Assembly (NCBI RefSeq): GCF_033095965.1
Contig: NZ_AP026801.1
Span: 310,001-374,000, forward strand
Direction: 5' to 3'
Source: Xylocopilactobacillus apis
GTDB taxonomy: Bacteria; Bacillota; Bacilli; Lactobacillales; Lactobacillaceae
Length of the DNA stretch: 64,000 nt
In this document: positions 1-64,000 of the stretch, piece by piece
Layout: the number at the start of each line of letters is the position of its first letter
Numbering within the stretch: position 1 is the first letter of the stretch
Made by a program: the position numbers and the translations under genes
The notes under the pieces: model-generated
Databases searched by the model: none
Seen by the model: only the letters and a program-made list of their open reading frames with translations
Told to the model about the DNA's origin: nothing

Positions 1-1
1 T

Positions 2-1039
2 GAAGAGAAGAAATGGAAAGACGTACTTATTAAGACGGATTGTTCATGGATACTTACTACTAACTATGATCATATTGCAGAATGTTTACTGAATGGTCGA
101 GCATTGTCGATTTATCCGAATAATATTTTTTCACAACCGAAAGGACTTGTTCCAGTTTTTCATTTACATGGTAGTATTTGGAATCCTGAAAGCATAGTTA
201 TTACTAACGAGGATTATGCTAAAATGTTACGCCCAGGAGACTATCGACAAACAAGGTTACCATTTTTATTAAAGGAATACACAATCCTCATGGTTGGTTA
301 CGACTTGGGAGACCTCAATGTTCTTTCTGCTGTTGACTGGAATCGCACTGTTAAGGTTGATTCTTCTGTTGGTTATGAACAGGATGTTTACTTTATCCGT
401 TATAAAGGTGAGGACGAAAAAGTAGTTGATAATCCTTATAAAGATCCTGAAACGGGAATAACCATAATTGAAACTAATGACGTACATTCTATTTTTTCAG
501 AAATAGTTAATCAGAATCATCTTTTAAAGAAAAAGTATTCGAAAAGCGAATCAGACGTAAAGAAATTAACACAAAAATTTGTAGAGGCTGAAAACTCACC
601 TGATAAAGAATATTCAGATTCATCTATAGAGGTTGTAAAGGATGATGCAAAAAAAGTACTAGAATTAGCTCCATTATATCCGTATTTGCTTTCAAACTTT
701 CTCATATATATAAAGGCAGTAATTGATAATATTTACAAGCAAGCACGTAAACCCAATGCTTTTGATAAATACGACATTGAAATACAAATGATTTTAATGT
801 TAATGAACGTGGTTGAAGAAATGCAGATGCCCGACACGTATGTATCTCTGCTTTGCACAGCTCTTAATAATGTGGCAGAATTTTTTGGAGATCATTCTGA
901 ATTGGGAAAGGCATGGAAAGCTACGGATACATGGAATAATGGAAAAAGAGGGATCCCTGATAAGCTTAAAGAACGCATGAAGAAATATTGTGACAATAGT
1001 TCCAATAAGCTCCTTTATGCACGTAAAGTATTGGAATGA
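2..1039 (+). CDS. SIR2-like domain protein, 5' end outside the window
   Basis: The reading frame is open from base 2, so the gene starts before the window; the first internal start codon is a TTG at 104. The visible 345 residues begin with a TTNYD motif (about residues 19-23), followed by HLHGS (about 54-58) and a VGYDLGDLN stretch, in the order found in SIR2-like NAD-binding domains (SIR2_2 type). The rest is helical with no motif I know. Stand-alone SIR2-like proteins of this kind in bacteria are often anti-phage NADases; that role is inferred here. It opens the immunity-rich island. The catalytic Asn of TTNYD is present. Confidence 0.7.
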   Translation, partial: EEKKWKDVLIKTDCSWILTTNYDHIAECLLNGRALSIYPNNIFSQPKGLVPVFHLHGSIWNPESIVITNEDYAKMLRPGDYRQTRLPFLLKEYTILMVGYDLGDLNVLSAVDWNRTVKVDSSVGYEQDVYFIRYKGEDEKVVDNPYKDPETGITIIETNDVHSIFSEIVNQNHLLKKKYSKSESDVKKLTQKFVEAENSPDKEYSDSSIEVVKDDAKKVLELAPLYPYLLSNFLIYIKAVIDNIYKQARKPNAFDKYDIEIQMILMLMNVVEEMQMPDTYVSLLCTALNNVAEFFGDHSELGKAWKATDTWNNGKRGIPDKLKERMKKYCDNSSNKLLYARKVLE

Positions 1040-1165
1040 GATGATTATTTTAGTGGTATTACACTTGAAAATATTGGCGTTTTTTTCGTGGGTCCAATTT
1101 TATTCTTTATTGCGTATAACACTATCTGGAGATTTGGTCTTCGACGATATGACAGTTTCGGATAG
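1040..1165 (+). pseudogene. remnant of a membrane protein C-terminus, possibly ABC-2 permease
   Basis: Directly after the SIR2-like gene the same frame stays open for 41 codons without a start. It encodes one hydrophobic segment ending in a positively charged RFGLRRYDSFG tail before TAG. A last transmembrane helix followed by an RRY-type tail is typical of ABC-2 transporter permeases. Nothing else of such a gene is present. It is best read as a 3' scrap left by rearrangement; the family guess is weak. Confidence 0.3.
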
Positions 1166-1191
1166 ACATTGAGAGCGCGTAGGTGCAAAAA

Positions 1192-1722
1192 ATGAATTAC
1201 ATAATATCAACAATAAGAAACACTTACAATATGCTTGACTATCTTCACGATATATCAGCGAATTTTTCGTTGTTTAATGAAGGTATTAGCCTCGAAGGTC
1301 TTGATTTTACCCTAAAATATCAAGCCAAGAATAAATCCAGTTTTAAGACAATCGAGAAATTCCACTTGTTATCCACTACTGGACCTGATTTGGTTAGTCG
1401 TGATCTTAGGGTAGTTCTTGAACAAACTGTACCAACCGAAGTTGAATTTTTTGATGCCGAAATTTGTTATGAAAATGAAATTCTAAGTGGTTTCAGTGTG
1501 ATAAATTCGATCAAAAAGATAGATTGTTGCGATATGGATAAGAGCGAATACGAGTTGACTAATTTTGATCCGCACAATCCAGTCTATATGTTCTTATATA
1601 CAGTAATATTAGATAATATACCTGATGGTTTTAATATTGTTAGATGCAATGAACAGTCAAATCTAATTGTGATCAGCGAAAATAAAATCTGTGATTTTGA
1701 ATTATGGCTTGAAGGTAATTGA
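1192..1722 (+). CDS. Imm11-like immunity protein
   Basis: 176 residues from an ATG at 1192, preceded by AGGTG at good spacing; a GTG at 1183 in the same frame is the alternative. The middle of the protein (EVEFFDAEI, then a FSVINSIKKID segment and DKSEYEL) and the C-terminal VRCNE/LIVISE pattern follow the Imm11 (DUF1629) layout: a beta-rich core, a Leu/Ile-Asp turn, and a final ser-glu helix cap. Imm11 proteins neutralise C-terminal toxin domains of polymorphic toxins. No toxin gene is attached. The family call rests on pattern similarity only. Confidence 0.5.
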   Translation: MNYIISTIRNTYNMLDYLHDISANFSLFNEGISLEGLDFTLKYQAKNKSSFKTIEKFHLLSTTGPDLVSRDLRVVLEQTVPTEVEFFDAEICYENEILSGFSVINSIKKIDCCDMDKSEYELTNFDPHNPVYMFLYTVILDNIPDGFNIVRCNEQSNLIVISENKICDFELWLEGN

Positions 1723-1745
1723 ATTCTGTCAGGCGCTTGATTTGA

Positions 1746-1838
1746 CCTATAAAGGTCGGACAGTTTGCGAACGACGCTAACAATACGCTGGAAAACTTTA
1801 TTTCTGCAATGAATAAATGGGTCAAAGATAATCTGTGA
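1746..1838 (+). pseudogene. short remnant, possibly the end of a WXG/LXG-type helical protein
   Basis: Thirty codons open after a TGA at 1743 encode an amphipathic helix (QFANDANNTLENF, then AMNKWVKDNL) ending in TGA at 1836-1838. This resembles the C-terminal helix of small helical partners or LXG N-domains of type VII secretion toxins. The TGA overlaps the GTG start of the next gene, as expected for a formerly coupled toxin-side and immunity-side pair. No start codon and no upstream body remain. Confidence 0.25.
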
Positions 1839-2281
1839 AAAAAGAATATAAACGTGAATTGCTTTATCGAAGAGGGCAAGTTAAGATTCATCAAGATCGC
1901 TATTTCAATAAAATTCAGACCTTTACAAATGAAGCTGTCAAGATTGATAGATTTCTTAGTTTAGAAGACACCGACTTGATCATCGAAAAGATTAAGCATA
2001 AGCCAATCTTGGCAAATGTTGAAGAAAATACTTCTGATTACAAAGAAGTTGCGAATTTTATCCGAACAAAGGTAAATAGTCAGCCTTATTATTTGTTAAT
2101 TGATGAAGAATGGAAGTATTTCGGCGCTTATCGGGTCCTAAATGATCTTTCGGATAAATACAATTTTGATGAATTGGTTTCTGACGAAATTAGAATTATT
2201 CCCGATGATTTATCTTTTCACATTCAAATAGATTATGATTTCGACGAAATAACATATGAGTACAAGGAATGGAACAAATAG
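1835..2281 (+). CDS. hypothetical immunity protein, paralogue of the 11.9-kb pseudogene
   Basis: 148 residues from a GTG start that overlaps the stop of the preceding remnant. The protein is basic at the N-terminus (KKEYKRELLYRR) and acidic at the C-terminus (IQIDYDFDEITYEYKE). I do not recognise the family. A close but frameshifted copy lies at 11,878-12,341, and the next gene is duplicated with it, so the two form a mobile pair. It overlaps the following gene by 13 nt. An immunity role is inferred from the context alone. Confidence 0.6.
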   Translation: MKKEYKRELLYRRGQVKIHQDRYFNKIQTFTNEAVKIDRFLSLEDTDLIIEKIKHKPILANVEENTSDYKEVANFIRTKVNSQPYYLLIDEEWKYFGAYRVLNDLSDKYNFDELVSDEIRIIPDDLSFHIQIDYDFDEITYEYKEWNK

Positions 2282-2700
2282 ACAAAAGAGAATTGGAAAA
2301 TCAGATTTATTCGTTTATGAAAGAAATGAATATCTGGGAAGTGGAAACTGAACAAAAGTATAGTGAAGTTGGCATCGAAGATTATGGGGTTGAAGCTGGA
2401 AAAAAATTAAAAAGCATTTACGATGCATATTTAACAGTCAAGGATCGACATCTTGGGCGGCTGCCAATCCCCAATGCTGGATTTCCGCCAGAATATGATC
2501 TGAACTGTGAAAAAATTACAAATGTGACCGTCCTCTCTTCCAAAAAAGTCAAGGTTGAGACGATCTGGACTCATCCAGTAGTTGAAGAAAGCAAGATTAA
2601 ATATCGATACATAATGATTAATTCTAACGGTAAATGGTTGCTTGACTCTAAAAAAATGTATTCCAGTGTAACCCAGAAATGGAAGGGGATCACTTTTTAG
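2269..2700 (+). CDS. NTF2-like fold immunity protein
   Basis: 143 residues, beginning within the last 13 nt of the upstream gene, so probably translationally coupled. The helical N-terminal half, then beta strands (NVTVLSSKKVKVETIW, YRYIMINSNGKWLLDSKKM) give the layout of NTF2-like immunity proteins, with the typical NGKWLLD turn near the C-terminus. A degraded copy of the C-terminal part, with in-frame stops, follows the paralogous gene at 12.3 kb. The matching toxin is not visible. Confidence 0.5.
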   Translation: MEQIDKRELENQIYSFMKEMNIWEVETEQKYSEVGIEDYGVEAGKKLKSIYDAYLTVKDRHLGRLPIPNAGFPPEYDLNCEKITNVTVLSSKKVKVETIWTHPVVEESKIKYRYIMINSNGKWLLDSKKMYSSVTQKWKGITF

Positions 2701-2729
2701 AATTAATCTAGATTGAGATGGAGTATAAA

Positions 2730-3209
2730 ATGAACACCCAGGATGTGAAACAGTTAAAATCTTCTGATTTGTACGAAGCTATTTTGTCAGAAATTAGAAA
2801 AATTGTACCAATAAAAATGTGTGAAGATGATCAGGAATATGAGTATCTCGACTTGAATTTTGCGCTAGAAAAAATAAATAAAGCTAATTTAACAATCCAA
2901 GAGATCGAAGATTTTATGACGACGCAAAAGGAAAACCTCATTAGTTATTCTGTTAATAAGATTAATAATTATGTAGAATTGGGAGACGAATACCCAGAAG
3001 GCGAGGAGCCAGACCCGGATGATGATTATGAAGATGAAGAGATAAATCTAGGATATTCGAAATTTTTTGTGTTAACAAATACACTCGAATATATTATGGC
3101 TCAAAAAGGAAAAACCGAACTTGTAAAATATCTGAAAAGGGTAGGCATACCGTATGCAGCAAAGTATGCCAAACAGATAATTACTGATTTTGTACCGGAT
3201 TCTGATTAA
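2730..3209 (+). CDS. hypothetical acidic protein
   Basis: The ATG at 2730 follows TGGAG at suitable spacing; an in-frame ATG at 2718 would add four residues. 159 residues with a very acidic loop (about residues 90-107, rich in Asp, Glu and Pro) and a helical C-terminus (EYIMAQKGKTELVKYL). No family recognised. It sits in the + strand immunity array with 20-30 nt spacing to both neighbours, which is the only reason to suspect an immunity role. Confidence 0.5.
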   Translation: MNTQDVKQLKSSDLYEAILSEIRKIVPIKMCEDDQEYEYLDLNFALEKINKANLTIQEIEDFMTTQKENLISYSVNKINNYVELGDEYPEGEEPDPDDDYEDEEINLGYSKFFVLTNTLEYIMAQKGKTELVKYLKRVGIPYAAKYAKQIITDFVPDSD

Positions 3210-3225
3210 AAATATCGAGGTAAAA

Positions 3226-3788
3226 ATGTTAGAAATTCAAGCGTTTGAAAAGTTATTAGAAGTACTAAAACAGCACAAAGATTTCCGGTTTTTGGCAAAT
3301 GACGAAAACTATGTGGATGAATCATATTTACATAATAATGATGGTCTAATTCAGTTTTATCGAAAGTTTGACTTACAACAAGTCACGATAGAAACAGGAG
3401 TTTCTCTAATATCGTTTATCGATTATTCAAGTTTAAAAGAACGAAACGCAGAGTATCATTTTCAAACTTAAATGAAAATGAATGTATCGTCTTCTTGGAA
3501 CAGTCGGGCGGCGGAGAATCAATTTTGTTCAATTTTGCAGATAATACTGCTGTTTATGCAGCATATGATGTGTTAGATCCGTTTAAAATCGCAGATAATT
3601 TCATTCAGTTTATCGAAGCTCTAACCGCGCTTGCAGATATTGTATACAACGAATATAACATTTACGAAGTATATACAAATGATGATTGTGATGAAATAAA
3701 ACCAGAATTTCTACCCAAAATGAATAGTAAACTTGCTCCGATCTTAGGGGATAATACCGCTAATTTTATGAACTATTTTTATGGTTAG
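3226..3788 (+). pseudogene. frameshifted SUKH-like or related immunity gene
   Basis: Two open segments, 3226-3471 and 3495-3788, belong to one gene. The first starts at an ATG after AGGTAAAA and stops after YHFQT; a one-base shift near 3465 restores a frame reading SNLNENECIVFLEQSGGGES and on to the end. The second half (ILFNFADNTAVYAAYD, then IADNFIQFIEAL) has the closing pattern of SUKH/SMI1-KNR4 proteins, where the last helix is an F-x2-F-x2-L helix. The N-terminal half is less typical. Either a decayed gene or a one-base error. Confidence 0.5.
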
Positions 3789-4536
3789 CATGAATATTGA
3801 TGAAAAGAAAACATATTATTTAGGTAAATTTGATACTGGTGAAATCTACACTGAATTTCTAGATGAAATTGCAATAAGACAAATTAATGTGATAAATGGC
3901 AAATACTTTTTGTCTTCCTCTTTAGAAGATTGGAATGAAGAATTTGGTTATCTGCTCTATGACGGTAAAAAAAGCGATTTAGATTTATCTGAATCCGTAA
4001 GTATTAATGAGGAAAACTTTGAAAAGATTTGGTTCAAACACATTTCAAATGCTGATGTTGAGTCATTTATAAAATATGAAATAGGAGATGCTTCTGCTCC
4101 TAAACACAGTTCTTCATTGATTATTCATATTGTAAACAATCGTGGAAAATGGGGTAAGGGTTTTGTTTTGGCGCTTTCAGGAAAATTTCCTGATGTAAAA
4201 ACACAATATTTAAAATGGAGTTCCCAAAAAGACTTTAACTTAGGGGAAGTTCAGTTCATTAACGCTGATAAAAATAATGGAATATATGTTGCCAATATGC
4301 TCGCCCAAGATGGAATAAGAAAAGATTACAATGATAAAACTATATATGTTTCATACGAGAAATTAGATGAGTGCTTGATAAAAGTGGCGGATTTTGCTTT
4401 AAAAAATAGATTAACGATTCAAATGCCTAAAATTGGACAAGGCTTAGGTGGTGGAGATTGGAGTGTAATACTTCAAATAATAAAAAAACGCTTGGCTTAT
4501 AAAAGGATTCATTGCAAAATTTTTACGATCAACTAG
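3781..4536 (+). CDS. DUF6881-like domain fused to a macrodomain (ADP-ribose binding)
   Basis: 251 residues; the ATG at 3781 overlaps the preceding stop, with ATG 3790 as alternative. Residues about 8-90 (GEIYTEFLDEI, LLYDGKKSDLDLSES, then NFEKIW) follow the short DUF6881 pattern of toxin-linked immunity proteins. Residues about 110-250 form a macrodomain: NNRGKWGKGF at the ribose-phosphate loop, MLAQDG in the core, and MPKIGQGLGGGDW for the second loop, closest in pattern to TARG1/Poa1p/DarG-type de-ADP-ribosylating macrodomains. The fusion suggests immunity to an ADP-ribosylating toxin by removing the modification; that is inference. No toxin is attached. Confidence 0.75.
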   Translation: MVSMNIDEKKTYYLGKFDTGEIYTEFLDEIAIRQINVINGKYFLSSSLEDWNEEFGYLLYDGKKSDLDLSESVSINEENFEKIWFKHISNADVESFIKYEIGDASAPKHSSSLIIHIVNNRGKWGKGFVLALSGKFPDVKTQYLKWSSQKDFNLGEVQFINADKNNGIYVANMLAQDGIRKDYNDKTIYVSYEKLDECLIKVADFALKNRLTIQMPKIGQGLGGGDWSVILQIIKKRLAYKRIHCKIFTIN

Positions 4537-4542
4537 AAAGGA

Positions 4543-5049
4543 ATGGCGTTGGTGAGGCAATTTAAGTTTAGAGATTGGGGCACAAAACCTCGAACAATGC
4601 TTCGATTTATTAAACCTGGCGATATTTTCAGCTTTCAGATTGAAGATAACTTATTTGGGTTCGGTCAGATAATTGCCGATTCAATGATGGGTCACAGTGC
4701 TGAAATATTCGATTATTTTAATTCCTCACCTGAGATCTCAAAAGACAATATTATTGGTGCCAAAAGATTAATCTCGCCGATAATTTTGGATTCTTACACT
4801 TTGTTTGATAATAAATTAGAAGGTGATTGGCGGATTATCGGTCACGAGGAAAATTATAAGCCTAAAGATGTTGATGGATTTTTCTTTAAATATGGAGATC
4901 CGATATCGAAAAAAGTCGATCTTTTGGGAAGTGTTACTTCTACTAATGCTAAAGAAGCAGAGAAGTATCCCTACTACACATCTCAATCCGATCATGATAT
5001 CAAAAATTTGATTCAGTTACAGAGTTTAGAAAATGGAACAAACAATTAA
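4543..5049 (+). CDS. Imm26 family immunity protein
   Basis: 168 residues from ATG 4543; AGAAAGGA lies too close to this ATG, so TTG 4549 or GTG 4552 may be used. The pattern KPGDIFSFQI, then FGFGQII, a hydrophobic IISP segment and DWRIIG is that of Imm26, a beta-barrel immunity family of polymorphic toxin systems. It ends 17 nt inside the next gene, so the two are probably coupled. A more distant Imm26-like gene lies at 18,984. Confidence 0.7.
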   Translation: MALVRQFKFRDWGTKPRTMLRFIKPGDIFSFQIEDNLFGFGQIIADSMMGHSAEIFDYFNSSPEISKDNIIGAKRLISPIILDSYTLFDNKLEGDWRIIGHEENYKPKDVDGFFFKYGDPISKKVDLLGSVTSTNAKEAEKYPYYTSQSDHDIKNLIQLQSLENGTNN

Positions 5050-5487
5050 ATTGGATGACAAAAAGTTAAAACAAGATATTAGTTTTATTGTTAAATCATC
5101 TGGCTTCCAAAAGAAGCGGGCATCATGGAGCAAAACTTGTAAGGTTATTACAATAATTATTGCGTTACAAAAACAATTCTTTACTTTTGAAATTGGAATA
5201 TGTGTTGATAAGCATTTAGAAATTGATGATTTAAAATATTTAGGTTAAATGAATTGCCTGACCTCTCTGAGGAGCAACTGATGAATATAAATAAGGCACT
5301 TAATTTAGAGGAGTATGGTGAAATACTATATTCAACGTTCATTACCCTTCTAAATGAAAAATATATGAAACAAATAGATAAATTTTTCACCATATCTTAT
5401 TTAAGACATTTGTATAACGATGGTTTTTTTAAAGATAAAATGATAAACAATTACTCTCTGAAAGTGCTATCTAATCAAAATAAATGA
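5033..5487 (+). pseudogene. DUF4304-like immunity gene, frameshifted
   Basis: The first segment (5033-5248) carries the DUF4304 opening: SSGFQKKRASWSK, a VITIIIALQK strand and FEIGICVD. Its frame stops after KYLG. A one-base shift near 5240 leads into a second segment (to 5487) reading LNELPDLSEEQL and a helical tail with EKYMKQIDKFF. Together they make one protein of about 150 residues, normal for the family. It overlaps the Imm26 gene by 17 nt. The break inside an A/T run could be decay or an error. Confidence 0.55.
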
Positions 5488-5509
5488 TTAAGCAGCCAAA
5501 CGTGATTTA

Positions 5510-5534
5510 TTTTTGATTCAAATGGAGAAGGTAA
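5510..5534 (+). other. scar of the toxin 3' end that also precedes the 16.6-kb copy
   Basis: The bases TTTGATTCAAATGG here are identical to the last codons of the toxin tip at 16,561-16,574 (FDSNG), and the following GAAGGTAAATATG is identical to the toxin stop and the start region of the next immunity gene at 16,588-16,601. A 13-base internal stretch is missing here. So the immunity gene at 5537 once followed the same toxin end, of which only this trace is left. Confidence 0.55.
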
Positions 5535-5536
5535 AT

Positions 5537-5788
5537 ATGAGAGAAATCCCTAGAAAAAGTGATTTAATTAAAAAGATACAAAATTTAATATCAGGACATG
5601 AAAGCAGGAAAACTGTTTCTGAGTGGGCGTTTGATATTTATAATGATGATTCTTTAAGAATCTCAGACCCAATGATATCTAATTACTTGGAAATGTTAGG
5701 CGCGGTAGATTTACCATCTTCAGATAGAAACTACTTATATACTGAAGAGGATTTTAGGGAATGGATAAGTGAATTACATCGTTCCTGA
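5537..5788 (+). CDS. small immunity-type protein with SEWA motif (copy 1, intact)
   Basis: 83 residues from an ATG preceded by GAAGG. The sequence RKTVSEWAFDIYN, then SNYLEMLGAVDL and YLYTEEDFREWI matches a recurrent small-protein pattern next to RHS/WapA-type toxins (S/T-x-E-V-S-x-WA, hydrophobic helix, Y-L-x-T-x-E-D-x2-x-W). I cannot name a family number. A copy at 16,599 has lost one G in the GAGTGGGCG stretch and is frameshifted. It is followed in both copies by the 173-residue gene. Confidence 0.6.
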   Translation: MREIPRKSDLIKKIQNLISGHESRKTVSEWAFDIYNDDSLRISDPMISNYLEMLGAVDLPSSDRNYLYTEEDFREWISELHRS

Positions 5789-5875
5789 TCGCATTAAAGG
5801 GAGATTTTCCTAGTTTATTGTTCAGATGAAACCAGTAGGCGACTTTCCTAAAGTCTATTGTGAGGTGATGGCAAG

Positions 5876-6397
5876 GTGTCCGTAAAAGAGGCTCTCGATA
5901 AGTATAAGAACAGCTTTGATAGTCGGGCTCAAGCCTTTGTTGAAGAATGCCTTTCATGCGGTATGACGGAGGAAGAAGCTAAGAGTGACATACAACAGCG
6001 GATACTTCCCGGTTCGGTGGTGGATAGGGTGCCGACGCTGGATGCAGCCGTGTATCAAGCAGCCTCCCCGCTCTTGAAAGAGAGGTTCTTGTATGCCGGT
6101 TCCTGGCAAGACATCGGAGAGACCTTTATCAGCGTTAATGAGATGGCCGAATTAGTTGATAAACCTCACTTTAGGAATTGGGTTGCATCCATGAGGGACG
6201 ATTGGGAGGGTTCCGCTCCGGCCATGTATCCTGACAGCCGCTTATCGCTTCTCTCTGTGATGAGCCAGGATGAGGGTGATTACACGCTTGCTGTGTGGAA
6301 CAATCCTGCAGAGCCCGAGATATGGAGATACTCAGGCCAAAGCGAGCACAAATTTAAAGACCTACTAGCCTGGTTCAACTGGCTCAATGGGAATTAA
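5876..6397 (+). CDS. hypothetical immunity protein, GC-richer paralogue of the 16.9-kb gene
   Basis: 173 residues from GTG 5876 behind GAGGTGAT. It is highly similar along its whole length to the gene at 16,904: both open SVKE(A/S)LD, contain LPGSVVD, and end with EPEIWRYSGQSE then a KFKDLLAW helix. The family is unknown to me; the C-terminal part recalls SUKH-like proteins. This copy uses many G/C-ending codons, while the 16.9-kb copy uses A/T-ending ones, so the two came from different hosts or have adapted differently. Confidence 0.6.
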   Translation: MSVKEALDKYKNSFDSRAQAFVEECLSCGMTEEEAKSDIQQRILPGSVVDRVPTLDAAVYQAASPLLKERFLYAGSWQDIGETFISVNEMAELVDKPHFRNWVASMRDDWEGSAPAMYPDSRLSLLSVMSQDEGDYTLAVWNNPAEPEIWRYSGQSEHKFKDLLAWFNWLNGN

Positions 6398-6648
6398 GTA
6401 AGGCAGGGAAGCAGGGAATATCATGGGCATGTTCATCACCTTGGACCAATCGCCTGACGATGCCTATAACAAGGTAGGCTGTTTCACGTCCTGTGTTATT
6501 TTCCGATGGTTTGAAGGTTTAAGGCTAATCGATAAAAGAGGGTAAAATCAAGGAATTGAATGAAAAATTCGAAACGCTTTAGCAAAATCCAGGAATAAGG
6601 ATGAAGTTACTTTGTTTGTACAGCATTTGAGATAATCGGAGCATTACT
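6398..6648. other. intergenic stretch with decayed coding traces
   Basis: No gene supported. A short open stretch near 6424 (MGMFITLDQSPDDAYN and on for about 40 codons) is GC-richer at first and ends in TGA-containing AT-rich sequence. It looks like residue of an earlier module. Confidence 0.35.
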
Positions 6649-7026
6649 GTGATACACGAAAAAATGATGGAACAAATAGGTTTTATAGAAGAAGAATTGG
6701 ATATTGCATTTCCTGGCTTATACCGAAAATTCCTGGCAGAAGAGATTCAAGATAACCCCTCTTATGAAATTCAAGATGAAAATGAGTCTAATATCTACTT
6801 ATTTTGCTATACGGATGTTCTTGAAAGAAACGAAACATACCAAATACAATCCGTTGAACCACAGTATTGCTTGATAGGACAAGATGGTGATATTGGGTAT
6901 TTTGTGTATGTAAAAAAGGGTAGTGAGAAGGATGCCATTTATAGTCTTGATTTCGGTGCTTTAGGTAGTTTGAGCATGGAGAGAATAGCCAACGATATAT
7001 ATGATTTAAGTGCTAAACGAATGTAG
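6649..7026 (+). CDS. SUKH (SMI1/KNR4-like) immunity protein
   Basis: 125 residues from a GTG preceded by CGGAG at 7 nt. The N-terminal helix with FPGLYRKFLAEE, a central IYLFCYTDV strand, GQDGDIGYFVYVKKG and the closing LDFGALGSLSMERIANDI are the hallmark layout of the SUKH superfamily, immunity proteins against many nuclease-type polymorphic toxins. It stands alone, with no toxin on either side. Confidence 0.75.
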   Translation: MIHEKMMEQIGFIEEELDIAFPGLYRKFLAEEIQDNPSYEIQDENESNIYLFCYTDVLERNETYQIQSVEPQYCLIGQDGDIGYFVYVKKGSEKDAIYSLDFGALGSLSMERIANDIYDLSAKRM

Positions 7027-7081
7027 CTTGTAACGCAATTGGTCTCCTTGTGCAAAGCCTGTTATTTCATAGGGGTAGATC

Positions 7082-7330
7082 ATGGCTTCTCATCCCAGTT
7101 TCAACTGTCAAAACATACCTTTGACCAAGACAAGCGAGCCTATAGGAAAGTTGACAATGGAACGATTCGATAAATACGATGAACTGTATTTGTTAGAAGC
7201 AATTCAGGATGCTGGATTAAAGAATGTCCAGGTAATTGAAGCTGATGAAATCAAACAAAAAATGCTTGATACATTTGTGGATTTTTCTTTAAATAAATCT
7301 GATGACAGATTATTTTTGAACTTTAAAGAA
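7082..7330 (+). pseudogene. 5' half of an immunity-like gene interrupted by the composite element
   Basis: From ATG 7082 (or 7157, which has AGGAAAG at better spacing) the frame reads a domain nearly identical to residues 118-175 of the intact protein at 36,517 (FDKYDELYLLEAIQDAG, DFSLNKSDDR, FLNFKE). It runs into the inverted repeat of the element at 7331. The other half continues at 10,480. The N-terminal 25 residues differ from the 36.5-kb protein, which has a zinc-ribbon domain instead. Confidence 0.8.
7328..7330. repeat. target site duplication GAA, left
   Basis: GAA directly before the left inverted repeat; the same GAA follows the right inverted repeat at 10,477-10,479. The intact homologue at 37 kb has a single GAA at this point (AAAGAACCGACA). 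Confidence 0.7.
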
Positions 7331-7830
7331 GGGGGTGCGTTGGAAAAGTTGGACACGTTGTTGTGTTGGGTTCTATGGTAGCAGGCCGTGGGTCTTGCGG
7401 TGTTGGTCGGGGCTGTTGCCGTTCAGGGTGTTCTTGATGCGGGTGGTGTTGTGCCAGTCGATCCAATCGCCGATGGCGTCCTTGAGGCCGTCCAGGGTGG
7501 TGCCGGCCCAGTCGCGGTTGTGGAACATCTCGTTCTTGAGCCTGCCGAAGAAGCCCTCGGCGGCGGCGTTGTCCGGTGAGCAGCCCTTGGCGCTCATGGA
7601 CCGGGTCCAGCCGTGGCTGTCCATGCGTTGGATCCATCCGGGCCAGCGGTAGTGGCAGCCGCGGTCGGTGTGGAGTGCCCCGGTCCGGACCCGGGAACCG
7701 CTCCAACGCCTCCCGCACCGAATGACCCTCCCGCACAAACCCCACCACACCATCACGCACCGCATCCGAATACACCACAGGACACCACCAACCTCCCAAA
7801 TAAGGTGTCCAACTTTTCCAACGCACCCCC
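7331..7830 (-). mobile_element. IS3-family insertion sequence, internally deleted left copy (500 bp)
   Basis: Bounded by inverted repeats GGGGGTGCGTTGG at 7331 and its complement ending at 7830. The - strand encodes the start of a helix-turn-helix OrfA (MRWKSW, then DGVVGFVREG and EALERFPGPDRG) joined abruptly to the C-terminal part of an rve/DDE transposase (HTDRG, then DNAAAEGFFGRLKNEMF, WIDWHNTTRI). The middle is gone; the junction lies at the GTGCCCCGG motif near 7675-7685. GC content is far above the surroundings. Not able to transpose by itself. Confidence 0.8.
7373..7765 (-). pseudogene. IS3-type transposase, C-terminal catalytic fragment
   Basis: 130 residues containing the third catalytic region of an IS3 transposase, DNAAAEGFFGRLKNEMFH with its Glu, followed by DWIDWHNTTRIKNTLN and PDQHRK. 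The HTDRG motif upstream belongs to the second Asp region. The first Asp region and the linker to OrfA are deleted. Codon use is extremely GC-rich, pointing to an actinobacterial source. Confidence 0.7.
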
Positions 7831-7881
7831 TAATTTGTTTCAGCTATAATATATATATCAACAATAGAAAGGAACATAATT

Positions 7882-8706
7882 ATGAAAGTAATTTTAATTA
7901 CAGGTGCTAGTAGTGGAATCGGTTACTCTACAGCAGAACTATTAGCAAAAAACGGATATAAAGTATATGCAGGAGCAAGACGAGTAGATAAAATGGAACC
8001 ACTTAAAGAATTAGGTGTAGTTCCACTAAGCCTAGATGTAACAAACGAGGAATCTGCAAAGAATGCGATAAAGACTATAATTGATAGTGAAGGAAAAATC
8101 GATGTACTATTCAACAATGCTGGATATGGCTCTTACGGACCAATAGAACAAGTATCATTGCAAGAGGCTCAAAAACAATTAGATGTGAATGTGTTAGGTG
8201 TAGCAAGAATGAGCCAGCTTGTATTACCATATATGAGAAAACAAAATGATGGGAGAATTATCGTGACCTCTTCTGTTGGTGGCAAAGTTACAAGCTATCT
8301 AGGTGGTTGGTATCATGTTTCTAAATTTGCAGTAGAAGCATTAAGTAACTCTATTCGTATGGATGTTGCTGACTTTGGTATTAAGGTTTCAATTATTGAA
8401 CCAAGTGGTGTTATGACTGAATGGGGTTCAATAGCTGCAGACCATCTAGAAGATTCTGGGAAAAATAGTCCTTATGAAAAAATAACAAAGAAAGTAGCAG
8501 ATTACTATCGACAAATGTATTTAAAAAAATCCTCATTAGTAAATGACCCTAAAAAAATTGCACTTATTGTTAAGAAAGCAATTGAAGCTAAAAAGCCTAA
8601 AACTCGCTATCAAGATAGTTTACCAGCTAAGGCTTCAATCCTAATGTCTAGACTTGCACCAGATAAGTTTTTAGATAAAATGATGAAAAATACAGTAGTA
8701 AAATAG
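7882..8706 (+). CDS. short-chain dehydrogenase/reductase (cargo of the composite element)
   Basis: 274 residues, ATG after GAAAGGA. Classical SDR: cofactor loop TGASSGIG at about residues 7-14, NNAG near 80, catalytic Ser in VTSSVGG and the YHVSK pair Tyr144/Lys148, and EPSGVMTEWG after it. The basic residues after the first strand (ARRVDK) suggest NADPH use. The substrate cannot be told. It is AT-rich like Bacillota genes, unlike the IS copies around it. A TATAAT-like -10 at 7845-7850 lies just inside from the IS end. Confidence 0.85.
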   Translation: MKVILITGASSGIGYSTAELLAKNGYKVYAGARRVDKMEPLKELGVVPLSLDVTNEESAKNAIKTIIDSEGKIDVLFNNAGYGSYGPIEQVSLQEAQKQLDVNVLGVARMSQLVLPYMRKQNDGRIIVTSSVGGKVTSYLGGWYHVSKFAVEALSNSIRMDVADFGIKVSIIEPSGVMTEWGSIAADHLEDSGKNSPYEKITKKVADYYRQMYLKKSSLVNDPKKIALIVKKAIEAKKPKTRYQDSLPAKASILMSRLAPDKFLDKMMKNTVVK

Positions 8707-8716
8707 GAGTATATCT

Positions 8717-9475
8717 ACGAAAATAACTATATCAAAACAGTTTCAAGGGTTTGTAAAGGGAATCGGTTTATCCTTAGATGATATTTTGCAAAAAGCAGAA
8801 ATACCTAATGTACTTTGGAAAGAAGAACTGGACTTATCCCCTGCTAATTATATTAAGTTTCTAACTGAACTAGATAATGAAATAACAGATGAACAAATTT
8901 TGTTGTTTAGTGAAGTGAAAAATATAAATACTTTTATGCCTCCATTTTTTGTTGCACTTTGTGCTAATAATGCATTAGAAGGCTTTCAGCGTTTTGCTAT
9001 GTACAAGAGATTAGTTTGCCCTCTACTAATTGATATAACAAAGAATGATAAAACTATTGATATCCATCTGAGTTTTGATATTCCTAATTCAAGTATGCCT
9101 CGCTTCACATTACTTAATGAGCAACTAGTTTTAGTAAGCTTAATTCGTACTGGAAGCAATAAGCATATTATACCCTTAGAGGTGAAATCACCTTATCCCT
9201 ACAGTAAAAGACTTATTGACTATGTAGGGCTAGAGCCTACAATATCTGAAACAAATAGCATTTCATTCTCATATGAAGATACCGTACTTCCATTTATTAC
9301 ACAGAATAATATCATGTGGGAATACATGGAGGCAGAATTAAAAAGAAGACTTGCAGAGTTGTCAGAAGAAAATAGTTTTCCTAATGTCGTAGAAAAGAAA
9401 CTATTTTTTGCTGTTCCAAGTGCTAGATTTTCTAGAGAAGAAATTGCAAAATCCTTAGGTGGGGGGGTGCGTTGA
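8717..9475 (+). pseudogene. AraC-type regulator lacking its DNA-binding half
   Basis: The frame is open from an ACG at 8717, placed 7 nt after TAGGAG where an ATG would be expected; the first usable start codon otherwise is inside the gene. The protein follows the layout of AraC regulators with an arabinose_bd-type N-terminal domain, and reaches the HTH entry (SARFSREEIAKSLG) where the right IS cuts it at about 9462. The rest of the HTH is absent. It follows the SDR gene by 10 nt, so it probably once regulated it. Two independent lesions make it non-functional. Confidence 0.65.
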
Positions 9476-10476
9476 AAAAGTTGGACACGTTGTTGTGTTG
9501 GGTTCTATGGTAGCAGGCCGTGGGTCTTGCGGTGTTGGTCGGGGCTGTTGCCGTTCAGGGTGTTCTTGATGCGGGTGGTGTTGTGCCAGTCGATCCAATC
9601 GCCGATGGCGTCCTTGAGGCCGTCCAGGGTGGTGCCGGCCCAGTCGCGGTTGTGGAACATCTCGTTCTTGAGCCTGCCGAAGAAGCCCTCGGCGGCGGCG
9701 TTGTCCGGCGAGCAGGTCGAGCATGGTGTTGGCCAGGGCCGCGTCGGGGTGCTCGCCGATGGTGTAGGCCAGGACCTTGCCGTCATAGCAGTCGATGACC
9801 GGGGAGAGGTAGACCTTGCCCGCGTCCGTCTTGAACTCGCTCAGGTCGCCGGCCAGGACCTGGCCCGGCCCCTGGGCATGGAAGTCACGGTCGAGCAGGT
9901 TGGGCACCGCCGGGCTGATCTCGCCCAGGTAGGAGCTGTAGGGCCGCCGGGGCCTTTTTTTATCAGCCCGACCGCCTCCCTGAGCACATCGACCTGCATG
10001 CGCAGCTCGGCCACCTGCCCCTCCAACTCGGCGACCCGGCCAGCATCGCCCCCGGCCTTGTCCCCGCCGGCCTTGTCCTTGCCGGCCCTGCCGTCGCCCT
10101 CACCCATGTCCAAACCCCCGTGCTCCTCGCGATAGCGCCTCACCCATTGTTGCACCGCACCCTCACCATACCCCGACTCCCGCGCCGCCACCGCCACCGG
10201 GCAGCCCCCCAGCACACGGGCCACGACCCCCAGACGCACCTCCGGCGACGAGGACGCCCGACGCACCACCCCCGCGACACCTCACGCACCGCCGGCCCGC
10301 AACGCAGCCACCGATACACCGTGCCCCGGTCCGGACCCGGGAACCGCTCCAACGCCTCCCGCACCGAATGACCCTCCCGCACAAACCCCACCACACCATC
10401 ACGCACCGCATCCGAATACACCACAGGACACCACCAACCTCCCAAATAAGGTGTCCAACTTTTCCAACGCACCCCC
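9463..10476 (-). mobile_element. IS3-family insertion sequence, right copy (1014 bp, defective)
   Basis: Bounded by GGGGGTGCGTTG at 9463 (one mismatch to the other repeats) and its complement ending at 10,476. On the - strand lie the OrfA start, a second HTH segment (VAARESGYGEGAVQQWVRRY) with a Gly/Lys-rich linker and leucine-zipper-like coil, then the DDE part (GDLSEFKTDAGKVYLSPVIDCYDGK). A deletion in the catalytic domain joins this to DNAAAEGFFGRLK, and several frames are needed. Both copies in the unit are thus inactive and would need a transposase in trans. Confidence 0.8.
9505..10472 (-). pseudogene. IS3-type transposase OrfA/OrfB, frameshifted and deleted
   Basis: Reading from 10,472 on the - strand: MRWKSW start and GPDRGTVYRWLR; then a shift into the frame of 10,269-9,841 with the second helix-turn-helix and coiled coil; then the frame of 9,907 with the first catalytic Asp (GDLSEF) and the second (SPVIDCYDGK region); then a deletion and a shift to the 9,786 frame with the Glu region. 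A normal IS3 element uses one programmed frameshift between OrfA and OrfB; here more than one break is present. Confidence 0.65.
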
Positions 10477-10479
10477 GAA

Positions 10480-10731
10480 CCGACAAATGTTTATTATAAA
10501 AACTCCCACTGTCTGCAGGTGCTCAGAAATAATCCGCAAAATGGAAAGTTTTATCTGTTTGCAGAAGAAAGCAAGAGCTGTCTGGTTTTAAACAATTGGG
10601 AGGAAGGAATAGAGATCCTAGAAAACTTGCCCTACATGAATGTTTATATCGTAGATCAGTTGTTTTCCTATGTTATTTCGGTAACTGAAGAAGACAACAT
10701 GGTTTTTACGAGAATAGAATTGAACGAATAG
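10480..10731 (+). pseudogene. 3' half of the immunity-like gene interrupted by the composite element
   Basis: Continues the 7082-7330 gene: after the GAA duplication the frame reads the same domain as the 36,517 gene (HCLQVLRNNPQ, KFYLFAEESKSCLVLNNW, ILENLPYMNVY, SYVISVTEEDN) and stops at 10,729-10,731. Similarity to the intact copy is high throughout, so the insertion is recent relative to the duplication. Confidence 0.8.
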
Positions 10732-10879
10732 TTCAAAATTTAATCTATCAAATAATGAACGGAACACTATCTATTCTCCATTCTTGTAAGAGATAAGGGA
10801 TTGTTTGTTATTTACAAATATGCTGGATTGCTTTTCTGACGCCAATATTGATTTTGCTACATTAACTGATATGTTTGTT

Positions 10880-10913
10880 GAACCCGTTGCACTTGTAAAT
10901 AGACAACGGGTTC
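10880..10913. repeat. inverted repeat containing a 24-bp sequence repeated at 13,156
   Basis: GAACCCGTTG and CAACGGGTTC form a 10-bp stem around a 14-base loop. The 24 bases from TTGCACTTG to CAACGGG (10,887-10,910) occur identically at 13,156-13,179, where the left arm of the stem is lost. No T-run follows, so it is not a convincing terminator; it may be a recombination scar. Confidence 0.45.
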
Positions 10914-11010
10914 GTTACGGTCGGATTATATTGTAAATCCTCTTGATCCTTGCAAACAATTGGACACAAGTTACTTCTACGATGTAACTAACCATCAGAG
11001 GAGAAAAATA

Positions 11011-11150
11011 CACTGTCAGAAACTTTAGTCAAGAATTCAAGCAATAATCAATTGATTATGCACTATCTAATGCATACCTATCAATAGTTGAACTCCGCTA
11101 GCCATCTAGGCGTAGGTCAATCAACCCTGGACAAGTGGGGGGCAGGCATT
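11011..11150 (+). mobile_element. transposase OrfA remnant
   Basis: Broken frames read SQEFKQ and, about 85 bases later, ASHLGVGQSTLDKWG, the helix-turn-helix entry typical of IS3-family OrfA proteins. AT-rich, so unrelated to the GC-rich IS copies next to it. No terminal repeats recognised. Confidence 0.35.
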
Positions 11151-11329
11151 TGTCATCCAACAAAACCAGTCAGAGGGCTTAACCGAACAGTTAAGCATTC
11201 TTCAGGTCTATGTCGATGAACTCGTGGGGACAGTAATGAACAATATCGTTATAAGTTTAGATGCGGATATCGTACCTGGTAAGTCTATTGGTGGGGTTTT
11301 CATAGCGACCCTTCACCCTGGGAGGGGGA

Positions 11330-11623
11330 GTGATGAATATTGAGAGGCTATTAGGTTCATTGAATGTGCTTGTCGCTGCTTTGGATAAAGGCGGGAAAAC
11401 AGCCCCTGCGAATTTCTTCTCTGACAAAATCAAGCAGATACAAAGTTCTTGCGATGATCCGGGTGAGTTGGATTCCGTCCTTCAGGAGTTAACCTCATGC
11501 AGGGCAATGGCGCAATATGGCGATTTTTCTTCCAGTGAGGAAAAATGTCTAGATACAGTCATTGATGACTCCATTGCTTGGCTTCAGCCAGGTAAAAGCA
11601 TACAAGGAGAATCAATTGGATAA
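11330..11623 (+). CDS. hypothetical small protein of GC-richer composition
   Basis: 97 residues from an ATG preceded by GGGAGGGGGAGTG, a strong ribosome binding site. Helical, with a Cys-containing turn (SCRAMAQYGDFSSSEEKCLDTVID) that recalls small proteins found in other polymorphic-toxin immunity clusters (possibly DUF6966-like; I am not sure). Its codon use is clearly GC-richer than its neighbours, as for other patches here, suggesting recent acquisition. Confidence 0.5.
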   Translation: MMNIERLLGSLNVLVAALDKGGKTAPANFFSDKIKQIQSSCDDPGELDSVLQELTSCRAMAQYGDFSSSEEKCLDTVIDDSIAWLQPGKSIQGESIG

Positions 11624-11877
11624 GGTGGCGCGTTTAATCTTAATCACGTAACAGCGCTCATAAGAAATGCAGAGGGTCGATTTTGAATCTCCTACTTATT
11701 CATCGAATGGAAAGGCAACAAACTCAGATGAGTCAAAGAGCAAAATGCTAAATATGTCCATTGGCACGTAGGATTTGGGAATTAGTATCAGGATGTGTTT
11801 TCCTTATAAAGGACGAGTGACTGTTAGAAAAAAGAACGTTTCAGTGAGTTTGAGGATAAAAGAGTCAAAGGTAGTCT
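11624..11877. other. intergenic, nothing recognisable
   Basis: About 250 bases with stops in all forward frames and no clear signals; probably residue of deleted modules. Confidence 0.3.
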
Positions 11878-12341
11878 GTGGAAAAAGAATATAAGCGTGA
11901 ATTGCTTTACCGAAGAGGGCAAGTCAAGATTCACCAAGAGACCTATTTCAATAAAATTCAGGCCTTCACAAATGGAGCCGTCAAGACTGATAGGTTTCTG
12001 AGTTTAGAAGATACCGACTTGCTCATCGAAACGATCAATCGTAGCCAATCGTGGCGAGGGTAAAAGAAAATACTTTTGATTACCAAGAAGTTGCGAATTT
12101 TATCCGGGCAAAGGTACATAAGCAGCCTTATTATGTGTTCATTGATGAAGAATGGAAGTATTTCGGCGCTTATCGGGTACTAGATGATCTTTCGGATATA
12201 TACAGGTTTGATGACTTGGTTTCTGACGAAATCAGAATTGTTCCAGACGATGTATCCTTTCATATTCAAATAGACTATGATTTCGACGAAATAACTTATG
12301 AGTATAAGACGATAACAAGATCGAATATCGATACACAGTGA
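11878..12341 (+). pseudogene. frameshifted copy of the 1835 immunity-type gene
   Basis: GTG 11878 starts a protein matching the 148-residue protein at 1835 (EKEYKRELLYRRGQVKIHQ against KKEYKRELLYRRGQVKIHQ). The frame is lost at about 12,040 (after the Asn-Arg-Ser) and resumes from 12,051 with KENTFDYQEVANF, YRVLDDLSD and IQIDYDFDEITYEY. The C-terminal end runs straight into the remnant of the second gene of the pair. Confidence 0.75.
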
Positions 12342-12424
12342 TTGATGCTAACGGTACATGGTCGATTGACTCTTAAAAAATGTATTCCAGTGAAAGATAG
12401 AAGTGAAAGGTAATCACATTTTAG
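12313..12424 (+). pseudogene. remnant of the NTF2-like immunity gene (C-terminal end)
   Basis: Reads KIEYRYTVIDANGTWSIDS, stop, KMYSSER, stop, then KVITF, collinear with the last 40 residues of the gene at 2269. The first 100 residues are deleted. This shows that the duplicated unit was the gene pair at 1835-2700. Confidence 0.7.
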
Positions 12425-12478
12425 AATGTATCTCCGTTTTATGCTTGAAAATATACTTTGAAAAAGTTGAGGATAAAC

Positions 12479-13042
12479 ATGTCGCAAACGAATCTGGTTG
12501 CCAGAATAAGCAGTTCTGAAAGCAGTAATGTTATCGGACGAATCGGAGGGAATATTCCCCAATTCTTCGAGGACACGTTAGACGATATTAAAGGGTATAA
12601 CTTTTACTTGACCGTTCAAAATCCGGATAATTCTCAGGAGTACATTACAATATTTACTCCAATTGATTATGAAAATATGGTTGACAACAATATCTATCCG
12701 AAATGCTCAGTGAAAGTTTTCACGCACCCATTTTCAAAGGAAAGCGCAAACAATCGATACACTGCAAAAACTATCAACAGGACAAACATTGTCGGGTATG
12801 ATAAGGCAGCGGATAAGGAATTTGATTTCATAACAAAAACTGGTTCTCCAGAGCTAATTCAAGATGAAACATATTATTACGAAGATTTGCAGAAAGATAA
12901 CTATGATTTCTTGATGCAAATAGACGAGGATTACTATCCGGATGGTGTGGTCGGGGAATATATCTTTGGCTATGGCGCTGTATACCTGTACAAAAATGTA
13001 GCAAGGCAAAGCATCGTAGCCGGTTTTTGGCAGTTTTCGTGA
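12479..13042 (+). CDS. DUF1963/YwqG-like protein, probable immunity protein
   Basis: 187 residues from ATG 12479 behind GAGGATAAAC; a TTG at 12,458 would add seven residues. The pattern GRIGGNIPQFF near the start, LTVQNPDN in the middle, and a closing Gly-Tyr-Gly-x-Val-Tyr-Leu strand with FWQFS at the very end is the layout of the YwqG/DUF1963 family, seen both as stand-alone cytoplasmic proteins and in immunity clusters. Role in this cluster inferred. Confidence 0.5.
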   Translation: MSQTNLVARISSSESSNVIGRIGGNIPQFFEDTLDDIKGYNFYLTVQNPDNSQEYITIFTPIDYENMVDNNIYPKCSVKVFTHPFSKESANNRYTAKTINRTNIVGYDKAADKEFDFITKTGSPELIQDETYYYEDLQKDNYDFLMQIDEDYYPDGVVGEYIFGYGAVYLYKNVARQSIVAGFWQFS

Positions 13043-13079
13043 GACGGCGCTGTACATAATAAAATGCCTGGCTTATCAA

Positions 13080-13155
13080 GGAACGCATTGTCGGATTTAG
13101 AATTATTCCTGATAACTTATCCCAAGGTGTGGCTATAGACCTGGTCGAGATCCCC
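13080..13155 (+). pseudogene. C-terminal remnant of a paralogue of the 17,458 gene
   Basis: An open stretch reads ECIVGFRIIPDNLSQGVAIDLVEI, collinear with KCIGTLAIKEN and GLSQEMAIDLVEI at the end of the 17,458 protein. It ends at the 24-bp repeat. The part between the two motifs is shortened. Confidence 0.5.
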
Positions 13156-13179
13156 TTGCACTTGTAAATAGACAACGGG
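13156..13179. repeat. second copy of the 24-bp repeat seen at 10,887
   Basis: Bases TTGCACTTG to CAACGGG identical to 10,887-10,910. It sits at the breakpoint of the remnant at 13,080-13,155, so may mark a recombination junction. Confidence 0.5.
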
Positions 13180-13262
13180 ACATCCGCACAAAAACACTCC
13201 ACATAGTAATGTATTAGCAATTGGTTGGCAAAAGCTGCAATGTATCTTGAGAGAGGTTTCTT

Positions 13263-13562
13263 ATGAATGAGGTTATAGAGCTTTTAAGGGAATTTAAAAA
13301 GGATCATTCCATTACAGTTGATAGCGACGATGCATTATTGCTCGATAAGGTTGATGCACTGATGAAACTTGCGGATTTTCTTGATAAAGCTGAAGGGAAG
13401 ATCGATATTACAGATATTCATATATTGCCTTTGTCAGCAACAGGATACTCAGAGTATAGAGTAATCAATGACAATGAATCAGATAATAAGTCAATGTGGA
13501 CTGAATACGGAGATGGCGACTTGCGTTTATATGATGGGGACTGGTTGGTCAGAATGAAATAA
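13263..13562 (+). CDS. hypothetical immunity-type protein, paralogue of the 20,322 gene
   Basis: 99 residues, ATG after GAGAGAGG. Nearly identical to the protein at 20,322 (NEVIE(L/F)LR at the start; ILPLSATGYSEYRVINDNESDNK, then EYGDGDLRLYDGDWL at the end). No family recognised; the C-terminal tryptophan-containing beta hairpin is its most conserved part. The copies differ mainly by A/T versus G/C third positions. Confidence 0.6.
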   Translation: MNEVIELLREFKKDHSITVDSDDALLLDKVDALMKLADFLDKAEGKIDITDIHILPLSATGYSEYRVINDNESDNKSMWTEYGDGDLRLYDGDWLVRMK

Positions 13563-13875
13563 TTTGGACCACACAAAAATGCTGCCCGTCTTCTATCGGC
13601 AGCTCAGGCTGGTAGTGATTTGCCGCCAAGTTCCATGACATCTGAACGAGCACCTCGAGTTAAGAAAACTAGAGATATTCTACAATCTCGCAATGAGGCT
13701 AAAACCAATCCATGCAAGTAAGAAATTATCTAGATCGCTTAGTAGCTGCTCTAGACACTTATATGAAATTAATAATAAATTCAAGTGATCGTAATTAACA
13801 ACGGCAAGGGCAATGTACAGTTTCCCTATCATTCCAGGAGCTTACAGATACTCGAGCAGATAAGATATCTAGTAG
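13563..13875 (+). pseudogene. remnants of the 19,578 gene and of an RHS core
   Basis: No intact gene. Bases from about 13,690 (AATGAGGCTAAAACCAATCC) match the region in front of and inside the 19,578 gene; the middle is deleted and the end (ACTTATATGAAATTAATAATA, then CAAGTGATCGTAATTAAC) matches that gene's last codons. GGCAAGGGCAATGTAC at about 13,803 matches the start of the RHS-core scar at 20,168. Confidence 0.45.
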
Positions 13876-13971
13876 TTGGCAATAGGCGGAGTCTGCGGCA
13901 ATGGAACCTCTCCTGGATTCTCTGCATACAGAAATATTAAATCCCGAGAGCACAGTAGCCTGTGCATCTTG

Positions 13972-14976
13972 TTAGCTAGGGAATGCTTCAATCTCGTACC
14001 AGTCTGTGTCCTTATCTATCAGGTAGAACTTGTTGGACCAAGAACAGACGAGAACATCCATGCTCACCTGCAGGCCGTTAGGGTAGGTCAGCAGGGTCTG
14101 CTGCACTTTGTCTCTGCTCACACTGGCAAGGTCGGAGCACTGTGGATAGCGGTACAGGGAGACATGCTCATCGTGGGGTCTTCTGCATCGGGTCTACTCT
14201 GATTCGAAAACGCTGAGCCTGGCCAGCCTGTTCTTGTACATAAGGAACGGGGCTCCGCGCAATTCCAGCTCATCGTCGGCTGCCATGGGCTCACCCTGAC
14301 CGCTGGCACTCCAGTTGTCGATTATCCAATCAGGGTACGAAAGATACCAATACCTGTATCCGTCGTGATGACTGTAATAGACATCCATCACGTAGGTGGG
14401 GGAGTTGTGTCTTCCAAGGACCTTCAGATGATCGTCAAAAACGGTCATGCCTGAATCTCCGGCTGTGTATTTACCGTAATCCGAACTCTCGTCTACGGGA
14501 CCCTCATCTCTGCCAGGATGTTCGTCGAAGTAAGGGGCCCAGATTGTTTCATCTTGGGCGACGGTAGGGCACGAAAGGGCATCTCCCATGTTCCCGCTGG
14601 ATAAGACCTTCCCTTGCTCTGAGACGATCCACGCCGAATCTGCTAAGGGCTTGCCTTCCTCGTACCAGGTTCTGGCTTTGCAGCCTAGCCAACGATTGCC
14701 TGGCATCGGCATGACAAAGCTGACATGACCTGGGAATGCGCTAAAAGATATGGATTCACAGCTGCCGTTCTTTTTGTACACTTGGCATTGCGTTCTTGCA
14801 CCTTCCGCGTTCTGCCATATAAGCACTAGTCGCCCGTCGTAGGCGGTATGCGCTTCAGCGATGCTTGAGCCCTGAGCGGGTGCTTCAAGTGTTCTAACGA
14901 AAACCAATGATTCCGTATTTGTCGCGCCCATGCCGCCCCCTTTGAGAAGTGTTAAGTTTAGGTTATCCCTCTTCAC
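13972..14976 (-). pseudogene. GC-rich gene on the opposite strand, frameshifted
   Basis: From ATG 14976 (or 14931, which has AAGGGGG just upstream) the frame is open to 14,194, about 245-260 residues with repeated aromatic strands (HTAYDGRLVLIWQ, GNRWLGCKARTW, DGYRYWYLSYPDWI). It then stops, but the +1 neighbouring frame goes on to 13,972 (HVSLYRYPQCSD, YPNGLQVSMDVLVC, NKFYLIDKDTDWYEIEAF), so one indel near 14,185 split a protein of about 330 residues. The repeated strands suggest a beta-propeller-like fold. Family unknown. Much GC-richer than the island average. Confidence 0.5.
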
Positions 14977-15194
14977 TTGCTCATGCGATTAAACGGTGGG
15001 TTCAATTCGCTAAGATAAAGTAACAATTACAGATGGTGATTGAAAACTAATAGGGTTGTACGGGTTTCGATTCTGATGTTCAGTTGACATCAATGGAGTA
15101 AGACAGGGCATTCGTTCTATAGGCTGGACCAAGGCATCGTTTAAAACATTTGCGGACAGCAGTGTTTCCGGTCAACAAGGAGAAGGGTGCTATT

Positions 15195-15668
15195 ATGACT
15201 GCTGATGAGTTTTGGAAAATCGTGGATATGTTGGATTGGAAATATGCGGATAAGGACGATGAGAAGATACTCAAGCCCGCAGTGACATACCTGGCTTCAT
15301 GCAGTGATGAAGACATCTTTGCCTTTGACGAGATCATGAGCAAGCTCCTGTATGACATTGATGGGGATCAATGGTATGCGGGCGACTCAGGTGACGTCTT
15401 CCTCTATGAACGCTGCATAGCCTTGGTGAATGGGAAGCAGTTCTATGACCAGGTCAAGGCAGGGAAGCAAAAGCTCGATCCAGACATGGAGTTCGAGAGT
15501 CTCCTGACCTTACCTGGGAGCGCATGGGCCCTCAAGCACGGCGCATCGCCCGACGACTATCGCCATTTCAGCAAATATAGCTATGAATCCTTCTCCAACG
15601 TTGCCAATTGGAAGCACCTCAACGATAAATATAGCGATTCGAACAGGGAGGATACCCAACTTTCATGA
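15195..15668 (+). CDS. DUF4240 domain protein, probable immunity protein
   Basis: 157 residues from ATG 15195, behind AAGGAGAAGGG; an upstream in-frame ATG at 15150 lacks a site. The start MTADEFWKIVDMLDWKYADKDD and the later DVFLYERCIALVNGKQFY and FESLLTLPGSAW are the signature of DUF4240, common in immunity loci. Stop codon overlaps the start of the next gene (ATGA), so the two are coupled. GC-richer than surrounding genes, like its partner. Confidence 0.7.
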   Translation: MTADEFWKIVDMLDWKYADKDDEKILKPAVTYLASCSDEDIFAFDEIMSKLLYDIDGDQWYAGDSGDVFLYERCIALVNGKQFYDQVKAGKQKLDPDMEFESLLTLPGSAWALKHGASPDDYRHFSKYSYESFSNVANWKHLNDKYSDSNREDTQLS

Positions 15669-15994
15669 CTGAAGAACTGAGTTGCAGCCAGATAGTTGAG
15701 CGCTTGCAGAGCGGGCCGACCATTCTAGGCTTGCCCCAGATCTTGGAGGTCATGGAGGCCTTACAAACGATTCCGGAAGGCGAGCTGGTGGGAAACGACT
15801 CCGAGCTCCTTCAAATACTCGAGATGCTTGATGAGTCCTACTGCGACTCTGGAATCTTCGAAATTGACGACAGCAGCAAAAGCAGATTAGACGCTTGTAA
15901 TCGGTGGTTGGCAGATGTAGCCCAACGGCGCTTTTCGGAAGTAGAAGAGAGGCGGTTTCTTGGGTTTGTTGATGATTTCTCTACGACAATGTGA
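15665..15994 (+). CDS. hypothetical protein coupled to the DUF4240 gene
   Basis: 109 residues; ATGA overlap with the gene before. Helical with leucine-rich N-terminal half (QILEVMEALQTIPEGEL) and an Arg-rich end. I do not recognise it. It shares the GC-rich codon use of its partner, so both probably arrived together. Confidence 0.55.
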   Translation: MTEELSCSQIVERLQSGPTILGLPQILEVMEALQTIPEGELVGNDSELLQILEMLDESYCDSGIFEIDDSSKSRLDACNRWLADVAQRRFSEVEERRFLGFVDDFSTTM

Positions 15995-16089
15995 GCGCAG
16001 ATGCGGAGGGGCTGCCCATCTCTATTGTAGGAGTGCGTCGATTTGCTCTATGGCACGATCCCAACGACCTGTCATGAGCTCTTTGGAAG

Positions 16090-16596
16090 ATGTATCGAGA
16101 TGATGAAAGTGGGCTACACTATAATCGATTCAGGTATTATGACCCGGATACCGGGCAATATATTAGTCCTGACCCGATAGGGCTATTAGGTGGAATAAAT
16201 CCGTATGGGTATGCACATAATCCGCTGACTTGGGTTGACCCGTTGGGGCTGACTAGTTGTTCTTCAGGAAAAGGAAATGATGCTCATAATGCGGCAAACT
16301 ATCAGAAATTGAAAGATTTTTATGAGCAAGCTGAAAAATATGGTTCAGCTGACATTAAAAGCCTTGAGAACGGTCGTTATCGTTTCTATGGAAATATAAA
16401 ACCATCTAGAACATATGGAGAAATGCAAGGTGCAAGATTGGTAAGAGAATGGGATCCTGCGACAGGTAATAGAAGAACATGGTATAAAACTGTAGATCAT
16501 TCTGGTCGTGTAAGAAGCGTTGCTCCAAAGCCTGTAGTGCATGAAAAGAATCACCACATATTTGATTCAAATGGTGAATATATGGGGCGAAGGTAA
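16090..16596 (+). CDS. displaced RHS toxin tip: RHS-core end plus C-terminal toxin domain
   Basis: 168 residues. Residues 1-55 are the end of an RHS repeat-associated core ([43 protein letters not shown]), whose DPxGL marks the point where toxin domains start. Residues about 56-168 are the toxin: [53 protein letters not shown], reminding of the polymorphic toxin type 24 domain (tentative). The RHS body is missing: the frame has a stop at 16,075, so the tip is probably silent or used as a donor. The next gene starts 3 nt after its stop. Confidence 0.8.
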
Positions 16597-16598
16597 AT

Positions 16599-16849
16599 AT
16601 GAGAGAAATCCCTAGAAAAAGTGACTTAATTAAAAAAATACAAAATTTACTATCAAGACATGAAAATAGGAAAGCTGTATCTGAGTGGCGTTTGATATTT
16701 ATAATGATGATTCTTTAAGAATATCAGATCCAATGATATCTAATTACTTGGAGATGTTAGGCGCGGTAGATTTACCATCCTCAGATAGAAACTACTTATA
16801 TACTGAAGAGGATTTTAGGGAATGGATAAGTGAATTAAATTGTTCTTGA
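16599..16849 (+). pseudogene. small immunity-type gene with SEWA motif (copy 2, frameshifted)
   Basis: Starts 3 nt after the toxin tip. Almost identical to 5537-5788 but has GG instead of GGG near 16,688, which changes the frame after VSEW and stops it. The remaining sequence to 16,849 is collinear in the shifted frame (YLEMLGAVDLPSSD, YTEEDFREW). As the gene directly behind the toxin it should be the cognate immunity gene, unless the intact copy at 5537 serves. Confidence 0.7.
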
Positions 16850-16903
16850 TCGCGTTAAACTGTAATTGATTTTCGTAAAAATCTATCATGAGGTGATAGC
16901 AAA

Positions 16904-17425
16904 ATGTCCGTAAAAGAATCTCTCGATAATTATAAAAATAGTTTTGATAAGCGATCTAAAGCCTTTATTGAAGAATGTATTTCGTATGGCATAACAGAGA
17001 AAGAAGCCAAGAGTTACGCAAAACAAAAAATACTTCCCGGTTCGGTAGTGGATAAAATACCGACACTAGATACAGCTGTATGTCAAAAAGTCTCCCCACA
17101 GTTGAAAGAAAGGTTTTTGTACGGTGGGACGTGGGAAGATATCGGAGAAACATTTTTGAGCATTGAGGAGATGATCGAATTAGTCGGTAAACCGCACTTT
17201 AAAAGTTGGGTTACGTCTATGAGAGAAAATTGGGAAGACTCCGCCCCAGCAATTTATCCTGACGCACAGTTATCAGTAATTTCTGTAATGAGTGAAGATG
17301 AGGGAGATTACACTCTTGCTGTGTGGAACAAGCATTTAGAACCTGAGATCTGGAGATATTCAGGTCAAAGTGAGCAAAAATTCAAAGATTTATTAGCTTG
17401 GCTAGACTGGTTAAATGGGGATTAA
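16904..17425 (+). CDS. hypothetical immunity protein, AT-rich paralogue of the 5876 gene
   Basis: 173 residues from ATG behind GAGGTGATAGC. Same length and order of motifs as the 5876 protein (LPGSVVDKIPTLDTAV, SVMSEDEGDYTLAVWN, EPEIWRYSGQSE). It is intact while the gene before it is broken, so this may be the working immunity gene for the tip at 16,090. Function inferred from position. Confidence 0.65.
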   Translation: MSVKESLDNYKNSFDKRSKAFIEECISYGITEKEAKSYAKQKILPGSVVDKIPTLDTAVCQKVSPQLKERFLYGGTWEDIGETFLSIEEMIELVGKPHFKSWVTSMRENWEDSAPAIYPDAQLSVISVMSEDEGDYTLAVWNKHLEPEIWRYSGQSEQKFKDLLAWLDWLNGD

Positions 17426-17457
17426 CTAAGTTGTTCTAATAAATTAAGGAATATACG

Positions 17458-17892
17458 ATGCTAATTAATTCAAAAATCGTAGCAGTAAGAAATAACCCGG
17501 ATTTAGATACCGATTTTTTTCTATCATTTATTTGGGGAGGTAATTCGTCGATAGTAAAATTATCTAACTCCCAAAAAATAAATATCAGTTCAGAACCTTG
17601 GATTAGCGATAATTCTGATATTTTTGGATTTGATATTGATAACTATTTATGCAATTTAGAGTTATATGTTCCCACATCGAACAAAAAAATATTTCTAAAT
17701 GAAAGAAAAAAGTGCATTGGCACACTAGCTATTAAAGAAAATACAGATGCAGGTTTGATCTTACCTCCCAATAAATTGCGTTATTTTGATCCAGTTTCAA
17801 GATCGCTAGTTTGTACAAAATATGGTTTATCTCAAGAGATGGCTATCGATCTTGTTGAAATCAAGAGTGATTTTTTCCTTCTATTTAATTAA
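17458..17892 (+). CDS. hypothetical protein of the immunity array
   Basis: 144 residues, ATG behind AAGGAATATACG. Beta-rich with a polar middle; ends with EMAIDLVEIKSDFFLLFN. A remnant of a second copy (its last third) lies at 13,080. No family recognised. Confidence 0.5.
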   Translation: MLINSKIVAVRNNPDLDTDFFLSFIWGGNSSIVKLSNSQKINISSEPWISDNSDIFGFDIDNYLCNLELYVPTSNKKIFLNERKKCIGTLAIKENTDAGLILPPNKLRYFDPVSRSLVCTKYGLSQEMAIDLVEIKSDFFLLFN

Positions 17893-17910
17893 GATTCTTA
17901 TTCAGGCTTT

Positions 17911-18180
17911 ATGCTAAAAAATCCGTTGAGTTATTTAACTGGTCATGAAATGGAAAAACCAGATTATAAAACTGAACCAAATTCAGATGAATACAAATTA
18001 ATGGGTACTTATTTCGAAATAATGTCAGATAATAATCTTAAAAAATTTAATGGTGATATGAGTCCACTTGTTGAAAGTTTAGACAAAACAATTACACCAA
18101 ACTTGAGTTGTATTAAAAGTAGTTTTAGGAAAAAAATAATTGCAGATTCTATAAATGATTTATTAGATTATTATTTGTAG
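17911..18180 (+). CDS. hypothetical small protein of the immunity array
   Basis: 89 residues, all helical, with an acidic middle and LDYYL end. Eighteen nt after the preceding gene; no ribosome binding site stands out, so coupling is possible. No family recognised. Confidence 0.4.
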   Translation: MLKNPLSYLTGHEMEKPDYKTEPNSDEYKLMGTYFEIMSDNNLKKFNGDMSPLVESLDKTITPNLSCIKSSFRKKIIADSINDLLDYYL

Positions 18181-18191
18181 CGGGGTATATC

Positions 18192-18947
18192 ATGAGCGTA
18201 GGAATTTCTTTATACAATACAGATGGTCTTACAGCATTAAACGCATATGAAATAGGCAAATTTATTTTTGATCGATTGCACATTAACATTACTACTGCTT
18301 CTTATTACAAACCTTTATCTAATGGAGATCATACTTCCCAAAAGATTACAGCAAAGGGATTACTTAAAAAATTAGAGCAGAATAATGAATTACAATTCGG
18401 CTTATATGGTATTGAGAATAATGAAACCATCGCTGCCTTTTATTACATTACTAAGGAATTCGGTAGTTTTTATAATTTGAATATGCAATATGCGCATAAA
18501 ATTGAAAATCAAAAACAATTTATGGTAGAACTGGCGAAAAAAGTCACAGAGTTTATAGATTTTCCTTATGGAATATCATTCGAATTAAATGATATGTTCG
18601 AAACGTATTTTTATACAGAAGGCGAAAATTTTTATTCAGTTTATAAGTATGAATCGCCTAACACTTGGAATCGAGAAACGCCAGGAAGATTTAAAGGCTC
18701 TGCTAGATATAAAGAGTCAATGCTCCGAATGATATACAAGTTTAATATTATCAATGATAGACATCTTGAGATAAAACTTAATAATGCGATCTCCTTGAGG
18801 GATTGGATTTTATCAGACACTAAACACGGCGATTTAACTAAAATAAATAATAAACTTTGGCTGTGGAGTGTAGATAGTAATCAATTGGATCATATTAATA
18901 AAGTCTGCGGGGAGGCAGGGATTCTTATATCTTGGCGTGAAACATGA
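18192..18947 (+). CDS. hypothetical 251-residue protein of the immunity array
   Basis: ATG behind GCGGGGTATATC. Two parts: an N-terminal alpha/beta region to about residue 130 (NNETIAAFYYITKEFGSFYNLN) and a C-terminal region (YKESMLRMIYKFNIINDRHLEIKL, then LRDWI, LWLWSVDSNQLDHINKVCGEAG, ISW) whose motif order I have seen in toxin-linked proteins but cannot name. Intact and in array orientation. Confidence 0.5.
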   Translation: MSVGISLYNTDGLTALNAYEIGKFIFDRLHINITTASYYKPLSNGDHTSQKITAKGLLKKLEQNNELQFGLYGIENNETIAAFYYITKEFGSFYNLNMQYAHKIENQKQFMVELAKKVTEFIDFPYGISFELNDMFETYFYTEGENFYSVYKYESPNTWNRETPGRFKGSARYKESMLRMIYKFNIINDRHLEIKLNNAISLRDWILSDTKHGDLTKINNKLWLWSVDSNQLDHINKVCGEAGILISWRET

Positions 18948-18983
18948 AAAAAGAAAAGAATCAGCTATGAAGGAATGCCATTA

Positions 18984-19484
18984 ATGGAAAAAATTAAAGT
19001 TAGACCAGGGGAAATATACGCTATTCCTCTATTTCTACCTACTGAAGATATTAAGGAAAATTTAAAAAATTATAAAAAGGAAAAGTTTGAAAATAGAGGT
19101 AGAGAATTTGCCTATTGCAGAATTATTAAAGATAAAGTTGGAAGTGGTATATTTGTCGAGGTATTTAATAAAGTAGGGACACTGCAAGAAGATTTTCAAT
19201 CCATTATAAACTCTTGTAGACTATTTCCACCAATATCTATATCAGGATTAGGAATTTTAAAAGGAAGATGGAAAAAAATTTATACGCAAAGGGATTATGA
19301 TCCAGAAAAAGATTCTAGTTTATCAAAAATTCAATTAGTGCTGGGCAGAGGAGAAGATTCAAGGTTATGGCAGAATGGAATTGAAAGGAAAATTAGTGAA
19401 ATTGAAGCGAATAATTATGAACAATGGATTGTTTGGACTCCAACTCAATTAGAAATAAGGTTAAAGAATGAATTGTTCAAATAA
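18984..19484 (+). CDS. Imm26-like immunity protein
   Basis: 166 residues from ATG 18984 (AAGGA nine nt upstream; ATG 18975 is too close to it). RPGEIYAIPLFLP and FAYCRIIKD at the start, then IFVEVFNK, and a central SGLGILKGRWKKI turn give the Imm26 layout, though more distant than the 4543 gene. The C-terminal 50 residues (EQWIVWTPTQLEIRL) extend beyond the usual domain. Confidence 0.5.
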   Translation: MEKIKVRPGEIYAIPLFLPTEDIKENLKNYKKEKFENRGREFAYCRIIKDKVGSGIFVEVFNKVGTLQEDFQSIINSCRLFPPISISGLGILKGRWKKIYTQRDYDPEKDSSLSKIQLVLGRGEDSRLWQNGIERKISEIEANNYEQWIVWTPTQLEIRLKNELFK

Positions 19485-19577
19485 CCTAAAGTTGCATTGT
19501 AACTCTTCTTGATCCTCGCATAAAATCTGAAATAGATACTAAATTATGGAAACGAGAAATGAGGCTAAAACCAATCC

Positions 19578-20165
19578 ATGCAAATAACAAATTATCTAAA
19601 TTGCATAGCATCAAATAAATTCGAACAATTTATACTAAACTATATTTCTTATGGCTCTATTTTATTTTTCCCCAATGTTTTTAAAATTAATCATAGTTAT
19701 GATATTTTAAAAAACGAATGTGATAATAGTTCAGGCGAAGATGGATATGAAATTTTTTCATTTTTTATTCAAAGAAAAGATATTACCGATAACTATATTA
19801 TTGAAGTACAGTTTTACTTTGAAAATTATGAATTAATAATGGATGCAGTTAATTTAGATAATAACAATCTAACGTTAGATGATTTTTTATCTATAGTTAA
19901 AAATAAGTTTGAAATATATTTGCTGCGTGATTTTGAGGATGAGGGCGTTATTATCTTAAATAACACAGTAACTAGGTTCATATGTACAGAAAATAATATT
20001 TTTATTTCTCAAATAGAAGGGGCTTTTCAAAAAGAAAATTTAATAAGGCAGAAAACTAGAGAAGAAATTTTGAAAAAACAAATGAAACCAATAGAAGATT
20101 TTAAGAACTCGAGTAACTACTTCTCTAGATACTTATATGAAATAATGACAAATTCAAATGATTAA
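19578..20165 (+). CDS. hypothetical 195-residue protein of the immunity array
   Basis: ATG within AATCCATGCAAATAAC; no clear binding site. Very AT-rich. Alternating strands with many Asn/Ile residues and a basic helix near the end (RQKTREEILKKQMK). A deleted copy lies at 13,690-13,820. No family recognised. Confidence 0.5.
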   Translation: MQITNYLNCIASNKFEQFILNYISYGSILFFPNVFKINHSYDILKNECDNSSGEDGYEIFSFFIQRKDITDNYIIEVQFYFENYELIMDAVNLDNNNLTLDDFLSIVKNKFEIYLLRDFEDEGVIILNNTVTRFICTENNIFISQIEGAFQKENLIRQKTREEILKKQMKPIEDFKNSSNYFSRYLYEIMTNSND

Positions 20166-20167
20166 AA

Positions 20168-20270
20168 GTGGCAAGGGAAATACATTATAATACTTTCAGT
20201 TACTATGATCCTGATGCGATTTTTGGGGGTGGATTTAATCTGTTTCCCTTAAGGATTATCGGTTTGGAGA
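20168..20270 (+). pseudogene. RHS-core scar in front of the 20,322 gene
   Basis: In one frame the sequence reads AREIHYNTFSYYDPDA, then IFGGGFNLFP, a decayed form of the RHS-core motifs [13 protein letters not shown] and GG-x-N-x-Y seen intact at 16,108-16,205. The serine-proline-glycine part between the motifs is lost. It marks a former toxin tip next to the immunity gene that follows. Confidence 0.55.
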
Positions 20271-20321
20271 GACACGAAACTTTACTTGTAAAGCCACAAT
20301 TTATATTGAGAGAGGTTTCTA

Positions 20322-20621
20322 ATGAATGAAGTTATAGAGTTTTTAAGGGGATTAAAAAAGGATCATTCTATTAACGTTAATAATAATGACACATTATTCC
20401 TCCATAAGATTGATGCACTGATAAAACTTGCATATTTTCTTGATAAATCTGAAGGGGAAATTGATATTAAAGATATTCATATACTACCTTTGTCAGCAAC
20501 AGGATATTCAGAATATAGAGTGATTAATGACAATGAATCGGATAATAAGTTAATGTGGAGCGAATATGGAGATGGCGACTTGCGTTTATATGATGGCGAC
20601 TGGTTAATCAGAATGAAATAA
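20322..20621 (+). CDS. hypothetical immunity-type protein, paralogue of the 13,263 gene
   Basis: 99 residues; the upstream GAGAGAGGTTTC is shared with the other copy. Same ending (GDGDLRLYDGDWLIRMK). Follows the RHS-core scar directly, which supports an immunity role better than for its paralogue. Confidence 0.6.
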   Translation: MNEVIEFLRGLKKDHSINVNNNDTLFLHKIDALIKLAYFLDKSEGEIDIKDIHILPLSATGYSEYRVINDNESDNKLMWSEYGDGDLRLYDGDWLIRMK

Positions 20622-20717
20622 TTCTTACATTACAATTTATCGTTGAACTGGTGCATCTGCAATCGGTACTAGATTAGAAGGAAAAAATCAAGTAGCTAAA
20701 TGAAGGTAAAGTCGAAT

Positions 20718-21104
20718 ATGACAAAAGAAATATTTATGTTTAATTCTGATAGATTAAAAGCAAAAGAGCAAGGTGTAGATGATACTTGGTTTGCTGTTAA
20801 TAATGATGAAAACAATCCATTGGATTACAATCCGTGGAATCAAGATTTAGCTGAAATTAAGAAAAAATTTCTATTGCTAGATCAATGTGTAATTCTTTTT
20901 CGTCCGGCTTTCGCCAAAGATGAATATTCAAATCGCGAATATAACAAAGGATGTTATTTCTTAGAAATAACGAATCAAGATGGAAGTATTACATATAGCT
21001 CTAAGAAACTTTATACGTGGGAGCAACTGACCCCGCTAGCAGCATTGTTTAAAGACCTTTCTTTTTCAGCTGCGTCAAGGGTCTGGAAGGCAAAAAAACT
21101 ATAG
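20718..21104 (+). CDS. hypothetical protein of the immunity array
   Basis: 128 residues from ATG 20718, with GAAGG at about 11 nt; an ATG at 20,700 is the alternative. Polar N-terminus (GVDDTWFAVNNDEN), a beta pair with ILFRPAFAKDEYSNREYNKGCYF, and a helical end (LAALFKDLSFSAASRVWK). No family recognised. Confidence 0.5.
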   Translation: MTKEIFMFNSDRLKAKEQGVDDTWFAVNNDENNPLDYNPWNQDLAEIKKKFLLLDQCVILFRPAFAKDEYSNREYNKGCYFLEITNQDGSITYSSKKLYTWEQLTPLAALFKDLSFSAASRVWKAKKL

Positions 21105-21128
21105 TACAAATGATTTAAAGGACATAAT

Positions 21129-21417
21129 ATGAAAGCGCATAGAGTTATCAGGAGCAGAGGCGATTGACGTTTTATCTGAAATCGAATATATATTAATTTC
21201 TTAAAAAATATTTCGGATTATTATTTTGGTGGAAACAATGACAATGATTTGTTTGCCTACTATCAAGAAACGACACAATTTATTAATAAAAATGTTAGCC
21301 GAAGTTAGGCGAATAATTACGGAAAAATTTGATGATGAACTTGGTGAAGATGATATGGAAAAGATAAAATACTGGGAAAAACCCGGATGTCGTGCCTTAA
21401 TTAACAATATGCCGTAA
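21129..21417 (+). pseudogene. decayed gene with two frameshifts
   Basis: Three open pieces in different frames follow each other: RIELSGAEAIDVLSEIEY; then SDYYFGGNNDNDLFAYYQE; then VRRIITEKFDDELGEDDMEK to a TAA at 21,415-21,417. They read as one small acidic protein of about 95 residues broken twice. No family recognised. Confidence 0.4.
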
Positions 21418-21546
21418 GCAGGGCAAAATTTAATCATAACGTTCTTTTGTCTTTAAAAAGATTATCAAGTGAAGTTTACGGAAGTAAGTTCAATAGATGA
21501 AATGAAATCTTGGTAATTGTAAAAAAAATTATTTAGGAGTATTAAT

Positions 21547-21885
21547 ATGTTTGCCAAAGGAAATCTTTACTCAATAAACGATATCATTTCTTATATGAAA
21601 GATAGTAATAAACGTGATGATAATTTTTCTCTATACGGAGAATCAGATGAAGACTTACAAAGCAATAACAGTTATTATGTCGATGAATATCCAAGCGTAG
21701 ACGATAACGGGAAAGAAGTTTATCCCCCGCTCATTTTACAAAAGAAACTGTATTACCTTTATTCAGGTGAGCAATTTGCCGATGTAGTAGACTCAGTTTT
21801 AGATCAAAAGGATTCAGCTTCTTTAGATGATTTTATTAAAGCCTTGAACTACTATGCTGAGTATGATGATTTTTTAGAACTATAA
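21547..21885 (+). CDS. DUF7716-like small acidic protein
   Basis: 112 residues; ATG behind TTAGGAGTATTAAT. The end, EQFADVVDSVLDQKDSA, LDDFIKALNYYAEYDDFLEL, is the closing motif of a family (DUF7716, as far as I recall) of proteins found near toxins. The next gene encodes a relative with the same closing motif, so this is a tandem pair of divergent paralogues. Confidence 0.55.
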   Translation: MFAKGNLYSINDIISYMKDSNKRDDNFSLYGESDEDLQSNNSYYVDEYPSVDDNGKEVYPPLILQKKLYYLYSGEQFADVVDSVLDQKDSASLDDFIKALNYYAEYDDFLEL

Positions 21886-21889
21886 AGCG

Positions 21890-21967
21890 ATGTCTAAAAA
21901 ACCATCCAACCTAGAATACGTAGATATAGAAACCGGTTTACGTTATAATTCCTCTAGGAGGTTTTAT
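21890..21967 (+). pseudogene. RHS-core scar in front of the 21,968 gene
   Basis: The frame upstream of the true start reads EYVDIETGLRYNSSRRFY, close to the RHS-core motif D-x-E-T/S-GL-x-YN-x-RYY. The AGGAGG binding site of the following gene is formed within the Arg-Arg codons of this scar. So an RHS tip once stood here. Confidence 0.55.
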
Positions 21968-22285
21968 ATGAAAACAGTTAAAGGATTTGATGGCTTATTA
22001 GTTGAAGCTAAGAATAAAACATTACCCAATGTTGGGTGGTTGTACGTAGATAAAGATTTTGATCTTGATTCAAAAATGGATATTTTAAATAAAAATTATT
22101 ATTTAGCTGAAACTAATGATGAATCTTTTGATATGCAAGAAAATGATGAACTTAGGACATTTTTAGAATCCCCGACATTTTGTGATATTGTTGATAATAA
22201 ACTTGAACATCATCCCAACTCCACTAAAGACGAGCTATTGGATGCCGTTGTTTATTATCTCGAAGAAGATGATTTTCTTGACTGA
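21968..22285 (+). CDS. DUF7716-like small acidic protein
   Basis: 105 residues from ATG 21968, six nt after a perfect AGGAGG; the longer frame from 21,890 only adds the RHS scar. GWLYVDKDFDLDSK in the first half and DELLDAVVYYLEEDDFLD at the end match the 21,547 protein. The last 20 codons and the terminator after it are repeated at 23,309. Confidence 0.6.
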   Translation: MKTVKGFDGLLVEAKNKTLPNVGWLYVDKDFDLDSKMDILNKNYYLAETNDESFDMQENDELRTFLESPTFCDIVDNKLEHHPNSTKDELLDAVVYYLEEDDFLD

Positions 22286-22335
22286 CTTTTGAAGATTAAA
22301 GATAGCTGGAAGCAAATTTCCAGCTATTTTACTAT
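22220..22335 (+). repeat. direct repeat, copy 1 (gene end plus terminator)
   Basis: About 115 bases, from TCCACTAAAGA to the terminator T-run, repeated at 23,309-23,428 with few changes. The second copy starts in the middle of the coding sequence, so it is a truncated duplicate. The RelB-RelE pair lies between the copies. Confidence 0.65.
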
Positions 22336-22340
22336 CTTTA
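22300..22340 (+). terminator. intrinsic terminator
   Basis: TAGCTGGAA and TTCCAGCTA form a 9-bp stem with a short AT loop, followed by TTTTACTATCTTT. Flanking AAAGA and TCTTT extend the stem. It ends the 21,968 gene. Confidence 0.7.
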
Positions 22341-22369
22341 AATACTTTAGTTTTAGAATGTGACCTCAG

Positions 22370-22600
22370 ATTAATCGGGAAGTTAGACAGTGAAGATTCA
22401 ACGGCAGCAGAAGCAATATATTCAGAGTACAGTGATGGCTTTACATTTAATTGGAATAATTACCTAATTCCTTTGAAACAACGGTGGGTGATGAAACCAA
22501 GGTATCCTAGCAACAAATGTACACCATCATTTATGATATTTTGAACGAAAAATTACTGAAGCAAAACATTTCACAAGAATTAGATTAATGGTTGCTATAT
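22370..22600 (+). pseudogene. deleted copy of the 23,486 gene
   Basis: GGAAGTTAGACAGTGAAGATTC through CCTAATTCCTTTGAA matches the first 60 codons of the 23,486 gene with internal gaps; the rest is replaced by unrelated sequence (QQMYTIIYDILNEKLLKQ). Part of the same duplication as the repeat at 22,220. Confidence 0.5.
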
Positions 22601-22660
22601 GATTGCTGTTTACTGCTTTTTGCAATATACTTATAACAAATAGTTTGGAGGTACAAATTC

Positions 22661-22966
22661 ATGCAAAATACAAGCAAAAGAACAGAAAGCATTTACGCTC
22701 GGGTAACTCCTGAATTAAAACGGCAGGCAGAGGAAGTATTAAATCAATTACAAATCCCAATGACTACAGCAATAAATATGTTTTTACAACAAGTAGTAAA
22801 TACAAATGAAATTCCTTTTAAAGTAAAAACTGCTAGAAATCCTTTAGACTTAAGCCATCTCAGCAAAGAAGAATTTAACCATGAAATCCAAAAAGGACTT
22901 GACGATATAGCTGCAGGAAGAACTTATACGGCAGAGGAAGTCAAAAACATGACTTTAGGAGAATAG
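22661..22966 (+). CDS. RelB/DinJ family antitoxin
   Basis: 101 residues, ATG behind TTTGGAGGT. The N-terminal ribbon-helix-helix (SIYARVTPELKRQAEEVL, then MTTAINMFLQQVV) and the NEIPFKVK linker are those of RelB/DinJ antitoxins. The C-terminal acidic tail wraps the toxin. Three nt before the toxin gene. Likely represses its own promoter. Confidence 0.85.
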   Translation: MQNTSKRTESIYARVTPELKRQAEEVLNQLQIPMTTAINMFLQQVVNTNEIPFKVKTARNPLDLSHLSKEEFNHEIQKGLDDIAAGRTYTAEEVKNMTLGE

Positions 22967-22969
22967 ATC

Positions 22970-23293
22970 GTGGAAAAAAATTGGAAAATAGATTATTCTG
23001 CTAAAGCGCTTTTTGATATTATTAATCTAAAAACGCATTTATACGAACTTTCTAGATCCGAGCAAACCACAAAAAATAAAATTGCTAAAATTGAAAATGC
23101 AGTCAAACAACTTGATCATCAACCTTTTCGTTATCCATTAACTTCAATAGAGACCTTTCGAACCAAAGAAATTCGTTTTATGCCCATTGATAAATATATA
23201 GTTTTATACTTGCCTAACAAAGACTCTCATACTGTAAGTATTGTACGAATTATATACGGTAAGATGGATATGGCACATCTAGATTTGGAATGA
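22970..23293 (+). CDS. RelE/ParE superfamily toxin
   Basis: 107 residues from GTG. Helical hairpin near the start (ALFDIINLKTHLYEL), then FRYPLTSIETFRTKEIRFMPIDKYIVLYLPNKD-type strands (positions about 55-90) and VSIVRIIYGKMDM, the fold of RelE/ParE toxins, closest to the ParE/YafQ-like group with an Arg in the final strand. A type II pair with the gene before it. Intact. Confidence 0.8.
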   Translation: MEKNWKIDYSAKALFDIINLKTHLYELSRSEQTTKNKIAKIENAVKQLDHQPFRYPLTSIETFRTKEIRFMPIDKYIVLYLPNKDSHTVSIVRIIYGKMDMAHLDLE

Positions 23294-23308
23294 ATTACAC
23301 ATTCTCGC

Positions 23309-23428
23309 TCCACTAAAGATGAGCCATTGGATGCCGTTGTTTATTATCTCGAAGAAGATGATTTTCTTGATTGACTTTTGAAGATTAAAGATAGCTGGAA
23401 TCAAATTTCCAGCTATTTTACTATCTTA
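23309..23428 (+). repeat. direct repeat, copy 2 (truncated gene end plus terminator)
   Basis: Begins inside the DUF7716-like coding sequence (ccactaaagatgagcc) right after the RelE gene and carries its last 20 codons plus the same terminator hairpin (23,389-23,428). It probably serves as terminator of the toxin-antitoxin operon. Confidence 0.65.
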
Positions 23429-23429
23429 T
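23389..23429 (+). terminator. intrinsic terminator, duplicate of the 22,300 one
   Basis: Same 9-bp stem TAGCTGGAA/TTCCAGCTA followed by TTTTACTATCTT. Confidence 0.65.
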
Positions 23430-23485
23430 AGAATGTGACCTCAGATCAATCGGGAAGTTAGATAGAAGAATATAGGAAAGACGAG

Positions 23486-23986
23486 ATGTTTGAGATTGAT
23501 TTTAGTAGTTCTGTTAATTTAGGTAAGTTAGACAGTGAAGATTCAACGGTAGCAGAAGCAATATATACAATATATTCAGAGTACAGTGAAACTTTTACGT
23601 TGAATTGGAATAATTACTTAATTCCTTTGAGTAAAAAAGGAGATTTGAGTGAAATTTATAATGACATTGTTAAAATGTTGATCCTTATCAAGATGAATAA
23701 GGAAAAAGGATTTTATATAAATTTTTTATCAAATGCCTTTACAGCAAAATGGGAATTTACTCTATATAAAACAGAGCAAATTAGGATTAATGCAAAATGG
23801 AATAGTAATAGTATTTTTTCTAATAAATTAATAAATGAAATCGATCCGAATTTATATCAAGTCTTGGTTAATAAAACTCATTTTGTGAATCAGTGGGATA
23901 ATTTGCTGAGAAACCTTAAGCAAGACCTTAAGGCAGTTGGTTATACTGATAGTCTTGATGGGTTTAGCTATTTAGAAAAATTATAA
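23486..23986 (+). CDS. hypothetical 166-residue protein of the immunity array
   Basis: ATG 23486; GGAAAGACGAG upstream. Beta-rich in the first half (TFTLNWNNYLIPL), with FTAKWEFTLYKTEQIRI in the middle and a helical end (WDNLLRNLKQDLKAVGY). A deleted copy lies before the RelB gene. No family recognised. Confidence 0.5.
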   Translation: MFEIDFSSSVNLGKLDSEDSTVAEAIYTIYSEYSETFTLNWNNYLIPLSKKGDLSEIYNDIVKMLILIKMNKEKGFYINFLSNAFTAKWEFTLYKTEQIRINAKWNSNSIFSNKLINEIDPNLYQVLVNKTHFVNQWDNLLRNLKQDLKAVGYTDSLDGFSYLEKL

Positions 23987-24065
23987 CTTGATGATTTTGG
24001 CGAGCACTGGAAATTGCCTGAAGTTTTAAACAATAGAACTTAAATAAAATGATAGAGTTAGAAGT

Positions 24066-24428
24066 ATGAATTATAAAAATATTTTTATATCACAGATGAA
24101 TCTTGGTAAATTTTTAAGTTTTCTTGGTGAATATTTACTTAAAGAATACGATCAAAAATTTTTCTTCGAATTAGTATTTTCTACAAATATTGAAGATGAA
24201 AATTATGAATATAACTTTTTTAATAAATATAAAAAAGAAGTAAAAAGTTTCCAATCGATTGGTCAAGAATTATTGTATTTTGAAGATAAAACTCTTTCAA
24301 ATACTGAATTTATTGACGATATAGTGCATTACCTGGAGCAAGACGGCTTTATCATACTTCATATATTTTTCTCTATTGATGATTTAATGTATTTATACAC
24401 AAATGGCTTTGAAAAGTACTTTGTTTAG
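24066..24428 (+). CDS. hypothetical small protein of the immunity array
   Basis: 120 residues, ATG behind AGAAGT. Aromatic-rich (KFFFELVFST, ILHIFFSIDDLMYLYTNGF). Overlaps the next gene by 26 nt. No family recognised. Confidence 0.4.
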   Translation: MNYKNIFISQMNLGKFLSFLGEYLLKEYDQKFFFELVFSTNIEDENYEYNFFNKYKKEVKSFQSIGQELLYFEDKTLSNTEFIDDIVHYLEQDGFIILHIFFSIDDLMYLYTNGFEKYFV

Positions 24429-24714
24429 GTTTGAAATCTCTAAACTAGATTGGGAAGTAATCAAACTACCCAATCCTTATTTGTATACAGAAGACTTTTC
24501 TGAAAATTTATATCAAGAAATTGATCAAAATTACGATCTAATCAATTTAGGACCGGCTATTATTTCCTTACAAAAACCTTGGCATGTTGAATTCAATTTC
24601 ATATCTGAGAAACAATATGCAGATGATTTAGTGTTTGATAAAAAGAACGAAGTATTTATTGAATTTAATAAAATTATTTCTGACATCGGTAAGTTGCTTT
24701 GTAGGTGTGATTAG
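24403..24714 (+). CDS. hypothetical small protein, overlapping its neighbour
   Basis: 103 residues starting inside the previous gene (ATGGCTTTGAAAAG). Reads as a normal beta-rich protein (WHVEFNFISEKQYADD). The N-terminal 8 residues lie in the overlap, so the true start may be later (no better start is visible). No family recognised. Confidence 0.4.
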   Translation: MALKSTLFRFEISKLDWEVIKLPNPYLYTEDFSENLYQEIDQNYDLINLGPAIISLQKPWHVEFNFISEKQYADDLVFDKKNEVFIEFNKIISDIGKLLCRCD

Positions 24715-24716
24715 GA

Positions 24717-24762
24717 GCAAATAGAACTAGAAACCGATTTGCGTTGTAATAAAAAAGGAGTA
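24717..24762 (+). pseudogene. RHS-core scar in front of the 24,766 gene
   Basis: Bases TAGAACTAGAAACCGATTTGCGTTG parallel the scar at 21,923 (TAGATATAGAAACCGGTTTACG). In frame they read QIELETDLRCN, a decayed D-x-ET-GL-x-YN motif, and the frame runs into the next gene. Confidence 0.4.
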
Positions 24763-24765
24763 AAC

Positions 24766-25425
24766 ATGTTTGTATCGAAATATGAAACGCCTGAAAATTT
24801 AGATAAGTTAATTGAAAAAATCGAAACAGACACGCAAATAAAGTTTAGTAAAAGCTATTTAAATTTTCTGAAAAGGTTTAATGTCGTTGAATTTGATGGA
24901 AATTATAATATTAAATCAGGAAAAGAGAGTATTTCTATTGAAACTATATTTGGTTTTTCAAAGCAGGAAGAGGAAGATATAGAGTCTGTTAGCCGTTTTT
25001 ATAGAAATAGAATTCCTTCTTCTTATTTGCCAGTGGCTTCGATTAACTCAGAAGATATAGTTTGCATAAATTCTCAAGGAAAGATATATCATTGGAACCA
25101 TGAAATAAATGATTTGTATTTTAATAAAGAGCCTAACAGTTATCAGCCGCAGAATGAAAAATTGTCTTTAATTGCAGAATCATTTGATGATTTTTTAAAG
25201 TTAATATTTTTAAGTAAAGAAACACAACCAGAAGAAAGATACGATGTTTATATGGATTCAACAGTCCCTTTCCCGGATAAAGTTCTTGGAATATTTTTTG
25301 AAAACCCGAAATTGTTCTTTTCAAATAATACTGGAAATCGAGTGCAAATATATTTGAAAAAATTAGAGCTTTCAGAAAAAGGTCAAGAACTATTAACTTT
25401 ATTAAGGAAAGAAAATTTACTGTAA
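24766..25425 (+). CDS. SUKH (SMI1/KNR4-like) immunity protein with C-terminal extension
   Basis: 219 residues from ATG 24766 behind AAAGGAGTAAAC. The first 150 residues show the complete SUKH pattern: FSKSYLNFLKRFN, IETIFGFSKQE, YRNRIPSSYLPVASINSEDIV-type segment, GKIYHWNHE and AESFDDFLKLIF. The last 65 residues (DVYMDSTVPFPDK, QIYLKKLELSEKGQ) are outside the domain and unlike anything I know. Well preserved. Confidence 0.75.
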   Translation: MFVSKYETPENLDKLIEKIETDTQIKFSKSYLNFLKRFNVVEFDGNYNIKSGKESISIETIFGFSKQEEEDIESVSRFYRNRIPSSYLPVASINSEDIVCINSQGKIYHWNHEINDLYFNKEPNSYQPQNEKLSLIAESFDDFLKLIFLSKETQPEERYDVYMDSTVPFPDKVLGIFFENPKLFFSNNTGNRVQIYLKKLELSEKGQELLTLLRKENLL

Positions 25426-25485
25426 TCCTGAAGGAAATGCTTTAGGTAATATATTTTTCTGATGTTTAAAGGCAAGGAGGGGTTT

Positions 25486-25941
25486 ATGACCCTTGATGAT
25501 GAAATAAGAATAAAGATTTCTCAATTATTAGATCCTCCTGAAATGGTTGATAGCTGGAAGAGAATTGCTGATAATCTTTCTGATTCTTTTGACTGGAAGG
25601 GAACGAAAATTGATTGGTCAAAGACAATTAATCATAAGAGTAGTCAACTTTTGGGAAATTACCCTGATTGGTTATCTACAATAAGAAAGTTTATTGCTGA
25701 CGATGATATAAATGTTGAGATAAAAAAGAGTCAAAAAATTTATTATATAAATGATTCGTCTTTAGATTTTGCAGTTTGTTTAACACTTAAGCAATTTAAT
25801 AAATTTCTTGCTTTTGCTATAGAAAATATTCCTCAGCATCACTATTTTTTTGATTTTTTGAATAAATGGTGCCTTGTTATAAGTTTTGAGGGATATGTCG
25901 ATTTTTGTTTATCTCAGAAGAAAATCAGCTTAATACATTGA
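25486..25941 (+). CDS. hypothetical 151-residue protein of the immunity array
   Basis: ATG 25486 lies 5 nt after AAGGAGGGG; the longer frame from 25,462 reads through this site. Trp-rich N-terminal half (DSWKRIADNL, FDWKGTKIDWSKTI) and an aromatic C-terminal half (HHYFFDFLNKWCLVISFEGYVDF). No family recognised. Confidence 0.5.
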   Translation: MTLDDEIRIKISQLLDPPEMVDSWKRIADNLSDSFDWKGTKIDWSKTINHKSSQLLGNYPDWLSTIRKFIADDDINVEIKKSQKIYYINDSSLDFAVCLTLKQFNKFLAFAIENIPQHHYFFDFLNKWCLVISFEGYVDFCLSQKKISLIH

Positions 25942-25964
25942 TGTCTTAGGGTTAGGATGTGAAA

Positions 25965-26261
25965 ATGGACGCAACGATTGTAAAGAAAATTGATGAAGGA
26001 CTTCATTTTGAGGCTAAGAAGTGGGCAAAAGATATATTTAAATGTAACATCCCAGAAAAAGCAGCTTCAGAGCTGATTGATCTTGGAAGAGTTCACTTTG
26101 AGTTGGGAGAAGATAACGAGGCTTACGAATGTTTTCTTAAAGCTTATGACAAAGATCAGGCTTTCAAGGAATATGATGATAAATATTGGGAGTTTTTTAA
26201 GTCAATACATTATCTAGGAGAAGAAGTTGATAGATTTAAGAGCAGATATCATTCCCTATAA
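25965..26261 (+). CDS. small helical (TPR-like) protein
   Basis: 98 residues from ATG 25965 behind TAGGATG. One tetratricopeptide-like helix pair is visible (DLGRVHFELGEDNEAYECFLKAYDKD). The 3' end overlaps the next gene by 35 nt. It may be a binding partner rather than an enzyme. Confidence 0.5.
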   Translation: MDATIVKKIDEGLHFEAKKWAKDIFKCNIPEKAASELIDLGRVHFELGEDNEAYECFLKAYDKDQAFKEYDDKYWEFFKSIHYLGEEVDRFKSRYHSL

Positions 26262-26697
26262 TTCGATAGGCAATATTATTATCGGAAATAACATTAGTGA
26301 TTATATTGAAGAAATGTATGCAAAGTATAATGTGGTATCAGAGAGTTTCACCTTGCTTGATGGCACGGAAAGAATTGTATTTTCGCTCAACGACATAATA
26401 AAAATAACTACCTTATCAAGTGAGACAATAGTTGCGATTAGTTGTAATGAACAATATCACGGTTTCTATAAAAATAAACTTTCCACAGGATTATCTATGA
26501 TAGAAATTGTAAAATTAACATCTCGACAACGAATATTTTATGGTCATCTTATCATTGATGATGAGTTTGGTTTGGCCTTTATATTGCCTACACCATACGA
26601 TGAGATAGCAGATAGCATTAAAGATATACCGTGCAATTTGACTTTGAATGAAATTTACGTTTCTGATTTTTCAGTATGGAATTTAAAAACTAATTAA
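26227..26697 (+). CDS. hypothetical immunity-type protein
   Basis: 156 residues from TTG 26227, with AGGAG five nt upstream inside the previous gene. The opening DIIPYNSIGNIIIGNNISDYIEEM resembles a recurrent start in toxin-linked proteins (Y-x-S-V/I-G-x-I-x-L/I-G). The rest is a beta-sandwich-like run (RIFYGHLIIDDEFGLAF). Family name unknown. Confidence 0.5.
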   Translation: MIDLRADIIPYNSIGNIIIGNNISDYIEEMYAKYNVVSESFTLLDGTERIVFSLNDIIKITTLSSETIVAISCNEQYHGFYKNKLSTGLSMIEIVKLTSRQRIFYGHLIIDDEFGLAFILPTPYDEIADSIKDIPCNLTLNEIYVSDFSVWNLKTN

Positions 26698-26739
26698 TTT
26701 TTTAGTGCAACTAGTTAAAACCTCTTAGGAGAATATAGG

Positions 26740-26957
26740 ATGAAAAATTTTCAACTTTATTACGGATGATTATCGACAAAGTTTACTTTTGTTGGGCTTT
26801 TACTATTGATGCGATTAAATCAATAATGGATAAAGATAGAAAAACTGGTGAATCTGCAGAGGGGATCTTCTTCTGGGCTTGTGATGTGATCATTTTAGAT
26901 CAGATTGACGTTCAGCAAAAAGTTCATTTCTTAATAAAACTGATATTAAAAATTTAA
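26740..26957 (+). pseudogene. frameshifted small gene
   Basis: ATG 26740 after TTAGGAGAATATAGG starts MKNFQLYYG, which stops at once; a one-base shift gives a 63-codon continuation (MIIDKVYFCWAFTIDAIKS, GIFFWACDVI) to 26,957. The good binding site shows it was a real gene. Confidence 0.45.
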
Positions 26958-27078
26958 CTTTACGGATACGCCAGTCTAATGTTTGAATAAGAGTTGTTGC
27001 TACAACACATGGGACTTCTGATAGAGTTCCCGTGCTGATTGGACAGCAAATCAGCACGATATAGTTGCATTTTGAAAA
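26958..27078. other. intergenic with a strong hairpin
   Basis: CGTGCTGATT and AATCAGCACG (about 27,031-27,058) form a 10-bp perfect stem around eight bases. Only a weak T-run follows on either strand. It lies at the 3' end of the - strand MazE-like remnant and could have terminated that unit. Confidence 0.45.
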
Positions 27079-27320
27079 TTAATAGGTAAATTCAGAATCT
27101 GAGATAGAGGGTAATTTATCGGCATGAGCATTGATTTTATCAATGTCTTCTAATAAAGCTTCCTCAGTTAATGATTGGTGTTTTTTTACAATTAGCTCAG
27201 TGCCAGAAACAACAATGTCAATTTTATCACCGACGTGAAGTGAGATCTGAGATGCTATATCGCTGGTTAACCTAATACCTAACGAATTGCCCTACTTAAG
27301 GATTTAATTGCTGGTGACAT
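27079..27320 (-). pseudogene. MazE/AbrB-type antitoxin, frameshifted and orphan
   Basis: On the - strand, ATG 27318-27320 behind GAGGAGTTAAAAT. SPAIKSLS, a one-base break, then GNSLGIRLTSDIASQISL, GDKIDIVVSGTELIVKK: the SpoVT/AbrB swapped-hairpin fold of MazE antitoxins, with the GNSLGIR core intact. C-terminal tail of about 30 residues. No MazF toxin lies downstream. The orientation is opposite to the array. Confidence 0.6.
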
Positions 27321-27443
27321 ATTTTAACTCCTCTTGTATATAGAATGACTATACTATAGTGCTGATTGAAAAAATAGAAATGATTTGTTACAAAATGTTA
27401 TCTTTTAAATATGATAAATTCCAATCAGTTAAGACCTAAGGTG

Positions 27444-27600
27444 AAGTGCCTCATAATTGTTAGACAAATACTAACGATTGTGAGGCACTTTTTATGACTA
27501 AATATTCTGTTGAATTGAAGATTAAAAAGATTATGAAAATCAGTGATCTTCCAACACTAATGTCTGTTTCAAGAATATTGATATTATTGGATCAAACACT
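27444..27600 (+). mobile_element. insertion sequence remnant with long hairpin
   Basis: AAGTGCCTCATAATTGTTAG and its near-perfect complement (27,471-27,490) make a 20-bp stem with 7-base loop. Four bases later an ATG opens TKYSVELKIKKIMK, similar to the first residues of IS3/IS150-type OrfA proteins, which soon loses sense. Seen as the left end of a lost IS. The stem plus TTTT may also act as a terminator. Confidence 0.4.
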
Positions 27601-27642
27601 TCAGATCCGAGGAATTATTAATAGATGTAGAGGATATTTAAT

Positions 27643-28134
27643 ATGATTTATGAATTAAAGATTTACGCTAGTTATCCAAATAATTATTGGTTTAAATTTA
27701 AGAATAACCAGTTTTCGTTAAAATCGAAAGTTAGTTTAAAAAAATTATTTTCCTTCGATGTATTTTTCAGTGATGGTCCAGCTTTTATCTCACCGCGACT
27801 TGCATCGTTAATAGATGAAACTAATTCAGATGTTCAGTTAATCGAGGTAAATGTTTCGGTTAATGGTGTTAATTATCAAGGTTATAAAATGGTGAAAATT
27901 GTTAGGAAAGTTTCTGCGATAGATCTAGAAGCTTCAGAAAGTGAGCCGATTTTAAGTTATCTTCCTGATGGCCCTAAAAAATTTAGAAGAATAGTTTTTA
28001 AAGAAGACGTGAGTGAGGACTTTTGGATTGCCAGATGCCAGGAATATCCATCTTGTATTATTGTTTCCGATCAAAGCCGAAATTTTCTTCTGACAAATGA
28101 CGTTATAGGGATCGAACTAAAAGATATCAAATAA
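27643..28134 (+). CDS. Imm11-like immunity protein
   Basis: 163 residues, ATG behind AGAGGATATTTAAT. Second half (VQLIEVNVSVNGVNYQGYK, KIVRKVSAIDLEASESEP, LPDGPKKFRRI, EYPSCIIVSDQSRNFLL) follows the Imm11 order more clearly than the 1192 gene: strand with GY, the S-AIDLE-x-SE helix start, and the final IIVSD strand. Intact. Confidence 0.55.
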   Translation: MIYELKIYASYPNNYWFKFKNNQFSLKSKVSLKKLFSFDVFFSDGPAFISPRLASLIDETNSDVQLIEVNVSVNGVNYQGYKMVKIVRKVSAIDLEASESEPILSYLPDGPKKFRRIVFKEDVSEDFWIARCQEYPSCIIVSDQSRNFLLTNDVIGIELKDIK

Positions 28135-28192
28135 ATTCGGGGCAAAATCATGGTGTTATTTATGGAAGAGATATTTACATAGCGAACTTCGA

Positions 28193-28438
28193 CTAGAAGA
28201 TTACATGAGAGATCGATTGTAGATCTAATTCTTTCAACACATCTTTATGGGAATAAATGATCGGATTTTCTTCAAAATCTTCAATTGCTTTATTGTAAAG
28301 TTTTAAATCTATTTCAGATTCAATTTTTTCAAGAGCCGATTCTTTGAAAAATTCATTGATAGTTAATCCATTAAGTTTAGCGTAATCACGAAATAGTTGA
28401 TCTTCTTCTTTATTAAAATGCAGTGATATTGTTGGCAC
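28193..28438 (-). CDS. ribbon-helix-helix antitoxin (RelB/DUF6290-like), without toxin
   Basis: 81 residues on the - strand from GTG 28438. ISLHFNKEEDQLFRDYAKLNG, TINEFFKESALEKIE and an acidic tail are typical of the DUF6290 RelB-like antitoxins. The expected RelE gene downstream is missing; only 50 bases separate it from the convergent gene. Possibly a resident antitoxin acting in trans, or a leftover. Confidence 0.7.
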   Translation of the reverse strand: MPTISLHFNKEEDQLFRDYAKLNGLTINEFFKESALEKIESEIDLKLYNKAIEDFEENPIIYSHKDVLKELDLQSISHVIF

Positions 28439-28539
28439 AATTATAGAAAATTTCCTTTTTTAGGTATGCTACAAGAGACAAGGTAATTTGTCTAGTAGAT
28501 TATTAGTACAATTTGATACAATTTTAAGGAGGTTGTCAG

Positions 28540-29328
28540 ATGAATGAAGTAAATATTCAGATTTGGATTGGCAATAATTTTGCTGCGGAAGATAAATATC
28601 TAAAATATTTTGAGCAAAATGAGGATGCTAATCCGCTAGATCCTAATTATGTTGAAGAATGTCAGTTTCTTGCCAATATTGGTGACATCTGGTTCGACCC
28701 GAATTTTATGGTTATTCCCAAAAGATTTGCTGAATCGCAAGATATTCAAACGATTATCGATATTATTAAAGTGGATGAAGCAGAAAAAGCCAAAATTCAC
28801 CAGGTGTGTGAAATCTTGGAAATTACGGAGGCTAATGCCGTTTTTTGGTACGTTAACGCTGACCTTGAAGTCGAGTTGGAGGTTGAAAAACCTTATCGAG
28901 AAAACTACAACGGTTTAAAATATATCGGAAATTTTTGTGCAGGAAGCATTTATGAAGAAAAAACTTTAACGCATCAAGCAACCGAACAGCATGTATGGCT
29001 TGGAAGCAATTTTAACAAAGAATACGATGAGTATTTCGAGCTAGATCGTCCGAATAATTTTTGTCATGATTTAGGGATTAGTTGGTATGATGAAGATTTC
29101 ATCGGTTATCCGAAACCTTTGAAAAAAGAAGTCACGGTTTCAAAACTAGTGAACAAGCTGTTAGGACCTGGGATGCCGTGTGAACAAGAAATCGTAGAGA
29201 GCTGCCATCGACTAGGCATCGATAATGGTAACACCTTATTTTGGTATGATGCTAATCAGTTAGGTTTTAATCCGCCAGAGCGCGACAATTATAACGGATT
29301 AAAGTACATTGGCAAATTTAGTTTTTAA
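28540..29328 (+). CDS. Imm22 family immunity protein, two domains
   Basis: 262 residues, ATG behind TAAGGAGGTTGTCAG. Two Imm22-like halves: residues 1-130 (NIQIWIGNNF, YLKYFEQNE, GDIWFDPNFM) and 140-262 (QHVWLGSNF, YDEYFELD, ISWYDEDFIGYP), each ending in NYNGLKYIG(N/K)F. The internal duplication makes it twice the usual length. Binding-site strength suggests good expression. Confidence 0.75.
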   Translation: MNEVNIQIWIGNNFAAEDKYLKYFEQNEDANPLDPNYVEECQFLANIGDIWFDPNFMVIPKRFAESQDIQTIIDIIKVDEAEKAKIHQVCEILEITEANAVFWYVNADLEVELEVEKPYRENYNGLKYIGNFCAGSIYEEKTLTHQATEQHVWLGSNFNKEYDEYFELDRPNNFCHDLGISWYDEDFIGYPKPLKKEVTVSKLVNKLLGPGMPCEQEIVESCHRLGIDNGNTLFWYDANQLGFNPPERDNYNGLKYIGKFSF

Positions 29329-29341
29329 GAGAGGTGCCCTC

Positions 29342-29634
29342 ATGTCAACAACTGAAATTAAGATCGGACTAGATGAGTTAGAAAAAAGAAAATTAGAGAA
29401 AAATGCCAATTCCATGGGGCTTAGTGTAGAAGAAGTTATTAAATTGATGATTGATCAATTTAATCGTAGCTGTCGGATCAAACGTAAAGATAGCTTGGAT
29501 GATTTTCTACTCTTCCTCGTGAGGTTGAAGAGGCGATGTGGATTGTTAAGGCTGAAGAATTTGGTTTAATTAAAGATACTAGTGAAGAAGTACATGATAT
29601 TGAAAGTTTACGCCGACGATGGTTGGACAAATAA
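29342..29634 (+). pseudogene. RelB/DinJ-type antitoxin, frameshifted
   Basis: ATG 29342 (GAGAGGTGCCCTC upstream): TEIKIGLDELEKRKLEKNA, SVEEVIKLMIDQF, the ribbon-helix-helix of DinJ. Near 29,500 a one-base shift is needed to enter STLPREVEEAMWIVKAEEFG and SLRRRWLDK, an expected DinJ-like tail, to the stop at 29,632-29,634. No toxin gene follows. Confidence 0.6.
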
Positions 29635-29649
29635 AACAGAGATTGGCAG

Positions 29650-30162
29650 ATGAAAAACGATTTCGAAAAAGAACTCCAAATTTTTCTAAAAGAGCATCTT
29701 AGTGTGCCAGCAAGTTTTAAAGTAAATCTCCATCAAGTAATAATCGATGATCGATCTGGGACCAAAGCTGAAATTAATTTTACTTATTTAAATATTTCGA
29801 TGGAATATTCGATTAGTATGAATGTGTCTTCAAAACGAATTCAAAAATTTATTGAGCAGATCAATCCTCCTTATCCTTCGAATATTTCAGCGTCAAACCT
29901 CGTTTACTATTCTTATTATCTGAATGAAAAACAGTATTTTCCGTTAATGCTTCCGACGACTGAAGCTGGAAAAAAACGAACTTTCGAAAATTTTCTGAAA
30001 GTTTTCCAATCAATTTACATTCCACGGGTGTTTAATTTAATTGAATTAAACGAACAGTTAATCAATGATGTGAAAGAAAGTCCCAGGAATTATTCGTATC
30101 CGTTTTTGATTGTGATGGCTGCACTAAATCATAATAAATCGATTGAAGTCGATCTAGACTAA
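29650..30162 (+). CDS. hypothetical 170-residue protein of the immunity array
   Basis: ATG 29650; GATTGGCAG upstream. N-terminal beta half (AEINFTYLNISMEYSISMNV) and helical C-terminus (FLKVFQSIYIPRVFNLIELNE). No family recognised. Between it and the next gene about 30 codons without a start (ENNLDLKMEFNRQLVRN) look like residue. Confidence 0.5.
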   Translation: MKNDFEKELQIFLKEHLSVPASFKVNLHQVIIDDRSGTKAEINFTYLNISMEYSISMNVSSKRIQKFIEQINPPYPSNISASNLVYYSYYLNEKQYFPLMLPTTEAGKKRTFENFLKVFQSIYIPRVFNLIELNEQLINDVKESPRNYSYPFLIVMAALNHNKSIEVDLD

Positions 30163-30282
30163 CTGCTAAGAAAAAAGTATTTAGGGTTTGAGAATAATCT
30201 GGATCTTAAAATGGAGTTTAATCGTCAATTGGTGAGAAACGAATATGATGATGTTTGATGATTTTATAAAGCATGGGATTAC

Positions 30283-30609
30283 GTGCGTGAAGTTTGGTAT
30301 AGTTTTTCAGATCTTGCCAGAAATTTCAGTAATTATAATGTTTGTCCAATTAATGATGCTGAGGGACAATTTGGCATCTTTGTTGAGGGGGCAGAAATAA
30401 TTTTTGATAATAATTTATTAGTTAATGTTCAATACGAAATTGATCGATCTGATGAATTATCTTTCAATAGACACAAAATTCGGTCAACGACGACGGTCGA
30501 TGAGTTTCGCAAGTTACGCAAAGATTCTCAAATTATTTTGGTTACTGAAAATTTATACTTTGATGAAAGCAACAAGTACTTTTTTACGGCGATGCAGGTT
30601 GAGCGATGA
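30283..30609 (+). CDS. hypothetical small protein, coupled to the next gene
   Basis: 108 residues; GTG 30283 (CGTGCGTGAAG region). Beta-rich (GQFGIFVEGAEIIFDNNLLV). Its stop overlaps the ATG of the next gene (ATGATGG). The partner protein has a similar phrase GIFVDGVNPYF, so the two may be distant paralogues. Confidence 0.45.
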   Translation: MREVWYSFSDLARNFSNYNVCPINDAEGQFGIFVEGAEIIFDNNLLVNVQYEIDRSDELSFNRHKIRSTTTVDEFRKLRKDSQIILVTENLYFDESNKYFFTAMQVER

Positions 30610-31076
30610 TGGAATATTTAAAATCAGTATTTAAGAAGCTAGATTTCTTTTTCTACGGAAATGAGGTTAAGAGTTTAACTTTTTTTAGCGATCAAGACGG
30701 TGATCGATTGGGAGATTTAGTATATCTTGGAAATGTTGGGATTTTTGTTGACGGAGTGAATCCGTATTTTTCTAATTTTTGGCCGGATGAAGTTGATGTT
30801 TTTAACCTTTATGCAAAATATAACGAATTAAAACGATTGGAAAAGCAGTTAGATCCATTCGTGATTCAAACAATTAGAACTTTTCACAGTCGAGTTTATC
30901 ATGAACAGTGGGGGCTTTATCTTGCCGATTTTGACGAACAAAATTCGGTTTTTATTATTTTCCAAGGCGACCAATTAATCGTATATGATCGTATTACAGA
31001 TAATTTAAAGCAGATTCCTTTGAATGATCTAGTTTGCTACGAAAGACGAGAGTCATCAGAATGGAGAGAAGTTTAA
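30606..31076 (+). CDS. hypothetical protein, coupled to the previous gene
   Basis: 156 residues; 4-nt overlap with the gene before. Reads LTFFSDQDGDRLGDLVYLGNV, then GIFVDGVNPYFSNFWPDEVDVF, helix, and RVYHEQWGLYLADFD. No family recognised; the layout suggests a beta-sandwich binding protein. Confidence 0.5.
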   Translation: MMEYLKSVFKKLDFFFYGNEVKSLTFFSDQDGDRLGDLVYLGNVGIFVDGVNPYFSNFWPDEVDVFNLYAKYNELKRLEKQLDPFVIQTIRTFHSRVYHEQWGLYLADFDEQNSVFIIFQGDQLIVYDRITDNLKQIPLNDLVCYERRESSEWREV

Positions 31077-31113
31077 AAAGTTGAATTGATGGAAATAAAG
31101 AGAGAAAATACGA

Positions 31114-31145
31114 TTGTTTGTAGAATCCGTTCTTAGTGTTATAAT
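31114..31145 (+). promoter_or_regulatory. candidate promoter of the antitoxin RNA
   Basis: TATAAT at 31,140-31,145 with TTTGTA 17 bp upstream (31,117-31,122), or TTGTTT at 20 bp. The -10 is perfect, the -35 weak. It points toward the hairpin-rich region antisense to the small toxin gene. Confidence 0.5.
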
Positions 31146-31151
31146 AAAACC

Positions 31152-31271
31152 ATAAAAAAAGAACCAGTGCGTTAACACTAGTTCTCAGCAGATCCGTCAT
31201 AGACGGTGACGCAAACTAAATGTTTAATTAGATAACCATCAGCTTGTTGGAGCTAAGACGGTTATTTTTTT
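31152..31271 (+). ncRNA. candidate type I antitoxin RNA
   Basis: Expected transcript of about 120 nt: hairpin AGAACCAGTG/CACTAGTTCT (31,160-31,185), a small CCGTC-ATA-GACGG hairpin, and a terminator stem AACCATCAGCT/AGCTAAGACGGTT followed by eight T. Its 3' end overlaps the last codons and stop of the convergent toxin gene, as in BsrG/SR4-type and related systems of Bacillota. No expression evidence is possible here. Confidence 0.5.
31233..31271 (+). terminator. terminator at the shared 3' ends of toxin mRNA and antitoxin RNA
   Basis: Stem AACCATCAGCT with AGCTAAGACGGTT and six-base loop, then TTATTTTTTTT. Strong for the + strand; on the - strand the A/T content on the other side is lower. 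Confidence 0.6.
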
Positions 31272-31363
31272 TGATTTTTAATCAAATCAATTACAACAGT
31301 AATTAGCATTAAGGTAAAAGTACCAAAAGCTAACATTAGTTGTATTGCGTCCGCATTGGACAC
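31262..31363 (-). CDS. holin-like type I toxin (BsrE/TxpA/Hol_Tox type), 33 residues
   Basis: Too short for usual gene finders. GTG 31361-31363 lies 6 nt after AAAGGAGAG. The peptide reads MSNADAIQLMLAFGTF, a hydrophobic run, then DLIKNQKK: a short polar start, one transmembrane helix and a lysine-rich end, the pattern of BsrE/BsrG/TxpA toxins (BsrE opens with a similar A-L-x-LML-A-x-G-x-F phrase). It likely inserts in the membrane. An antisense RNA and an overlapping upstream ORF suggest tight control. Confidence 0.7.
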   Translation of the reverse strand: MSNADAIQLMLAFGTFTLMLITVVIDLIKNQKK

Positions 31364-31401
31364 GTTAGCTCTCCTTTCTTTGGAATTTTTGAGTGATTCA
31401 T
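31336..31401 (-). CDS. 21-codon upstream ORF overlapping the type I toxin start
   Basis: ATG 31399-31401 is 4 nt after AGGAGGTGAT, a nearly full match to the 16S rRNA tail. It encodes MNHSKIPKKGELTCP and a few more residues, in another frame than the toxin, and stops 28 nt inside the toxin gene. Its Shine-Dalgarno can pair with the ATCACTC just behind its start codon. So translation of this ORF could open or block the toxin start. Coding status is inference. Confidence 0.4.
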   Translation of the reverse strand: MNHSKIPKKGELTCPMRTQYN

Positions 31402-31553
31402 AAGCATCACCTCCTCAGAAAGTAAGCGCCACCGTCTTAACTTATCTGCAAAAAATATCATAACATTAAGTTTGGTTGATTTTGAATTTTTAGGTAAAAA
31501 TGTACCATATGACAACTATCAAAAGTTAATTTAATATATCAAATGAGGATTTT

Positions 31554-32000
31554 TTGAACACAAATAACATTACAAAAGATTTTTTAACTATTTATTGGGA
31601 CTCAATCGTCGGAGACGTACCAGGTCAAACCTTCTATGTTTGGGGTAGTGAACTAGATTTTCCGCTTAGTTTCTGGAAAAAAGGGACAGTCGTCAAAAAG
31701 AATAAATTATTCGGCGATGATTGGGTCGTTTGGGTCTGGGATCTAAAAGTAAGTAGTTTTCCTAAAGACTGGCGTAAAGCAATGAGAGAAACGCTTCTAT
31801 ATTTTAGTGAAGAAGCTGGCTTAAGCTGGTGCAGTTTGGAAGGATACTTTGAAGATCCGCCGTCGCTCTTTAACCCCGAAATGTCGGAAGGCTATTATGC
31901 TTATGCTATCAAGGACGATTTTGTCTGCCACACAGATCTTGATTGCACTTATACTTCACTTTCCAAACAAGACTTAATGAGACTTAAAGGGTTAATATAA
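31554..32000 (+). CDS. hypothetical protein of the immunity array
   Basis: 148 residues from TTG behind GAGGATTT. Trp-rich (DDWVVWVWDLKVSSFPKDW). C-terminal region with SLFNPEMSEGYYAYAI. It is followed without spacing by the next gene, so both are coupled. No family recognised. Confidence 0.5.
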   Translation: MNTNNITKDFLTIYWDSIVGDVPGQTFYVWGSELDFPLSFWKKGTVVKKNKLFGDDWVVWVWDLKVSSFPKDWRKAMRETLLYFSEEAGLSWCSLEGYFEDPPSLFNPEMSEGYYAYAIKDDFVCHTDLDCTYTSLSKQDLMRLKGLI

Positions 32001-32387
32001 ATGCCAGATTGCAAAATACTTGATTTATTATTAAAAGGTAATTCTGTGATTAAAGAAATCCCAAGCAATAATCCTGATGATGTAATGTGGCTTGAGATCT
32101 CACTGCAAGATGATTTGAAGCCAACTTATTCGTTTCGTCGTGATCACTACGCAAGAGTAGAGCCGAATTTTTTTAACAGTTGTCCGATTGAAAAGGCTAA
32201 ATTCAAATTGCGGGAGTCGGCATTTATAAGATCAGATTTAGAACAAGGATTTGATCCATCATATGAGCGAGTTGGTCAATTTTTTTACCTAAACTCTCTC
32301 GCTGAGTTAGAGGATTATTTGAAAAATAGAAACTTGGATTTGGATCGCTTTCAGTCTGTTTCGGAAGTAGAATTATATCCTTTATAA
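32001..32387 (+). CDS. hypothetical protein, coupled to the gene before
   Basis: 128 residues; ATG directly after the previous stop codon, which lacks its own clear binding site. Contains SFRRDHYARVEPNFF and a helical LAELEDYLKNRNLDLDRF. No family recognised. Confidence 0.5.
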   Translation: MPDCKILDLLLKGNSVIKEIPSNNPDDVMWLEISLQDDLKPTYSFRRDHYARVEPNFFNSCPIEKAKFKLRESAFIRSDLEQGFDPSYERVGQFFYLNSLAELEDYLKNRNLDLDRFQSVSEVELYPL

Positions 32388-32420
32388 AATGGAAGGAATG
32401 TCAATATAGGAAATCAGAAA

Positions 32421-32771
32421 ATGAAACGCGAAAAACTCTTTAAATTTATCGAACAAAAGTATGGCGTTTTACCGGAAACCTTATGGGAAAAGCATCCAAG
32501 CTATTGTGTATTTAGACATAATCGTAATCGAAAGTGGTTTGGCATTGTTATGAACGTAAAGAGATCTAGCTTAGGAATATCTCAAACTGGCAGCGAAGAT
32601 GTTTTGGATATTAAACTTGATCCAGAAACTGTAGAAATCATTCAAAATTTAGATGGTTTTATGCCAGCCTACCATATGAATAAGACAAATTGGATATCAA
32701 TTAGAATTGGTAAGGTTGATGATGACCAAATATTTAAGCTAGTTGATAAAAGTTACAAGTTAACTAAGTAA
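32421..32771 (+). CDS. MmcQ/YjbR family protein
   Basis: 116 residues. LFKFIEQKYGVLPETLWEKHPSYCVFRH, KWFGIVMNV, DVLDIKLDPE, FMPAYHMNKTNWISI and a short end helix are the YjbR (DUF419) fold signature, including the terminal YHMNK-x-W-I motif. These proteins resemble double-winged DNA-binding domains; their role is not settled. Not an immunity protein by family, but sits in the array. Confidence 0.85.
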   Translation: MKREKLFKFIEQKYGVLPETLWEKHPSYCVFRHNRNRKWFGIVMNVKRSSLGISQTGSEDVLDIKLDPETVEIIQNLDGFMPAYHMNKTNWISIRIGKVDDDQIFKLVDKSYKLTK

Positions 32772-33034
32772 GATTAATGGAAAATGGGTTGTTCTTTACA
32801 ATAGGCGATACATGGGAGTTTAAAAGATCTTCCTAACACGTTTATTGTTATTGATGATAATGGAGAACCTGAATTGCTATGGCTGCACGTTTAAATAAAT
32901 ATATGTTGTTTTAATTTGAAAAAAAATGATTTTTAAAGAAAATTATTATTATCAGATAAGATTCTTTCTTTATCTTTTTCCAAATGATAGTATATAGATA
33001 GAGTTCATAAGTATTTAATCAAAGGAGGAGCAAC
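32772..33034 (+). other. intergenic with a short immunity-gene remnant
   Basis: An open stretch at about 32,825-32,893 reads DLPNTFIVIDDNGEPELLWLHV then TAA, likely the end of a lost gene. The rest is AT-rich leader for the next operon; AAAGGAGGAGC just before 33,035 is its binding site. Confidence 0.4.
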
Positions 33035-33469
33035 ATGGGTATGAATGAATTAGCTGAACACATTTTCGCAGTTGCTAAAGATCACAATTTAGGTGTCACT
33101 AACCTGCAGTTACAAAAAGTAATGTATTTCTGCATTAGAGACTATCTAAAAGAACATCCAGATTTCGAGAATGATAGTTTTATTAATAATTTATATGATG
33201 ATCGATTTGAAACTTGGGATTATGGTCCAGTTGTTCCTAGTATTTACCGAAAATATAGCGGTTATTCAAGCATGCCAATACCAAACAAGGGAATAAATGA
33301 TCCTGAATTGGAATGTTTTGATGAATCTATTGTTAAATATTTATGGAAGAAAGTATTCGACCTAGTAAAAATAAGCCATCAACAGCCACTGTGGAGAGAA
33401 AACCGAGAAAAAATTTTAAACCATACAGAAACATTCAGGTACAAGTTAAATGACATCGCTGCTAGCTAA
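33035..33469 (+). CDS. Panacea-domain antitoxin (SocA/GepA-like, DUF4065)
   Basis: 144 residues, ATG behind AAAGGAGGAGCAAC. MNELAEHIF, LGVTNLQLQKVMYFC, and FETWDYGPVVPSIYRKYSGY are the marks of the Panacea domain, an all-purpose antitoxin domain that neutralises very different toxins (PanAT systems, as published). It overlaps the membrane protein gene by 20 nt, the usual antitoxin-first order. Confidence 0.8.
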   Translation: MGMNELAEHIFAVAKDHNLGVTNLQLQKVMYFCIRDYLKEHPDFENDSFINNLYDDRFETWDYGPVVPSIYRKYSGYSSMPIPNKGINDPELECFDESIVKYLWKKVFDLVKISHQQPLWRENREKILNHTETFRYKLNDIAAS

Positions 33470-34340
33470 TCAAGGGGATCAAAACATCAGTGACGGTTAT
33501 GTTATGGGATTATTACAGCGTCTCTATGAGTTAAGTACCGCCGATCAATCAAATTTAGAAAATGAACAAGAATTCTTAGATTTATGTGACTTTTATAAAG
33601 ATTGCAATAGTCAAGATAATCCAATTCGGTACTCTCCAATTAGTGGCTTTGTTCTCAATAAGGGCGAGGAGATTCATTATTTTATAGATGTTTTAAAAGA
33701 ATCCTGTCGGAGTAAGTATTCAGATAGCATGCCATATGGTATAAATAAAATGTTGGATCATATCGAATTAGCTGGGATTCAGGTTAAACAAACTCAAAAC
33801 TTGGAAGCAGAAATTTTAAGTCAAACCAAACAACTCGGTAAAATTGAAAATAAATCCGATGAGCTTGAAAAAAGATCTGCTAGTTATGAGTCTAAATTAG
33901 AGAGTTCTCAGGTCAAAATTTATACAAGTTTTATTGCAATAATCGGACTTTTCTCGTCATTAATTTTTTCGCTTTTTGGCGGTTTTAAATCTACTGTTGA
34001 TATTGCTGCCACTAAATCTCCGACCTTATCGCATGTTTTGGTTTCTATTTCTTCGATTGGAATAGTAATGATTTGTGCCATTTTTGTATTTTTTCGTCTT
34101 TTGCTGAAGTTAATTAAAGCTCTTTCTGGAGAAGATAAGAGTAAAACAAATTTACCTATTTATAATATGATAGCGAATTCGGCTTTAAGATTGCTTACGG
34201 GAACACTGACAGGTGTTAATCAGAATAAGGAAGAAGAGAAAAAGAACTTTTGCCAAAAGAATCCGGACTTTGTTGGGTCGATTGTATGTTTGTTAATAGT
34301 GTTATTAATTGGAGTTCTTTTATCGTTTGCGGGTAAATGA
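33450..34340 (+). CDS. predicted PanT membrane toxin partner of the Panacea antitoxin
   Basis: 296 residues, starting 20 nt inside the antitoxin gene. N-terminal soluble domain (about 1-105), a coiled coil (about 110-150, NLEAEILSQTKQLGKIENK), two transmembrane helices at about 152-175 and 192-218, a loop with LLTGTLTGVN, and a last helix at 275-295. Published PanT toxins include membrane-active types, but I cannot match this one to a known subgroup. The toxin role rests on the gene pair. Confidence 0.6.
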   Translation: MTSLLANQGDQNISDGYVMGLLQRLYELSTADQSNLENEQEFLDLCDFYKDCNSQDNPIRYSPISGFVLNKGEEIHYFIDVLKESCRSKYSDSMPYGINKMLDHIELAGIQVKQTQNLEAEILSQTKQLGKIENKSDELEKRSASYESKLESSQVKIYTSFIAIIGLFSSLIFSLFGGFKSTVDIAATKSPTLSHVLVSISSIGIVMICAIFVFFRLLLKLIKALSGEDKSKTNLPIYNMIANSALRLLTGTLTGVNQNKEEEKKNFCQKNPDFVGSIVCLLIVLLIGVLLSFAGK

Positions 34341-34438
34341 TTGTCTAGATCAATAAGTGTTGATATGAAAATATCGGCGCTTTTTTTGATTTTAATCATT
34401 GGTTATAAAAGGAAATCTGGACTAATTAGACAAACCGC

Positions 34439-34476
34439 TTGTTTAATTTAGTAAATTACGATACAATTTTACTAAA
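34439..34476 (+). promoter_or_regulatory. promoter and likely operator of the XRE gene
   Basis: TTGTTT (34,439-34,444), 17 bp, TACAAT (34,462-34,467). A perfect 9-bp inverted repeat TTTAGTAAA (34,447-34,455) and TTTACTAAA (34,468-34,476) brackets the -10 box. Binding of the encoded HTH protein there would block transcription, so autoregulation is likely. Confidence 0.6.
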
Positions 34477-34495
34477 TTTTAAAGGAGAATTAATA

Positions 34496-35449
34496 ATGTA
34501 TAGTAAAGAATTTGTAGAATTAGCTTTAAAAGAGTTGTCATGTAGTCAAAAAGAATTAGCGGAGCATCTGGAAGTGTCGCCTACCCAAATTACCAAATGG
34601 AAAAAAGGCGAAAGAATGTCTGACGAGATGGAAGACAAATTTCGAGAAATTACAAACATTGGTGATAGAAGTCCGCGGCTTGTACTTTTTACAGGTTCAG
34701 TTGAAGATGCAGATAAATGGGATGAACTAATCCACAATCTTGCAAACGATGCTCAGGATGAAAGTGAGTCAGATTTTAATACCATTACGTTACAAGATGA
34801 ATACGGAGATTTGAGCGAAGATACTTTTAGAATTTTAAAGAATATGGGTGTTGAGATTCCCAAAACTTTCCCTAAAGAGTTAGAGTTTGATTACGATGAA
34901 GCCGATGATAATGATTATCAAAAAATTTACGAAAATCCTTTTACTAGATTAATTTGTGCTATTTATGATTCATGTACTTATGTTTACGGATTTTATGCAG
35001 CTTATATAGAAGAGCTATTCGAAGACGAAGAATTAGATTTATATATGACTGCGGCAGAAAATATTGAACCATGCTTATTGTCGCTTGCAGCCAGTAAAGT
35101 TGACGTTGATGAAAAGTTTGCACCAAAAATTAGAAAGTTCAGAATGGACATCAATAAAGATTTTGAAGAGTGGTTAAACATTGTAAAGGAAAAGGCGTTC
35201 AGAGCGGGTAAGCCATTAAGAGCAGAACTTCTTAATTTAATTAATCATTCTAATGAATTGCTTTGTGATGAAGCTGAAGCGGAAAGTCTTGGCTTTAATT
35301 CTACTCAACTACATCCAGATATATATATGAATGAACTGTTAGTTGGAGTTAGAGCTGCTAACAAGGCATTAGAACATATTATGAAAAAGCTAGAAATAGA
35401 TGGTGATTTTAAATTGGATGAATCTGACTTCACGTTGCACCAAACATAA
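34496..35449 (+). CDS. XRE-family HTH regulator with long acidic C-terminal domain
   Basis: 317 residues from ATG 34496, 8 nt after AAAGGAG. Residues 1-55 form a helix-turn-helix (CSQKELAEHLEVSPTQITKWKKGE). The remaining 260 residues are acidic and helical (EELFEDEELDLYMTAAENIEP, NELLVGVRAANKALEHIMKKLE), no family known to me. Large XRE proteins of this build regulate stress or phage-related genes. Followed by 230 bases before the convergent yaaA gene. Confidence 0.65.
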   Translation: MYSKEFVELALKELSCSQKELAEHLEVSPTQITKWKKGERMSDEMEDKFREITNIGDRSPRLVLFTGSVEDADKWDELIHNLANDAQDESESDFNTITLQDEYGDLSEDTFRILKNMGVEIPKTFPKELEFDYDEADDNDYQKIYENPFTRLICAIYDSCTYVYGFYAAYIEELFEDEELDLYMTAAENIEPCLLSLAASKVDVDEKFAPKIRKFRMDINKDFEEWLNIVKEKAFRAGKPLRAELLNLINHSNELLCDEAEAESLGFNSTQLHPDIYMNELLVGVRAANKALEHIMKKLEIDGDFKLDESDFTLHQT

Positions 35450-35678
35450 TTCCGTTCTAATTAGCAAATTATGTAAGAAATAATAAATTAATACTTTTAA
35501 ATTAGAAGAAATTAGTGAAAAAAGTTAATTGTTTTGACAAATTATTGAAGGTTTCAAGGGAAGAGCTAGATTCTTTTTCCTCATGAATTTATGTTGTGAT
35601 TTAATCAGAAGTTTTTTATCTAGTGGGAAATCGAAATGAAAATTTAGATTGAGAGGAATTGGCTTGAATACGCCGTGG

Positions 35679-36440
35679 TCAACGTTCTGGTCGCACAAAA
35701 GCCCAGACGGATTCAGTTGAGCGGCTTTTATCAAAATGATATCCAGCAAGATCAAAGTTTTTTAAGTCTTCGACCTGTTGGAGCTGGTTTTTGATGATAA
35801 ATCGACTCATTAGTCCGCGGGCTTTTTTTGCATAAAAGCTGATGATTTTATATTTGCCGTTTTTCTCGTCCAAAAAAATCGGCTGAATCAGTTTTGCATT
35901 TAACTTTTGAGGTTGAATGGCTTTAAAATATTCGTTTGAAGCAAGATTGATTACGGTTGGATCCTCTTCATCGTTGAGGTTGTGGGTCAGTCGGTCGCCC
36001 CAAAATTGATATAAATTACTATTTTTCCCATTTGGTAATTTGATCCCCATTTCTAAGCGATATGGCTGGATTAAGTCAAGTGGTCTCAAGATGCCGTACA
36101 AGCCAGATAGGATTCGTAAATGAGTTTGCGCAAATTTGAAATCAGAGTCTGAGAAGTCCTCCACTTGCAGGCCTTCATAGACGTCTCCTTTAAAGGCTTG
36201 AATTGCCTGGCGCGCGTTCTCTAGAGTGGGATCGTTTTGCCAATTTTGGAATCGTTCATAATTCAGTTCAGCGAGTTTTGGGCTGATTGACATTAAACTT
36301 TGTAAATCGGCGGGAGTTAGTTTTTGGCAATATTTAATCAGGACTTTTGCATCAGAAAGATACTGTGGCTGAGTGAATTTCTGAGTTAATAATGGAGATT
36401 TAAAATCTAATTTTTTTGCAGGTGAGATCAGTATAATCAT
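35679..36440 (-). CDS. yaaA: YaaA family peroxide stress protein
   Basis: 253 residues. [12 protein letters not shown] at the start, FKGDVYEGL, then [25 protein letters not shown] in the centre, LASNEYFK, and [14 protein letters not shown] plus [12 protein letters not shown] at the end match YaaA (DUF328) along its length. E. coli YaaA lowers free iron during hydrogen peroxide stress and binds DNA. First ordinary chromosomal gene in the island, on the - strand. Confidence 0.9.
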
Positions 36441-36516
36441 AATGTTGTCCTAGAATGTATTTATGGATTTAATTTTACCCTTTACCGCCTGAATATTAAA
36501 TGATAAAGGAAAATAT

Positions 36517-37308
36517 ATGATAAAATCAGTAAATCTACGCAAGACCAAGAAAACTTTGTTTGATGGGCTGGAGCCAGAGTATCTAAATTATGGACATGAA
36601 TATTCCTGCCCCTTTTGTTCAAATAAGATTGAATCAAAAGTTATTGAATCTAAATCATTTTGTAAACTTGATGAAGACGGTAAATGCGAAGTAATAAGTT
36701 TGATTTCTGGTTTAGATTCAGGGAATAATTCTTATAACGGACTAGGATTTGTTTATAATTTTGCCAAATGCAGCAATCAACATGATTTTTTAATCGTTAG
36801 TGCTAATGGAGAATTTCAACCTGCAAGGTACATGGTGATTCATTTGGGGATTTTTGAAATAATGAAACGATACGATAAATATGATGAATTGTATTTGTTA
36901 GAAGCAATTCAGGACGCTGGATTAAAGAATGTTCAAGTAATTGCGTCTGATGAAATCAGGCAAAAAATGATTGATAAATTTGTAGATTTTTCTTTAAATA
37001 AATCTGATGACAGAATATTTTTGAACTTTAAAGAACCGACAAATGTTTATTATGAAAATTCTTACTGTCTGCAGGTGCTCAGAAACAATCCACAAAAAGG
37101 AAAGTTTTATATGTTCGCAGAAGAAAGTAAAAGTTGTCTAGTTTTAAATAATTGGGGAGAAGTAATCGAGATCCTGGAAAACTTGCCCTACATGAATGTT
37201 TATGTTTTAGATGAATTGCTTTCATATGTTATCTCAGTAACTGAGGAAGATAACATGGTTTTTACTGGGATAGAATTGAATGAAAAATTTAGAAACCATA
37301 AAGAGTGA
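36517..37308 (+). CDS. zinc-ribbon domain fused to the immunity-type domain of the interrupted gene
   Basis: 263 residues. Residues about 25-95 form a zinc-ribbon-like domain (YSCPFCSNKIESK with the CxxC pair, Cys further on in FAKCSNQHDF). Residues about 118-255 equal the protein split by the composite element (DKYDELYLLEAIQDAGLK, LNKSDDRIF, FYMFAEESKSCLVLNNWG, SYVISVTEEDN). The 7.1-kb gene has no zinc ribbon. So the same immunity-type domain occurs with and without it. Function of the domain unknown. Overlaps the next gene by 29 nt. Confidence 0.6.
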   Translation: MIKSVNLRKTKKTLFDGLEPEYLNYGHEYSCPFCSNKIESKVIESKSFCKLDEDGKCEVISLISGLDSGNNSYNGLGFVYNFAKCSNQHDFLIVSANGEFQPARYMVIHLGIFEIMKRYDKYDELYLLEAIQDAGLKNVQVIASDEIRQKMIDKFVDFSLNKSDDRIFLNFKEPTNVYYENSYCLQVLRNNPQKGKFYMFAEESKSCLVLNNWGEVIEILENLPYMNVYVLDELLSYVISVTEEDNMVFTGIELNEKFRNHKE

Positions 37309-37615
37309 AATTATATCTCTTCCTACGATAATGAATATCTCTGAAGAAATCCGAATCATTAATGATTTGATGAAGGTGGAAACTGAGGATTTAATTGTAA
37401 ATAAAGATATTTTTCGTTTTATTGTAGACTCTCTTGAACTTTCACATGCAGATTCAGGTTTTATGGATGTAACGAAAGAAAATGAAAAAAACTTTATTAA
37501 TTTTTATGTTTGGTTAAGAAAAATTAACACCGACTATGGTCTGAGCTTGAACAACAATACGATAGATGTTTTTGGAATGAGCATTGAGGACATCAACAGA
37601 TCAATGAATCTATAG
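37280..37615 (+). CDS. hypothetical helical protein of the immunity array
   Basis: 111 residues, starting 29 nt inside the upstream gene (ATGAAAAATTTAG); TAGAATTG gives only a weak site, so coupling is likely. Helical (MNISEEIRIINDLMKVE, DIFRFIVDSLELSHADSG, then NTIDVFGMSIEDINRSM). No family recognised. Confidence 0.5.
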   Translation: MKNLETIKSEIISLPTIMNISEEIRIINDLMKVETEDLIVNKDIFRFIVDSLELSHADSGFMDVTKENEKNFINFYVWLRKINTDYGLSLNNNTIDVFGMSIEDINRSMNL

Positions 37616-37659
37616 AGAATTGGGGAATCAGAATTGAAGATATGATGAAAGCAAATTAA

Positions 37660-37940
37660 AATTGACGATTGTTACAGCCTTTTTGGGAGCAATCAAAAAA
37701 TATTTTTGAGCGATTGCTTACGATCATTCTAAAGATTCCGTTGCTATTTATGTCTATTTAGATCAAGAGCCGAACGATAATGATTATGAACTTGTCAATA
37801 TTGCAGTAACAGAAATCATGGCTTCTTTTCCCGAGTTTGTTAAACAAGAAATTAATTTGATTAAAACAAGTGAATCAATTGGGAGCTTGCGAGCATATAA
37901 GGGCTGGATTTTTGTGCGATACGAGGGAGAAAATAATTGA
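37660..37940 (+). pseudogene. immunity-type gene with internal stop
   Basis: Reads TIVTAFLGAIKKYF, TGA, then AIAYDHSKDSVAIYVYLDQEPN, NIAVTEIMASFPEF, GWIFVRYEGENN, TGA at 37,938-37,940. The AIYVYLD-x-EP-x-D-Y phrase followed by a helix and a final GW-x-F/Y-x-R strand is a known arrangement in small toxin-immunity proteins. No start codon visible. Its end overlaps the TTG start of the next gene. Confidence 0.5.
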
Positions 37941-38382
37941 TAAATTCATATAAAGTATCTAAATATAATCCTCAATATAAGGCTGTTAAAGACTGGACAA
38001 GCTATAGCAATATAGTTTCAACAGTGTCTAAAAGTGTTTATCAGCAAATGGAAAACAACTACCTAGATGTCATCGAACAAGTCGCAATTTGTTCATCTGA
38101 TAAAGAGTTTACAATTAGAAAGCTAGAGAATTTTAATCATATTTCAGACTATCGTGAAGGACAAGTAATTAATCAAATAGATGAACTACAAAACTCTTAA
38201 AGCTCATTTTGCGAGAAAAAATCTGGTGTAAATTAGAAGGTTCTTCCGTTTCCTTTAATTTTGGTTATGACTATTATCTGTATGTAGTCTCTGATCGACC
38301 TTTAGATCAATGTCTAAAATCAGTCAGTGATCAGTTATTTATCACCAAAGAACGATCGCCGTATTTAGAGGTAACCGAATGA
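37937..38382 (+). pseudogene. immunity-type gene, frameshifted near 38,195
   Basis: TTG 37937 overlaps the upstream TGA. The first segment (to 38,200) ends GQVINQIDELQNS; the adjacent frame continues KLLKLILREKIWCKLEG, VSFNFGYDYYLYVVSD, QLFITKERSPYLEV, TGA. FGYDYY and a final SPY motif are typical ends of an immunity-type family. One indel in AACTC separates the halves. Confidence 0.55.
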
Positions 38383-38605
38383 ATGCCTTTGAACTTTTTG
38401 AAGAAATCAAGAAAAGACCAGGGATGTATCTGGAAGAGAAGCGGTTAAAAGATTTAAAACGCTTTCATGTTTACCAAAAATCTTTATCATCAAGTTGAAT
38501 GCTCAGATGTAATATTTAGAGATCATGTTGACAAGTGGGCTATTAGTTTCTATCAACTTGAAAATCTGAATTTTATCGCTTATTGCCAAAATTTAAGGTC
38601 ATAAT
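38379..38605 (+). pseudogene. truncated immunity-type gene with RPGMYL motif
   Basis: ATG overlaps the stop of the previous gene (ATGA). MNAFELFEEIKKRPGMYLEEKRL then a shift within 30 codons; a later piece reads DKWAISFYQLENLNFIAYC. The RPGMYL-x2-K phrase opens a family of small proteins common in such clusters. Decayed. Confidence 0.45.
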
Positions 38606-38612
38606 ATCGAGG

Positions 38613-38640
38613 GATTAGTTTAATAACTAATCTTTTTTTA
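38613..38640 (+). terminator. intrinsic terminator ending the immunity array
   Basis: GATTAGTT and AACTAATC, 8-bp stem with TAAT loop, followed by seven T. It separates the array from the protease gene. Confidence 0.75.
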
Positions 38641-38690
38641 TTCTGTAGATTTCAAGAAATAAATTACATTTATTGATATTAAATAAAAAA

Positions 38691-38719
38691 TTGTTAAACG
38701 TGTTAAACTCCCGTATAAT
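38691..38719 (+). promoter_or_regulatory. promoter of the secreted protease gene
   Basis: TTGTTA (38,691-38,696), 17 bp, TATAAT (38,714-38,719); start codon 31 nt further on. Good sigma-A type match. Confidence 0.65.
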
Positions 38720-38749
38720 TTGAATACCATATTATGAAAGAGGGAATAA

Positions 38750-41700
38750 ATGAAAAATAAAGCGGGAAAAATCACTAAGGTTTTAAGCTCACTTTTATTA
38801 CTTATATCACCATTAAATCAAATTCAAAGTGTTTTTGCTGAATCCAAGGGAAACTATCAACAAGATAATAGTAAATTAATCGAGAAACAATTAAGAAACG
38901 AACCTGATCAGCAAACTACATCTAAAAAAACAACTAAAAATCATTTAAAGTATCAACAAAATGGTTCAAAACAGCTTGGAGATAAAGCTGTTAGAGTTAT
39001 TGTTGAGGTGTCATCTAAACCAGCAGTAACAAAAAATATTGATCCAGATGGCAGCAAAAAGTCAATTCAAAAGATTGATCAGGCAACAGATCAAGTTATT
39101 AATAACCATGATTCCATTAAAAGGCAAGTTGAATCAATTACTGGAACTAAAGCGCGTCGTAATTATGGCTATTTAATCAATGGTTTTTCAATTTCAGCAA
39201 AACCAAGTCAAATTCAGAGAATAAAGGCTATTTCTGGCGTCAAGAGTGTAACTATTTCTAAGACCTATCAACCGCTGGATACATCAGCTAATCAATTAGC
39301 GAACGTTCAAAAAGTTTGGTCTGAGAAAAAGTTAAAAGGAGAAGGCACTGTAATTTCTATTATTGATTCGGGGATTGATGCTAAACATCAGGATTTAAAA
39401 TTAAGCGATCCTACCACAGCCAAAATTTCTCAAGCTCAGGGAAATAGTTTTGCTCAAACGCTTGGTTATGGGAAAGCACTTAGTGATAAAGTTCCGTTTG
39501 CCTATAACTATGCTGATGCTAACAGCGATACAGTTTGGGATACTGGAACAATAATGCATGGCATGCATGTGGCAGGAATTGCTGCAGCTAACGGTAAAGA
39601 AGGAGATTTCAAAAATTCAGTACAAGGAGTTGCTCCTGAAGCCCAACTACTTGATATGAAAGTATTTGGAAACGGCTCTGGTGGTGCACTTGATGATGAT
39701 ATTATTAGTGCAATTGAAGATTCCGTTAAATTAGGAGCAGACGTAATTAATCTATCTTTAGGAATGATTAGCAGTGATTCTGATGACCGAGATCCGATGC
39801 AAGCTGCTGTTTCTAATGCAGCTAAACAAGGCGTTATTCCGGTTATTGCTGCGGGGAACTCTGGAATGTCTAATTCTCTTAAGTCTGACGATACTCCATT
39901 TTATAATAATAATGATAACAGTACTCTAGGATCACCTGGTGTAACTTCAGAAGCTATTACTGTTGCATCCAGCGAAAATCAAAATCAAGTTACTAATGTT
40001 GTACGATTTAATGATCCTCAGGGGAATCTTCTTTTGGGCCGTGATTTAAAAGGGCAGGTTTCTACTAATAAAGATTTTTCCGAAACAACGGGACATGGAT
40101 TTTATCTCGCAAAAAATGGTAAAGATAATATGCCGGGTATGGGTTATTCAAAAGATTTTGACGATTCTGCTAAGGGAAAAATTGCAGTTGTAACCTTGGG
40201 CGAAGTTTTTTTTGAAGACATTCAGGAAAATGCCAAAGCAGCAGGTGCAGTAGGAGTTGTAATTATTGATGACGATCCTGATAATGAACCATCTAGATAC
40301 CCTTGGAATGAAGATTTTCCAACCCTCGGACTTAGTAACGCAGATGGTAAAGAATTAGTTTCTGGAATTAAAGCAGCTCCAAACACAATTTACACCGTTA
40401 CAACTGATAAAGTAGAACAGCCTAATAAAGATAGTGGCCGGATGTCGTCGTTTACATCTTATGGTCCGACAACAGATCTTTCTTTTAAACCAGATATTAC
40501 AGCACCAGGTGGGAAAATTTGGTCAACTGCAAATGATAATAAATATCAAAGTTTAAGCGGAACTTCGATGGCTTCACCATTTATTGCTGGAGCAACAGCA
40601 GTTTTGGTTGAAAGTCTTAAGCAAGAAGGAGTTCAGCTTAGCAAGGATCAATTAACTAAATTTGCAAAAATTAGTTTAATGAATACGGCAAAGCCCATGA
40701 TGGACGTTGATCATGAAGGAAATATTGTATCTCCGAGACAACAAGGATCTGGGTCTATTCAGCTTGATCAAGCAGTTGATAATCGAGTAACAGCAACAAC
40801 GCCGGATGGGGAAGGATCTTTTGCGCTAAAAGAAATTGGTCAAAATGTTGATATGACAGTGACCTTAAATAACCGAAGTGATAAAGATATAAAATATACT
40901 TTTAATGATCACGGTGGCCCTTGGACTAATAACGATGAATTAAAAAAGAAGGCATCCGAAAAAAGAATTGAAGGTGCTTCACTAACTACAGATTCTAATT
41001 CTATTACGGTTCCTGCTAAAGGTAAAAAAGAAATCACCATTCATTTAAGTCTGCCAATGAGTTTTGCCCAGCAGAAATTTGTTGAGGGATACATTGGTTT
41101 TGATAGTGAAACAGCTCCAAAATTAGTGGTTCCTTATATGGGATTCCATGGTAAATGGGGGCAAGATAAAGTTATCGATAACCCCGCATGGGAAAAAGAT
41201 TCAGTTTTTGGCGGCGGAATCTTTAGAGATGAATTAGAGAATGTATTAGGTTCAGATTTAGGTGGATCAGATCGGTTTAATCAAAACTCAGCTGGTGATT
41301 TCACTAATGATCCTGATAAATTGTTGAGTCATATTAATCCAGATACAGTTGCAATTTCGCCTAATAATGATGGGCATCAGGATATCGCAAAACCAGACTT
41401 TTATTTATACCGAAATGCTAAAAATATTTCAGCTCAAATTATAAATTCCCAAGGTTCAGTGATTAAAACAATCAAAAAAGAGAATAATGCTACAAAATCG
41501 GTTAATGTAGGGATTGGATTTTTAATAACTGGCGGCGAAATCTATGGTTGGGATGGAACACGTTGGAATGCTAAAAGCGGGAAGAACGAACCGATAGTTG
41601 ACGGGGTTTACAAGTATCGTTTGAATGTGACACCTCACGGAGTAAATGCCAAAACTCAGTCTCAAGATCTGACAATTAGAGTTGATACAGTTAAACCTAA

Positions 41701-43234
41701 AATATCCGATGTGAAATTAATTAAGAGAAAAGATGGCTTGTATCTTAATGCAAAACTTTATGACAATAATAGTGGTATTCAAAACAAGGGCGTCTTTAAT
41801 GTAACTATTAACGGAGTACCTCAAAATTATAATTTAGAAGATGGAAAAGAAACTGAAGAAATAGATTCAACTTCAAGAAGTGCATTAAAATATGCAAATT
41901 ATAGTAAAAATTTTGTATTTAAACTAAACAAAAAACAGGCAGCAAGTCTTACTGGTGGGAAGAATCAAATTGAAACTGGTGTCCTTGATAATGCAGCTAA
42001 CTATGGTTATAACAAGACTTTGACTCAGGCGCCAGGGAAATCAGCTAAAGGACTGGTTGTTTATAATTTATACAACGGTAAAAGAATTTCTCCAAAAACT
42101 TCAGATGTAAATGCTAAAAATAAAACATTCCAAGTTAAAGGGTCATACTCTACTAATGTTTATATCAATGGTCGCTTAGCTAAAATCGATAAAAAAGGAA
42201 TTTTTTCATTAAAAGTACCAATCCCAACTAATGGAGTATTTAAATTTTCCGCTGATCGGGCTGGGAAAAAACTTCTTCGAACTATTAAAGCTGATATGGC
42301 GATGAAATTTGGATTTTTCACTTTAAACAATGAAGGAAAGACCATAAACACTGATAAAAAAGTGTATGAAATTAGTGGCATGGTTCATTCTAAAGTCGAA
42401 GTAGTATTAGTCGAAAATGAAGGATCAGGGTTTGGTGCAACCATAATGGGACCTAGTAAAGATAACCAAAATAGAGAATATACAAGTCAAGTCGGCCTAT
42501 CCTATGGTAGTAACAAGATTAAGGTTACTGCAATTGATATTGAAGGAAACACGTCGAATCCGAAATATATAACAATAAATACAACTAATGGTAAGGATTC
42601 TGAACAAGTTATTGATTTTGATGATGAGGGTGTAGCTGATTCGATTGAAGGTTTTCCTAAATTTATTAATACAGAAAGTGAAGATTTTAATCCAACAACT
42701 GGGGAATTTAAACTAACGGGTAAATTGAAGAGACCGGTTGGAACATTTAAAATCGGTGGTGAAGATGTTAATTATGATTCTAAGACATTAAAATTCAGCA
42801 AAACAATTAAAGTACCTGCAAATGGCTATAAAGTCTTTTCGGTTGTCATTAAAGATCAAAATGGTAAAATGTTAGCTGATAATTCAATTCGTTTTATGTC
42901 TGATACAATTAAGCCCACGTTATCATTAAACAATTCAGATGGTTGGAAGCAAGATAGTAAGGGTGATTACCATCTTACTACAATGAAGAAACCGTTTATT
43001 TTAGCAGGGACGGCAGAAGATAATTTTGCTGGTCTTGAAGTTTTTGTTAATGATAATATAGTGGATTCAACGCCTGGATACATCTCGATGAATCATCAGC
43101 CGAACAATGTACCGATTAACTTTTCAACTTCCCTGAATTTAATTCCTGGGCTAAATAAATTTCAGGTTAAAGTTAAGGATGGTAATGATAACGTAGTTAC
43201 AAGAAATCTGTACGTAAATTATCAAGGAATATAG
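38750..43234 (+). CDS. secreted subtilisin-family serine protease (lactocepin/C5a-peptidase-like)
   Basis: 1494 residues. Signal peptide about 1-30 (hydrophobic core, cut after FA), pro-domain about 70-180, S8 catalytic domain with Asp206 (IIDSGID), His270 (HGMHVAG), oxyanion Asn370 (AAGNSG) and Ser606 (GTSMASP). A PA domain is inserted at about 420-550, then a Fn3-like A domain (VVPYMGFHGKWG) and several B-type beta repeats to the end. Likely cuts caseins or host proteins outside the cell. No LPxTG or S-layer repeat at the C-terminus, so attachment is unclear. Shorter than typical lactocepins. Confidence 0.9.
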   Translation: MKNKAGKITKVLSSLLLLISPLNQIQSVFAESKGNYQQDNSKLIEKQLRNEPDQQTTSKKTTKNHLKYQQNGSKQLGDKAVRVIVEVSSKPAVTKNIDPDGSKKSIQKIDQATDQVINNHDSIKRQVESITGTKARRNYGYLINGFSISAKPSQIQRIKAISGVKSVTISKTYQPLDTSANQLANVQKVWSEKKLKGEGTVISIIDSGIDAKHQDLKLSDPTTAKISQAQGNSFAQTLGYGKALSDKVPFAYNYADANSDTVWDTGTIMHGMHVAGIAAANGKEGDFKNSVQGVAPEAQLLDMKVFGNGSGGALDDDIISAIEDSVKLGADVINLSLGMISSDSDDRDPMQAAVSNAAKQGVIPVIAAGNSGMSNSLKSDDTPFYNNNDNSTLGSPGVTSEAITVASSENQNQVTNVVRFNDPQGNLLLGRDLKGQVSTNKDFSETTGHGFYLAKNGKDNMPGMGYSKDFDDSAKGKIAVVTLGEVFFEDIQENAKAAGAVGVVIIDDDPDNEPSRYPWNEDFPTLGLSNADGKELVSGIKAAPNTIYTVTTDKVEQPNKDSGRMSSFTSYGPTTDLSFKPDITAPGGKIWSTANDNKYQSLSGTSMASPFIAGATAVLVESLKQEGVQLSKDQLTKFAKISLMNTAKPMMDVDHEGNIVSPRQQGSGSIQLDQAVDNRVTATTPDGEGSFALKEIGQNVDMTVTLNNRSDKDIKYTFNDHGGPWTNNDELKKKASEKRIEGASLTTDSNSITVPAKGKKEITIHLSLPMSFAQQKFVEGYIGFDSETAPKLVVPYMGFHGKWGQDKVIDNPAWEKDSVFGGGIFRDELENVLGSDLGGSDRFNQNSAGDFTNDPDKLLSHINPDTVAISPNNDGHQDIAKPDFYLYRNAKNISAQIINSQGSVIKTIKKENNATKSVNVGIGFLITGGEIYGWDGTRWNAKSGKNEPIVDGVYKYRLNVTPHGVNAKTQSQDLTIRVDTVKPKISDVKLIKRKDGLYLNAKLYDNNSGIQNKGVFNVTINGVPQNYNLEDGKETEEIDSTSRSALKYANYSKNFVFKLNKKQAASLTGGKNQIETGVLDNAANYGYNKTLTQAPGKSAKGLVVYNLYNGKRISPKTSDVNAKNKTFQVKGSYSTNVYINGRLAKIDKKGIFSLKVPIPTNGVFKFSADRAGKKLLRTIKADMAMKFGFFTLNNEGKTINTDKKVYEISGMVHSKVEVVLVENEGSGFGATIMGPSKDNQNREYTSQVGLSYGSNKIKVTAIDIEGNTSNPKYITINTTNGKDSEQVIDFDDEGVADSIEGFPKFINTESEDFNPTTGEFKLTGKLKRPVGTFKIGGEDVNYDSKTLKFSKTIKVPANGYKVFSVVIKDQNGKMLADNSIRFMSDTIKPTLSLNNSDGWKQDSKGDYHLTTMKKPFILAGTAEDNFAGLEVFVNDNIVDSTPGYISMNHQPNNVPINFSTSLNLIPGLNKFQVKVKDGNDNVVTRNLYVNYQGI

Positions 43235-43242
43235 AGCATACA

Positions 43243-43276
43243 AAAAGAGGCTGTGTTGGCAGCCTCTTTGTTTTGC
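43243..43276 (+). terminator. terminator of the protease gene
   Basis: AAAGAGGCTG and CAGCCTCTTT, 10-bp stem with six-base loop, followed by GTTTTG. Can also serve the convergent gene at 43,293, whose end lies 20 bp away. Confidence 0.75.
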
Positions 43277-43292
43277 TCAAAAATTGTGTTCG

Positions 43293-43694
43293 CTATTTAA
43301 AATAAGTGGGGACGTCGCTATCTTTTTTTAAGGTAATGGTATTGCTTGATAAAGCAGGTAAGAATAAGTGACCGACTTTATTTATTAAAAAAAGTCCTCC
43401 GCTTTTGTCCCCGTTTTTATCTCCTTTTTTATAAGAATCAGAATATAAAACAAAAAAGTTTTTGTCAGAATTATCATACGATCCCTTATCAAATTTTTTC
43501 CCACCATGATAAATTGTATATTTACCTGACTGATTAAAAGAAATAACAACCTGGTCTTCTACACCATTATCAGCAAAAGTTCCAACTATACCTGAATCTA
43601 TCTGAAAAGATTTCATCAACATAAAAGCAAATACAATACCTGCTAAAAAAGATACAATTATTTTCAAAACAGAAAAGATTTTATTTTTTTTCAT
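43293..43694 (-). CDS. small membrane-anchored protein of unknown function
   Basis: 133 residues from ATG 43692-43694; an upstream ATG at 43,710 adds six residues and starts within the GAGGA site. One N-terminal membrane segment (about 8-30, IIVSFLAGIVFAF), then an extracellular beta-rich domain (DQVVISFNQSGKYTIYHGGKKFDKGSY) with Lys/Asp-rich loop. Similar short lipobox-free exported proteins are common in lactobacilli. Converges on the protease gene. Confidence 0.55.
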   Translation of the reverse strand: MKKNKIFSVLKIIVSFLAGIVFAFMLMKSFQIDSGIVGTFADNGVEDQVVISFNQSGKYTIYHGGKKFDKGSYDNSDKNFFVLYSDSYKKGDKNGDKSGGLFLINKVGHLFLPALSSNTITLKKDSDVPTYFK

Positions 43695-43712
43695 AATAAA
43701 TAATTTCCTCAT

Positions 43713-44353
43713 GATTATCGTGCCAAGTACTCGTTTTAAGGTAAGAAGATACTAATCAGGCATTAACTGTTGATTTCTAAGTTTTAGAAGCAACCAAATT
43801 TGTTGCCGACTTACTAACATCTGAGATTCTCGTGAAATGGTTAACGACTAAACGATAACTTTTGGAGAAATAATCAACCAAAGTTGAATTTTTAATCTTT
43901 CCTTAAACATACATATAAGAATATTAGATTAATAATATTTTTGTAAAAGACGAATATATTAAATTTAGAAAGTGCTTAGAATGATCCTATCTTATCTGTG
44001 AAGTGCTTGTCAAATACTTCTGAAAATAAATGGAGAATTTAAAACCATAACAGAATATGTTTAACGAAAAATATTAATGTTGAAAATTGGATAATCCAAG
44101 GAATTAAACCTATCATGTTAAATCAAATGTGATAGCGTTTTACTAAAAATTTGTAGTTATAGATAGATAATATTTTTTTAAATTTGCCCTTAAGTTTCTA
44201 GCAAATATTGGTGATTAGTGGTATTATTTTTCATGGTTGATAGGGGTAAAAATCCTTATCACTGAAGCGTTGGTTTAATAACTTTTTGGTTAATAAGTAA
44301 GGGTTATTAAAAACCTATATTTAGATAAATTCCTAAGGAGGAACTGTTAAAGT
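43713..44353. other. 641-bp upstream region of the glycolytic operon
   Basis: No gene, and no cggR-type regulator, which often precedes gap in lactobacilli. Contains a cre-like box TGATAGCGTTTTAC (44,130-44,143, mismatched at its right end), and an imperfect GATA-rich hairpin near 44,240-44,265. The gap start has AAGGAGGAAC nearby (44,335-44,344). I cannot point to a sure promoter. Confidence 0.4.
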
Positions 44354-45382
44354 ATGACAGTAAAAATTGGTATTAATGGATTCGGACGTATTGGTCGTTT
44401 AGCTTTTCGTCGCATTTTAGAATTAGGTGACAAGAGTACAGATATTGAAGTAGTTGCAATTAACGACCTTACTTCTCCTGCACTTTTGGCTCATTTGTTG
44501 AAATATGATTCAACTCATGGAACTTTGAAGGCTGACGTCAGTGCAACAGATGATAGTATTGTTGTAAACGGCAAAACATATCATGTATATGCTGAACCTG
44601 ATGCAAGCAAAATCCCATGGGTAAAAAATGATGGCGTAGACTTTGTTCTTGAATGTACAGGATTCTACACTTCAGAGGAAAAAGCAAAAGCTCATTTAGA
44701 TGCTGGTGCTAAGAGAGTATTGATCTCAGCTCCTGCTGGCAAGATCAAGACTATAGTTTATAGTGTAAATGATGATACTTTGACTCATGACGACAGAATC
44801 GTTTCAGCTGGTTCATGTACTACAAACTGTTTAGCTCCAATGGTTGATGCACTTAACAAAGAATATGGTATCAAAGTTGGTACTATGACTACAGTTCATG
44901 CATTCACTTCAACTCAGATGATCCTTGACGGACCAGTTCGCGGCGGTAACAAACGTGCTGCTCGTACTGCTTCAAACAGTACAATTCCTCATTCAACTGG
45001 TGCTGCTAAAGCTATTGGTTTAGTTGTTCCTGCAGTTGATGGTAAATTACAAGGCCATGCACAACGTGTTCCAGTTATTGATGGTTCATTAACTGAACTT
45101 GTTTCAATTTTGGACAAGGGTAACGTTACTGCAGATCAAGTTAACGAAGCAATTCATAAGTATGCAAATGACAAGAACGATTCATTTGGCTGGAATGCTG
45201 ATGAAATTGTTTCTTCTGATGTAATTGGTGATACTCACGGTTCATTGTTTGATCCAACTCAGACAGAAGTTACTACTGCTCCAGATGGCTCACAATTAGT
45301 TAAGACTGTTTCATGGTATGACAATGAATACGGCTTTACTTGCCAGATGGTTCGTACACTTCTCAAATTTGCTACTCTTTAA
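44354..45382 (+). CDS. gap: glyceraldehyde-3-phosphate dehydrogenase
   Basis: 342 residues, ATG behind AAGGAGGAACTG. NAD loop INGFGRIGR at 8-16, catalytic Cys155 in [19 protein letters not shown] and the [20 protein letters not shown] phosphate region. Converts glyceraldehyde-3-phosphate to 1,3-bisphosphoglycerate with NAD. First gene of the cluster gap-pgk-tpiA-eno. Codon use is strongly biased to preferred codons, as for very highly expressed genes. A terminator-like stem separates it from pgk, which can explain unequal expression. Confidence 0.97.
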
Positions 45383-45391
45383 TAGAGTGTG

Positions 45392-45431
45392 GATTAAGAC
45401 GGGTAGTTTATTTGGCTATTCGTCTTTTTTT
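45392..45431 (+). terminator. partial terminator between gap and pgk
   Basis: AAGACGGGTAG and CTATTCGTCTT pair with one bulge, followed by TTTTTT. Probably ends most gap transcripts and lets some run on into pgk. Confidence 0.6.
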
Positions 45432-45453
45432 ATTGATAAGGAGATTATAAAAT

Positions 45454-46665
45454 ATGGCAAAATTAACTGTTAAAGATGTTAATTTAAAAGATAAAAAAGT
45501 TTTAATGCGTGTTGATTTTAACGTACCTATCAAAGGTGGCGTTATTGGTAACGATAACAGAATCGTTGCTGCACTTCCTACAATCAAATATGTAATGGAA
45601 CAGGGTGGCAAATTAATTCTTTTGTCTCATTTAGGGAGAATCAAGTCTGATGATGACAAAAAAGAATTAACACTTGCACCAGTTGCTAAACGCCTCAGTG
45701 AATTATTGGAAAAACCCGTAAAATTCGTACCTGTTAATGAGGGTAAAGAACTTGAAGATGCAGTTAATGAATTAAAAGACGGTGACGTTCTTTTAATGGA
45801 AAATACTCGTTTCCAAGATATTGACAATGATTTCGGCAAACGCGAAAGTAAAAATGATCCAAAGCTTGGCGAATATTGGGCAAGTTTAGGCGATGTTTTT
45901 GTTAATGATGCATTTGGTACAGCTCATCGTGCCCATGCTTCTAACGTTGGAATTGCTGAGGCAATGAAGAAAGACGGCAAACCGGTAGCTGCTGGTTTCT
46001 TAATGGAAAAAGAAATCAAGTTCTTAGGTGATGCAGTTGATAATCCAGTTCATCCGTTTGTGACAATTCTTGGTGGTGCTAAAGTATCTGACAAGATCGA
46101 TGTCATTACTAATTTGATTCCAAAATCTGATTATATTTTAATCGGTGGTGGAATGGCTTATACATTCCTTGCAGCTCAAGGCAAAAAAATTGGTAAATCA
46201 TTGTTTGAAGCTGACAAAGTTGAACTTGCTAAAGAATTATTAGCTAAAGCTGGTGACAAAATTGTCTTACCAGTTGATCACGTGGTAGCACCTGAATTTT
46301 CAAATGACGCTCCAACAAGTGTTGTTGAAGATGATATTCCAGATGATCAGATGGGTCTTGATATTGGACCTAAATCGATTAAATTATTTGTTTCTAAATT
46401 ACAAGGTGCAAAGACTGTCGTTTGGAACGGACCAATGGGTGCGTTTGAAATGAGTCACTTTGCAGAAGGTACTTTAGAAATCGGCCGTGCGCTTGGTGAC
46501 CTTCAAGGTGCAACAACAATTGTTGGTGGCGGCGATTCAACGGCCGCTGCTTTCCAATTAGGAATTGCTGATAAAATCACTCATATTTCTACTGGTGGTG
46601 GCGCATCATTGGAATACCTGGAAGGTAAAACTTTACCAGGAATTGCTGCAATTTCAGACAAGTAG
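45454..46665 (+). CDS. pgk: phosphoglycerate kinase
   Basis: 403 residues; ATG behind [22 protein letters not shown] (phosphoglycerate binding), [37 protein letters not shown], and the nucleotide loop [10 protein letters not shown] near the end. Makes ATP from 1,3-bisphosphoglycerate. Full length. The next gene starts 9 nt after its stop. Confidence 0.97.
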
Positions 46666-46674
46666 GAGGAAAAC

Positions 46675-47430
46675 ATGAGAATACCATTAATCGCTGGTAA
46701 CTGGAAAATGAACAAAAACCCTGAACAAACTCGTGAGTTTGTTTCAGCTGTTAAATCAAAACTTCCCCAATCAAGTAAAGTTGAAACTGTTATTGGTGCT
46801 CCAGCAGTAGATCTTGAAGCTTTGGTCGAATCTTCATCAGATACGCAATTAAAGCCAGCAGCAGAAAACTGCTACTTTGAAGATGCTGGTGCTTTTACAG
46901 GTGAAAATAGTCCAAAAGTACTTTCAGAAATGCACATTCCTTATGTAATTATTGGGCATTCTGAAAGGCGTGAATATTTCCACGAAACTGATGAAGATGT
47001 TAACAAGAAAGCCCATCAAATTTTTAAAAACCGGATGACTCCAATTCTTTGTGTTGGTGAAAGCCTTGATATTCGTGAAAAAGGCGAAACTAACAAATGG
47101 GTCGAAGATCAGGTTAAAGCTGGGATTAAAGGTTTAACAGAAGATCAAGTGTCTCGCTTAGTAATCGCTTATGAACCAATTTGGGCAATCGGAACTGGCA
47201 AAACTGCTACTTCAGAACAAGCTGAAGAAGTATGTGCTCATATCCGTAAAGTGGTTGAAAAACTTTATAGTGAAGGCGTTGCTGAAAAAATGCGCGTTCT
47301 TTATGGCGGCTCAGTTAAACCTGAGAACATTAAAGAGTTAATGGGTAAGAAGAATATTGACGGTGGTCTTGTCGGCGGTGCTTCGCTTGAACCTGAAAGC
47401 TTCTTGCAATTAGCTAATTATAACGACTAA
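46675..47430 (+). CDS. tpiA: triosephosphate isomerase
   Basis: 251 residues; AGGAGG just after the pgk stop. NWKMNK at 10-15, catalytic His in IGHSERRE, catalytic Glu in [10 protein letters not shown], and YGGSVKPEN. Interconverts dihydroxyacetone phosphate and glyceraldehyde-3-phosphate. Part of the pgk-tpiA unit. Confidence 0.97.
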
Positions 47431-47492
47431 CTATATATTTTTAATTCTAATTTAGTTAAAATAAAAGTGTCAGATAAATAAAGGAGATATAA

Positions 47493-48806
<1,314 letters not shown>

Positions 48807-48825
48807 TAATAAACTATTTTAGAGA

Positions 48826-48857
48826 CCTAATCCTGAATTTCGGGGTTAGGTTTTTTT
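48826..48857 (+). terminator. terminator of eno (sequence repeated at 54,039)
   Basis: CCTAATCC and GGGGTTAGG stem around TGAATTTC, then seven T. The whole stretch from CTAATCC to the T-run recurs unchanged at 54,039-54,068. Confidence 0.8.
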
Positions 48858-48932
48858 GTGGAAAAGATACTACTTCGAAAAATATTTTGTCTGATATAAT
48901 AAATAGTTTTAACTATTTAAAAAGGAGAAAAT

Positions 48933-49337
48933 ATGCAACTATATTTATTAAGAAGCGGAGATATAAAGGGCTTGATTGGATTTATCATTTTGGCTGCGAT
49001 AATCTGTGGTCAAATATATCTTTCAAGGAAACAAAATAAATATTTGGGTTTTATTTTACCTTTAGTATTCTTTTTATTCGCAGCCTCTTCAAGTTTAGGC
49101 GTTGCAGCTTTTGGCGGAAAAGAATCGATAACGACTAGTTCTGTGGTTACTGAAGAAGGTAAGACTGTTTCTCAAGAGACAGTTACCAAGACAGACACTT
49201 CAAATAGCGAATTAAATCCCCAGTTTGGAATATTTATTTTCCTCTATGCGAACTTGTTTACATTTATTTTGATTATAATATATCTGGATCAGCGGCGCAG
49301 AATAAAACAACTTAAAGAAATTGGCAATCTTTCATGA
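48933..49337 (+). CDS. small membrane protein of unknown function
   Basis: 134 residues, ATG behind AAAGGAG. Three hydrophobic segments: about 14-30, 38-60, and 98-117 (FGIFIFLYANLFTFILIIIYL), with a Thr/Ser/Glu-rich loop outside (about 62-92) and a basic end. It lies before the bacteriocin-type ABC genes but has its own terminator, so a link is open. Confidence 0.6.
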   Translation: MQLYLLRSGDIKGLIGFIILAAIICGQIYLSRKQNKYLGFILPLVFFLFAASSSLGVAAFGGKESITTSSVVTEEGKTVSQETVTKTDTSNSELNPQFGIFIFLYANLFTFILIIIYLDQRRRIKQLKEIGNLS

Positions 49338-49351
49338 TTGTCTTTTTTTTA
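49323..49351 (+). terminator. intrinsic terminator
   Basis: GGCAATC and GATTGTC stem overlapping the stop of the membrane protein gene, followed by eight T. Confidence 0.65.
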
Positions 49352-49652
49352 TGGATTTTTTGTGCTCATTATTTATAACGTAAAAAAATAATTGTTCGAA
49401 ATTAAATGTTTGCATCTAAAAATTATTTTTGATATCATGTATTTGTGTTTATTAAGAATTGATTTTAACGAAAGCAGAAGATAACTCGTTTAACTTTAAA
49501 TTTCGTTTTAACCATTACAATCTTCAATTTTTGCATGAGTTAAAGGATATTCCCTAGGAAGTCAAATACCTTAAACTCACTGGTACAACAAATATATAAA
49601 TAATGAGCGATGATTTTCTCGTTTTAATTTTTTCTTTTTAGTAGGAGTCCTT
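49352..49652. other. intergenic, upstream of the ABC exporter genes
   Basis: About 300 bases, AT-rich, no gene. AGTAGGAGTCCTT at 49,640-49,652 is the binding site of the next gene. No sure promoter or operator found. Confidence 0.4.
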
Positions 49653-51668
49653 ATGAAAAAAATATTTTTAATCTTTTCTTCAACGGTTGTAATGCTTTTT
49701 CTGTCATTTTCTTTAATTCAAGATAAAGACGTCACAATATTTCAGGGCTATCCTGACGTTAATGTGATGGGAGTGGATCCTAACAAAGTCAGCGTTCATC
49801 GTGAAAAGTTTGAAGAAGAACTAAATCGGTTTGCAGAAAATCATGATATTGTTCTGGCGCATAGAATAATTGAACCTAATCGGTCAGGAAAAATTAAATT
49901 TAAATATGCAATTTATGGAAAGGGTAATATTTCCAAAGATTTAAAGAAAGCGTCACAAAAAAGCATTAATTACAGTTCGCTTGCTGGAACTTATCTAATT
50001 GTTAAAGGAAAAATTGAACCAAATTTGTTGGTTAATAAGCTATCAAGTCTTGGTTATAAATCAATGGTCGGATATAAAATTTCTTTCATTGATAATTTCT
50101 CCCAAATCATAAATAAAACCGCTCGTCTGTGTTTATTTGTTTTTTTGATAACGTTTGCTGGGTTGTCGTTGATCTATCGGATCAAAGGTTTGCGCTTTGC
50201 AGATATTAAAATGATTTCGGGTGAATCATTAGCAGCAGTTACTCTACAACCAGTGAAATCAGATCTAATTTCGATTATTAGTGTCAATTTAGTAACCTGG
50301 GTTGTTGGTTTGATAATCTTACATTTGAATCAAGCTTTTCACCTTTTGTTAATTTTATTTTTGTCACTTGGAATTATTGTCTATACAGTGGCGTTGATTT
50401 TGATTTCCTTCATTCTAAGTTTACTGTATTTGTTTAGTTTACAAAAAAGTACTTTAATCTCATTAGTGAAAGGAAAATTACCATTAAAAAGAATTATTGC
50501 ATTTATGCTTGTTGCACAATTTGCGGCAATTGTTACGGTCGGTTTTGCAGTTAAACAATTCACATCTTATGACAAATCCTATCAAAAAATGAAGCAAGCC
50601 GAGGTTAAATGGAAAGAAGCAAGTGATCGTTTTGTCCCATCTTTTGGGATGAGTGCGGCTGCCACAAGTGAGAAAGAAGAACGCAAAAGAGAAAAAATTC
50701 AGTACCAGATGTTAAATGATGCGGTAGAAAATGAGGATGCCTTGTTGGCCGAAAACAATCTAAGTAGGTATGAAGTTGAGTCCGTAGTAGATGGGGTTCA
50801 CAAAAATGATTATTTACCTTTGGGTAATACAATTAACGTCACACCAAATTATTTAGTTAAACAAAATGTTGAAATTAGTTCTAACTTAAAGAAACGATTA
50901 CAAAATTTAAAACCCGGAGAATTTGGTCTTTTATTTCCACGTAAATTGAAAGCTCAAAAGAAAAAGCTCACTAAAATTTATACCAAAGAACTTAGTGGAA
51001 TGTGGACAGAATCGAAGTACAAAAATATTCCTTTCAAGGCCGTTACCGGATATCTGGATAATAATAAAAATCGCTTTCTTTATAATGGGAGCGAAGTTGC
51101 AGATCTTGATGATCAATTTGTGAAAGACCCGATTATTGTTGTTTGGACGCCAAAATCGACTAGAGATACAGAAGGTTCAAATATGTATTGGTCAGCATCA
51201 CTGAGTGAACATGTTCTGTTTAAAGGATATGATTCAAGCATTAAATTACTCAAGAAACATCATGTCTATCAATGGTTTTCCTACGTTGTAAATGGTCGTA
51301 TGTATTATTTAAACAAAATAAACGGAATCAAAACTCAAATTATTTCGCTGTTAATCGGCGCAATAATGAGTATTATTACGTCAATTTTTATGTTTACCTT
51401 GATGAACCTTTTGTACTTTGAAGAATTTAGAAAAGAAATTTTTATTAAACGTCTTGCGGGCATGAACTTTGCGGAAATTCACTTTAATTATTTGTTGGCA
51501 CAATTATTAGTTCTTTTAGCAGCAACAATTGTCAGTTTCTTTTTGACGAAAAATCTTACGATCAGTTTTTTGACCACATTGTTGTTCTTGACAGTGGGAG
51601 CTTTGTTGATGTATCGCCAGCTTAAACATGAAGAACGGGTTGCTGTAACAGTAATGAAAGGAAAATAA
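49653..51668 (+). CDS. bacteriocin-associated integral membrane protein (ABC permease)
   Basis: 671 residues, the usual size of this family (DUF1430-type permeases next to lactococcin 972-like exporters). N-terminal membrane anchor, an extracellular region (about 30-155), a group of helices at 155-300, a large outer domain (about 310-560), then three C-terminal helices with the typical MNLLYFEEFRKEIFIKRLAGM coupling segment. Works with the ATPase encoded 2 nt downstream, probably to export or resist a peptide. No precursor peptide gene found nearby. Confidence 0.75.
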   Translation: MKKIFLIFSSTVVMLFLSFSLIQDKDVTIFQGYPDVNVMGVDPNKVSVHREKFEEELNRFAENHDIVLAHRIIEPNRSGKIKFKYAIYGKGNISKDLKKASQKSINYSSLAGTYLIVKGKIEPNLLVNKLSSLGYKSMVGYKISFIDNFSQIINKTARLCLFVFLITFAGLSLIYRIKGLRFADIKMISGESLAAVTLQPVKSDLISIISVNLVTWVVGLIILHLNQAFHLLLILFLSLGIIVYTVALILISFILSLLYLFSLQKSTLISLVKGKLPLKRIIAFMLVAQFAAIVTVGFAVKQFTSYDKSYQKMKQAEVKWKEASDRFVPSFGMSAAATSEKEERKREKIQYQMLNDAVENEDALLAENNLSRYEVESVVDGVHKNDYLPLGNTINVTPNYLVKQNVEISSNLKKRLQNLKPGEFGLLFPRKLKAQKKKLTKIYTKELSGMWTESKYKNIPFKAVTGYLDNNKNRFLYNGSEVADLDDQFVKDPIIVVWTPKSTRDTEGSNMYWSASLSEHVLFKGYDSSIKLLKKHHVYQWFSYVVNGRMYYLNKINGIKTQIISLLIGAIMSIITSIFMFTLMNLLYFEEFRKEIFIKRLAGMNFAEIHFNYLLAQLLVLLAATIVSFFLTKNLTISFLTTLLFLTVGALLMYRQLKHEERVAVTVMKGK

Positions 51669-51670
51669 AG

Positions 51671-52339
51671 ATGTTAAAAACAAAAAATTTGACAAAAAAA
51701 TTCGATCAGCGTTCTATTTTTGAAAATTTAAATTTGACCTTTGAGGCAGGTAAAGCCTATGCATTGATTGGTCCAAGCGGCAGTGGCAAAACTACTTTGC
51801 TAAATATTTTGGGCCATTTGGAGAAGGTTGATGGTGGAGACGTACTCTACGAAGGAAAAAGTATTTTCAAAATTAAAAGTCAGGAGTTCTTTCGTGACGA
51901 TTTAGGCTATTTATTCCAAAATTTTGGGTTACTAGATTCAATGACTATTTCTGATAATTTAGATCTCGGCCTTGTCGGCAAGAAATTAAATTCAAGTGAA
52001 AAAACAGCGAAAAAAAAGGAGGCTTTAGCGAAAGTAAACCTTGAATATCTTGATTTAAATCAAAAAATTTATGAGCTTTCAGGCGGGGAAGCACAACGAG
52101 TGGCCTTAGCTAAAGTGATTTTAAAGGATCCGCCGCTGATAATGGCTGATGAACCGACTGCTGCTCTTGACCCGTTAAACGGTGAGGAGGTTATGCAGCT
52201 GTTATTATCATTGAAGAATGATCGTCGAACAATAATTATCGCAACTCATAATAGTTCAATCTGGAATCAGGCCGATGAAGTGATTGATATTTCAAAATTG
52301 ACAAAAGATAAGGATGGGACAATGCTATTAAAGTATTAA
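51671..52339 (+). CDS. ABC transporter ATPase, lactococcin 972 exporter type
   Basis: 222 residues. Walker A IGPSGSGKTTLL at about 33-44, Q-loop FQNFGLLD, signature LSGGEAQRVALAK, Walker B LIMADEPTAALD, and H-loop ATHNSS. The gene starts 2 nt after the permease gene. Follows the MacB/lactococcin 972 group by its short length and ALDPLNGEEV ending of the D-loop. Energises the permease. Confidence 0.85.
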   Translation: MLKTKNLTKKFDQRSIFENLNLTFEAGKAYALIGPSGSGKTTLLNILGHLEKVDGGDVLYEGKSIFKIKSQEFFRDDLGYLFQNFGLLDSMTISDNLDLGLVGKKLNSSEKTAKKKEALAKVNLEYLDLNQKIYELSGGEAQRVALAKVILKDPPLIMADEPTAALDPLNGEEVMQLLLSLKNDRRTIIIATHNSSIWNQADEVIDISKLTKDKDGTMLLKY

Positions 52340-52402
52340 TTAATTTAACAATCACATATTTAAATAATTAGGATATAATCAAATATAACAATCCTGAAAG
52401 GC

Positions 52403-52780
52403 GTGATTATCTTGAAAAAACTTACAAATGGCGAAGAAGAGGTAATGATTGTTCTGTGGGAATCAGATAAACCATTATCATCGAAAGGAATTGTTGATGT
52501 TGATACTAGCCTTAAACAAACAGTGGTGCAGTCTGTTTTGCGGAGACTTCTTAAGAAGGGTTTTATCAAGACAAGTGGTATTGCTTATAGTGGACCGTCA
52601 ATTACCAGAGAGTATGAACCTTTGATTTCAGAAGAGGATTATTTTTCTAATATTATTCCTAAGAGTGCTTTAAAAAAAGTAGTGAATAATTTTATTACTA
52701 ATGATGAAAATGAAGAAGATCTGAAAGAATTATATCAAATATTTAAAGATAAACTTATCGAAAAAGATCAATCTAAATAA
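52403..52780 (+). CDS. BlaI/MecI/CopY family repressor
   Basis: 125 residues from GTG 52403 (TTG 52,412 is better placed relative to GAAAGG). Winged helix: LTNGEEEVMIVLWESDKPLS, then TVVQSVLRRLLKKGFIKT, and an acidic dimerisation tail. BlaI proteins bind operators with TACA/TGTA repeats and are cut or released by BlaR1-type partners. Here the partner follows 11 nt later. TATAAT at 52,373-52,378 is its probable -10 box. Confidence 0.8.
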   Translation: MIILKKLTNGEEEVMIVLWESDKPLSSKGIVDVDTSLKQTVVQSVLRRLLKKGFIKTSGIAYSGPSITREYEPLISEEDYFSNIIPKSALKKVVNNFITNDENEEDLKELYQIFKDKLIEKDQSK

Positions 52781-52791
52781 GTGTAGGTATT

Positions 52792-53934
52792 ATGTATTTT
52801 TCAACTTCAACACTGATAATGTCAGTCTTTTGGGCATCAATAATGATTGTTATTTTGGCTGCATTATTAAGTAATAAATTTATGGGTAAGAGATTTCGGA
52901 TTTCAGTTTTGTCATCTTTAAGCTGGATCATTGCACTTCGTTTAATGGTGCCATTTGGATTTCCAACTACTCAAACATATACTTCAAGTATAGAAGTGCC
53001 AAAGATTTATAGCTTTGGACGCGGGATATCGTTTTCTTTGTTTTCAGTAAAAAAAATACTTATAGTGATTTGGTTGATCGGGTCTGTGTTAATGGCAACT
53101 CGTTTGTTTTACGATAACTATCGAGTTAAACGAATATTTAAAGCAACGTTAATTGAAGCACGACCAGATTTTCTGGCGGCTAAAATACAAAAATGGATTC
53201 CAGACAATGTGAAAGTATATGTAACACCATTAAAAATTTCTCCTTGTATGAATGGAATTTTTCAGTCATCCATTATTTTGCCCACTAAGAAATATTCTTA
53301 TACTGAACAAAAGTTTATTGTTCAACATGAGCTACTACATATTAATAATCTTGATAATTTGAAGAAATTTATAGTTGAGCTTTTAGTTTGTTTCTATTGG
53401 TGGTTTCCTTTAATTTATCTATTTAGACGACAGGTAAATTTAATTTTGGATTTGCGAGTTGATTACCAAATTGTGAATAATAAATCTCGACAATACTACT
53501 TGGACTATGTTAAGTGTTTAATTGGCATTGCTGAATTCATTAAAGATAGAACAATGAATAAAAATAATTTGTTTAGTTCTAATTTTGTGATTGTTCCTGA
53601 TAGTAATTTAAATCATAGAATCAAATTTTTGCAACAAGATTATAAAATTAAAGTCACATCTTTGTGGATAAAGCTATTTGTAATTGCCTTGCCTTTGATA
53701 GTGACCTCGATTATTATTGAACCAACATTTGTTGATTTTCAACAGATAAACTGCAGGGCTATTTTTAGTGATAGATCTGAATTATATATTCTAAAAAATA
53801 AAGGTCAGTATTATTTAATCAAAGATGGTCAAAAGATAGGAAAAATAAAAGATATTTCAAAAAATTCATCTCAGGTTAAAAACTTATCAATTATAAAATC
53901 AGAAAAATCAGTTGAAAATTTTAAAAAGAAATGA
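52792..53934 (+). CDS. BlaR1/MecR1-type M56 metalloprotease antirepressor
   Basis: 380 residues. Membrane helices at about 5-25, 37-55, 83-102 and 290-312, with the cytoplasmic zinc site HELLH (His179, Glu180, His183) and a further Asp/Glu near LDLRVDYQIV. The outer domain after the last helix is only about 65 residues (SDRSELYILKNKGQYY), not a penicillin-binding sensor, so the signal is something else, perhaps a cell-wall-active peptide. Probably inactivates the BlaI-type repressor. Confidence 0.8.
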   Translation: MYFSTSTLIMSVFWASIMIVILAALLSNKFMGKRFRISVLSSLSWIIALRLMVPFGFPTTQTYTSSIEVPKIYSFGRGISFSLFSVKKILIVIWLIGSVLMATRLFYDNYRVKRIFKATLIEARPDFLAAKIQKWIPDNVKVYVTPLKISPCMNGIFQSSIILPTKKYSYTEQKFIVQHELLHINNLDNLKKFIVELLVCFYWWFPLIYLFRRQVNLILDLRVDYQIVNNKSRQYYLDYVKCLIGIAEFIKDRTMNKNNLFSSNFVIVPDSNLNHRIKFLQQDYKIKVTSLWIKLFVIALPLIVTSIIIEPTFVDFQQINCRAIFSDRSELYILKNKGQYYLIKDGQKIGKIKDISKNSSQVKNLSIIKSEKSVENFKKK

Positions 53935-54038
53935 TAAAAGGTGTACTGATATAAAGCAATATATGACAAGTTATTGTTGAATTGGTAAATAGAACTAAAG
54001 TATTAGCCAGGTTATAGTTTTATCATAAAATAAAAAAT

Positions 54039-54069
54039 CTAATCCTGAATTTCGGGGTTAGGTTTTTTT
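54039..54069 (+). terminator. terminator, exact repeat of the eno terminator
   Basis: CTAATCC, TGAATTTC, GGGGTTAGG and seven T, the same as 48,827-48,857. Ends the BlaI/BlaR1 unit, 105 bases after its last stop. Confidence 0.75.
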
Positions 54070-54077
54070 GCAAGCAA

Positions 54078-54110
54078 AAAAGCAAAACGACGATTGTTCT
54101 GCTTTTTTCG
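54078..54110. terminator. second, bidirectional terminator
   Basis: AAAAAAGCAAAAC and GTTCTGCTTTTTT flank CGACGATT; A-run on one side and T-run on the other allow use on both strands. Confidence 0.6.
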
Positions 54111-54301
54111 GGGAGAAATTACGAATTTTTATTTATGTTAGGGGAAAATATGAAAAATTCATTTTTAAGTAGGATTTATCTTTCCTACAATTAATATCTT
54201 ATCTGAGGTGTGTGAAGATAGTTTGAATAGAACTTGATCATTTGTTAGAGAAAAGTGTCCTATTCTGTGAAGTTTCAAATTAAATCAAGGGTTGGGAGCT
54301 T

Positions 54302-54330
54302 TTTAATTTATTCTTTAAATGTTGTATTAT
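54302..54330 (+). promoter_or_regulatory. promoter of the DUF2252 gene, placing the mRNA start at the start codon
   Basis: TATTAT at 54,325-54,330 and TTTAAT 17 bp upstream. The start codon begins 7 bases after the -10 box, so the transcript would start at or next to the A of ATG. No Shine-Dalgarno is present before it. Confidence 0.45.
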
Positions 54331-54336
54331 TAAGCT

Positions 54337-55725
54337 ATGACAAAAATTGTAGAACTTTCGACTTGTGCATCACAAAAAGAATTGATTGAAGCGGGTAATA
54401 AAATCCGTCAAGAGATTAGTTTCGCCGATATTGGTAAATTTTATAGCGTTCAGCGAGATGCGGTGAAAATTGATGAAAATGCACGTCAATTTATGGTGCC
54501 AGAATTAGTTCCTCAGCGAATCCAAAGAATGAGAGCATCAGCTTTTGCTTATTTTAGAGGATCAGCTAAACTAATGTCAATGGATCTCCTAGAACAAACT
54601 GATACTAACATTAAGGTAATTATTTGTGGCGATGCCCATCTTGGTAATTTTGGATTTTACGCATCTCCTGAACGAAATCTTCTTTTTGATCTCAATGATT
54701 TTGATGAAGCTGGATACAAAAATTGGGAATGGGATGTACGCCGGCTTCTGGTTAGCATTTTTCTAGCCGGATTTTGCAATGATTTCAAACGAAGTAAATT
54801 AGATTCAGTCGTTCAAAATGCTTGCAAATCATACCGAAATGGACTAAAAGAGATGTTCGAAAGTTCGGCGCTCAAACGATTTTACCGTCAAACAGACTTT
54901 CAAACGGCTTTTAATCATTTGAAAATTAAAGAAAAAGATGTTGAATTATTTCAGTCAATTGTTGCAAAAGCTCGCAATCGAACAGCTGACCAAGTAATTG
55001 ATAAATATACGAAAACTGATGATCAGGGGCGTTTGAAATTTAATGAAAATCCACCGCGTCGAGTGCATATCGATAAAATTTCGTATGACAAAATTGTCAG
55101 TGGAATGGAACAGTATTTACTGTCAGTGAGAACAGATGTAGCTGTCTTCTTGTCAGAGTATCGAATCATAGATATTGTGCGGCATAGTGTTGGGATCGGC
55201 AGCTATGGAACACTGTGTTATTTAGTTTTGTTGGAACATAGTGACGGAACTCATTTAATTCTTCAAATTAAAGAGGCTTTACAGACAATTGGAGAATCTG
55301 ATCGTGAAATTTTGCATTTCAAATCAGGAAAAGATATTTCTGAAGGTCAAAGAATTACGGCTTCTCAAAAAATTATGCAGGGAGCGTTTGATCCATTTTT
55401 AGGATTTTTTGACATTGAAGGACAAAGCTTTTATGTTCGCCAATTTCGTGATATGAAAGAGTCAATCGATCTTTCGAAGCTAAATTTGCGACAATTTGAA
55501 TTATATGCGGAAATTTGCGGTTATCTTTTAGCAGCCGCTCATGCTCAAAGCCCATTAGCAGCCTGTATTTACGGTTATTCGGACGATGAAAAAGAATTTG
55601 ATGAGCAGATGGTTAATTGGGCGCGGGCATATGCATCTCAAGTTCAAATTGATTACACTCAATTTATGCAGTCGACAGAAAATTTTGCTGAAAATTTAGA
55701 AAAAGTTAAAACTAATAAAAAATAA
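54337..55725 (+). CDS. DUF2252 domain protein (kinase-like fold)
   Basis: 462 residues, normal for the family. FYSVQRDAVKIDENARQFMVPELVPQR-type opening region, SAFAYFRGSAKLM, then CGDAHLGNFGFYASPERNLLFDLNDFDEA-type motif (about 90-130) equals the catalytic-loop and DFD-like segment of aminoglycoside-kinase-like folds. KEALQTIGESDRE, then GQRITASQKIMQGAFDPFLG and a C-terminal HAQSP. Function not established. Possibly translated from a leaderless mRNA. Confidence 0.8.
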   Translation: MTKIVELSTCASQKELIEAGNKIRQEISFADIGKFYSVQRDAVKIDENARQFMVPELVPQRIQRMRASAFAYFRGSAKLMSMDLLEQTDTNIKVIICGDAHLGNFGFYASPERNLLFDLNDFDEAGYKNWEWDVRRLLVSIFLAGFCNDFKRSKLDSVVQNACKSYRNGLKEMFESSALKRFYRQTDFQTAFNHLKIKEKDVELFQSIVAKARNRTADQVIDKYTKTDDQGRLKFNENPPRRVHIDKISYDKIVSGMEQYLLSVRTDVAVFLSEYRIIDIVRHSVGIGSYGTLCYLVLLEHSDGTHLILQIKEALQTIGESDREILHFKSGKDISEGQRITASQKIMQGAFDPFLGFFDIEGQSFYVRQFRDMKESIDLSKLNLRQFELYAEICGYLLAAAHAQSPLAACIYGYSDDEKEFDEQMVNWARAYASQVQIDYTQFMQSTENFAENLEKVKTNKK

Positions 55726-55726
55726 T

Positions 55727-55755
55727 TTGCGTAATTTTCTATGTAGGCATATAAT
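55727..55755 (+). promoter_or_regulatory. recA promoter
   Basis: TTGCGT (55,727-55,732), 17 bp, TATAAT (55,750-55,755). Directly after it comes the LexA box. Confidence 0.7.
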
Positions 55756-55756
55756 A

Positions 55757-55768
55757 GAACAAACGTTC
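55757..55768. promoter_or_regulatory. LexA (DinR) box of recA
   Basis: GAACAAACGTTC, the 12-bp core of the Gram-positive SOS box (GAAC-N4-GTTC), two bases downstream of the -10 box, where bound LexA blocks transcription start. DNA damage should therefore induce recA. Confidence 0.8.
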
Positions 55769-55798
55769 TAAATTCAAGCCTAATAAATGGAGAAAAAA

Positions 55799-56869
55799 AT
55801 GGAAAAAGATAAGAAACAAGCAGCTCTTGATTCAGCTTTAAAGAAAATTGAAAAAAATTTCGGTAAAGGTTCGGTCATGAGAATGGGCGATAGTACCAAT
55901 CAAGAAATTGATACTGTCTCAAGTGGATCGTTAGCACTAGACGTAGCTTTAGGAGTCGGCGGATTTCCTAGAGGTCGAGTGGTAGAAATTTATGGAGCTG
56001 AAAGTTCCGGGAAAACTACGATTGCGCTACAGGCAGTTGCTGAGATTCAAAAGGCAGGCGGAGTTGCCGCATATATTGATGCTGAAAATGCTTTAGACCC
56101 TTATTATGCAGAAAAATTGGGGGTTAATACTGACGATTTACTTTTGTCTCAGCCGGATACAGGTGAACAAGGGTTAGAAATTGCTGATGCGTTAATTACC
56201 AGTGGTGCGATTGATTTAGTTGTTGTAGACTCAGTAGCAGCTCTTGTACCGCGAGCAGAAATTGAAGGCGAGATCGGAGATTCTCATGTGGGTCTGCAGG
56301 CACGTTTGATGTCGCAGGCATTACGTAAACTTTCAGGGTCTTTAAGTAAAACAAATACAACTGCAATATTTATTAATCAAATTCGTGAAAAAGTTGGAAT
56401 TTTATTTGGTAATCCAGAAACTACTCCTGGCGGACGAGCCTTAAAGTTTTATTCAACTATTCGCTTAGAAGTGAGGAGAGCTGAACAAATCAAAAATGGA
56501 ACGGAAGTTGTTGGAAACCGAACCAAAATTAAAGTTGTTAAAAACAAGGTAGCTCCTCCGTTTAAAGTTGCAGAAGTTGATATGATGTATGGCGAGGGAA
56601 TTTCTCAGATTGGTGAATTAATCGATATGGGTGTTGATGAGAACTTAGTTGAAAAAAGCGGCTCATGGTATTCATATGATGGTGAAAGAATTGGACAAGG
56701 GAAAGAAAATGCAAAGATGTATTTTAAGGATCATGATGATAAGCGACAGGCCTTAAATAAAAAATTGCGTGAAATTTATTTCCCAGATTCAACAATTGAT
56801 GAAAATGAAACGAAAAAAGAGAAAAAAGATTCTAAGGATGCAGAGCCGGAACAAAAAGAATTAATTTAA
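55799..56869 (+). CDS. recA: recombinase RecA
   Basis: 356 residues from ATG 55799, six nt after GGAGA; ATG 55787 lies on the binding site itself. [13 protein letters not shown], Walker [37 protein letters not shown] with loop L1, loop L2 [10 protein letters not shown], and the C-terminal domain ending in a Lys/Glu-rich tail. Catalyses strand exchange in repair and natural transformation; fits the comF genes nearby. The order recA-rny is standard in lactobacilli. Confidence 0.97.
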
Positions 56870-56889
56870 ATTTTTATTAAGCTCTAACC

Positions 56890-56918
56890 TTGACACTGTG
56901 ATGTTTTCTCCTTACTAT
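56890..56918 (+). promoter_or_regulatory. rny promoter
   Basis: TTGACA (56,890-56,895), 17 bp, TACTAT (56,913-56,918). A consensus -35 box. The start of transcription falls in the first arm of the recA terminator hairpin. Confidence 0.65.
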
Positions 56919-56950
56919 TTAATTGGCTCTAATGAGCCAATTATTTTTAT
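56919..56950 (+). terminator. recA terminator overlapping the rny promoter start point
   Basis: AATTGGCTC and GAGCCAATT, 9-bp stem with TAAT-like loop, then ATTTTTAT. Transcripts from recA form the full stem; those starting at about 56,925 lack part of it and pass on. Confidence 0.65.
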
Positions 56951-56970
56951 AACAAAAGGAGAGATTGGTT

Positions 56971-58560
56971 ATGCAAATACCACCGCATAGTGATTTGCCG
57001 CCAGTTCTCACCATAACATTAACTATGTTGCTTTCTGCTTTTATCGGTGTCGTCATTGGATTTTTGATTCATAAATATATTTTTAATCGCAATCTTGATG
57101 ATGCACGAAATAGCGCCGAAGGAATCATTGAAAACGCTAAAAAAGAAGCAGAAAATTTAAAGAAAGAGCTTCTCTTAAACAGCAAAGAAGAGAATAGTAA
57201 ATATCGTTCTAAAATTGAAGAAGAGCTTCGTTCTCGTCGAGTAACCGTTATTGAACAAGAAAATCGTTTAAATAATCGTGAAGAGAAATTAGATCGACGT
57301 GAAACACTTCTTGATAAGAAAGAGAGTCAAATAGATCGACAAGAAGATCTTATTGCTAATCAACGTCAAGAAGTTTCTAATTTGCAAAATGAAGCAAAGA
57401 AATTAGTTGAAGTTCAGCAGGGTAAACTCAATGAAATTGCTCAATTGACAGAAGATGAAGCTAAGGCAATTATTCTTACTAAACTAAAAAAGAAGTTGGT
57501 GCGCGAACGCGCTCAAATGGTTCGTGAAAGCGAATCAAGAAGCCGGATTGAAGCAAATCGAATTGCGAAAGACATTGTAGTTCAAGCAATTGAAAGAAGT
57601 GCTGCTGATATTGTCTCTGATGTTACGGTCACGGTTGTTAATTTGCCAAATGAAGATATGAAGGGCAGAATTATTGGCCGAGAAGGACGTAATATTAGAA
57701 GTTTTGAGGCGTTAACTGGAGTTGACTTAATTGTTGACGAAACACCAGAAGCAGTTGTGCTAAGCAGTTTTGATCCTGTCAGAAGAGAAATAGGACGGAT
57801 TGCATTAGAAAAATTGATTGCTGATGGAAGAATTCATCCAGGAAAAATTGAAGAATTAGTTGAAAAAGCTCAAAAAGAATTTGATGATCATTTACGAGAA
57901 TTAGGTGATCAGACGGTTTACGATTTAGGGCTCCACGATATTCATCCAGAATTAATTAAATTGATTGGGCGGCTTCAATATCGGACCAGTTACGGCCAAA
58001 ATGTTTTAAATCATTCAATTCAGGTTGCTTTGCTTGCAGGAACAATGGCTGCAGAATTGGGCGAAGATGAAATGATGGCTCGCCGTGCAGGTTTATTGCA
58101 TGATATTGGTAAATCAATTGACCATGAGACCGAAGGTTCGCATGTTGAAATTGGGGTTGAGTTAACTAAGAGATATCATGAGCCTAAACAGGTGATTAAT
58201 ACGATTGCTAGTCATCATGGAGATGAGGAACCGACATCAGTTATCGCTGTTTTGGTAACTGCTGCGGATGCAGTTTCTGCAGCACGTCCAGGAGCTCGCT
58301 CAGAATCTTTGGAAAATTATATTCATCGGCTTGAAAAATTAGAAGATTTAGTAGATGAATTTTCAGGTGTTAAACAAAGTTATGCAATTCAAGCTGGACG
58401 AGAAATTAGAGTTATTGTTTCTCCACAAGTTATTAACGATGATGAAACGGTATTTTTAGCTCGTGAAATAAAAGAAAAAATTGAAAAAACTTTATCTTAT
58501 CCAGGACATATTAAAGTTTCTGTTATACGTGAATTTAGAGCTGTCGAAGTTGCTAGTTAG
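56971..58560 (+). CDS. rny: ribonuclease Y
   Basis: 529 residues from ATG 56971 (AAAGGAGAG upstream; TTG 56,965 is too close). N-terminal membrane helix about 12-34, long Lys/Glu coiled coil about 40-200, KH domain at about 215-275 ([20 protein letters not shown]), HD domain ([26 protein letters not shown]). Endoribonuclease that starts mRNA decay at the membrane. Confidence 0.97.
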
Positions 58561-58604
58561 AGATGAAAAAAAGTCGAAAGGCTTTTGTTTCATCTCTTTT
58601 TTGT
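58559..58604 (+). terminator. rny terminator
   Basis: AGAGATGAAA and TTTCATCTCT with an inner stem, then TTTTTT; overlaps the rny stop codon. Confidence 0.75.
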
Positions 58605-58664
58605 CTAAAATATGATTAGTAAAAAAGGAGAGGTTAGGTCAGAATTATTTTTAAAACAATATTT

Positions 58665-59735
58665 ATGCTTTTCGGGACCGGGTTAATTTCGCTTTGTATC
58701 ACTCCATTTATTCGAAAGTTAGCCTTTACCTTAGGTGCAGTTGATAAGCCTAATCAAAGAAGAGTAAATAAAAAAGCAATTCCCACGATTGGGGGTTTAG
58801 GAATTTTTATTGCAGTTAATATTTCGATGATGCTTTTTTTGCGCTATAATTTTCCCACCCATACACTTTTTTCAGTTTTTATTGCAGAATGCGTAATAAT
58901 TATCACCGGAATTATTGATGATATTAGAGAATTGCGTCCTCGTCAAAAGATGTTAGGGATCCTAATTGCGGCCTTAATTATCTATTATTTAGCTGGAATC
59001 CAGATGAATTCTTTAACTCTTCCGATAGTTGGTAAAATTCAATTTGGAATTTTTAGTATGCCCATCACGATTTTTTGGATTTTAGCTATTACTAATGCGG
59101 TAAATTTGATTGATGGGCTTGATGGATTAGCAACTGGAGTATCTTTTATTGCTCTTTGTACCATGGGCATCATCGCTTATTTCTTTTTAAATATTCAAAA
59201 TCCAAGCATTGCTATTTCAATCTTCATTTTAGCGGCAGCTTTACTAGGATTTTTACCATATAATTTTCATCCGGCTCGTATTTTTTTAGGAGACACTGGA
59301 GCATTATTTATTGGCTTTATGATCTCAATATTCTCACTACAGGGATTAAAGAATGTAACATTTATCACCCTTTTAATTCCGGTAATTATTTTAGGAGTTC
59401 CCGTCACTGATACATTTTATGCAATTCTGAGAAGAATTTTAAATAAACAGCCAATCTCTAGGGCTGATAAACACCATTTGCACCATCAATTACTTCAAAT
59501 GGGTTTTACCGTTCCTCAAACAGTATTTGCCATTTATGGAATTTCTTTAATTTTTTCATTTATTTCTTTAATGTATCCAATCTCATCATTTGCTGCTAGC
59601 ATTTTCCTGACAATTTTTGTTTTGTTAGGTTTGGAGCTTTTCATCGAAGCAATTGGATTGCTGGGAGAAAATCGGCACCCGTTTTTAAATATGATACGCA
59701 AGTTTGCCCATCGACTTAATCGAAATCGTAAATAA
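58665..59735 (+). CDS. tagO: UDP-GlcNAc:undecaprenyl-phosphate GlcNAc-1-phosphate transferase
   Basis: 356 residues from ATG 58665, with about ten membrane helices. DKPNQRRVNKKAIPTIGGLG in the first loop, IIDDIRELRPRQK, NLIDGLDGLA with the catalytic Asp pair, FLGDTGALFIGF, and the ADKHHLHHQLL motif of the last loop. Starts wall teichoic acid and other undecaprenyl-linked polymers. The good AAAGGAG at 58,624 fits a start near 58,638, where the codon is GTC; translation may begin upstream of 58,665. Confidence 0.9.
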   Translation: MLFGTGLISLCITPFIRKLAFTLGAVDKPNQRRVNKKAIPTIGGLGIFIAVNISMMLFLRYNFPTHTLFSVFIAECVIIITGIIDDIRELRPRQKMLGILIAALIIYYLAGIQMNSLTLPIVGKIQFGIFSMPITIFWILAITNAVNLIDGLDGLATGVSFIALCTMGIIAYFFLNIQNPSIAISIFILAAALLGFLPYNFHPARIFLGDTGALFIGFMISIFSLQGLKNVTFITLLIPVIILGVPVTDTFYAILRRILNKQPISRADKHHLHHQLLQMGFTVPQTVFAIYGISLIFSFISLMYPISSFAASIFLTIFVLLGLELFIEAIGLLGENRHPFLNMIRKFAHRLNRNRK

Positions 59736-59752
59736 GTCGATCGGTTTTTTTT
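59711..59752 (+). terminator. tagO terminator
   Basis: CGACTTA and TAAGTCG around the tagO stop codon region, then ATCGG and eight T. The next gene follows 15 nt later, so it needs its own promoter or read-through. Confidence 0.6.
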
Positions 59753-59766
59753 GCGTAATATTTTAT

Positions 59767-61071
59767 ATGGCCAATGAAGAATTATTATTTGGAAGGCAGC
59801 TCTTAGATTTTCAGCTGCCTGAAATTAAAAAAGACTTATTATTAAATCGTCCAGCAATGAAGATCATAAATGATGAAATTATTTGCGAACGATGCAGCAC
59901 CCAATATCAAAAAAATGATGTCTGTTTACCAACAGGAGATTATTATTGTCCCAATTGCGTGAATTTAGGACGAGTAACAAGCAGCGATAAATTATACCAC
60001 TTACCAGAATTCAATCTTTTTCCTAAAAATATTAATTATTTAGTTTTTAATGGGACTTTAACAAAAGCTCAGCAGAGACTTTCTGATGAAGTAATTGAAG
60101 CAATTTTAAAACGTAAATCACTATTACTCTGGGCGGTAACTGGAGCTGGAAAGACAGAAATGATGTTTCCTGGTTTGAACGAAGCTTTTAAACAGGGGTT
60201 AAGAGTTTGTTGGGCAACGCCTCGAATCGATGTGGTGCTTGAATTAGCTCCGCGTTTAGAAAAAGTTTTTCCGGATTTGCCCATTTCAGTGCTATATGGT
60301 TCTAATGAAGAACCTTATAGTTATTGCCAGTTTGTTTTATGTACCACTCATCAACTGCTTAGATTTTATCAAGCTTTTGACGTGCTTATTATTGATGAAG
60401 TAGATTCTTTTCCTTATGCAGGCAATAAGAGTTTGGCTTTTGCTGCAGATCATTCAGTAAAACAAAATGCCAGTCGAATTTATTTATCAGCAACTCCACC
60501 AGATGAATTAACCGAAAAAGTTCCGACTGCTTATTTACCTCAGCGGTTTCATGGACATCCACTGCCGGTACCTAAATGTATTTATCTTGGAAAATGGCGG
60601 CAATTTGTCAAAACAAATCGTTTGCCTAGAAAAGTAAAACGAGTGTTAGCTCAAGGATTGAAAAATAAAGAACGTTATTTAATTTTTGTTAGCGAGATTT
60701 CCTTACTTGATAAGCTTAAAAAAGCTTTTAATACTAATTTTAAAAAAGCAAAATGTGCAACAGTTTATGCCGGTGACGAAAAACGAAAAGAAAAAGTCCA
60801 AGACTTTCGGACGGGTAAATACGATGTTTTGTTTACTACGACCATCTTAGAAAGAGGAGTCACAATTTTTCATATTAATGTATTAGTGATCGGAGCAGAA
60901 AGCAAGGTATTTAATTGGTCATCTTTGGTTCAAATTGCCGGCAGGGCAGGACGTGATAAAGATCATTATGACGATCAGGTGATTTTCTATTTTTCTGATT
61001 ATACAAAAGATCTTAAAAAAGCGGTAACTCAGATAAAATATTTAAATCAAAAGGCGGCGGAGAATGACTGA
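59767..61071 (+). CDS. comFA: DNA uptake helicase ComFA
   Basis: 434 residues from ATG 59767; the upstream frame belongs to the tagO end. Zinc site CERCSTQYQ and YYCPNCVNLG at about 42-80, Walker A AVTGAGKTEM, DEAD-like DEVDSF, SATPP, and LERGVTIF plus QIAGRAGR in the second RecA-like domain. Drives single-stranded DNA into the cell during natural competence together with ComFC. No strong Shine-Dalgarno. Overlaps comFC by 8 nt. Confidence 0.9.
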   Translation: MANEELLFGRQLLDFQLPEIKKDLLLNRPAMKIINDEIICERCSTQYQKNDVCLPTGDYYCPNCVNLGRVTSSDKLYHLPEFNLFPKNINYLVFNGTLTKAQQRLSDEVIEAILKRKSLLLWAVTGAGKTEMMFPGLNEAFKQGLRVCWATPRIDVVLELAPRLEKVFPDLPISVLYGSNEEPYSYCQFVLCTTHQLLRFYQAFDVLIIDEVDSFPYAGNKSLAFAADHSVKQNASRIYLSATPPDELTEKVPTAYLPQRFHGHPLPVPKCIYLGKWRQFVKTNRLPRKVKRVLAQGLKNKERYLIFVSEISLLDKLKKAFNTNFKKAKCATVYAGDEKRKEKVQDFRTGKYDVLFTTTILERGVTIFHINVLVIGAESKVFNWSSLVQIAGRAGRDKDHYDDQVIFYFSDYTKDLKKAVTQIKYLNQKAAEND

Positions 61072-61759
61072 ATGTTTGTTATGTCATATAGAATTTGTTC
61101 GTAATTTGGATTTTAAATTTATCGTTAATTTTAATCGGTTAAGGCCCGCCTCTATTTGCCCAAGATGCTTAAATAAATTTTGCCGTTTAAATAAAAATTC
61201 TAGCTGTCCGCAATGTGGACGTTTTCAGAATAATAATCAAATTTGTGGTGATTGTTTAAAGTGGCAGAGTATTTATAGTAAAGACGTTATAAAAAATAAA
61301 TCCTTATTTGCTTACGATCAAGAGATGCACGATTATTTCCGTTCATTTAAAAAAAGAGGCGACTATCGTTTGAGATTGGCTTTTTCACAAATAATTGCCG
61401 AGTATTTAGATCATCATAAATATGATGCGTATATTTTTGTTCCAACCGCTTCAGAGCATTTTTTAAAACGAAAATTTGATCCAGTTACAGCATTATTTGG
61501 AGAACTAGTTAAGCCGACTGTGACAATTGATAATATTTTAAATGTTGAACACCAATCATTAAAATCGCGACGAGAGCGGTTGGCAACAATTCAGACGTTT
61601 AGCTTATCTGAAATTCAGTCGCAAAAATTAAAAAATGTTTCTTCAATATTGATATTTGATGATATCTATACGACAGGAGCAACCATTTATCGCATGCGTC
61701 AAGCAATTAGAGATCAGCATATTGATGCACCAATTGAAAGTTTAACGCTTGCGCGTTAG
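61064..61759 (+). CDS. comFC: competence protein ComFC
   Basis: 231 residues; start inside comFA (AATGACTGA). Zinc cysteines CLLCHIEF, CPRCLNKF, CPQCGRF, CGDCLKW, then a phosphoribosyltransferase domain with LIFDDIYTTGAT as the PRPP loop. Acts in DNA transformation with ComFA. The domain lengths are normal. Confidence 0.9.
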   Translation: MTECLLCHIEFVRNLDFKFIVNFNRLRPASICPRCLNKFCRLNKNSSCPQCGRFQNNNQICGDCLKWQSIYSKDVIKNKSLFAYDQEMHDYFRSFKKRGDYRLRLAFSQIIAEYLDHHKYDAYIFVPTASEHFLKRKFDPVTALFGELVKPTVTIDNILNVEHQSLKSRRERLATIQTFSLSEIQSQKLKNVSSILIFDDIYTTGATIYRMRQAIRDQHIDAPIESLTLAR

Positions 61760-61861
61760 TTTGAAAAAATACTAATTAATTCTTTTTACGAGCTTTCTTG
61801 GAATAGATCGACTATAATAAAGGTGAACCAGAAAAAGAATGGTATGAAAGGAGCATTAAAC

Positions 61862-62416
61862 ATGTTTCGTTATAATATTCGCGGTGAAAATATCGAAGTA
61901 ACTGAGGCAATCAGAAATTACATCGAGAAAAGATTAAATAAATTAGATAAATATTTTACGAATGATTTAGGCGGAGATCCTAATTGTAACGTCAATCTAA
62001 AAGTATATCCGGAAAAACAAGCAAAAGCTGAAGTTACAATTATGATTCATTCTCTAGTTTTACGAGCTGAACAGACAACGAATGATTTATATCAGAGTAT
62101 TGATTTTGTTTCAGAAAAACTAGAACGTCAAATTAGAAAATACAAAACCCGAATTAATCGCCGGAACCGGGCAAAAGGCTTTAAAGAGTCTGAGCTTATC
62201 ATTGATAGCGAAAAAGACACTGTTGAAGACGAAGCAACTCCAGTTGTACGGACTAAGCGACTTTCATTAAAGCCAATGGGTGCGGAAGAAGCAATTCTTC
62301 AGATGAACTTATTGGGTCATGATTTCTTTATCTTTGAGGATGCTCAAACTAATGGTACTAGTATTGTCTATCGCAGACACGATGATAAATATGGTTTAAT
62401 TGAAACTGATGAGTAG
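61862..62416 (+). CDS. hpf: long ribosome hibernation promoting factor
   Basis: 184 residues from ATG 61862, 8 nt after AAAGGAG; the ORF upstream to 61,823 has no site. MFRYNIRGENIEVTEAIR start, KLDKYF, the RaiA-type ribosome-binding domain to about 110, then an acidic linker and the C-terminal dimerisation domain (VVRTKRLSLKPMGAEEAILQM, GHDFFIFEDAQTN, VVYRR-like end). Joins two ribosomes into inactive 100S pairs in stationary phase. -10 box TATAAT at 61,813. Confidence 0.95.
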   Translation: MFRYNIRGENIEVTEAIRNYIEKRLNKLDKYFTNDLGGDPNCNVNLKVYPEKQAKAEVTIMIHSLVLRAEQTTNDLYQSIDFVSEKLERQIRKYKTRINRRNRAKGFKESELIIDSEKDTVEDEATPVVRTKRLSLKPMGAEEAILQMNLLGHDFFIFEDAQTNGTSIVYRRHDDKYGLIETDE

Positions 62417-62434
62417 ATCTGGTTAATTTTGAAG

Positions 62435-62467
62435 AGATCTTCTTCTTGAAAAGAAGATCTTTTTTTA
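62435..62467 (+). terminator. hpf terminator
   Basis: AGATCTTCTT and AAGAAGATCT, 10-bp stem with CTTGAA loop and seven T. Confidence 0.8.
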
Positions 62468-62484
62468 ACGTTATGTTACAACAG

Positions 62485-62513
62485 TTCATTTTTTTTGTTA
62501 AAAATTGTATAAT
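62485..62513 (+). promoter_or_regulatory. candidate secA promoter
   Basis: TTCATT (62,485-62,490), 17 bp, TATAAT (62,508-62,513), 41 bases before the start codon. The -10 is perfect, the -35 weak. Confidence 0.5.
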
Positions 62514-62553
62514 AGTAATTTGTATAAATCCTGATTTTTTTAGGGAAGGTTAA

Positions 62554-64000
62554 ATGGTTAAAGAAAAAGATCCAACATTAAATAAAATTGAAGATCCTAA
62601 GATTCAAGAAAACACAAAAAGAGCGCGTGAAGCTGGTACGATCGATATTAACAAACGGCCAGGTGCTTTTAATTTCTTGCGTCGATGGGTTGAAAGCGAT
62701 AAACGCGAAGTTAATCGGATGGCAAAAATTGCCGATAAAGTAATTGCTCTGGAAGATGAGTATCAAAAATTATCCGATGATGAATTAAAGGCAAAAACTG
62801 AAGAATTTAAGGGACGTTATCAAAAAGGTGAAACACTTGATCAATTGCTCCCAGAAGCTTTTGCTGCAGTAAGAGAAGGTTCACGCAGAGTCTTGGGATT
62901 ATTTCCGTTTAAAGTCCAGATTATTGGAGGGATTGCCTTACATGAAGGTAATATCGCCGAAATGAAGACTGGTGAAGGGAAAACCTTAACTGCTACAATG
63001 CCTGTATATTTAAATGCAATTTCTGGTAAAGGCGTTCATGTTGTTACAGTAAATGAATATTTGTCAGAACGTGATGCTACTGAAATGGGTGAATTATACA
63101 ACTGGTTAGGATTATCAGTTGGTTTAAACCTGGCAAGTTTATCTTCAGAAGAGAAACGTGAAGCGTACGCAAAAGATATTACTTATTCTACGAATGCTGA
63201 ATTAGGGTTTGATTATTTGCGTGATAACATGGTCGTTTCAAATGACCAAATGGTTCAGCGCGGTTTAAATTTTGCAGTAGTCGATGAAGTTGACTCGATT
63301 TTAATTGATGAAGCAAGAACTCCTTTGATAATTTCGGGACAGGCTGAAAAGTCAAATGCTCTTTATATTAGAGCTGATCGTTTTGTTAAAACCTTAAAAG
63401 ATGAAGAAGATTACAAAATTGATTGGTCTACAAAGACGATTAGTTTGACTGAAGCCGGCATGCATAAAGCAGAAGAAAATTTTGGTCTTGATAATCTTTA
63501 TGACATTGAAAATACAGCGTTAACTCACCATTTAGAAGAAGCATTACGTGCTAACTATATCATGCTGAAAAACATTGATTATGTTGTTCAAGATGGCGAA
63601 GTTTTAATCGTTGATCCATTTACTGGACGTGCAATGGACGGTCGTCGTTGGTCTGACGGATTACACCAAGCAGTTGAAGCAAAAGAAGGCGTTGAGATTC
63701 AAGATGAATCTCAAACTGTTGCTACGATCACTTATCAGAATTATTTTAGAATGTATTCAAAATTGTCTGGTATGACTGGTACTGCAAAGACCGAAGAAGA
63801 AGAATTTATTGAAATTTATAACATGCGGGTTATTGAGGTTCCAACTAACCGTCCAATGATTAGGGTTGACCGTCATGATATTTTATATGCAACATTACAG
63901 AATAAGTTTGCGGCTGTTGTTAATGATATTATTGAACGGCACGAAAAAGGACAGCCGGTTTTAGTCGGAACGGTTGCCGTTGAAACTTCTGAATATTTAT
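62554..64000 (+). CDS. secA: preprotein translocase ATPase SecA, 3' end outside the window
   Basis: 482 residues visible, open to the window end. ATG 62554 behind GGGAAGG. The conserved body starts with [16 protein letters not shown] at about residue 44, so the protein has a charged extension of about 43 residues that most SecA lack. Walker [79 protein letters not shown]-type motor and crosslinking domains follow. Drives protein export through SecYEG. Confidence 0.95.

Follow-up and report, generated by a model that had tools for sequence, protein, structure and literature searches.

The window, i.e. the whole stretch of 64,000 nucleotides of the Xylocopilactobacillus apis genome that was analysed, contains at positions 7331-10476 a unit of 3146 bp which, as read in the window sequence, is enclosed between two copies of the trinucleotide GAA (7328-7330 and 10477-10479, with no strand assigned). 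The unit comprises a left IS3-family copy of 500 bp (7331-7830), a cargo of 1632 bp and a right IS3-family copy of 1014 bp (9463-10476). The two IS copies are in direct orientation, both with transposase sequence on the minus strand, and show 2 mismatches in 409 shared in-register bases; the outermost ends form an inverted repeat of 32 nt, 94% complementary. The cargo carries an intact gene for an SDR-family oxidoreductase of 274 amino acids (7882-8706, plus strand) and the remnant, corresponding to the N-terminal part, of an araC-type regulator gene (8717-9462, plus strand), which is cut by the right IS. With a GC content of 63.6% (left) and 67.4% (right), the IS copies contrast with the cargo (32.8%) and with the window (35.1%). 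A single copy of the unit is present in the genome, which consists of one contig of 2,271,855 bases.

The inner flanks of the IS copies, TAA (7831-7833) and TGG (9460-9462), match neither each other nor GAA; thus, neither copy has a 3-bp duplication of its own and the outer GAA is the sole duplication. Two copies of one IS around a cargo, a duplication at the outer ends only and an empty site that lacks the whole unit, found both in a paralogue and in a sister-species homologue of the interrupted gene, are the features of a composite transposon. The original prediction had placed a composite transposon at these coordinates, with GAA duplicated at the outermost ends only, GC-rich IS copies around an AT-rich cargo, loss of transposase parts from both copies and movement of the unit as a whole; the unequal inner flanks, the GC values, the deletions described below and the absence of the entire unit from the two uninterrupted genes bear out the anatomy so described and support movement as a whole.

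The interrupted gene and its empty site

The unit interrupts a small gene on the plus strand, whose 5′ part lies at 7157-7330, with the start set by homology to the paralogue, and whose 3′ part, also recognised by this homology, lies at 10480-10731. The uninterrupted paralogue is found in the same window (36862-37308, plus strand) and represents a natural empty site. No Pfam match was obtained for the paralogue (36865-37305 scanned), nor for the frame-7082 open reading frame which contains the 5′ part of the interrupted gene. At the joint the paralogue follows the left flank through GAA and continues directly with CCGACAAATG in one continuous reading frame; it reads AACTTTAAAGAACCGACAAATG, i.e. 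the left flank including GAA followed by the sequence 3′ of the right GAA, and the frame remains open. Its identity is 91% to the left flank over 175 bases and 87% to the right flank over 252 bases. The unit boundaries can be considered settled because this uninterrupted gene is collinear across the joint and has a single GAA. In the genome of a sister species (G002; same genus, 2.3 Mb in one contig) the homologous gene (L034) is also uninterrupted and differs by one base within the 28-base site. At the level of sequence comparison, the duplicated GAA and the empty site speak for the unit having inserted through its outermost ends.

The two copies of the target gene (36862-37308 and 7157-10731) are less than 30 kb apart, and L034 is a close homologue. 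The insertion is adjoined by SUKH-type and Imm26 immunity-like genes and by a weak macro-domain match (6649-7026, 4543-5049 and 3781-4536); the SUKH-type and Imm26 genes indicate that the insertion site lies within a region of immunity-type genes.

Decay and relatives of the IS copies

In a profile search the IS copies match the rve_2, rve_3 and rve models of the integrase core and the HTH_Tnp_1/HTH_28 helix-turn-helix models; the DDE-type transposase with an N-terminal helix-turn-helix part that is typical of the IS3 family is therefore present in both, as remnants. IS3-family elements have terminal inverted repeats and generate a short target duplication of 3-5 bp; both features are found, the former in the outer repeat pair and the latter in GAA here and in AAA around the relative found in Bifidobacterium mizhiense. 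The complete transposase frame of an autonomous IS3 element is found in neither copy, since large gaps and frameshifts occur in both; the two IS copies of the window are remnants, i.e. non-autonomous elements. Compared with the intact B. mizhiense relative, the left copy lacks a single large internal stretch and retains part of the N-terminal region together with the last 99 residues. The right copy has two large gaps and a one-base frameshift, its alignment to the B. mizhiense element showing gaps of 334, 131, 1 and 1 bases with transposase pieces in different frames. One residue of the expected DDE triad, judged by eye, appears to be missing from each copy. Thus, the transposases have been destroyed in different ways, with preservation of all four IS ends. 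In the IS3 family the usual, though not required, layout consists of overlapping orfA and orfB joined by frameshifting; the window copies are too broken for it to be read, and the intact relative has one continuous frame of 461 amino acids. Despite this single frame, an A7 run (ATAAAAAAAGG) is common to the B. mizhiense IS and to the right copy.

The B. mizhiense S053-2 element (NZ_BPWE01000003.1; L012:2972-4452) is a complete, unnamed IS3-family IS of 1481 bp, located after a LysR-type helix-turn-helix coding stretch; its transposase scores 357 bits with the NCBIfam transpos_IS3 model (cut-off 160). The element is flanked by its own AAA/AAA, so a 3-bp duplication fits an IS of this type. Aligned with it over 1014 bases, the right copy has 77% identity (781 bases). 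The inverted repeats of both start with GGGGGTGCG and contain the same GTTGGACAC block, with 3 mismatches in 26; the transposases are related and the duplication is of 3 bp in both cases. Conversely, the B. mizhiense IS differs in being complete, with its single 461-residue frame, and in having no cargo; one full-length match is present in that genome.

Of 360 pattern matches from a protein search of representative genomes, two were confirmed, in B. mizhiense and in Bifidobacterium cuniculi, the latter with a more distant transposase, 41% identical to that of B. mizhiense. At the DNA level, with an E-value threshold of 0.001, the IS has matches in 69 of the 189 genomes of the B. mizhiense family and in 11 of the 27 of its genus, several of the 69 being short stretches of 25-45 bases; the best piece in B. 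mizhiense reaches 303 bits and the next genome 132. An even draw of the B. mizhiense class at the stricter threshold of 1e-10 gave one match among 394 genomes, B. mizhiense itself. In the order of the host, the right copy matches only its own genome among 395 sampled genomes, and the same holds for a set of 60 relatives that overlaps the 395. No complete IS copy, proposed as a check in the original prediction, was found in the genome of X. apis, and no autonomous partner in that genome or in the three other genomes of the genus. In the searches on large groups (the IS in family, order and class, the cargo in the order) the best two candidates per genome were scored, and sampled subsets were used for the cargo in family and order and for the IS in the host order and the B. 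mizhiense class; absences in these searches are therefore non-exhaustive.

Among plasmids, 53 records match the right copy, all with less than 80% query coverage. The 20 matches listed have 21-29% coverage and 67-72% identity; the majority belong to Agrobacterium, Rhizobium and other Proteobacteria, and most carry an annotation as IS3-family transposase; beyond these 20, one record has 90-95% and 11 have 80-90% identity. A Sinorhizobium plasmid reaches 109 bits for one piece, near the weaker bifidobacterial matches, which reach 132 bits when B. mizhiense is left aside. Since the weaker bifidobacterial matches are comparable in strength to those on proteobacterial plasmids, they do not by themselves indicate bifidobacteria; a bifidobacterial origin of the IS is nonetheless well supported by sequence similarity, because of the B. 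mizhiense element and the shared ends, not because of the count of 69. The end sequence is the better indicator: at eight further loci of the B. mizhiense family (L058, L060, L061, L066, L068, L069, L071 and L076), among 61 loci scanned, there are ends that differ from the 26-base repeat by no more than 5 mismatches. No end-to-end inverted-repeat IS pair was found in parts of the weaker relatives L035, L058 and L061. The immediate donor of the IS lies outside the genomes sampled. The exact inverted-repeat pattern has no occurrence in viral contigs; in phage records the whole unit gives one match, of 6%, to a Klebsiella phage, and window positions 1-8000 give none. In another genome of the B. 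mizhiense family (G127) the sole match is a related IS end (L058:1500-1585; about 85 bp, 86% identity), perhaps another remnant.

The cargo genes

The best match of the SDR-family oxidoreductase is the NCBIfam model NF004826 / PRK06182.1, above its cut-off. Its best protein matches are 42% identical elsewhere in its own genome and at most 40% at the amino acid level in the three other genomes of the genus (the best of them in G002); judged from these values, the host genus contains no close relative of the cargo SDR. The best values in the fetched loci are 54% for the SDR protein, or 58% over a piece of 126 residues, and 64% for the AraC fragment, the latter with an intact homologue of 322 amino acids (L016). 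In the araC remnant, ACG takes the place of the ATG start codon of this homologue, and the gene is cut by the right IS approximately where the helix-turn-helix match of the homologue begins (residues 244-319). SDR and araC-type genes lie side by side in some genomes of the host order (L077, L015); thus, the cargo resembles a fragment of such a pair.

At the DNA level, matches of the cargo of at least 290 bases have only 64-71% identity. With an E-value threshold of 0.001, 16 of 61 family and 36 of 395 order genomes match, the own genome included, many over short stretches; the family search covered two of the three other genomes of the genus, without G002, which is also absent from the rows of the order search and was certainly searched for cargo only by the SDR protein. 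Two plasmid records, from Leuconostoc and Latilactobacillus, match the cargo DNA with 67% identity over 25% of the query, none covering 80%, and at least 5000 plasmid records match the SDR protein, the best among the matches listed being from Leuconostoc (53.6%). The longer cargo matches thus come from the order of the host and from plasmids of Leuconostoc and Latilactobacillus, the searches outside the order being of plasmid and phage records. No cargo donor was found in the family, order, plasmid and phage searches. The cargo and the IS appear to come from different sources, which would imply at least two transfers.

Activation of the cargo by the IS was considered and dropped, as a promoter scan listed no consensus promoter at the junction between the left IS end and the SDR gene.

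Origin and significance of the unit

The unit probably arose by IS3-family composite transposition, whether the deletions preceded or followed the insertion. In some donor molecule, a fragment of an SDR-araC pair would have come to lie between two copies of a bifidobacteria-type IS; the outermost inverted repeats would then have been used as one unit, in one event, and the unit would have inserted at GAA in a duplicated small gene, copying 3 bp. Both IS copies have lost internal transposase sequence, most simply after the insertion, which leaves the unit stranded today. Two findings speak against composite transposition: the searches of the own genome and for the cargo revealed neither an intermediate with intact flanking IS nor a second site of the unit, and three large deletions beside so few substitutions in the shared bases are somewhat many for decay after insertion. 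Gene conversion between the IS copies, however, could hide their age.

Composite transposition followed by decay is the most likely sequence; the main alternative, possible though clearly less probable, is that the unit, made of two deletion derivatives and the cargo, was already non-autonomous when it moved, and that the transposase came in trans from an intact IS, since lost or left behind in the donor. This alternative is a special case of composite transposition, so the likelihoods of the two overlap. The four ends kept while the transposases were destroyed differently, the lack of a complete IS copy in the genome and the several inactivating changes beside only two substitutions would all fit it; on the other hand, nothing dates the deletions relative to the insertion, recent decay equally predicts intact ends, and no autonomous partner is present in the own genome or in the three other genomes of the genus. 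In Tn6330 (ISApl1-mcr-1), according to the account given in PMC5821093, both IS copies were partly or wholly deleted after insertion of the composite; decay of this kind is thus documented and transposase in trans is not required.

Ranking third, and unlikely, is a history in which a single IS inserted at GAA and a circular molecule with IS and cargo was later integrated by homologous recombination between IS copies. It predicts the same IS-cargo-IS anatomy and the same outer GAA, since IS-mediated replicon fusion is known to yield this arrangement with one outer duplication, and it agrees with the near identity of the IS copies in their shared stretches. However, the IS of the circle should have equal flanking trinucleotides unless it derived from an earlier composite, so the observed TAA/TGG pair is weakly against it, and no other site of the IS was found in the genome. 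Finally, it is hardly conceivable that two IS inserted independently into resident AT-rich DNA and that GAA matches by accident: a given trinucleotide matches by chance in 1 of 64 cases, but this history is refuted by the paralogue, which lacks all 3146 bp, has one GAA and is collinear across the joint; in addition, the cargo SDR lacks close relatives in the genus.

Strain KimC2 of X. apis was isolated from a carpenter bee and has a genome of 2.27 Mbp with 34.9 mol% GC, and strain XA3 of a related species has one of 2.31 Mbp; bifidobacteria related to Bombiscardovia and to Bifidobacterium aemilianum were isolated from carpenter bees in the same study (PMC10433979). B. mizhiense is reported from honeybee (PMC10092428). 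The host is probably a bee-gut symbiont. The unit is a case of DNA exchange with sharply defined boundaries and a natural empty site in the same genome; the partners were probably Actinomycetota and Bacillota sharing an insect gut as habitat. The original prediction had proposed exchange with bifidobacteria in a shared habitat, a cargo of Bacillota type and transposition in trans. The bifidobacterial link gained from the complete B. mizhiense relative and from the restriction of matches in the host order to the own genome, the Bacillota type of the cargo from its longer matches, and the interpretation as a whole also from the single pair of GAA repeats and the absence of the entire unit from the paralogue and from the sister-species homologue; its transposition in trans stands as the alternative weighed above. 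A bolder version, in which a non-autonomous IS3 composite of two different deletion derivatives of a bifidobacterial IS moves between Actinomycetota and Bacillota inhabiting the bee gut, mobilised only by a bifidobacterial-type transposase in trans, is improbable, even more so than the recombination history; if true, bifidobacterial IS would be shared vehicles for lactobacillus genes.

A decayed composite transposon is of a well-known kind, and its element type and mechanism are ordinary; it is the mixed origin that points to cross-phylum exchange. The unit also shows how the outer duplication still reveals a composite transposon that has lost both transposases. A literature search on composite transposons in bifidobacteria and lactobacilli found no paper, and the terms "transpos" and "insertion sequence" are absent from the text of a paper naming Xylocopilactobacillus. 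Tn6330, as presented in PMC5821093, is a comparable composite that moved as a whole, has a duplication at its outermost ends and subsequently lost its IS copies in part or completely; it differs in belonging to the IS30 family, in its 2-bp duplication, in its resistance cargo and in the many intermediates known for it, against none for the present unit.

The comparison can be extended to a second type of element. Mobile insertion cassettes (MICs) consist of transposase-less passenger DNA between one pair of IS ends, without IS remnants, and presumably move by transposase acting in trans; MIC231 of Bacillus cereus is an example. Like MIC231, the present unit has passenger DNA between IS ends without a functional transposase; unlike it, it keeps two IS remnants with four ends.
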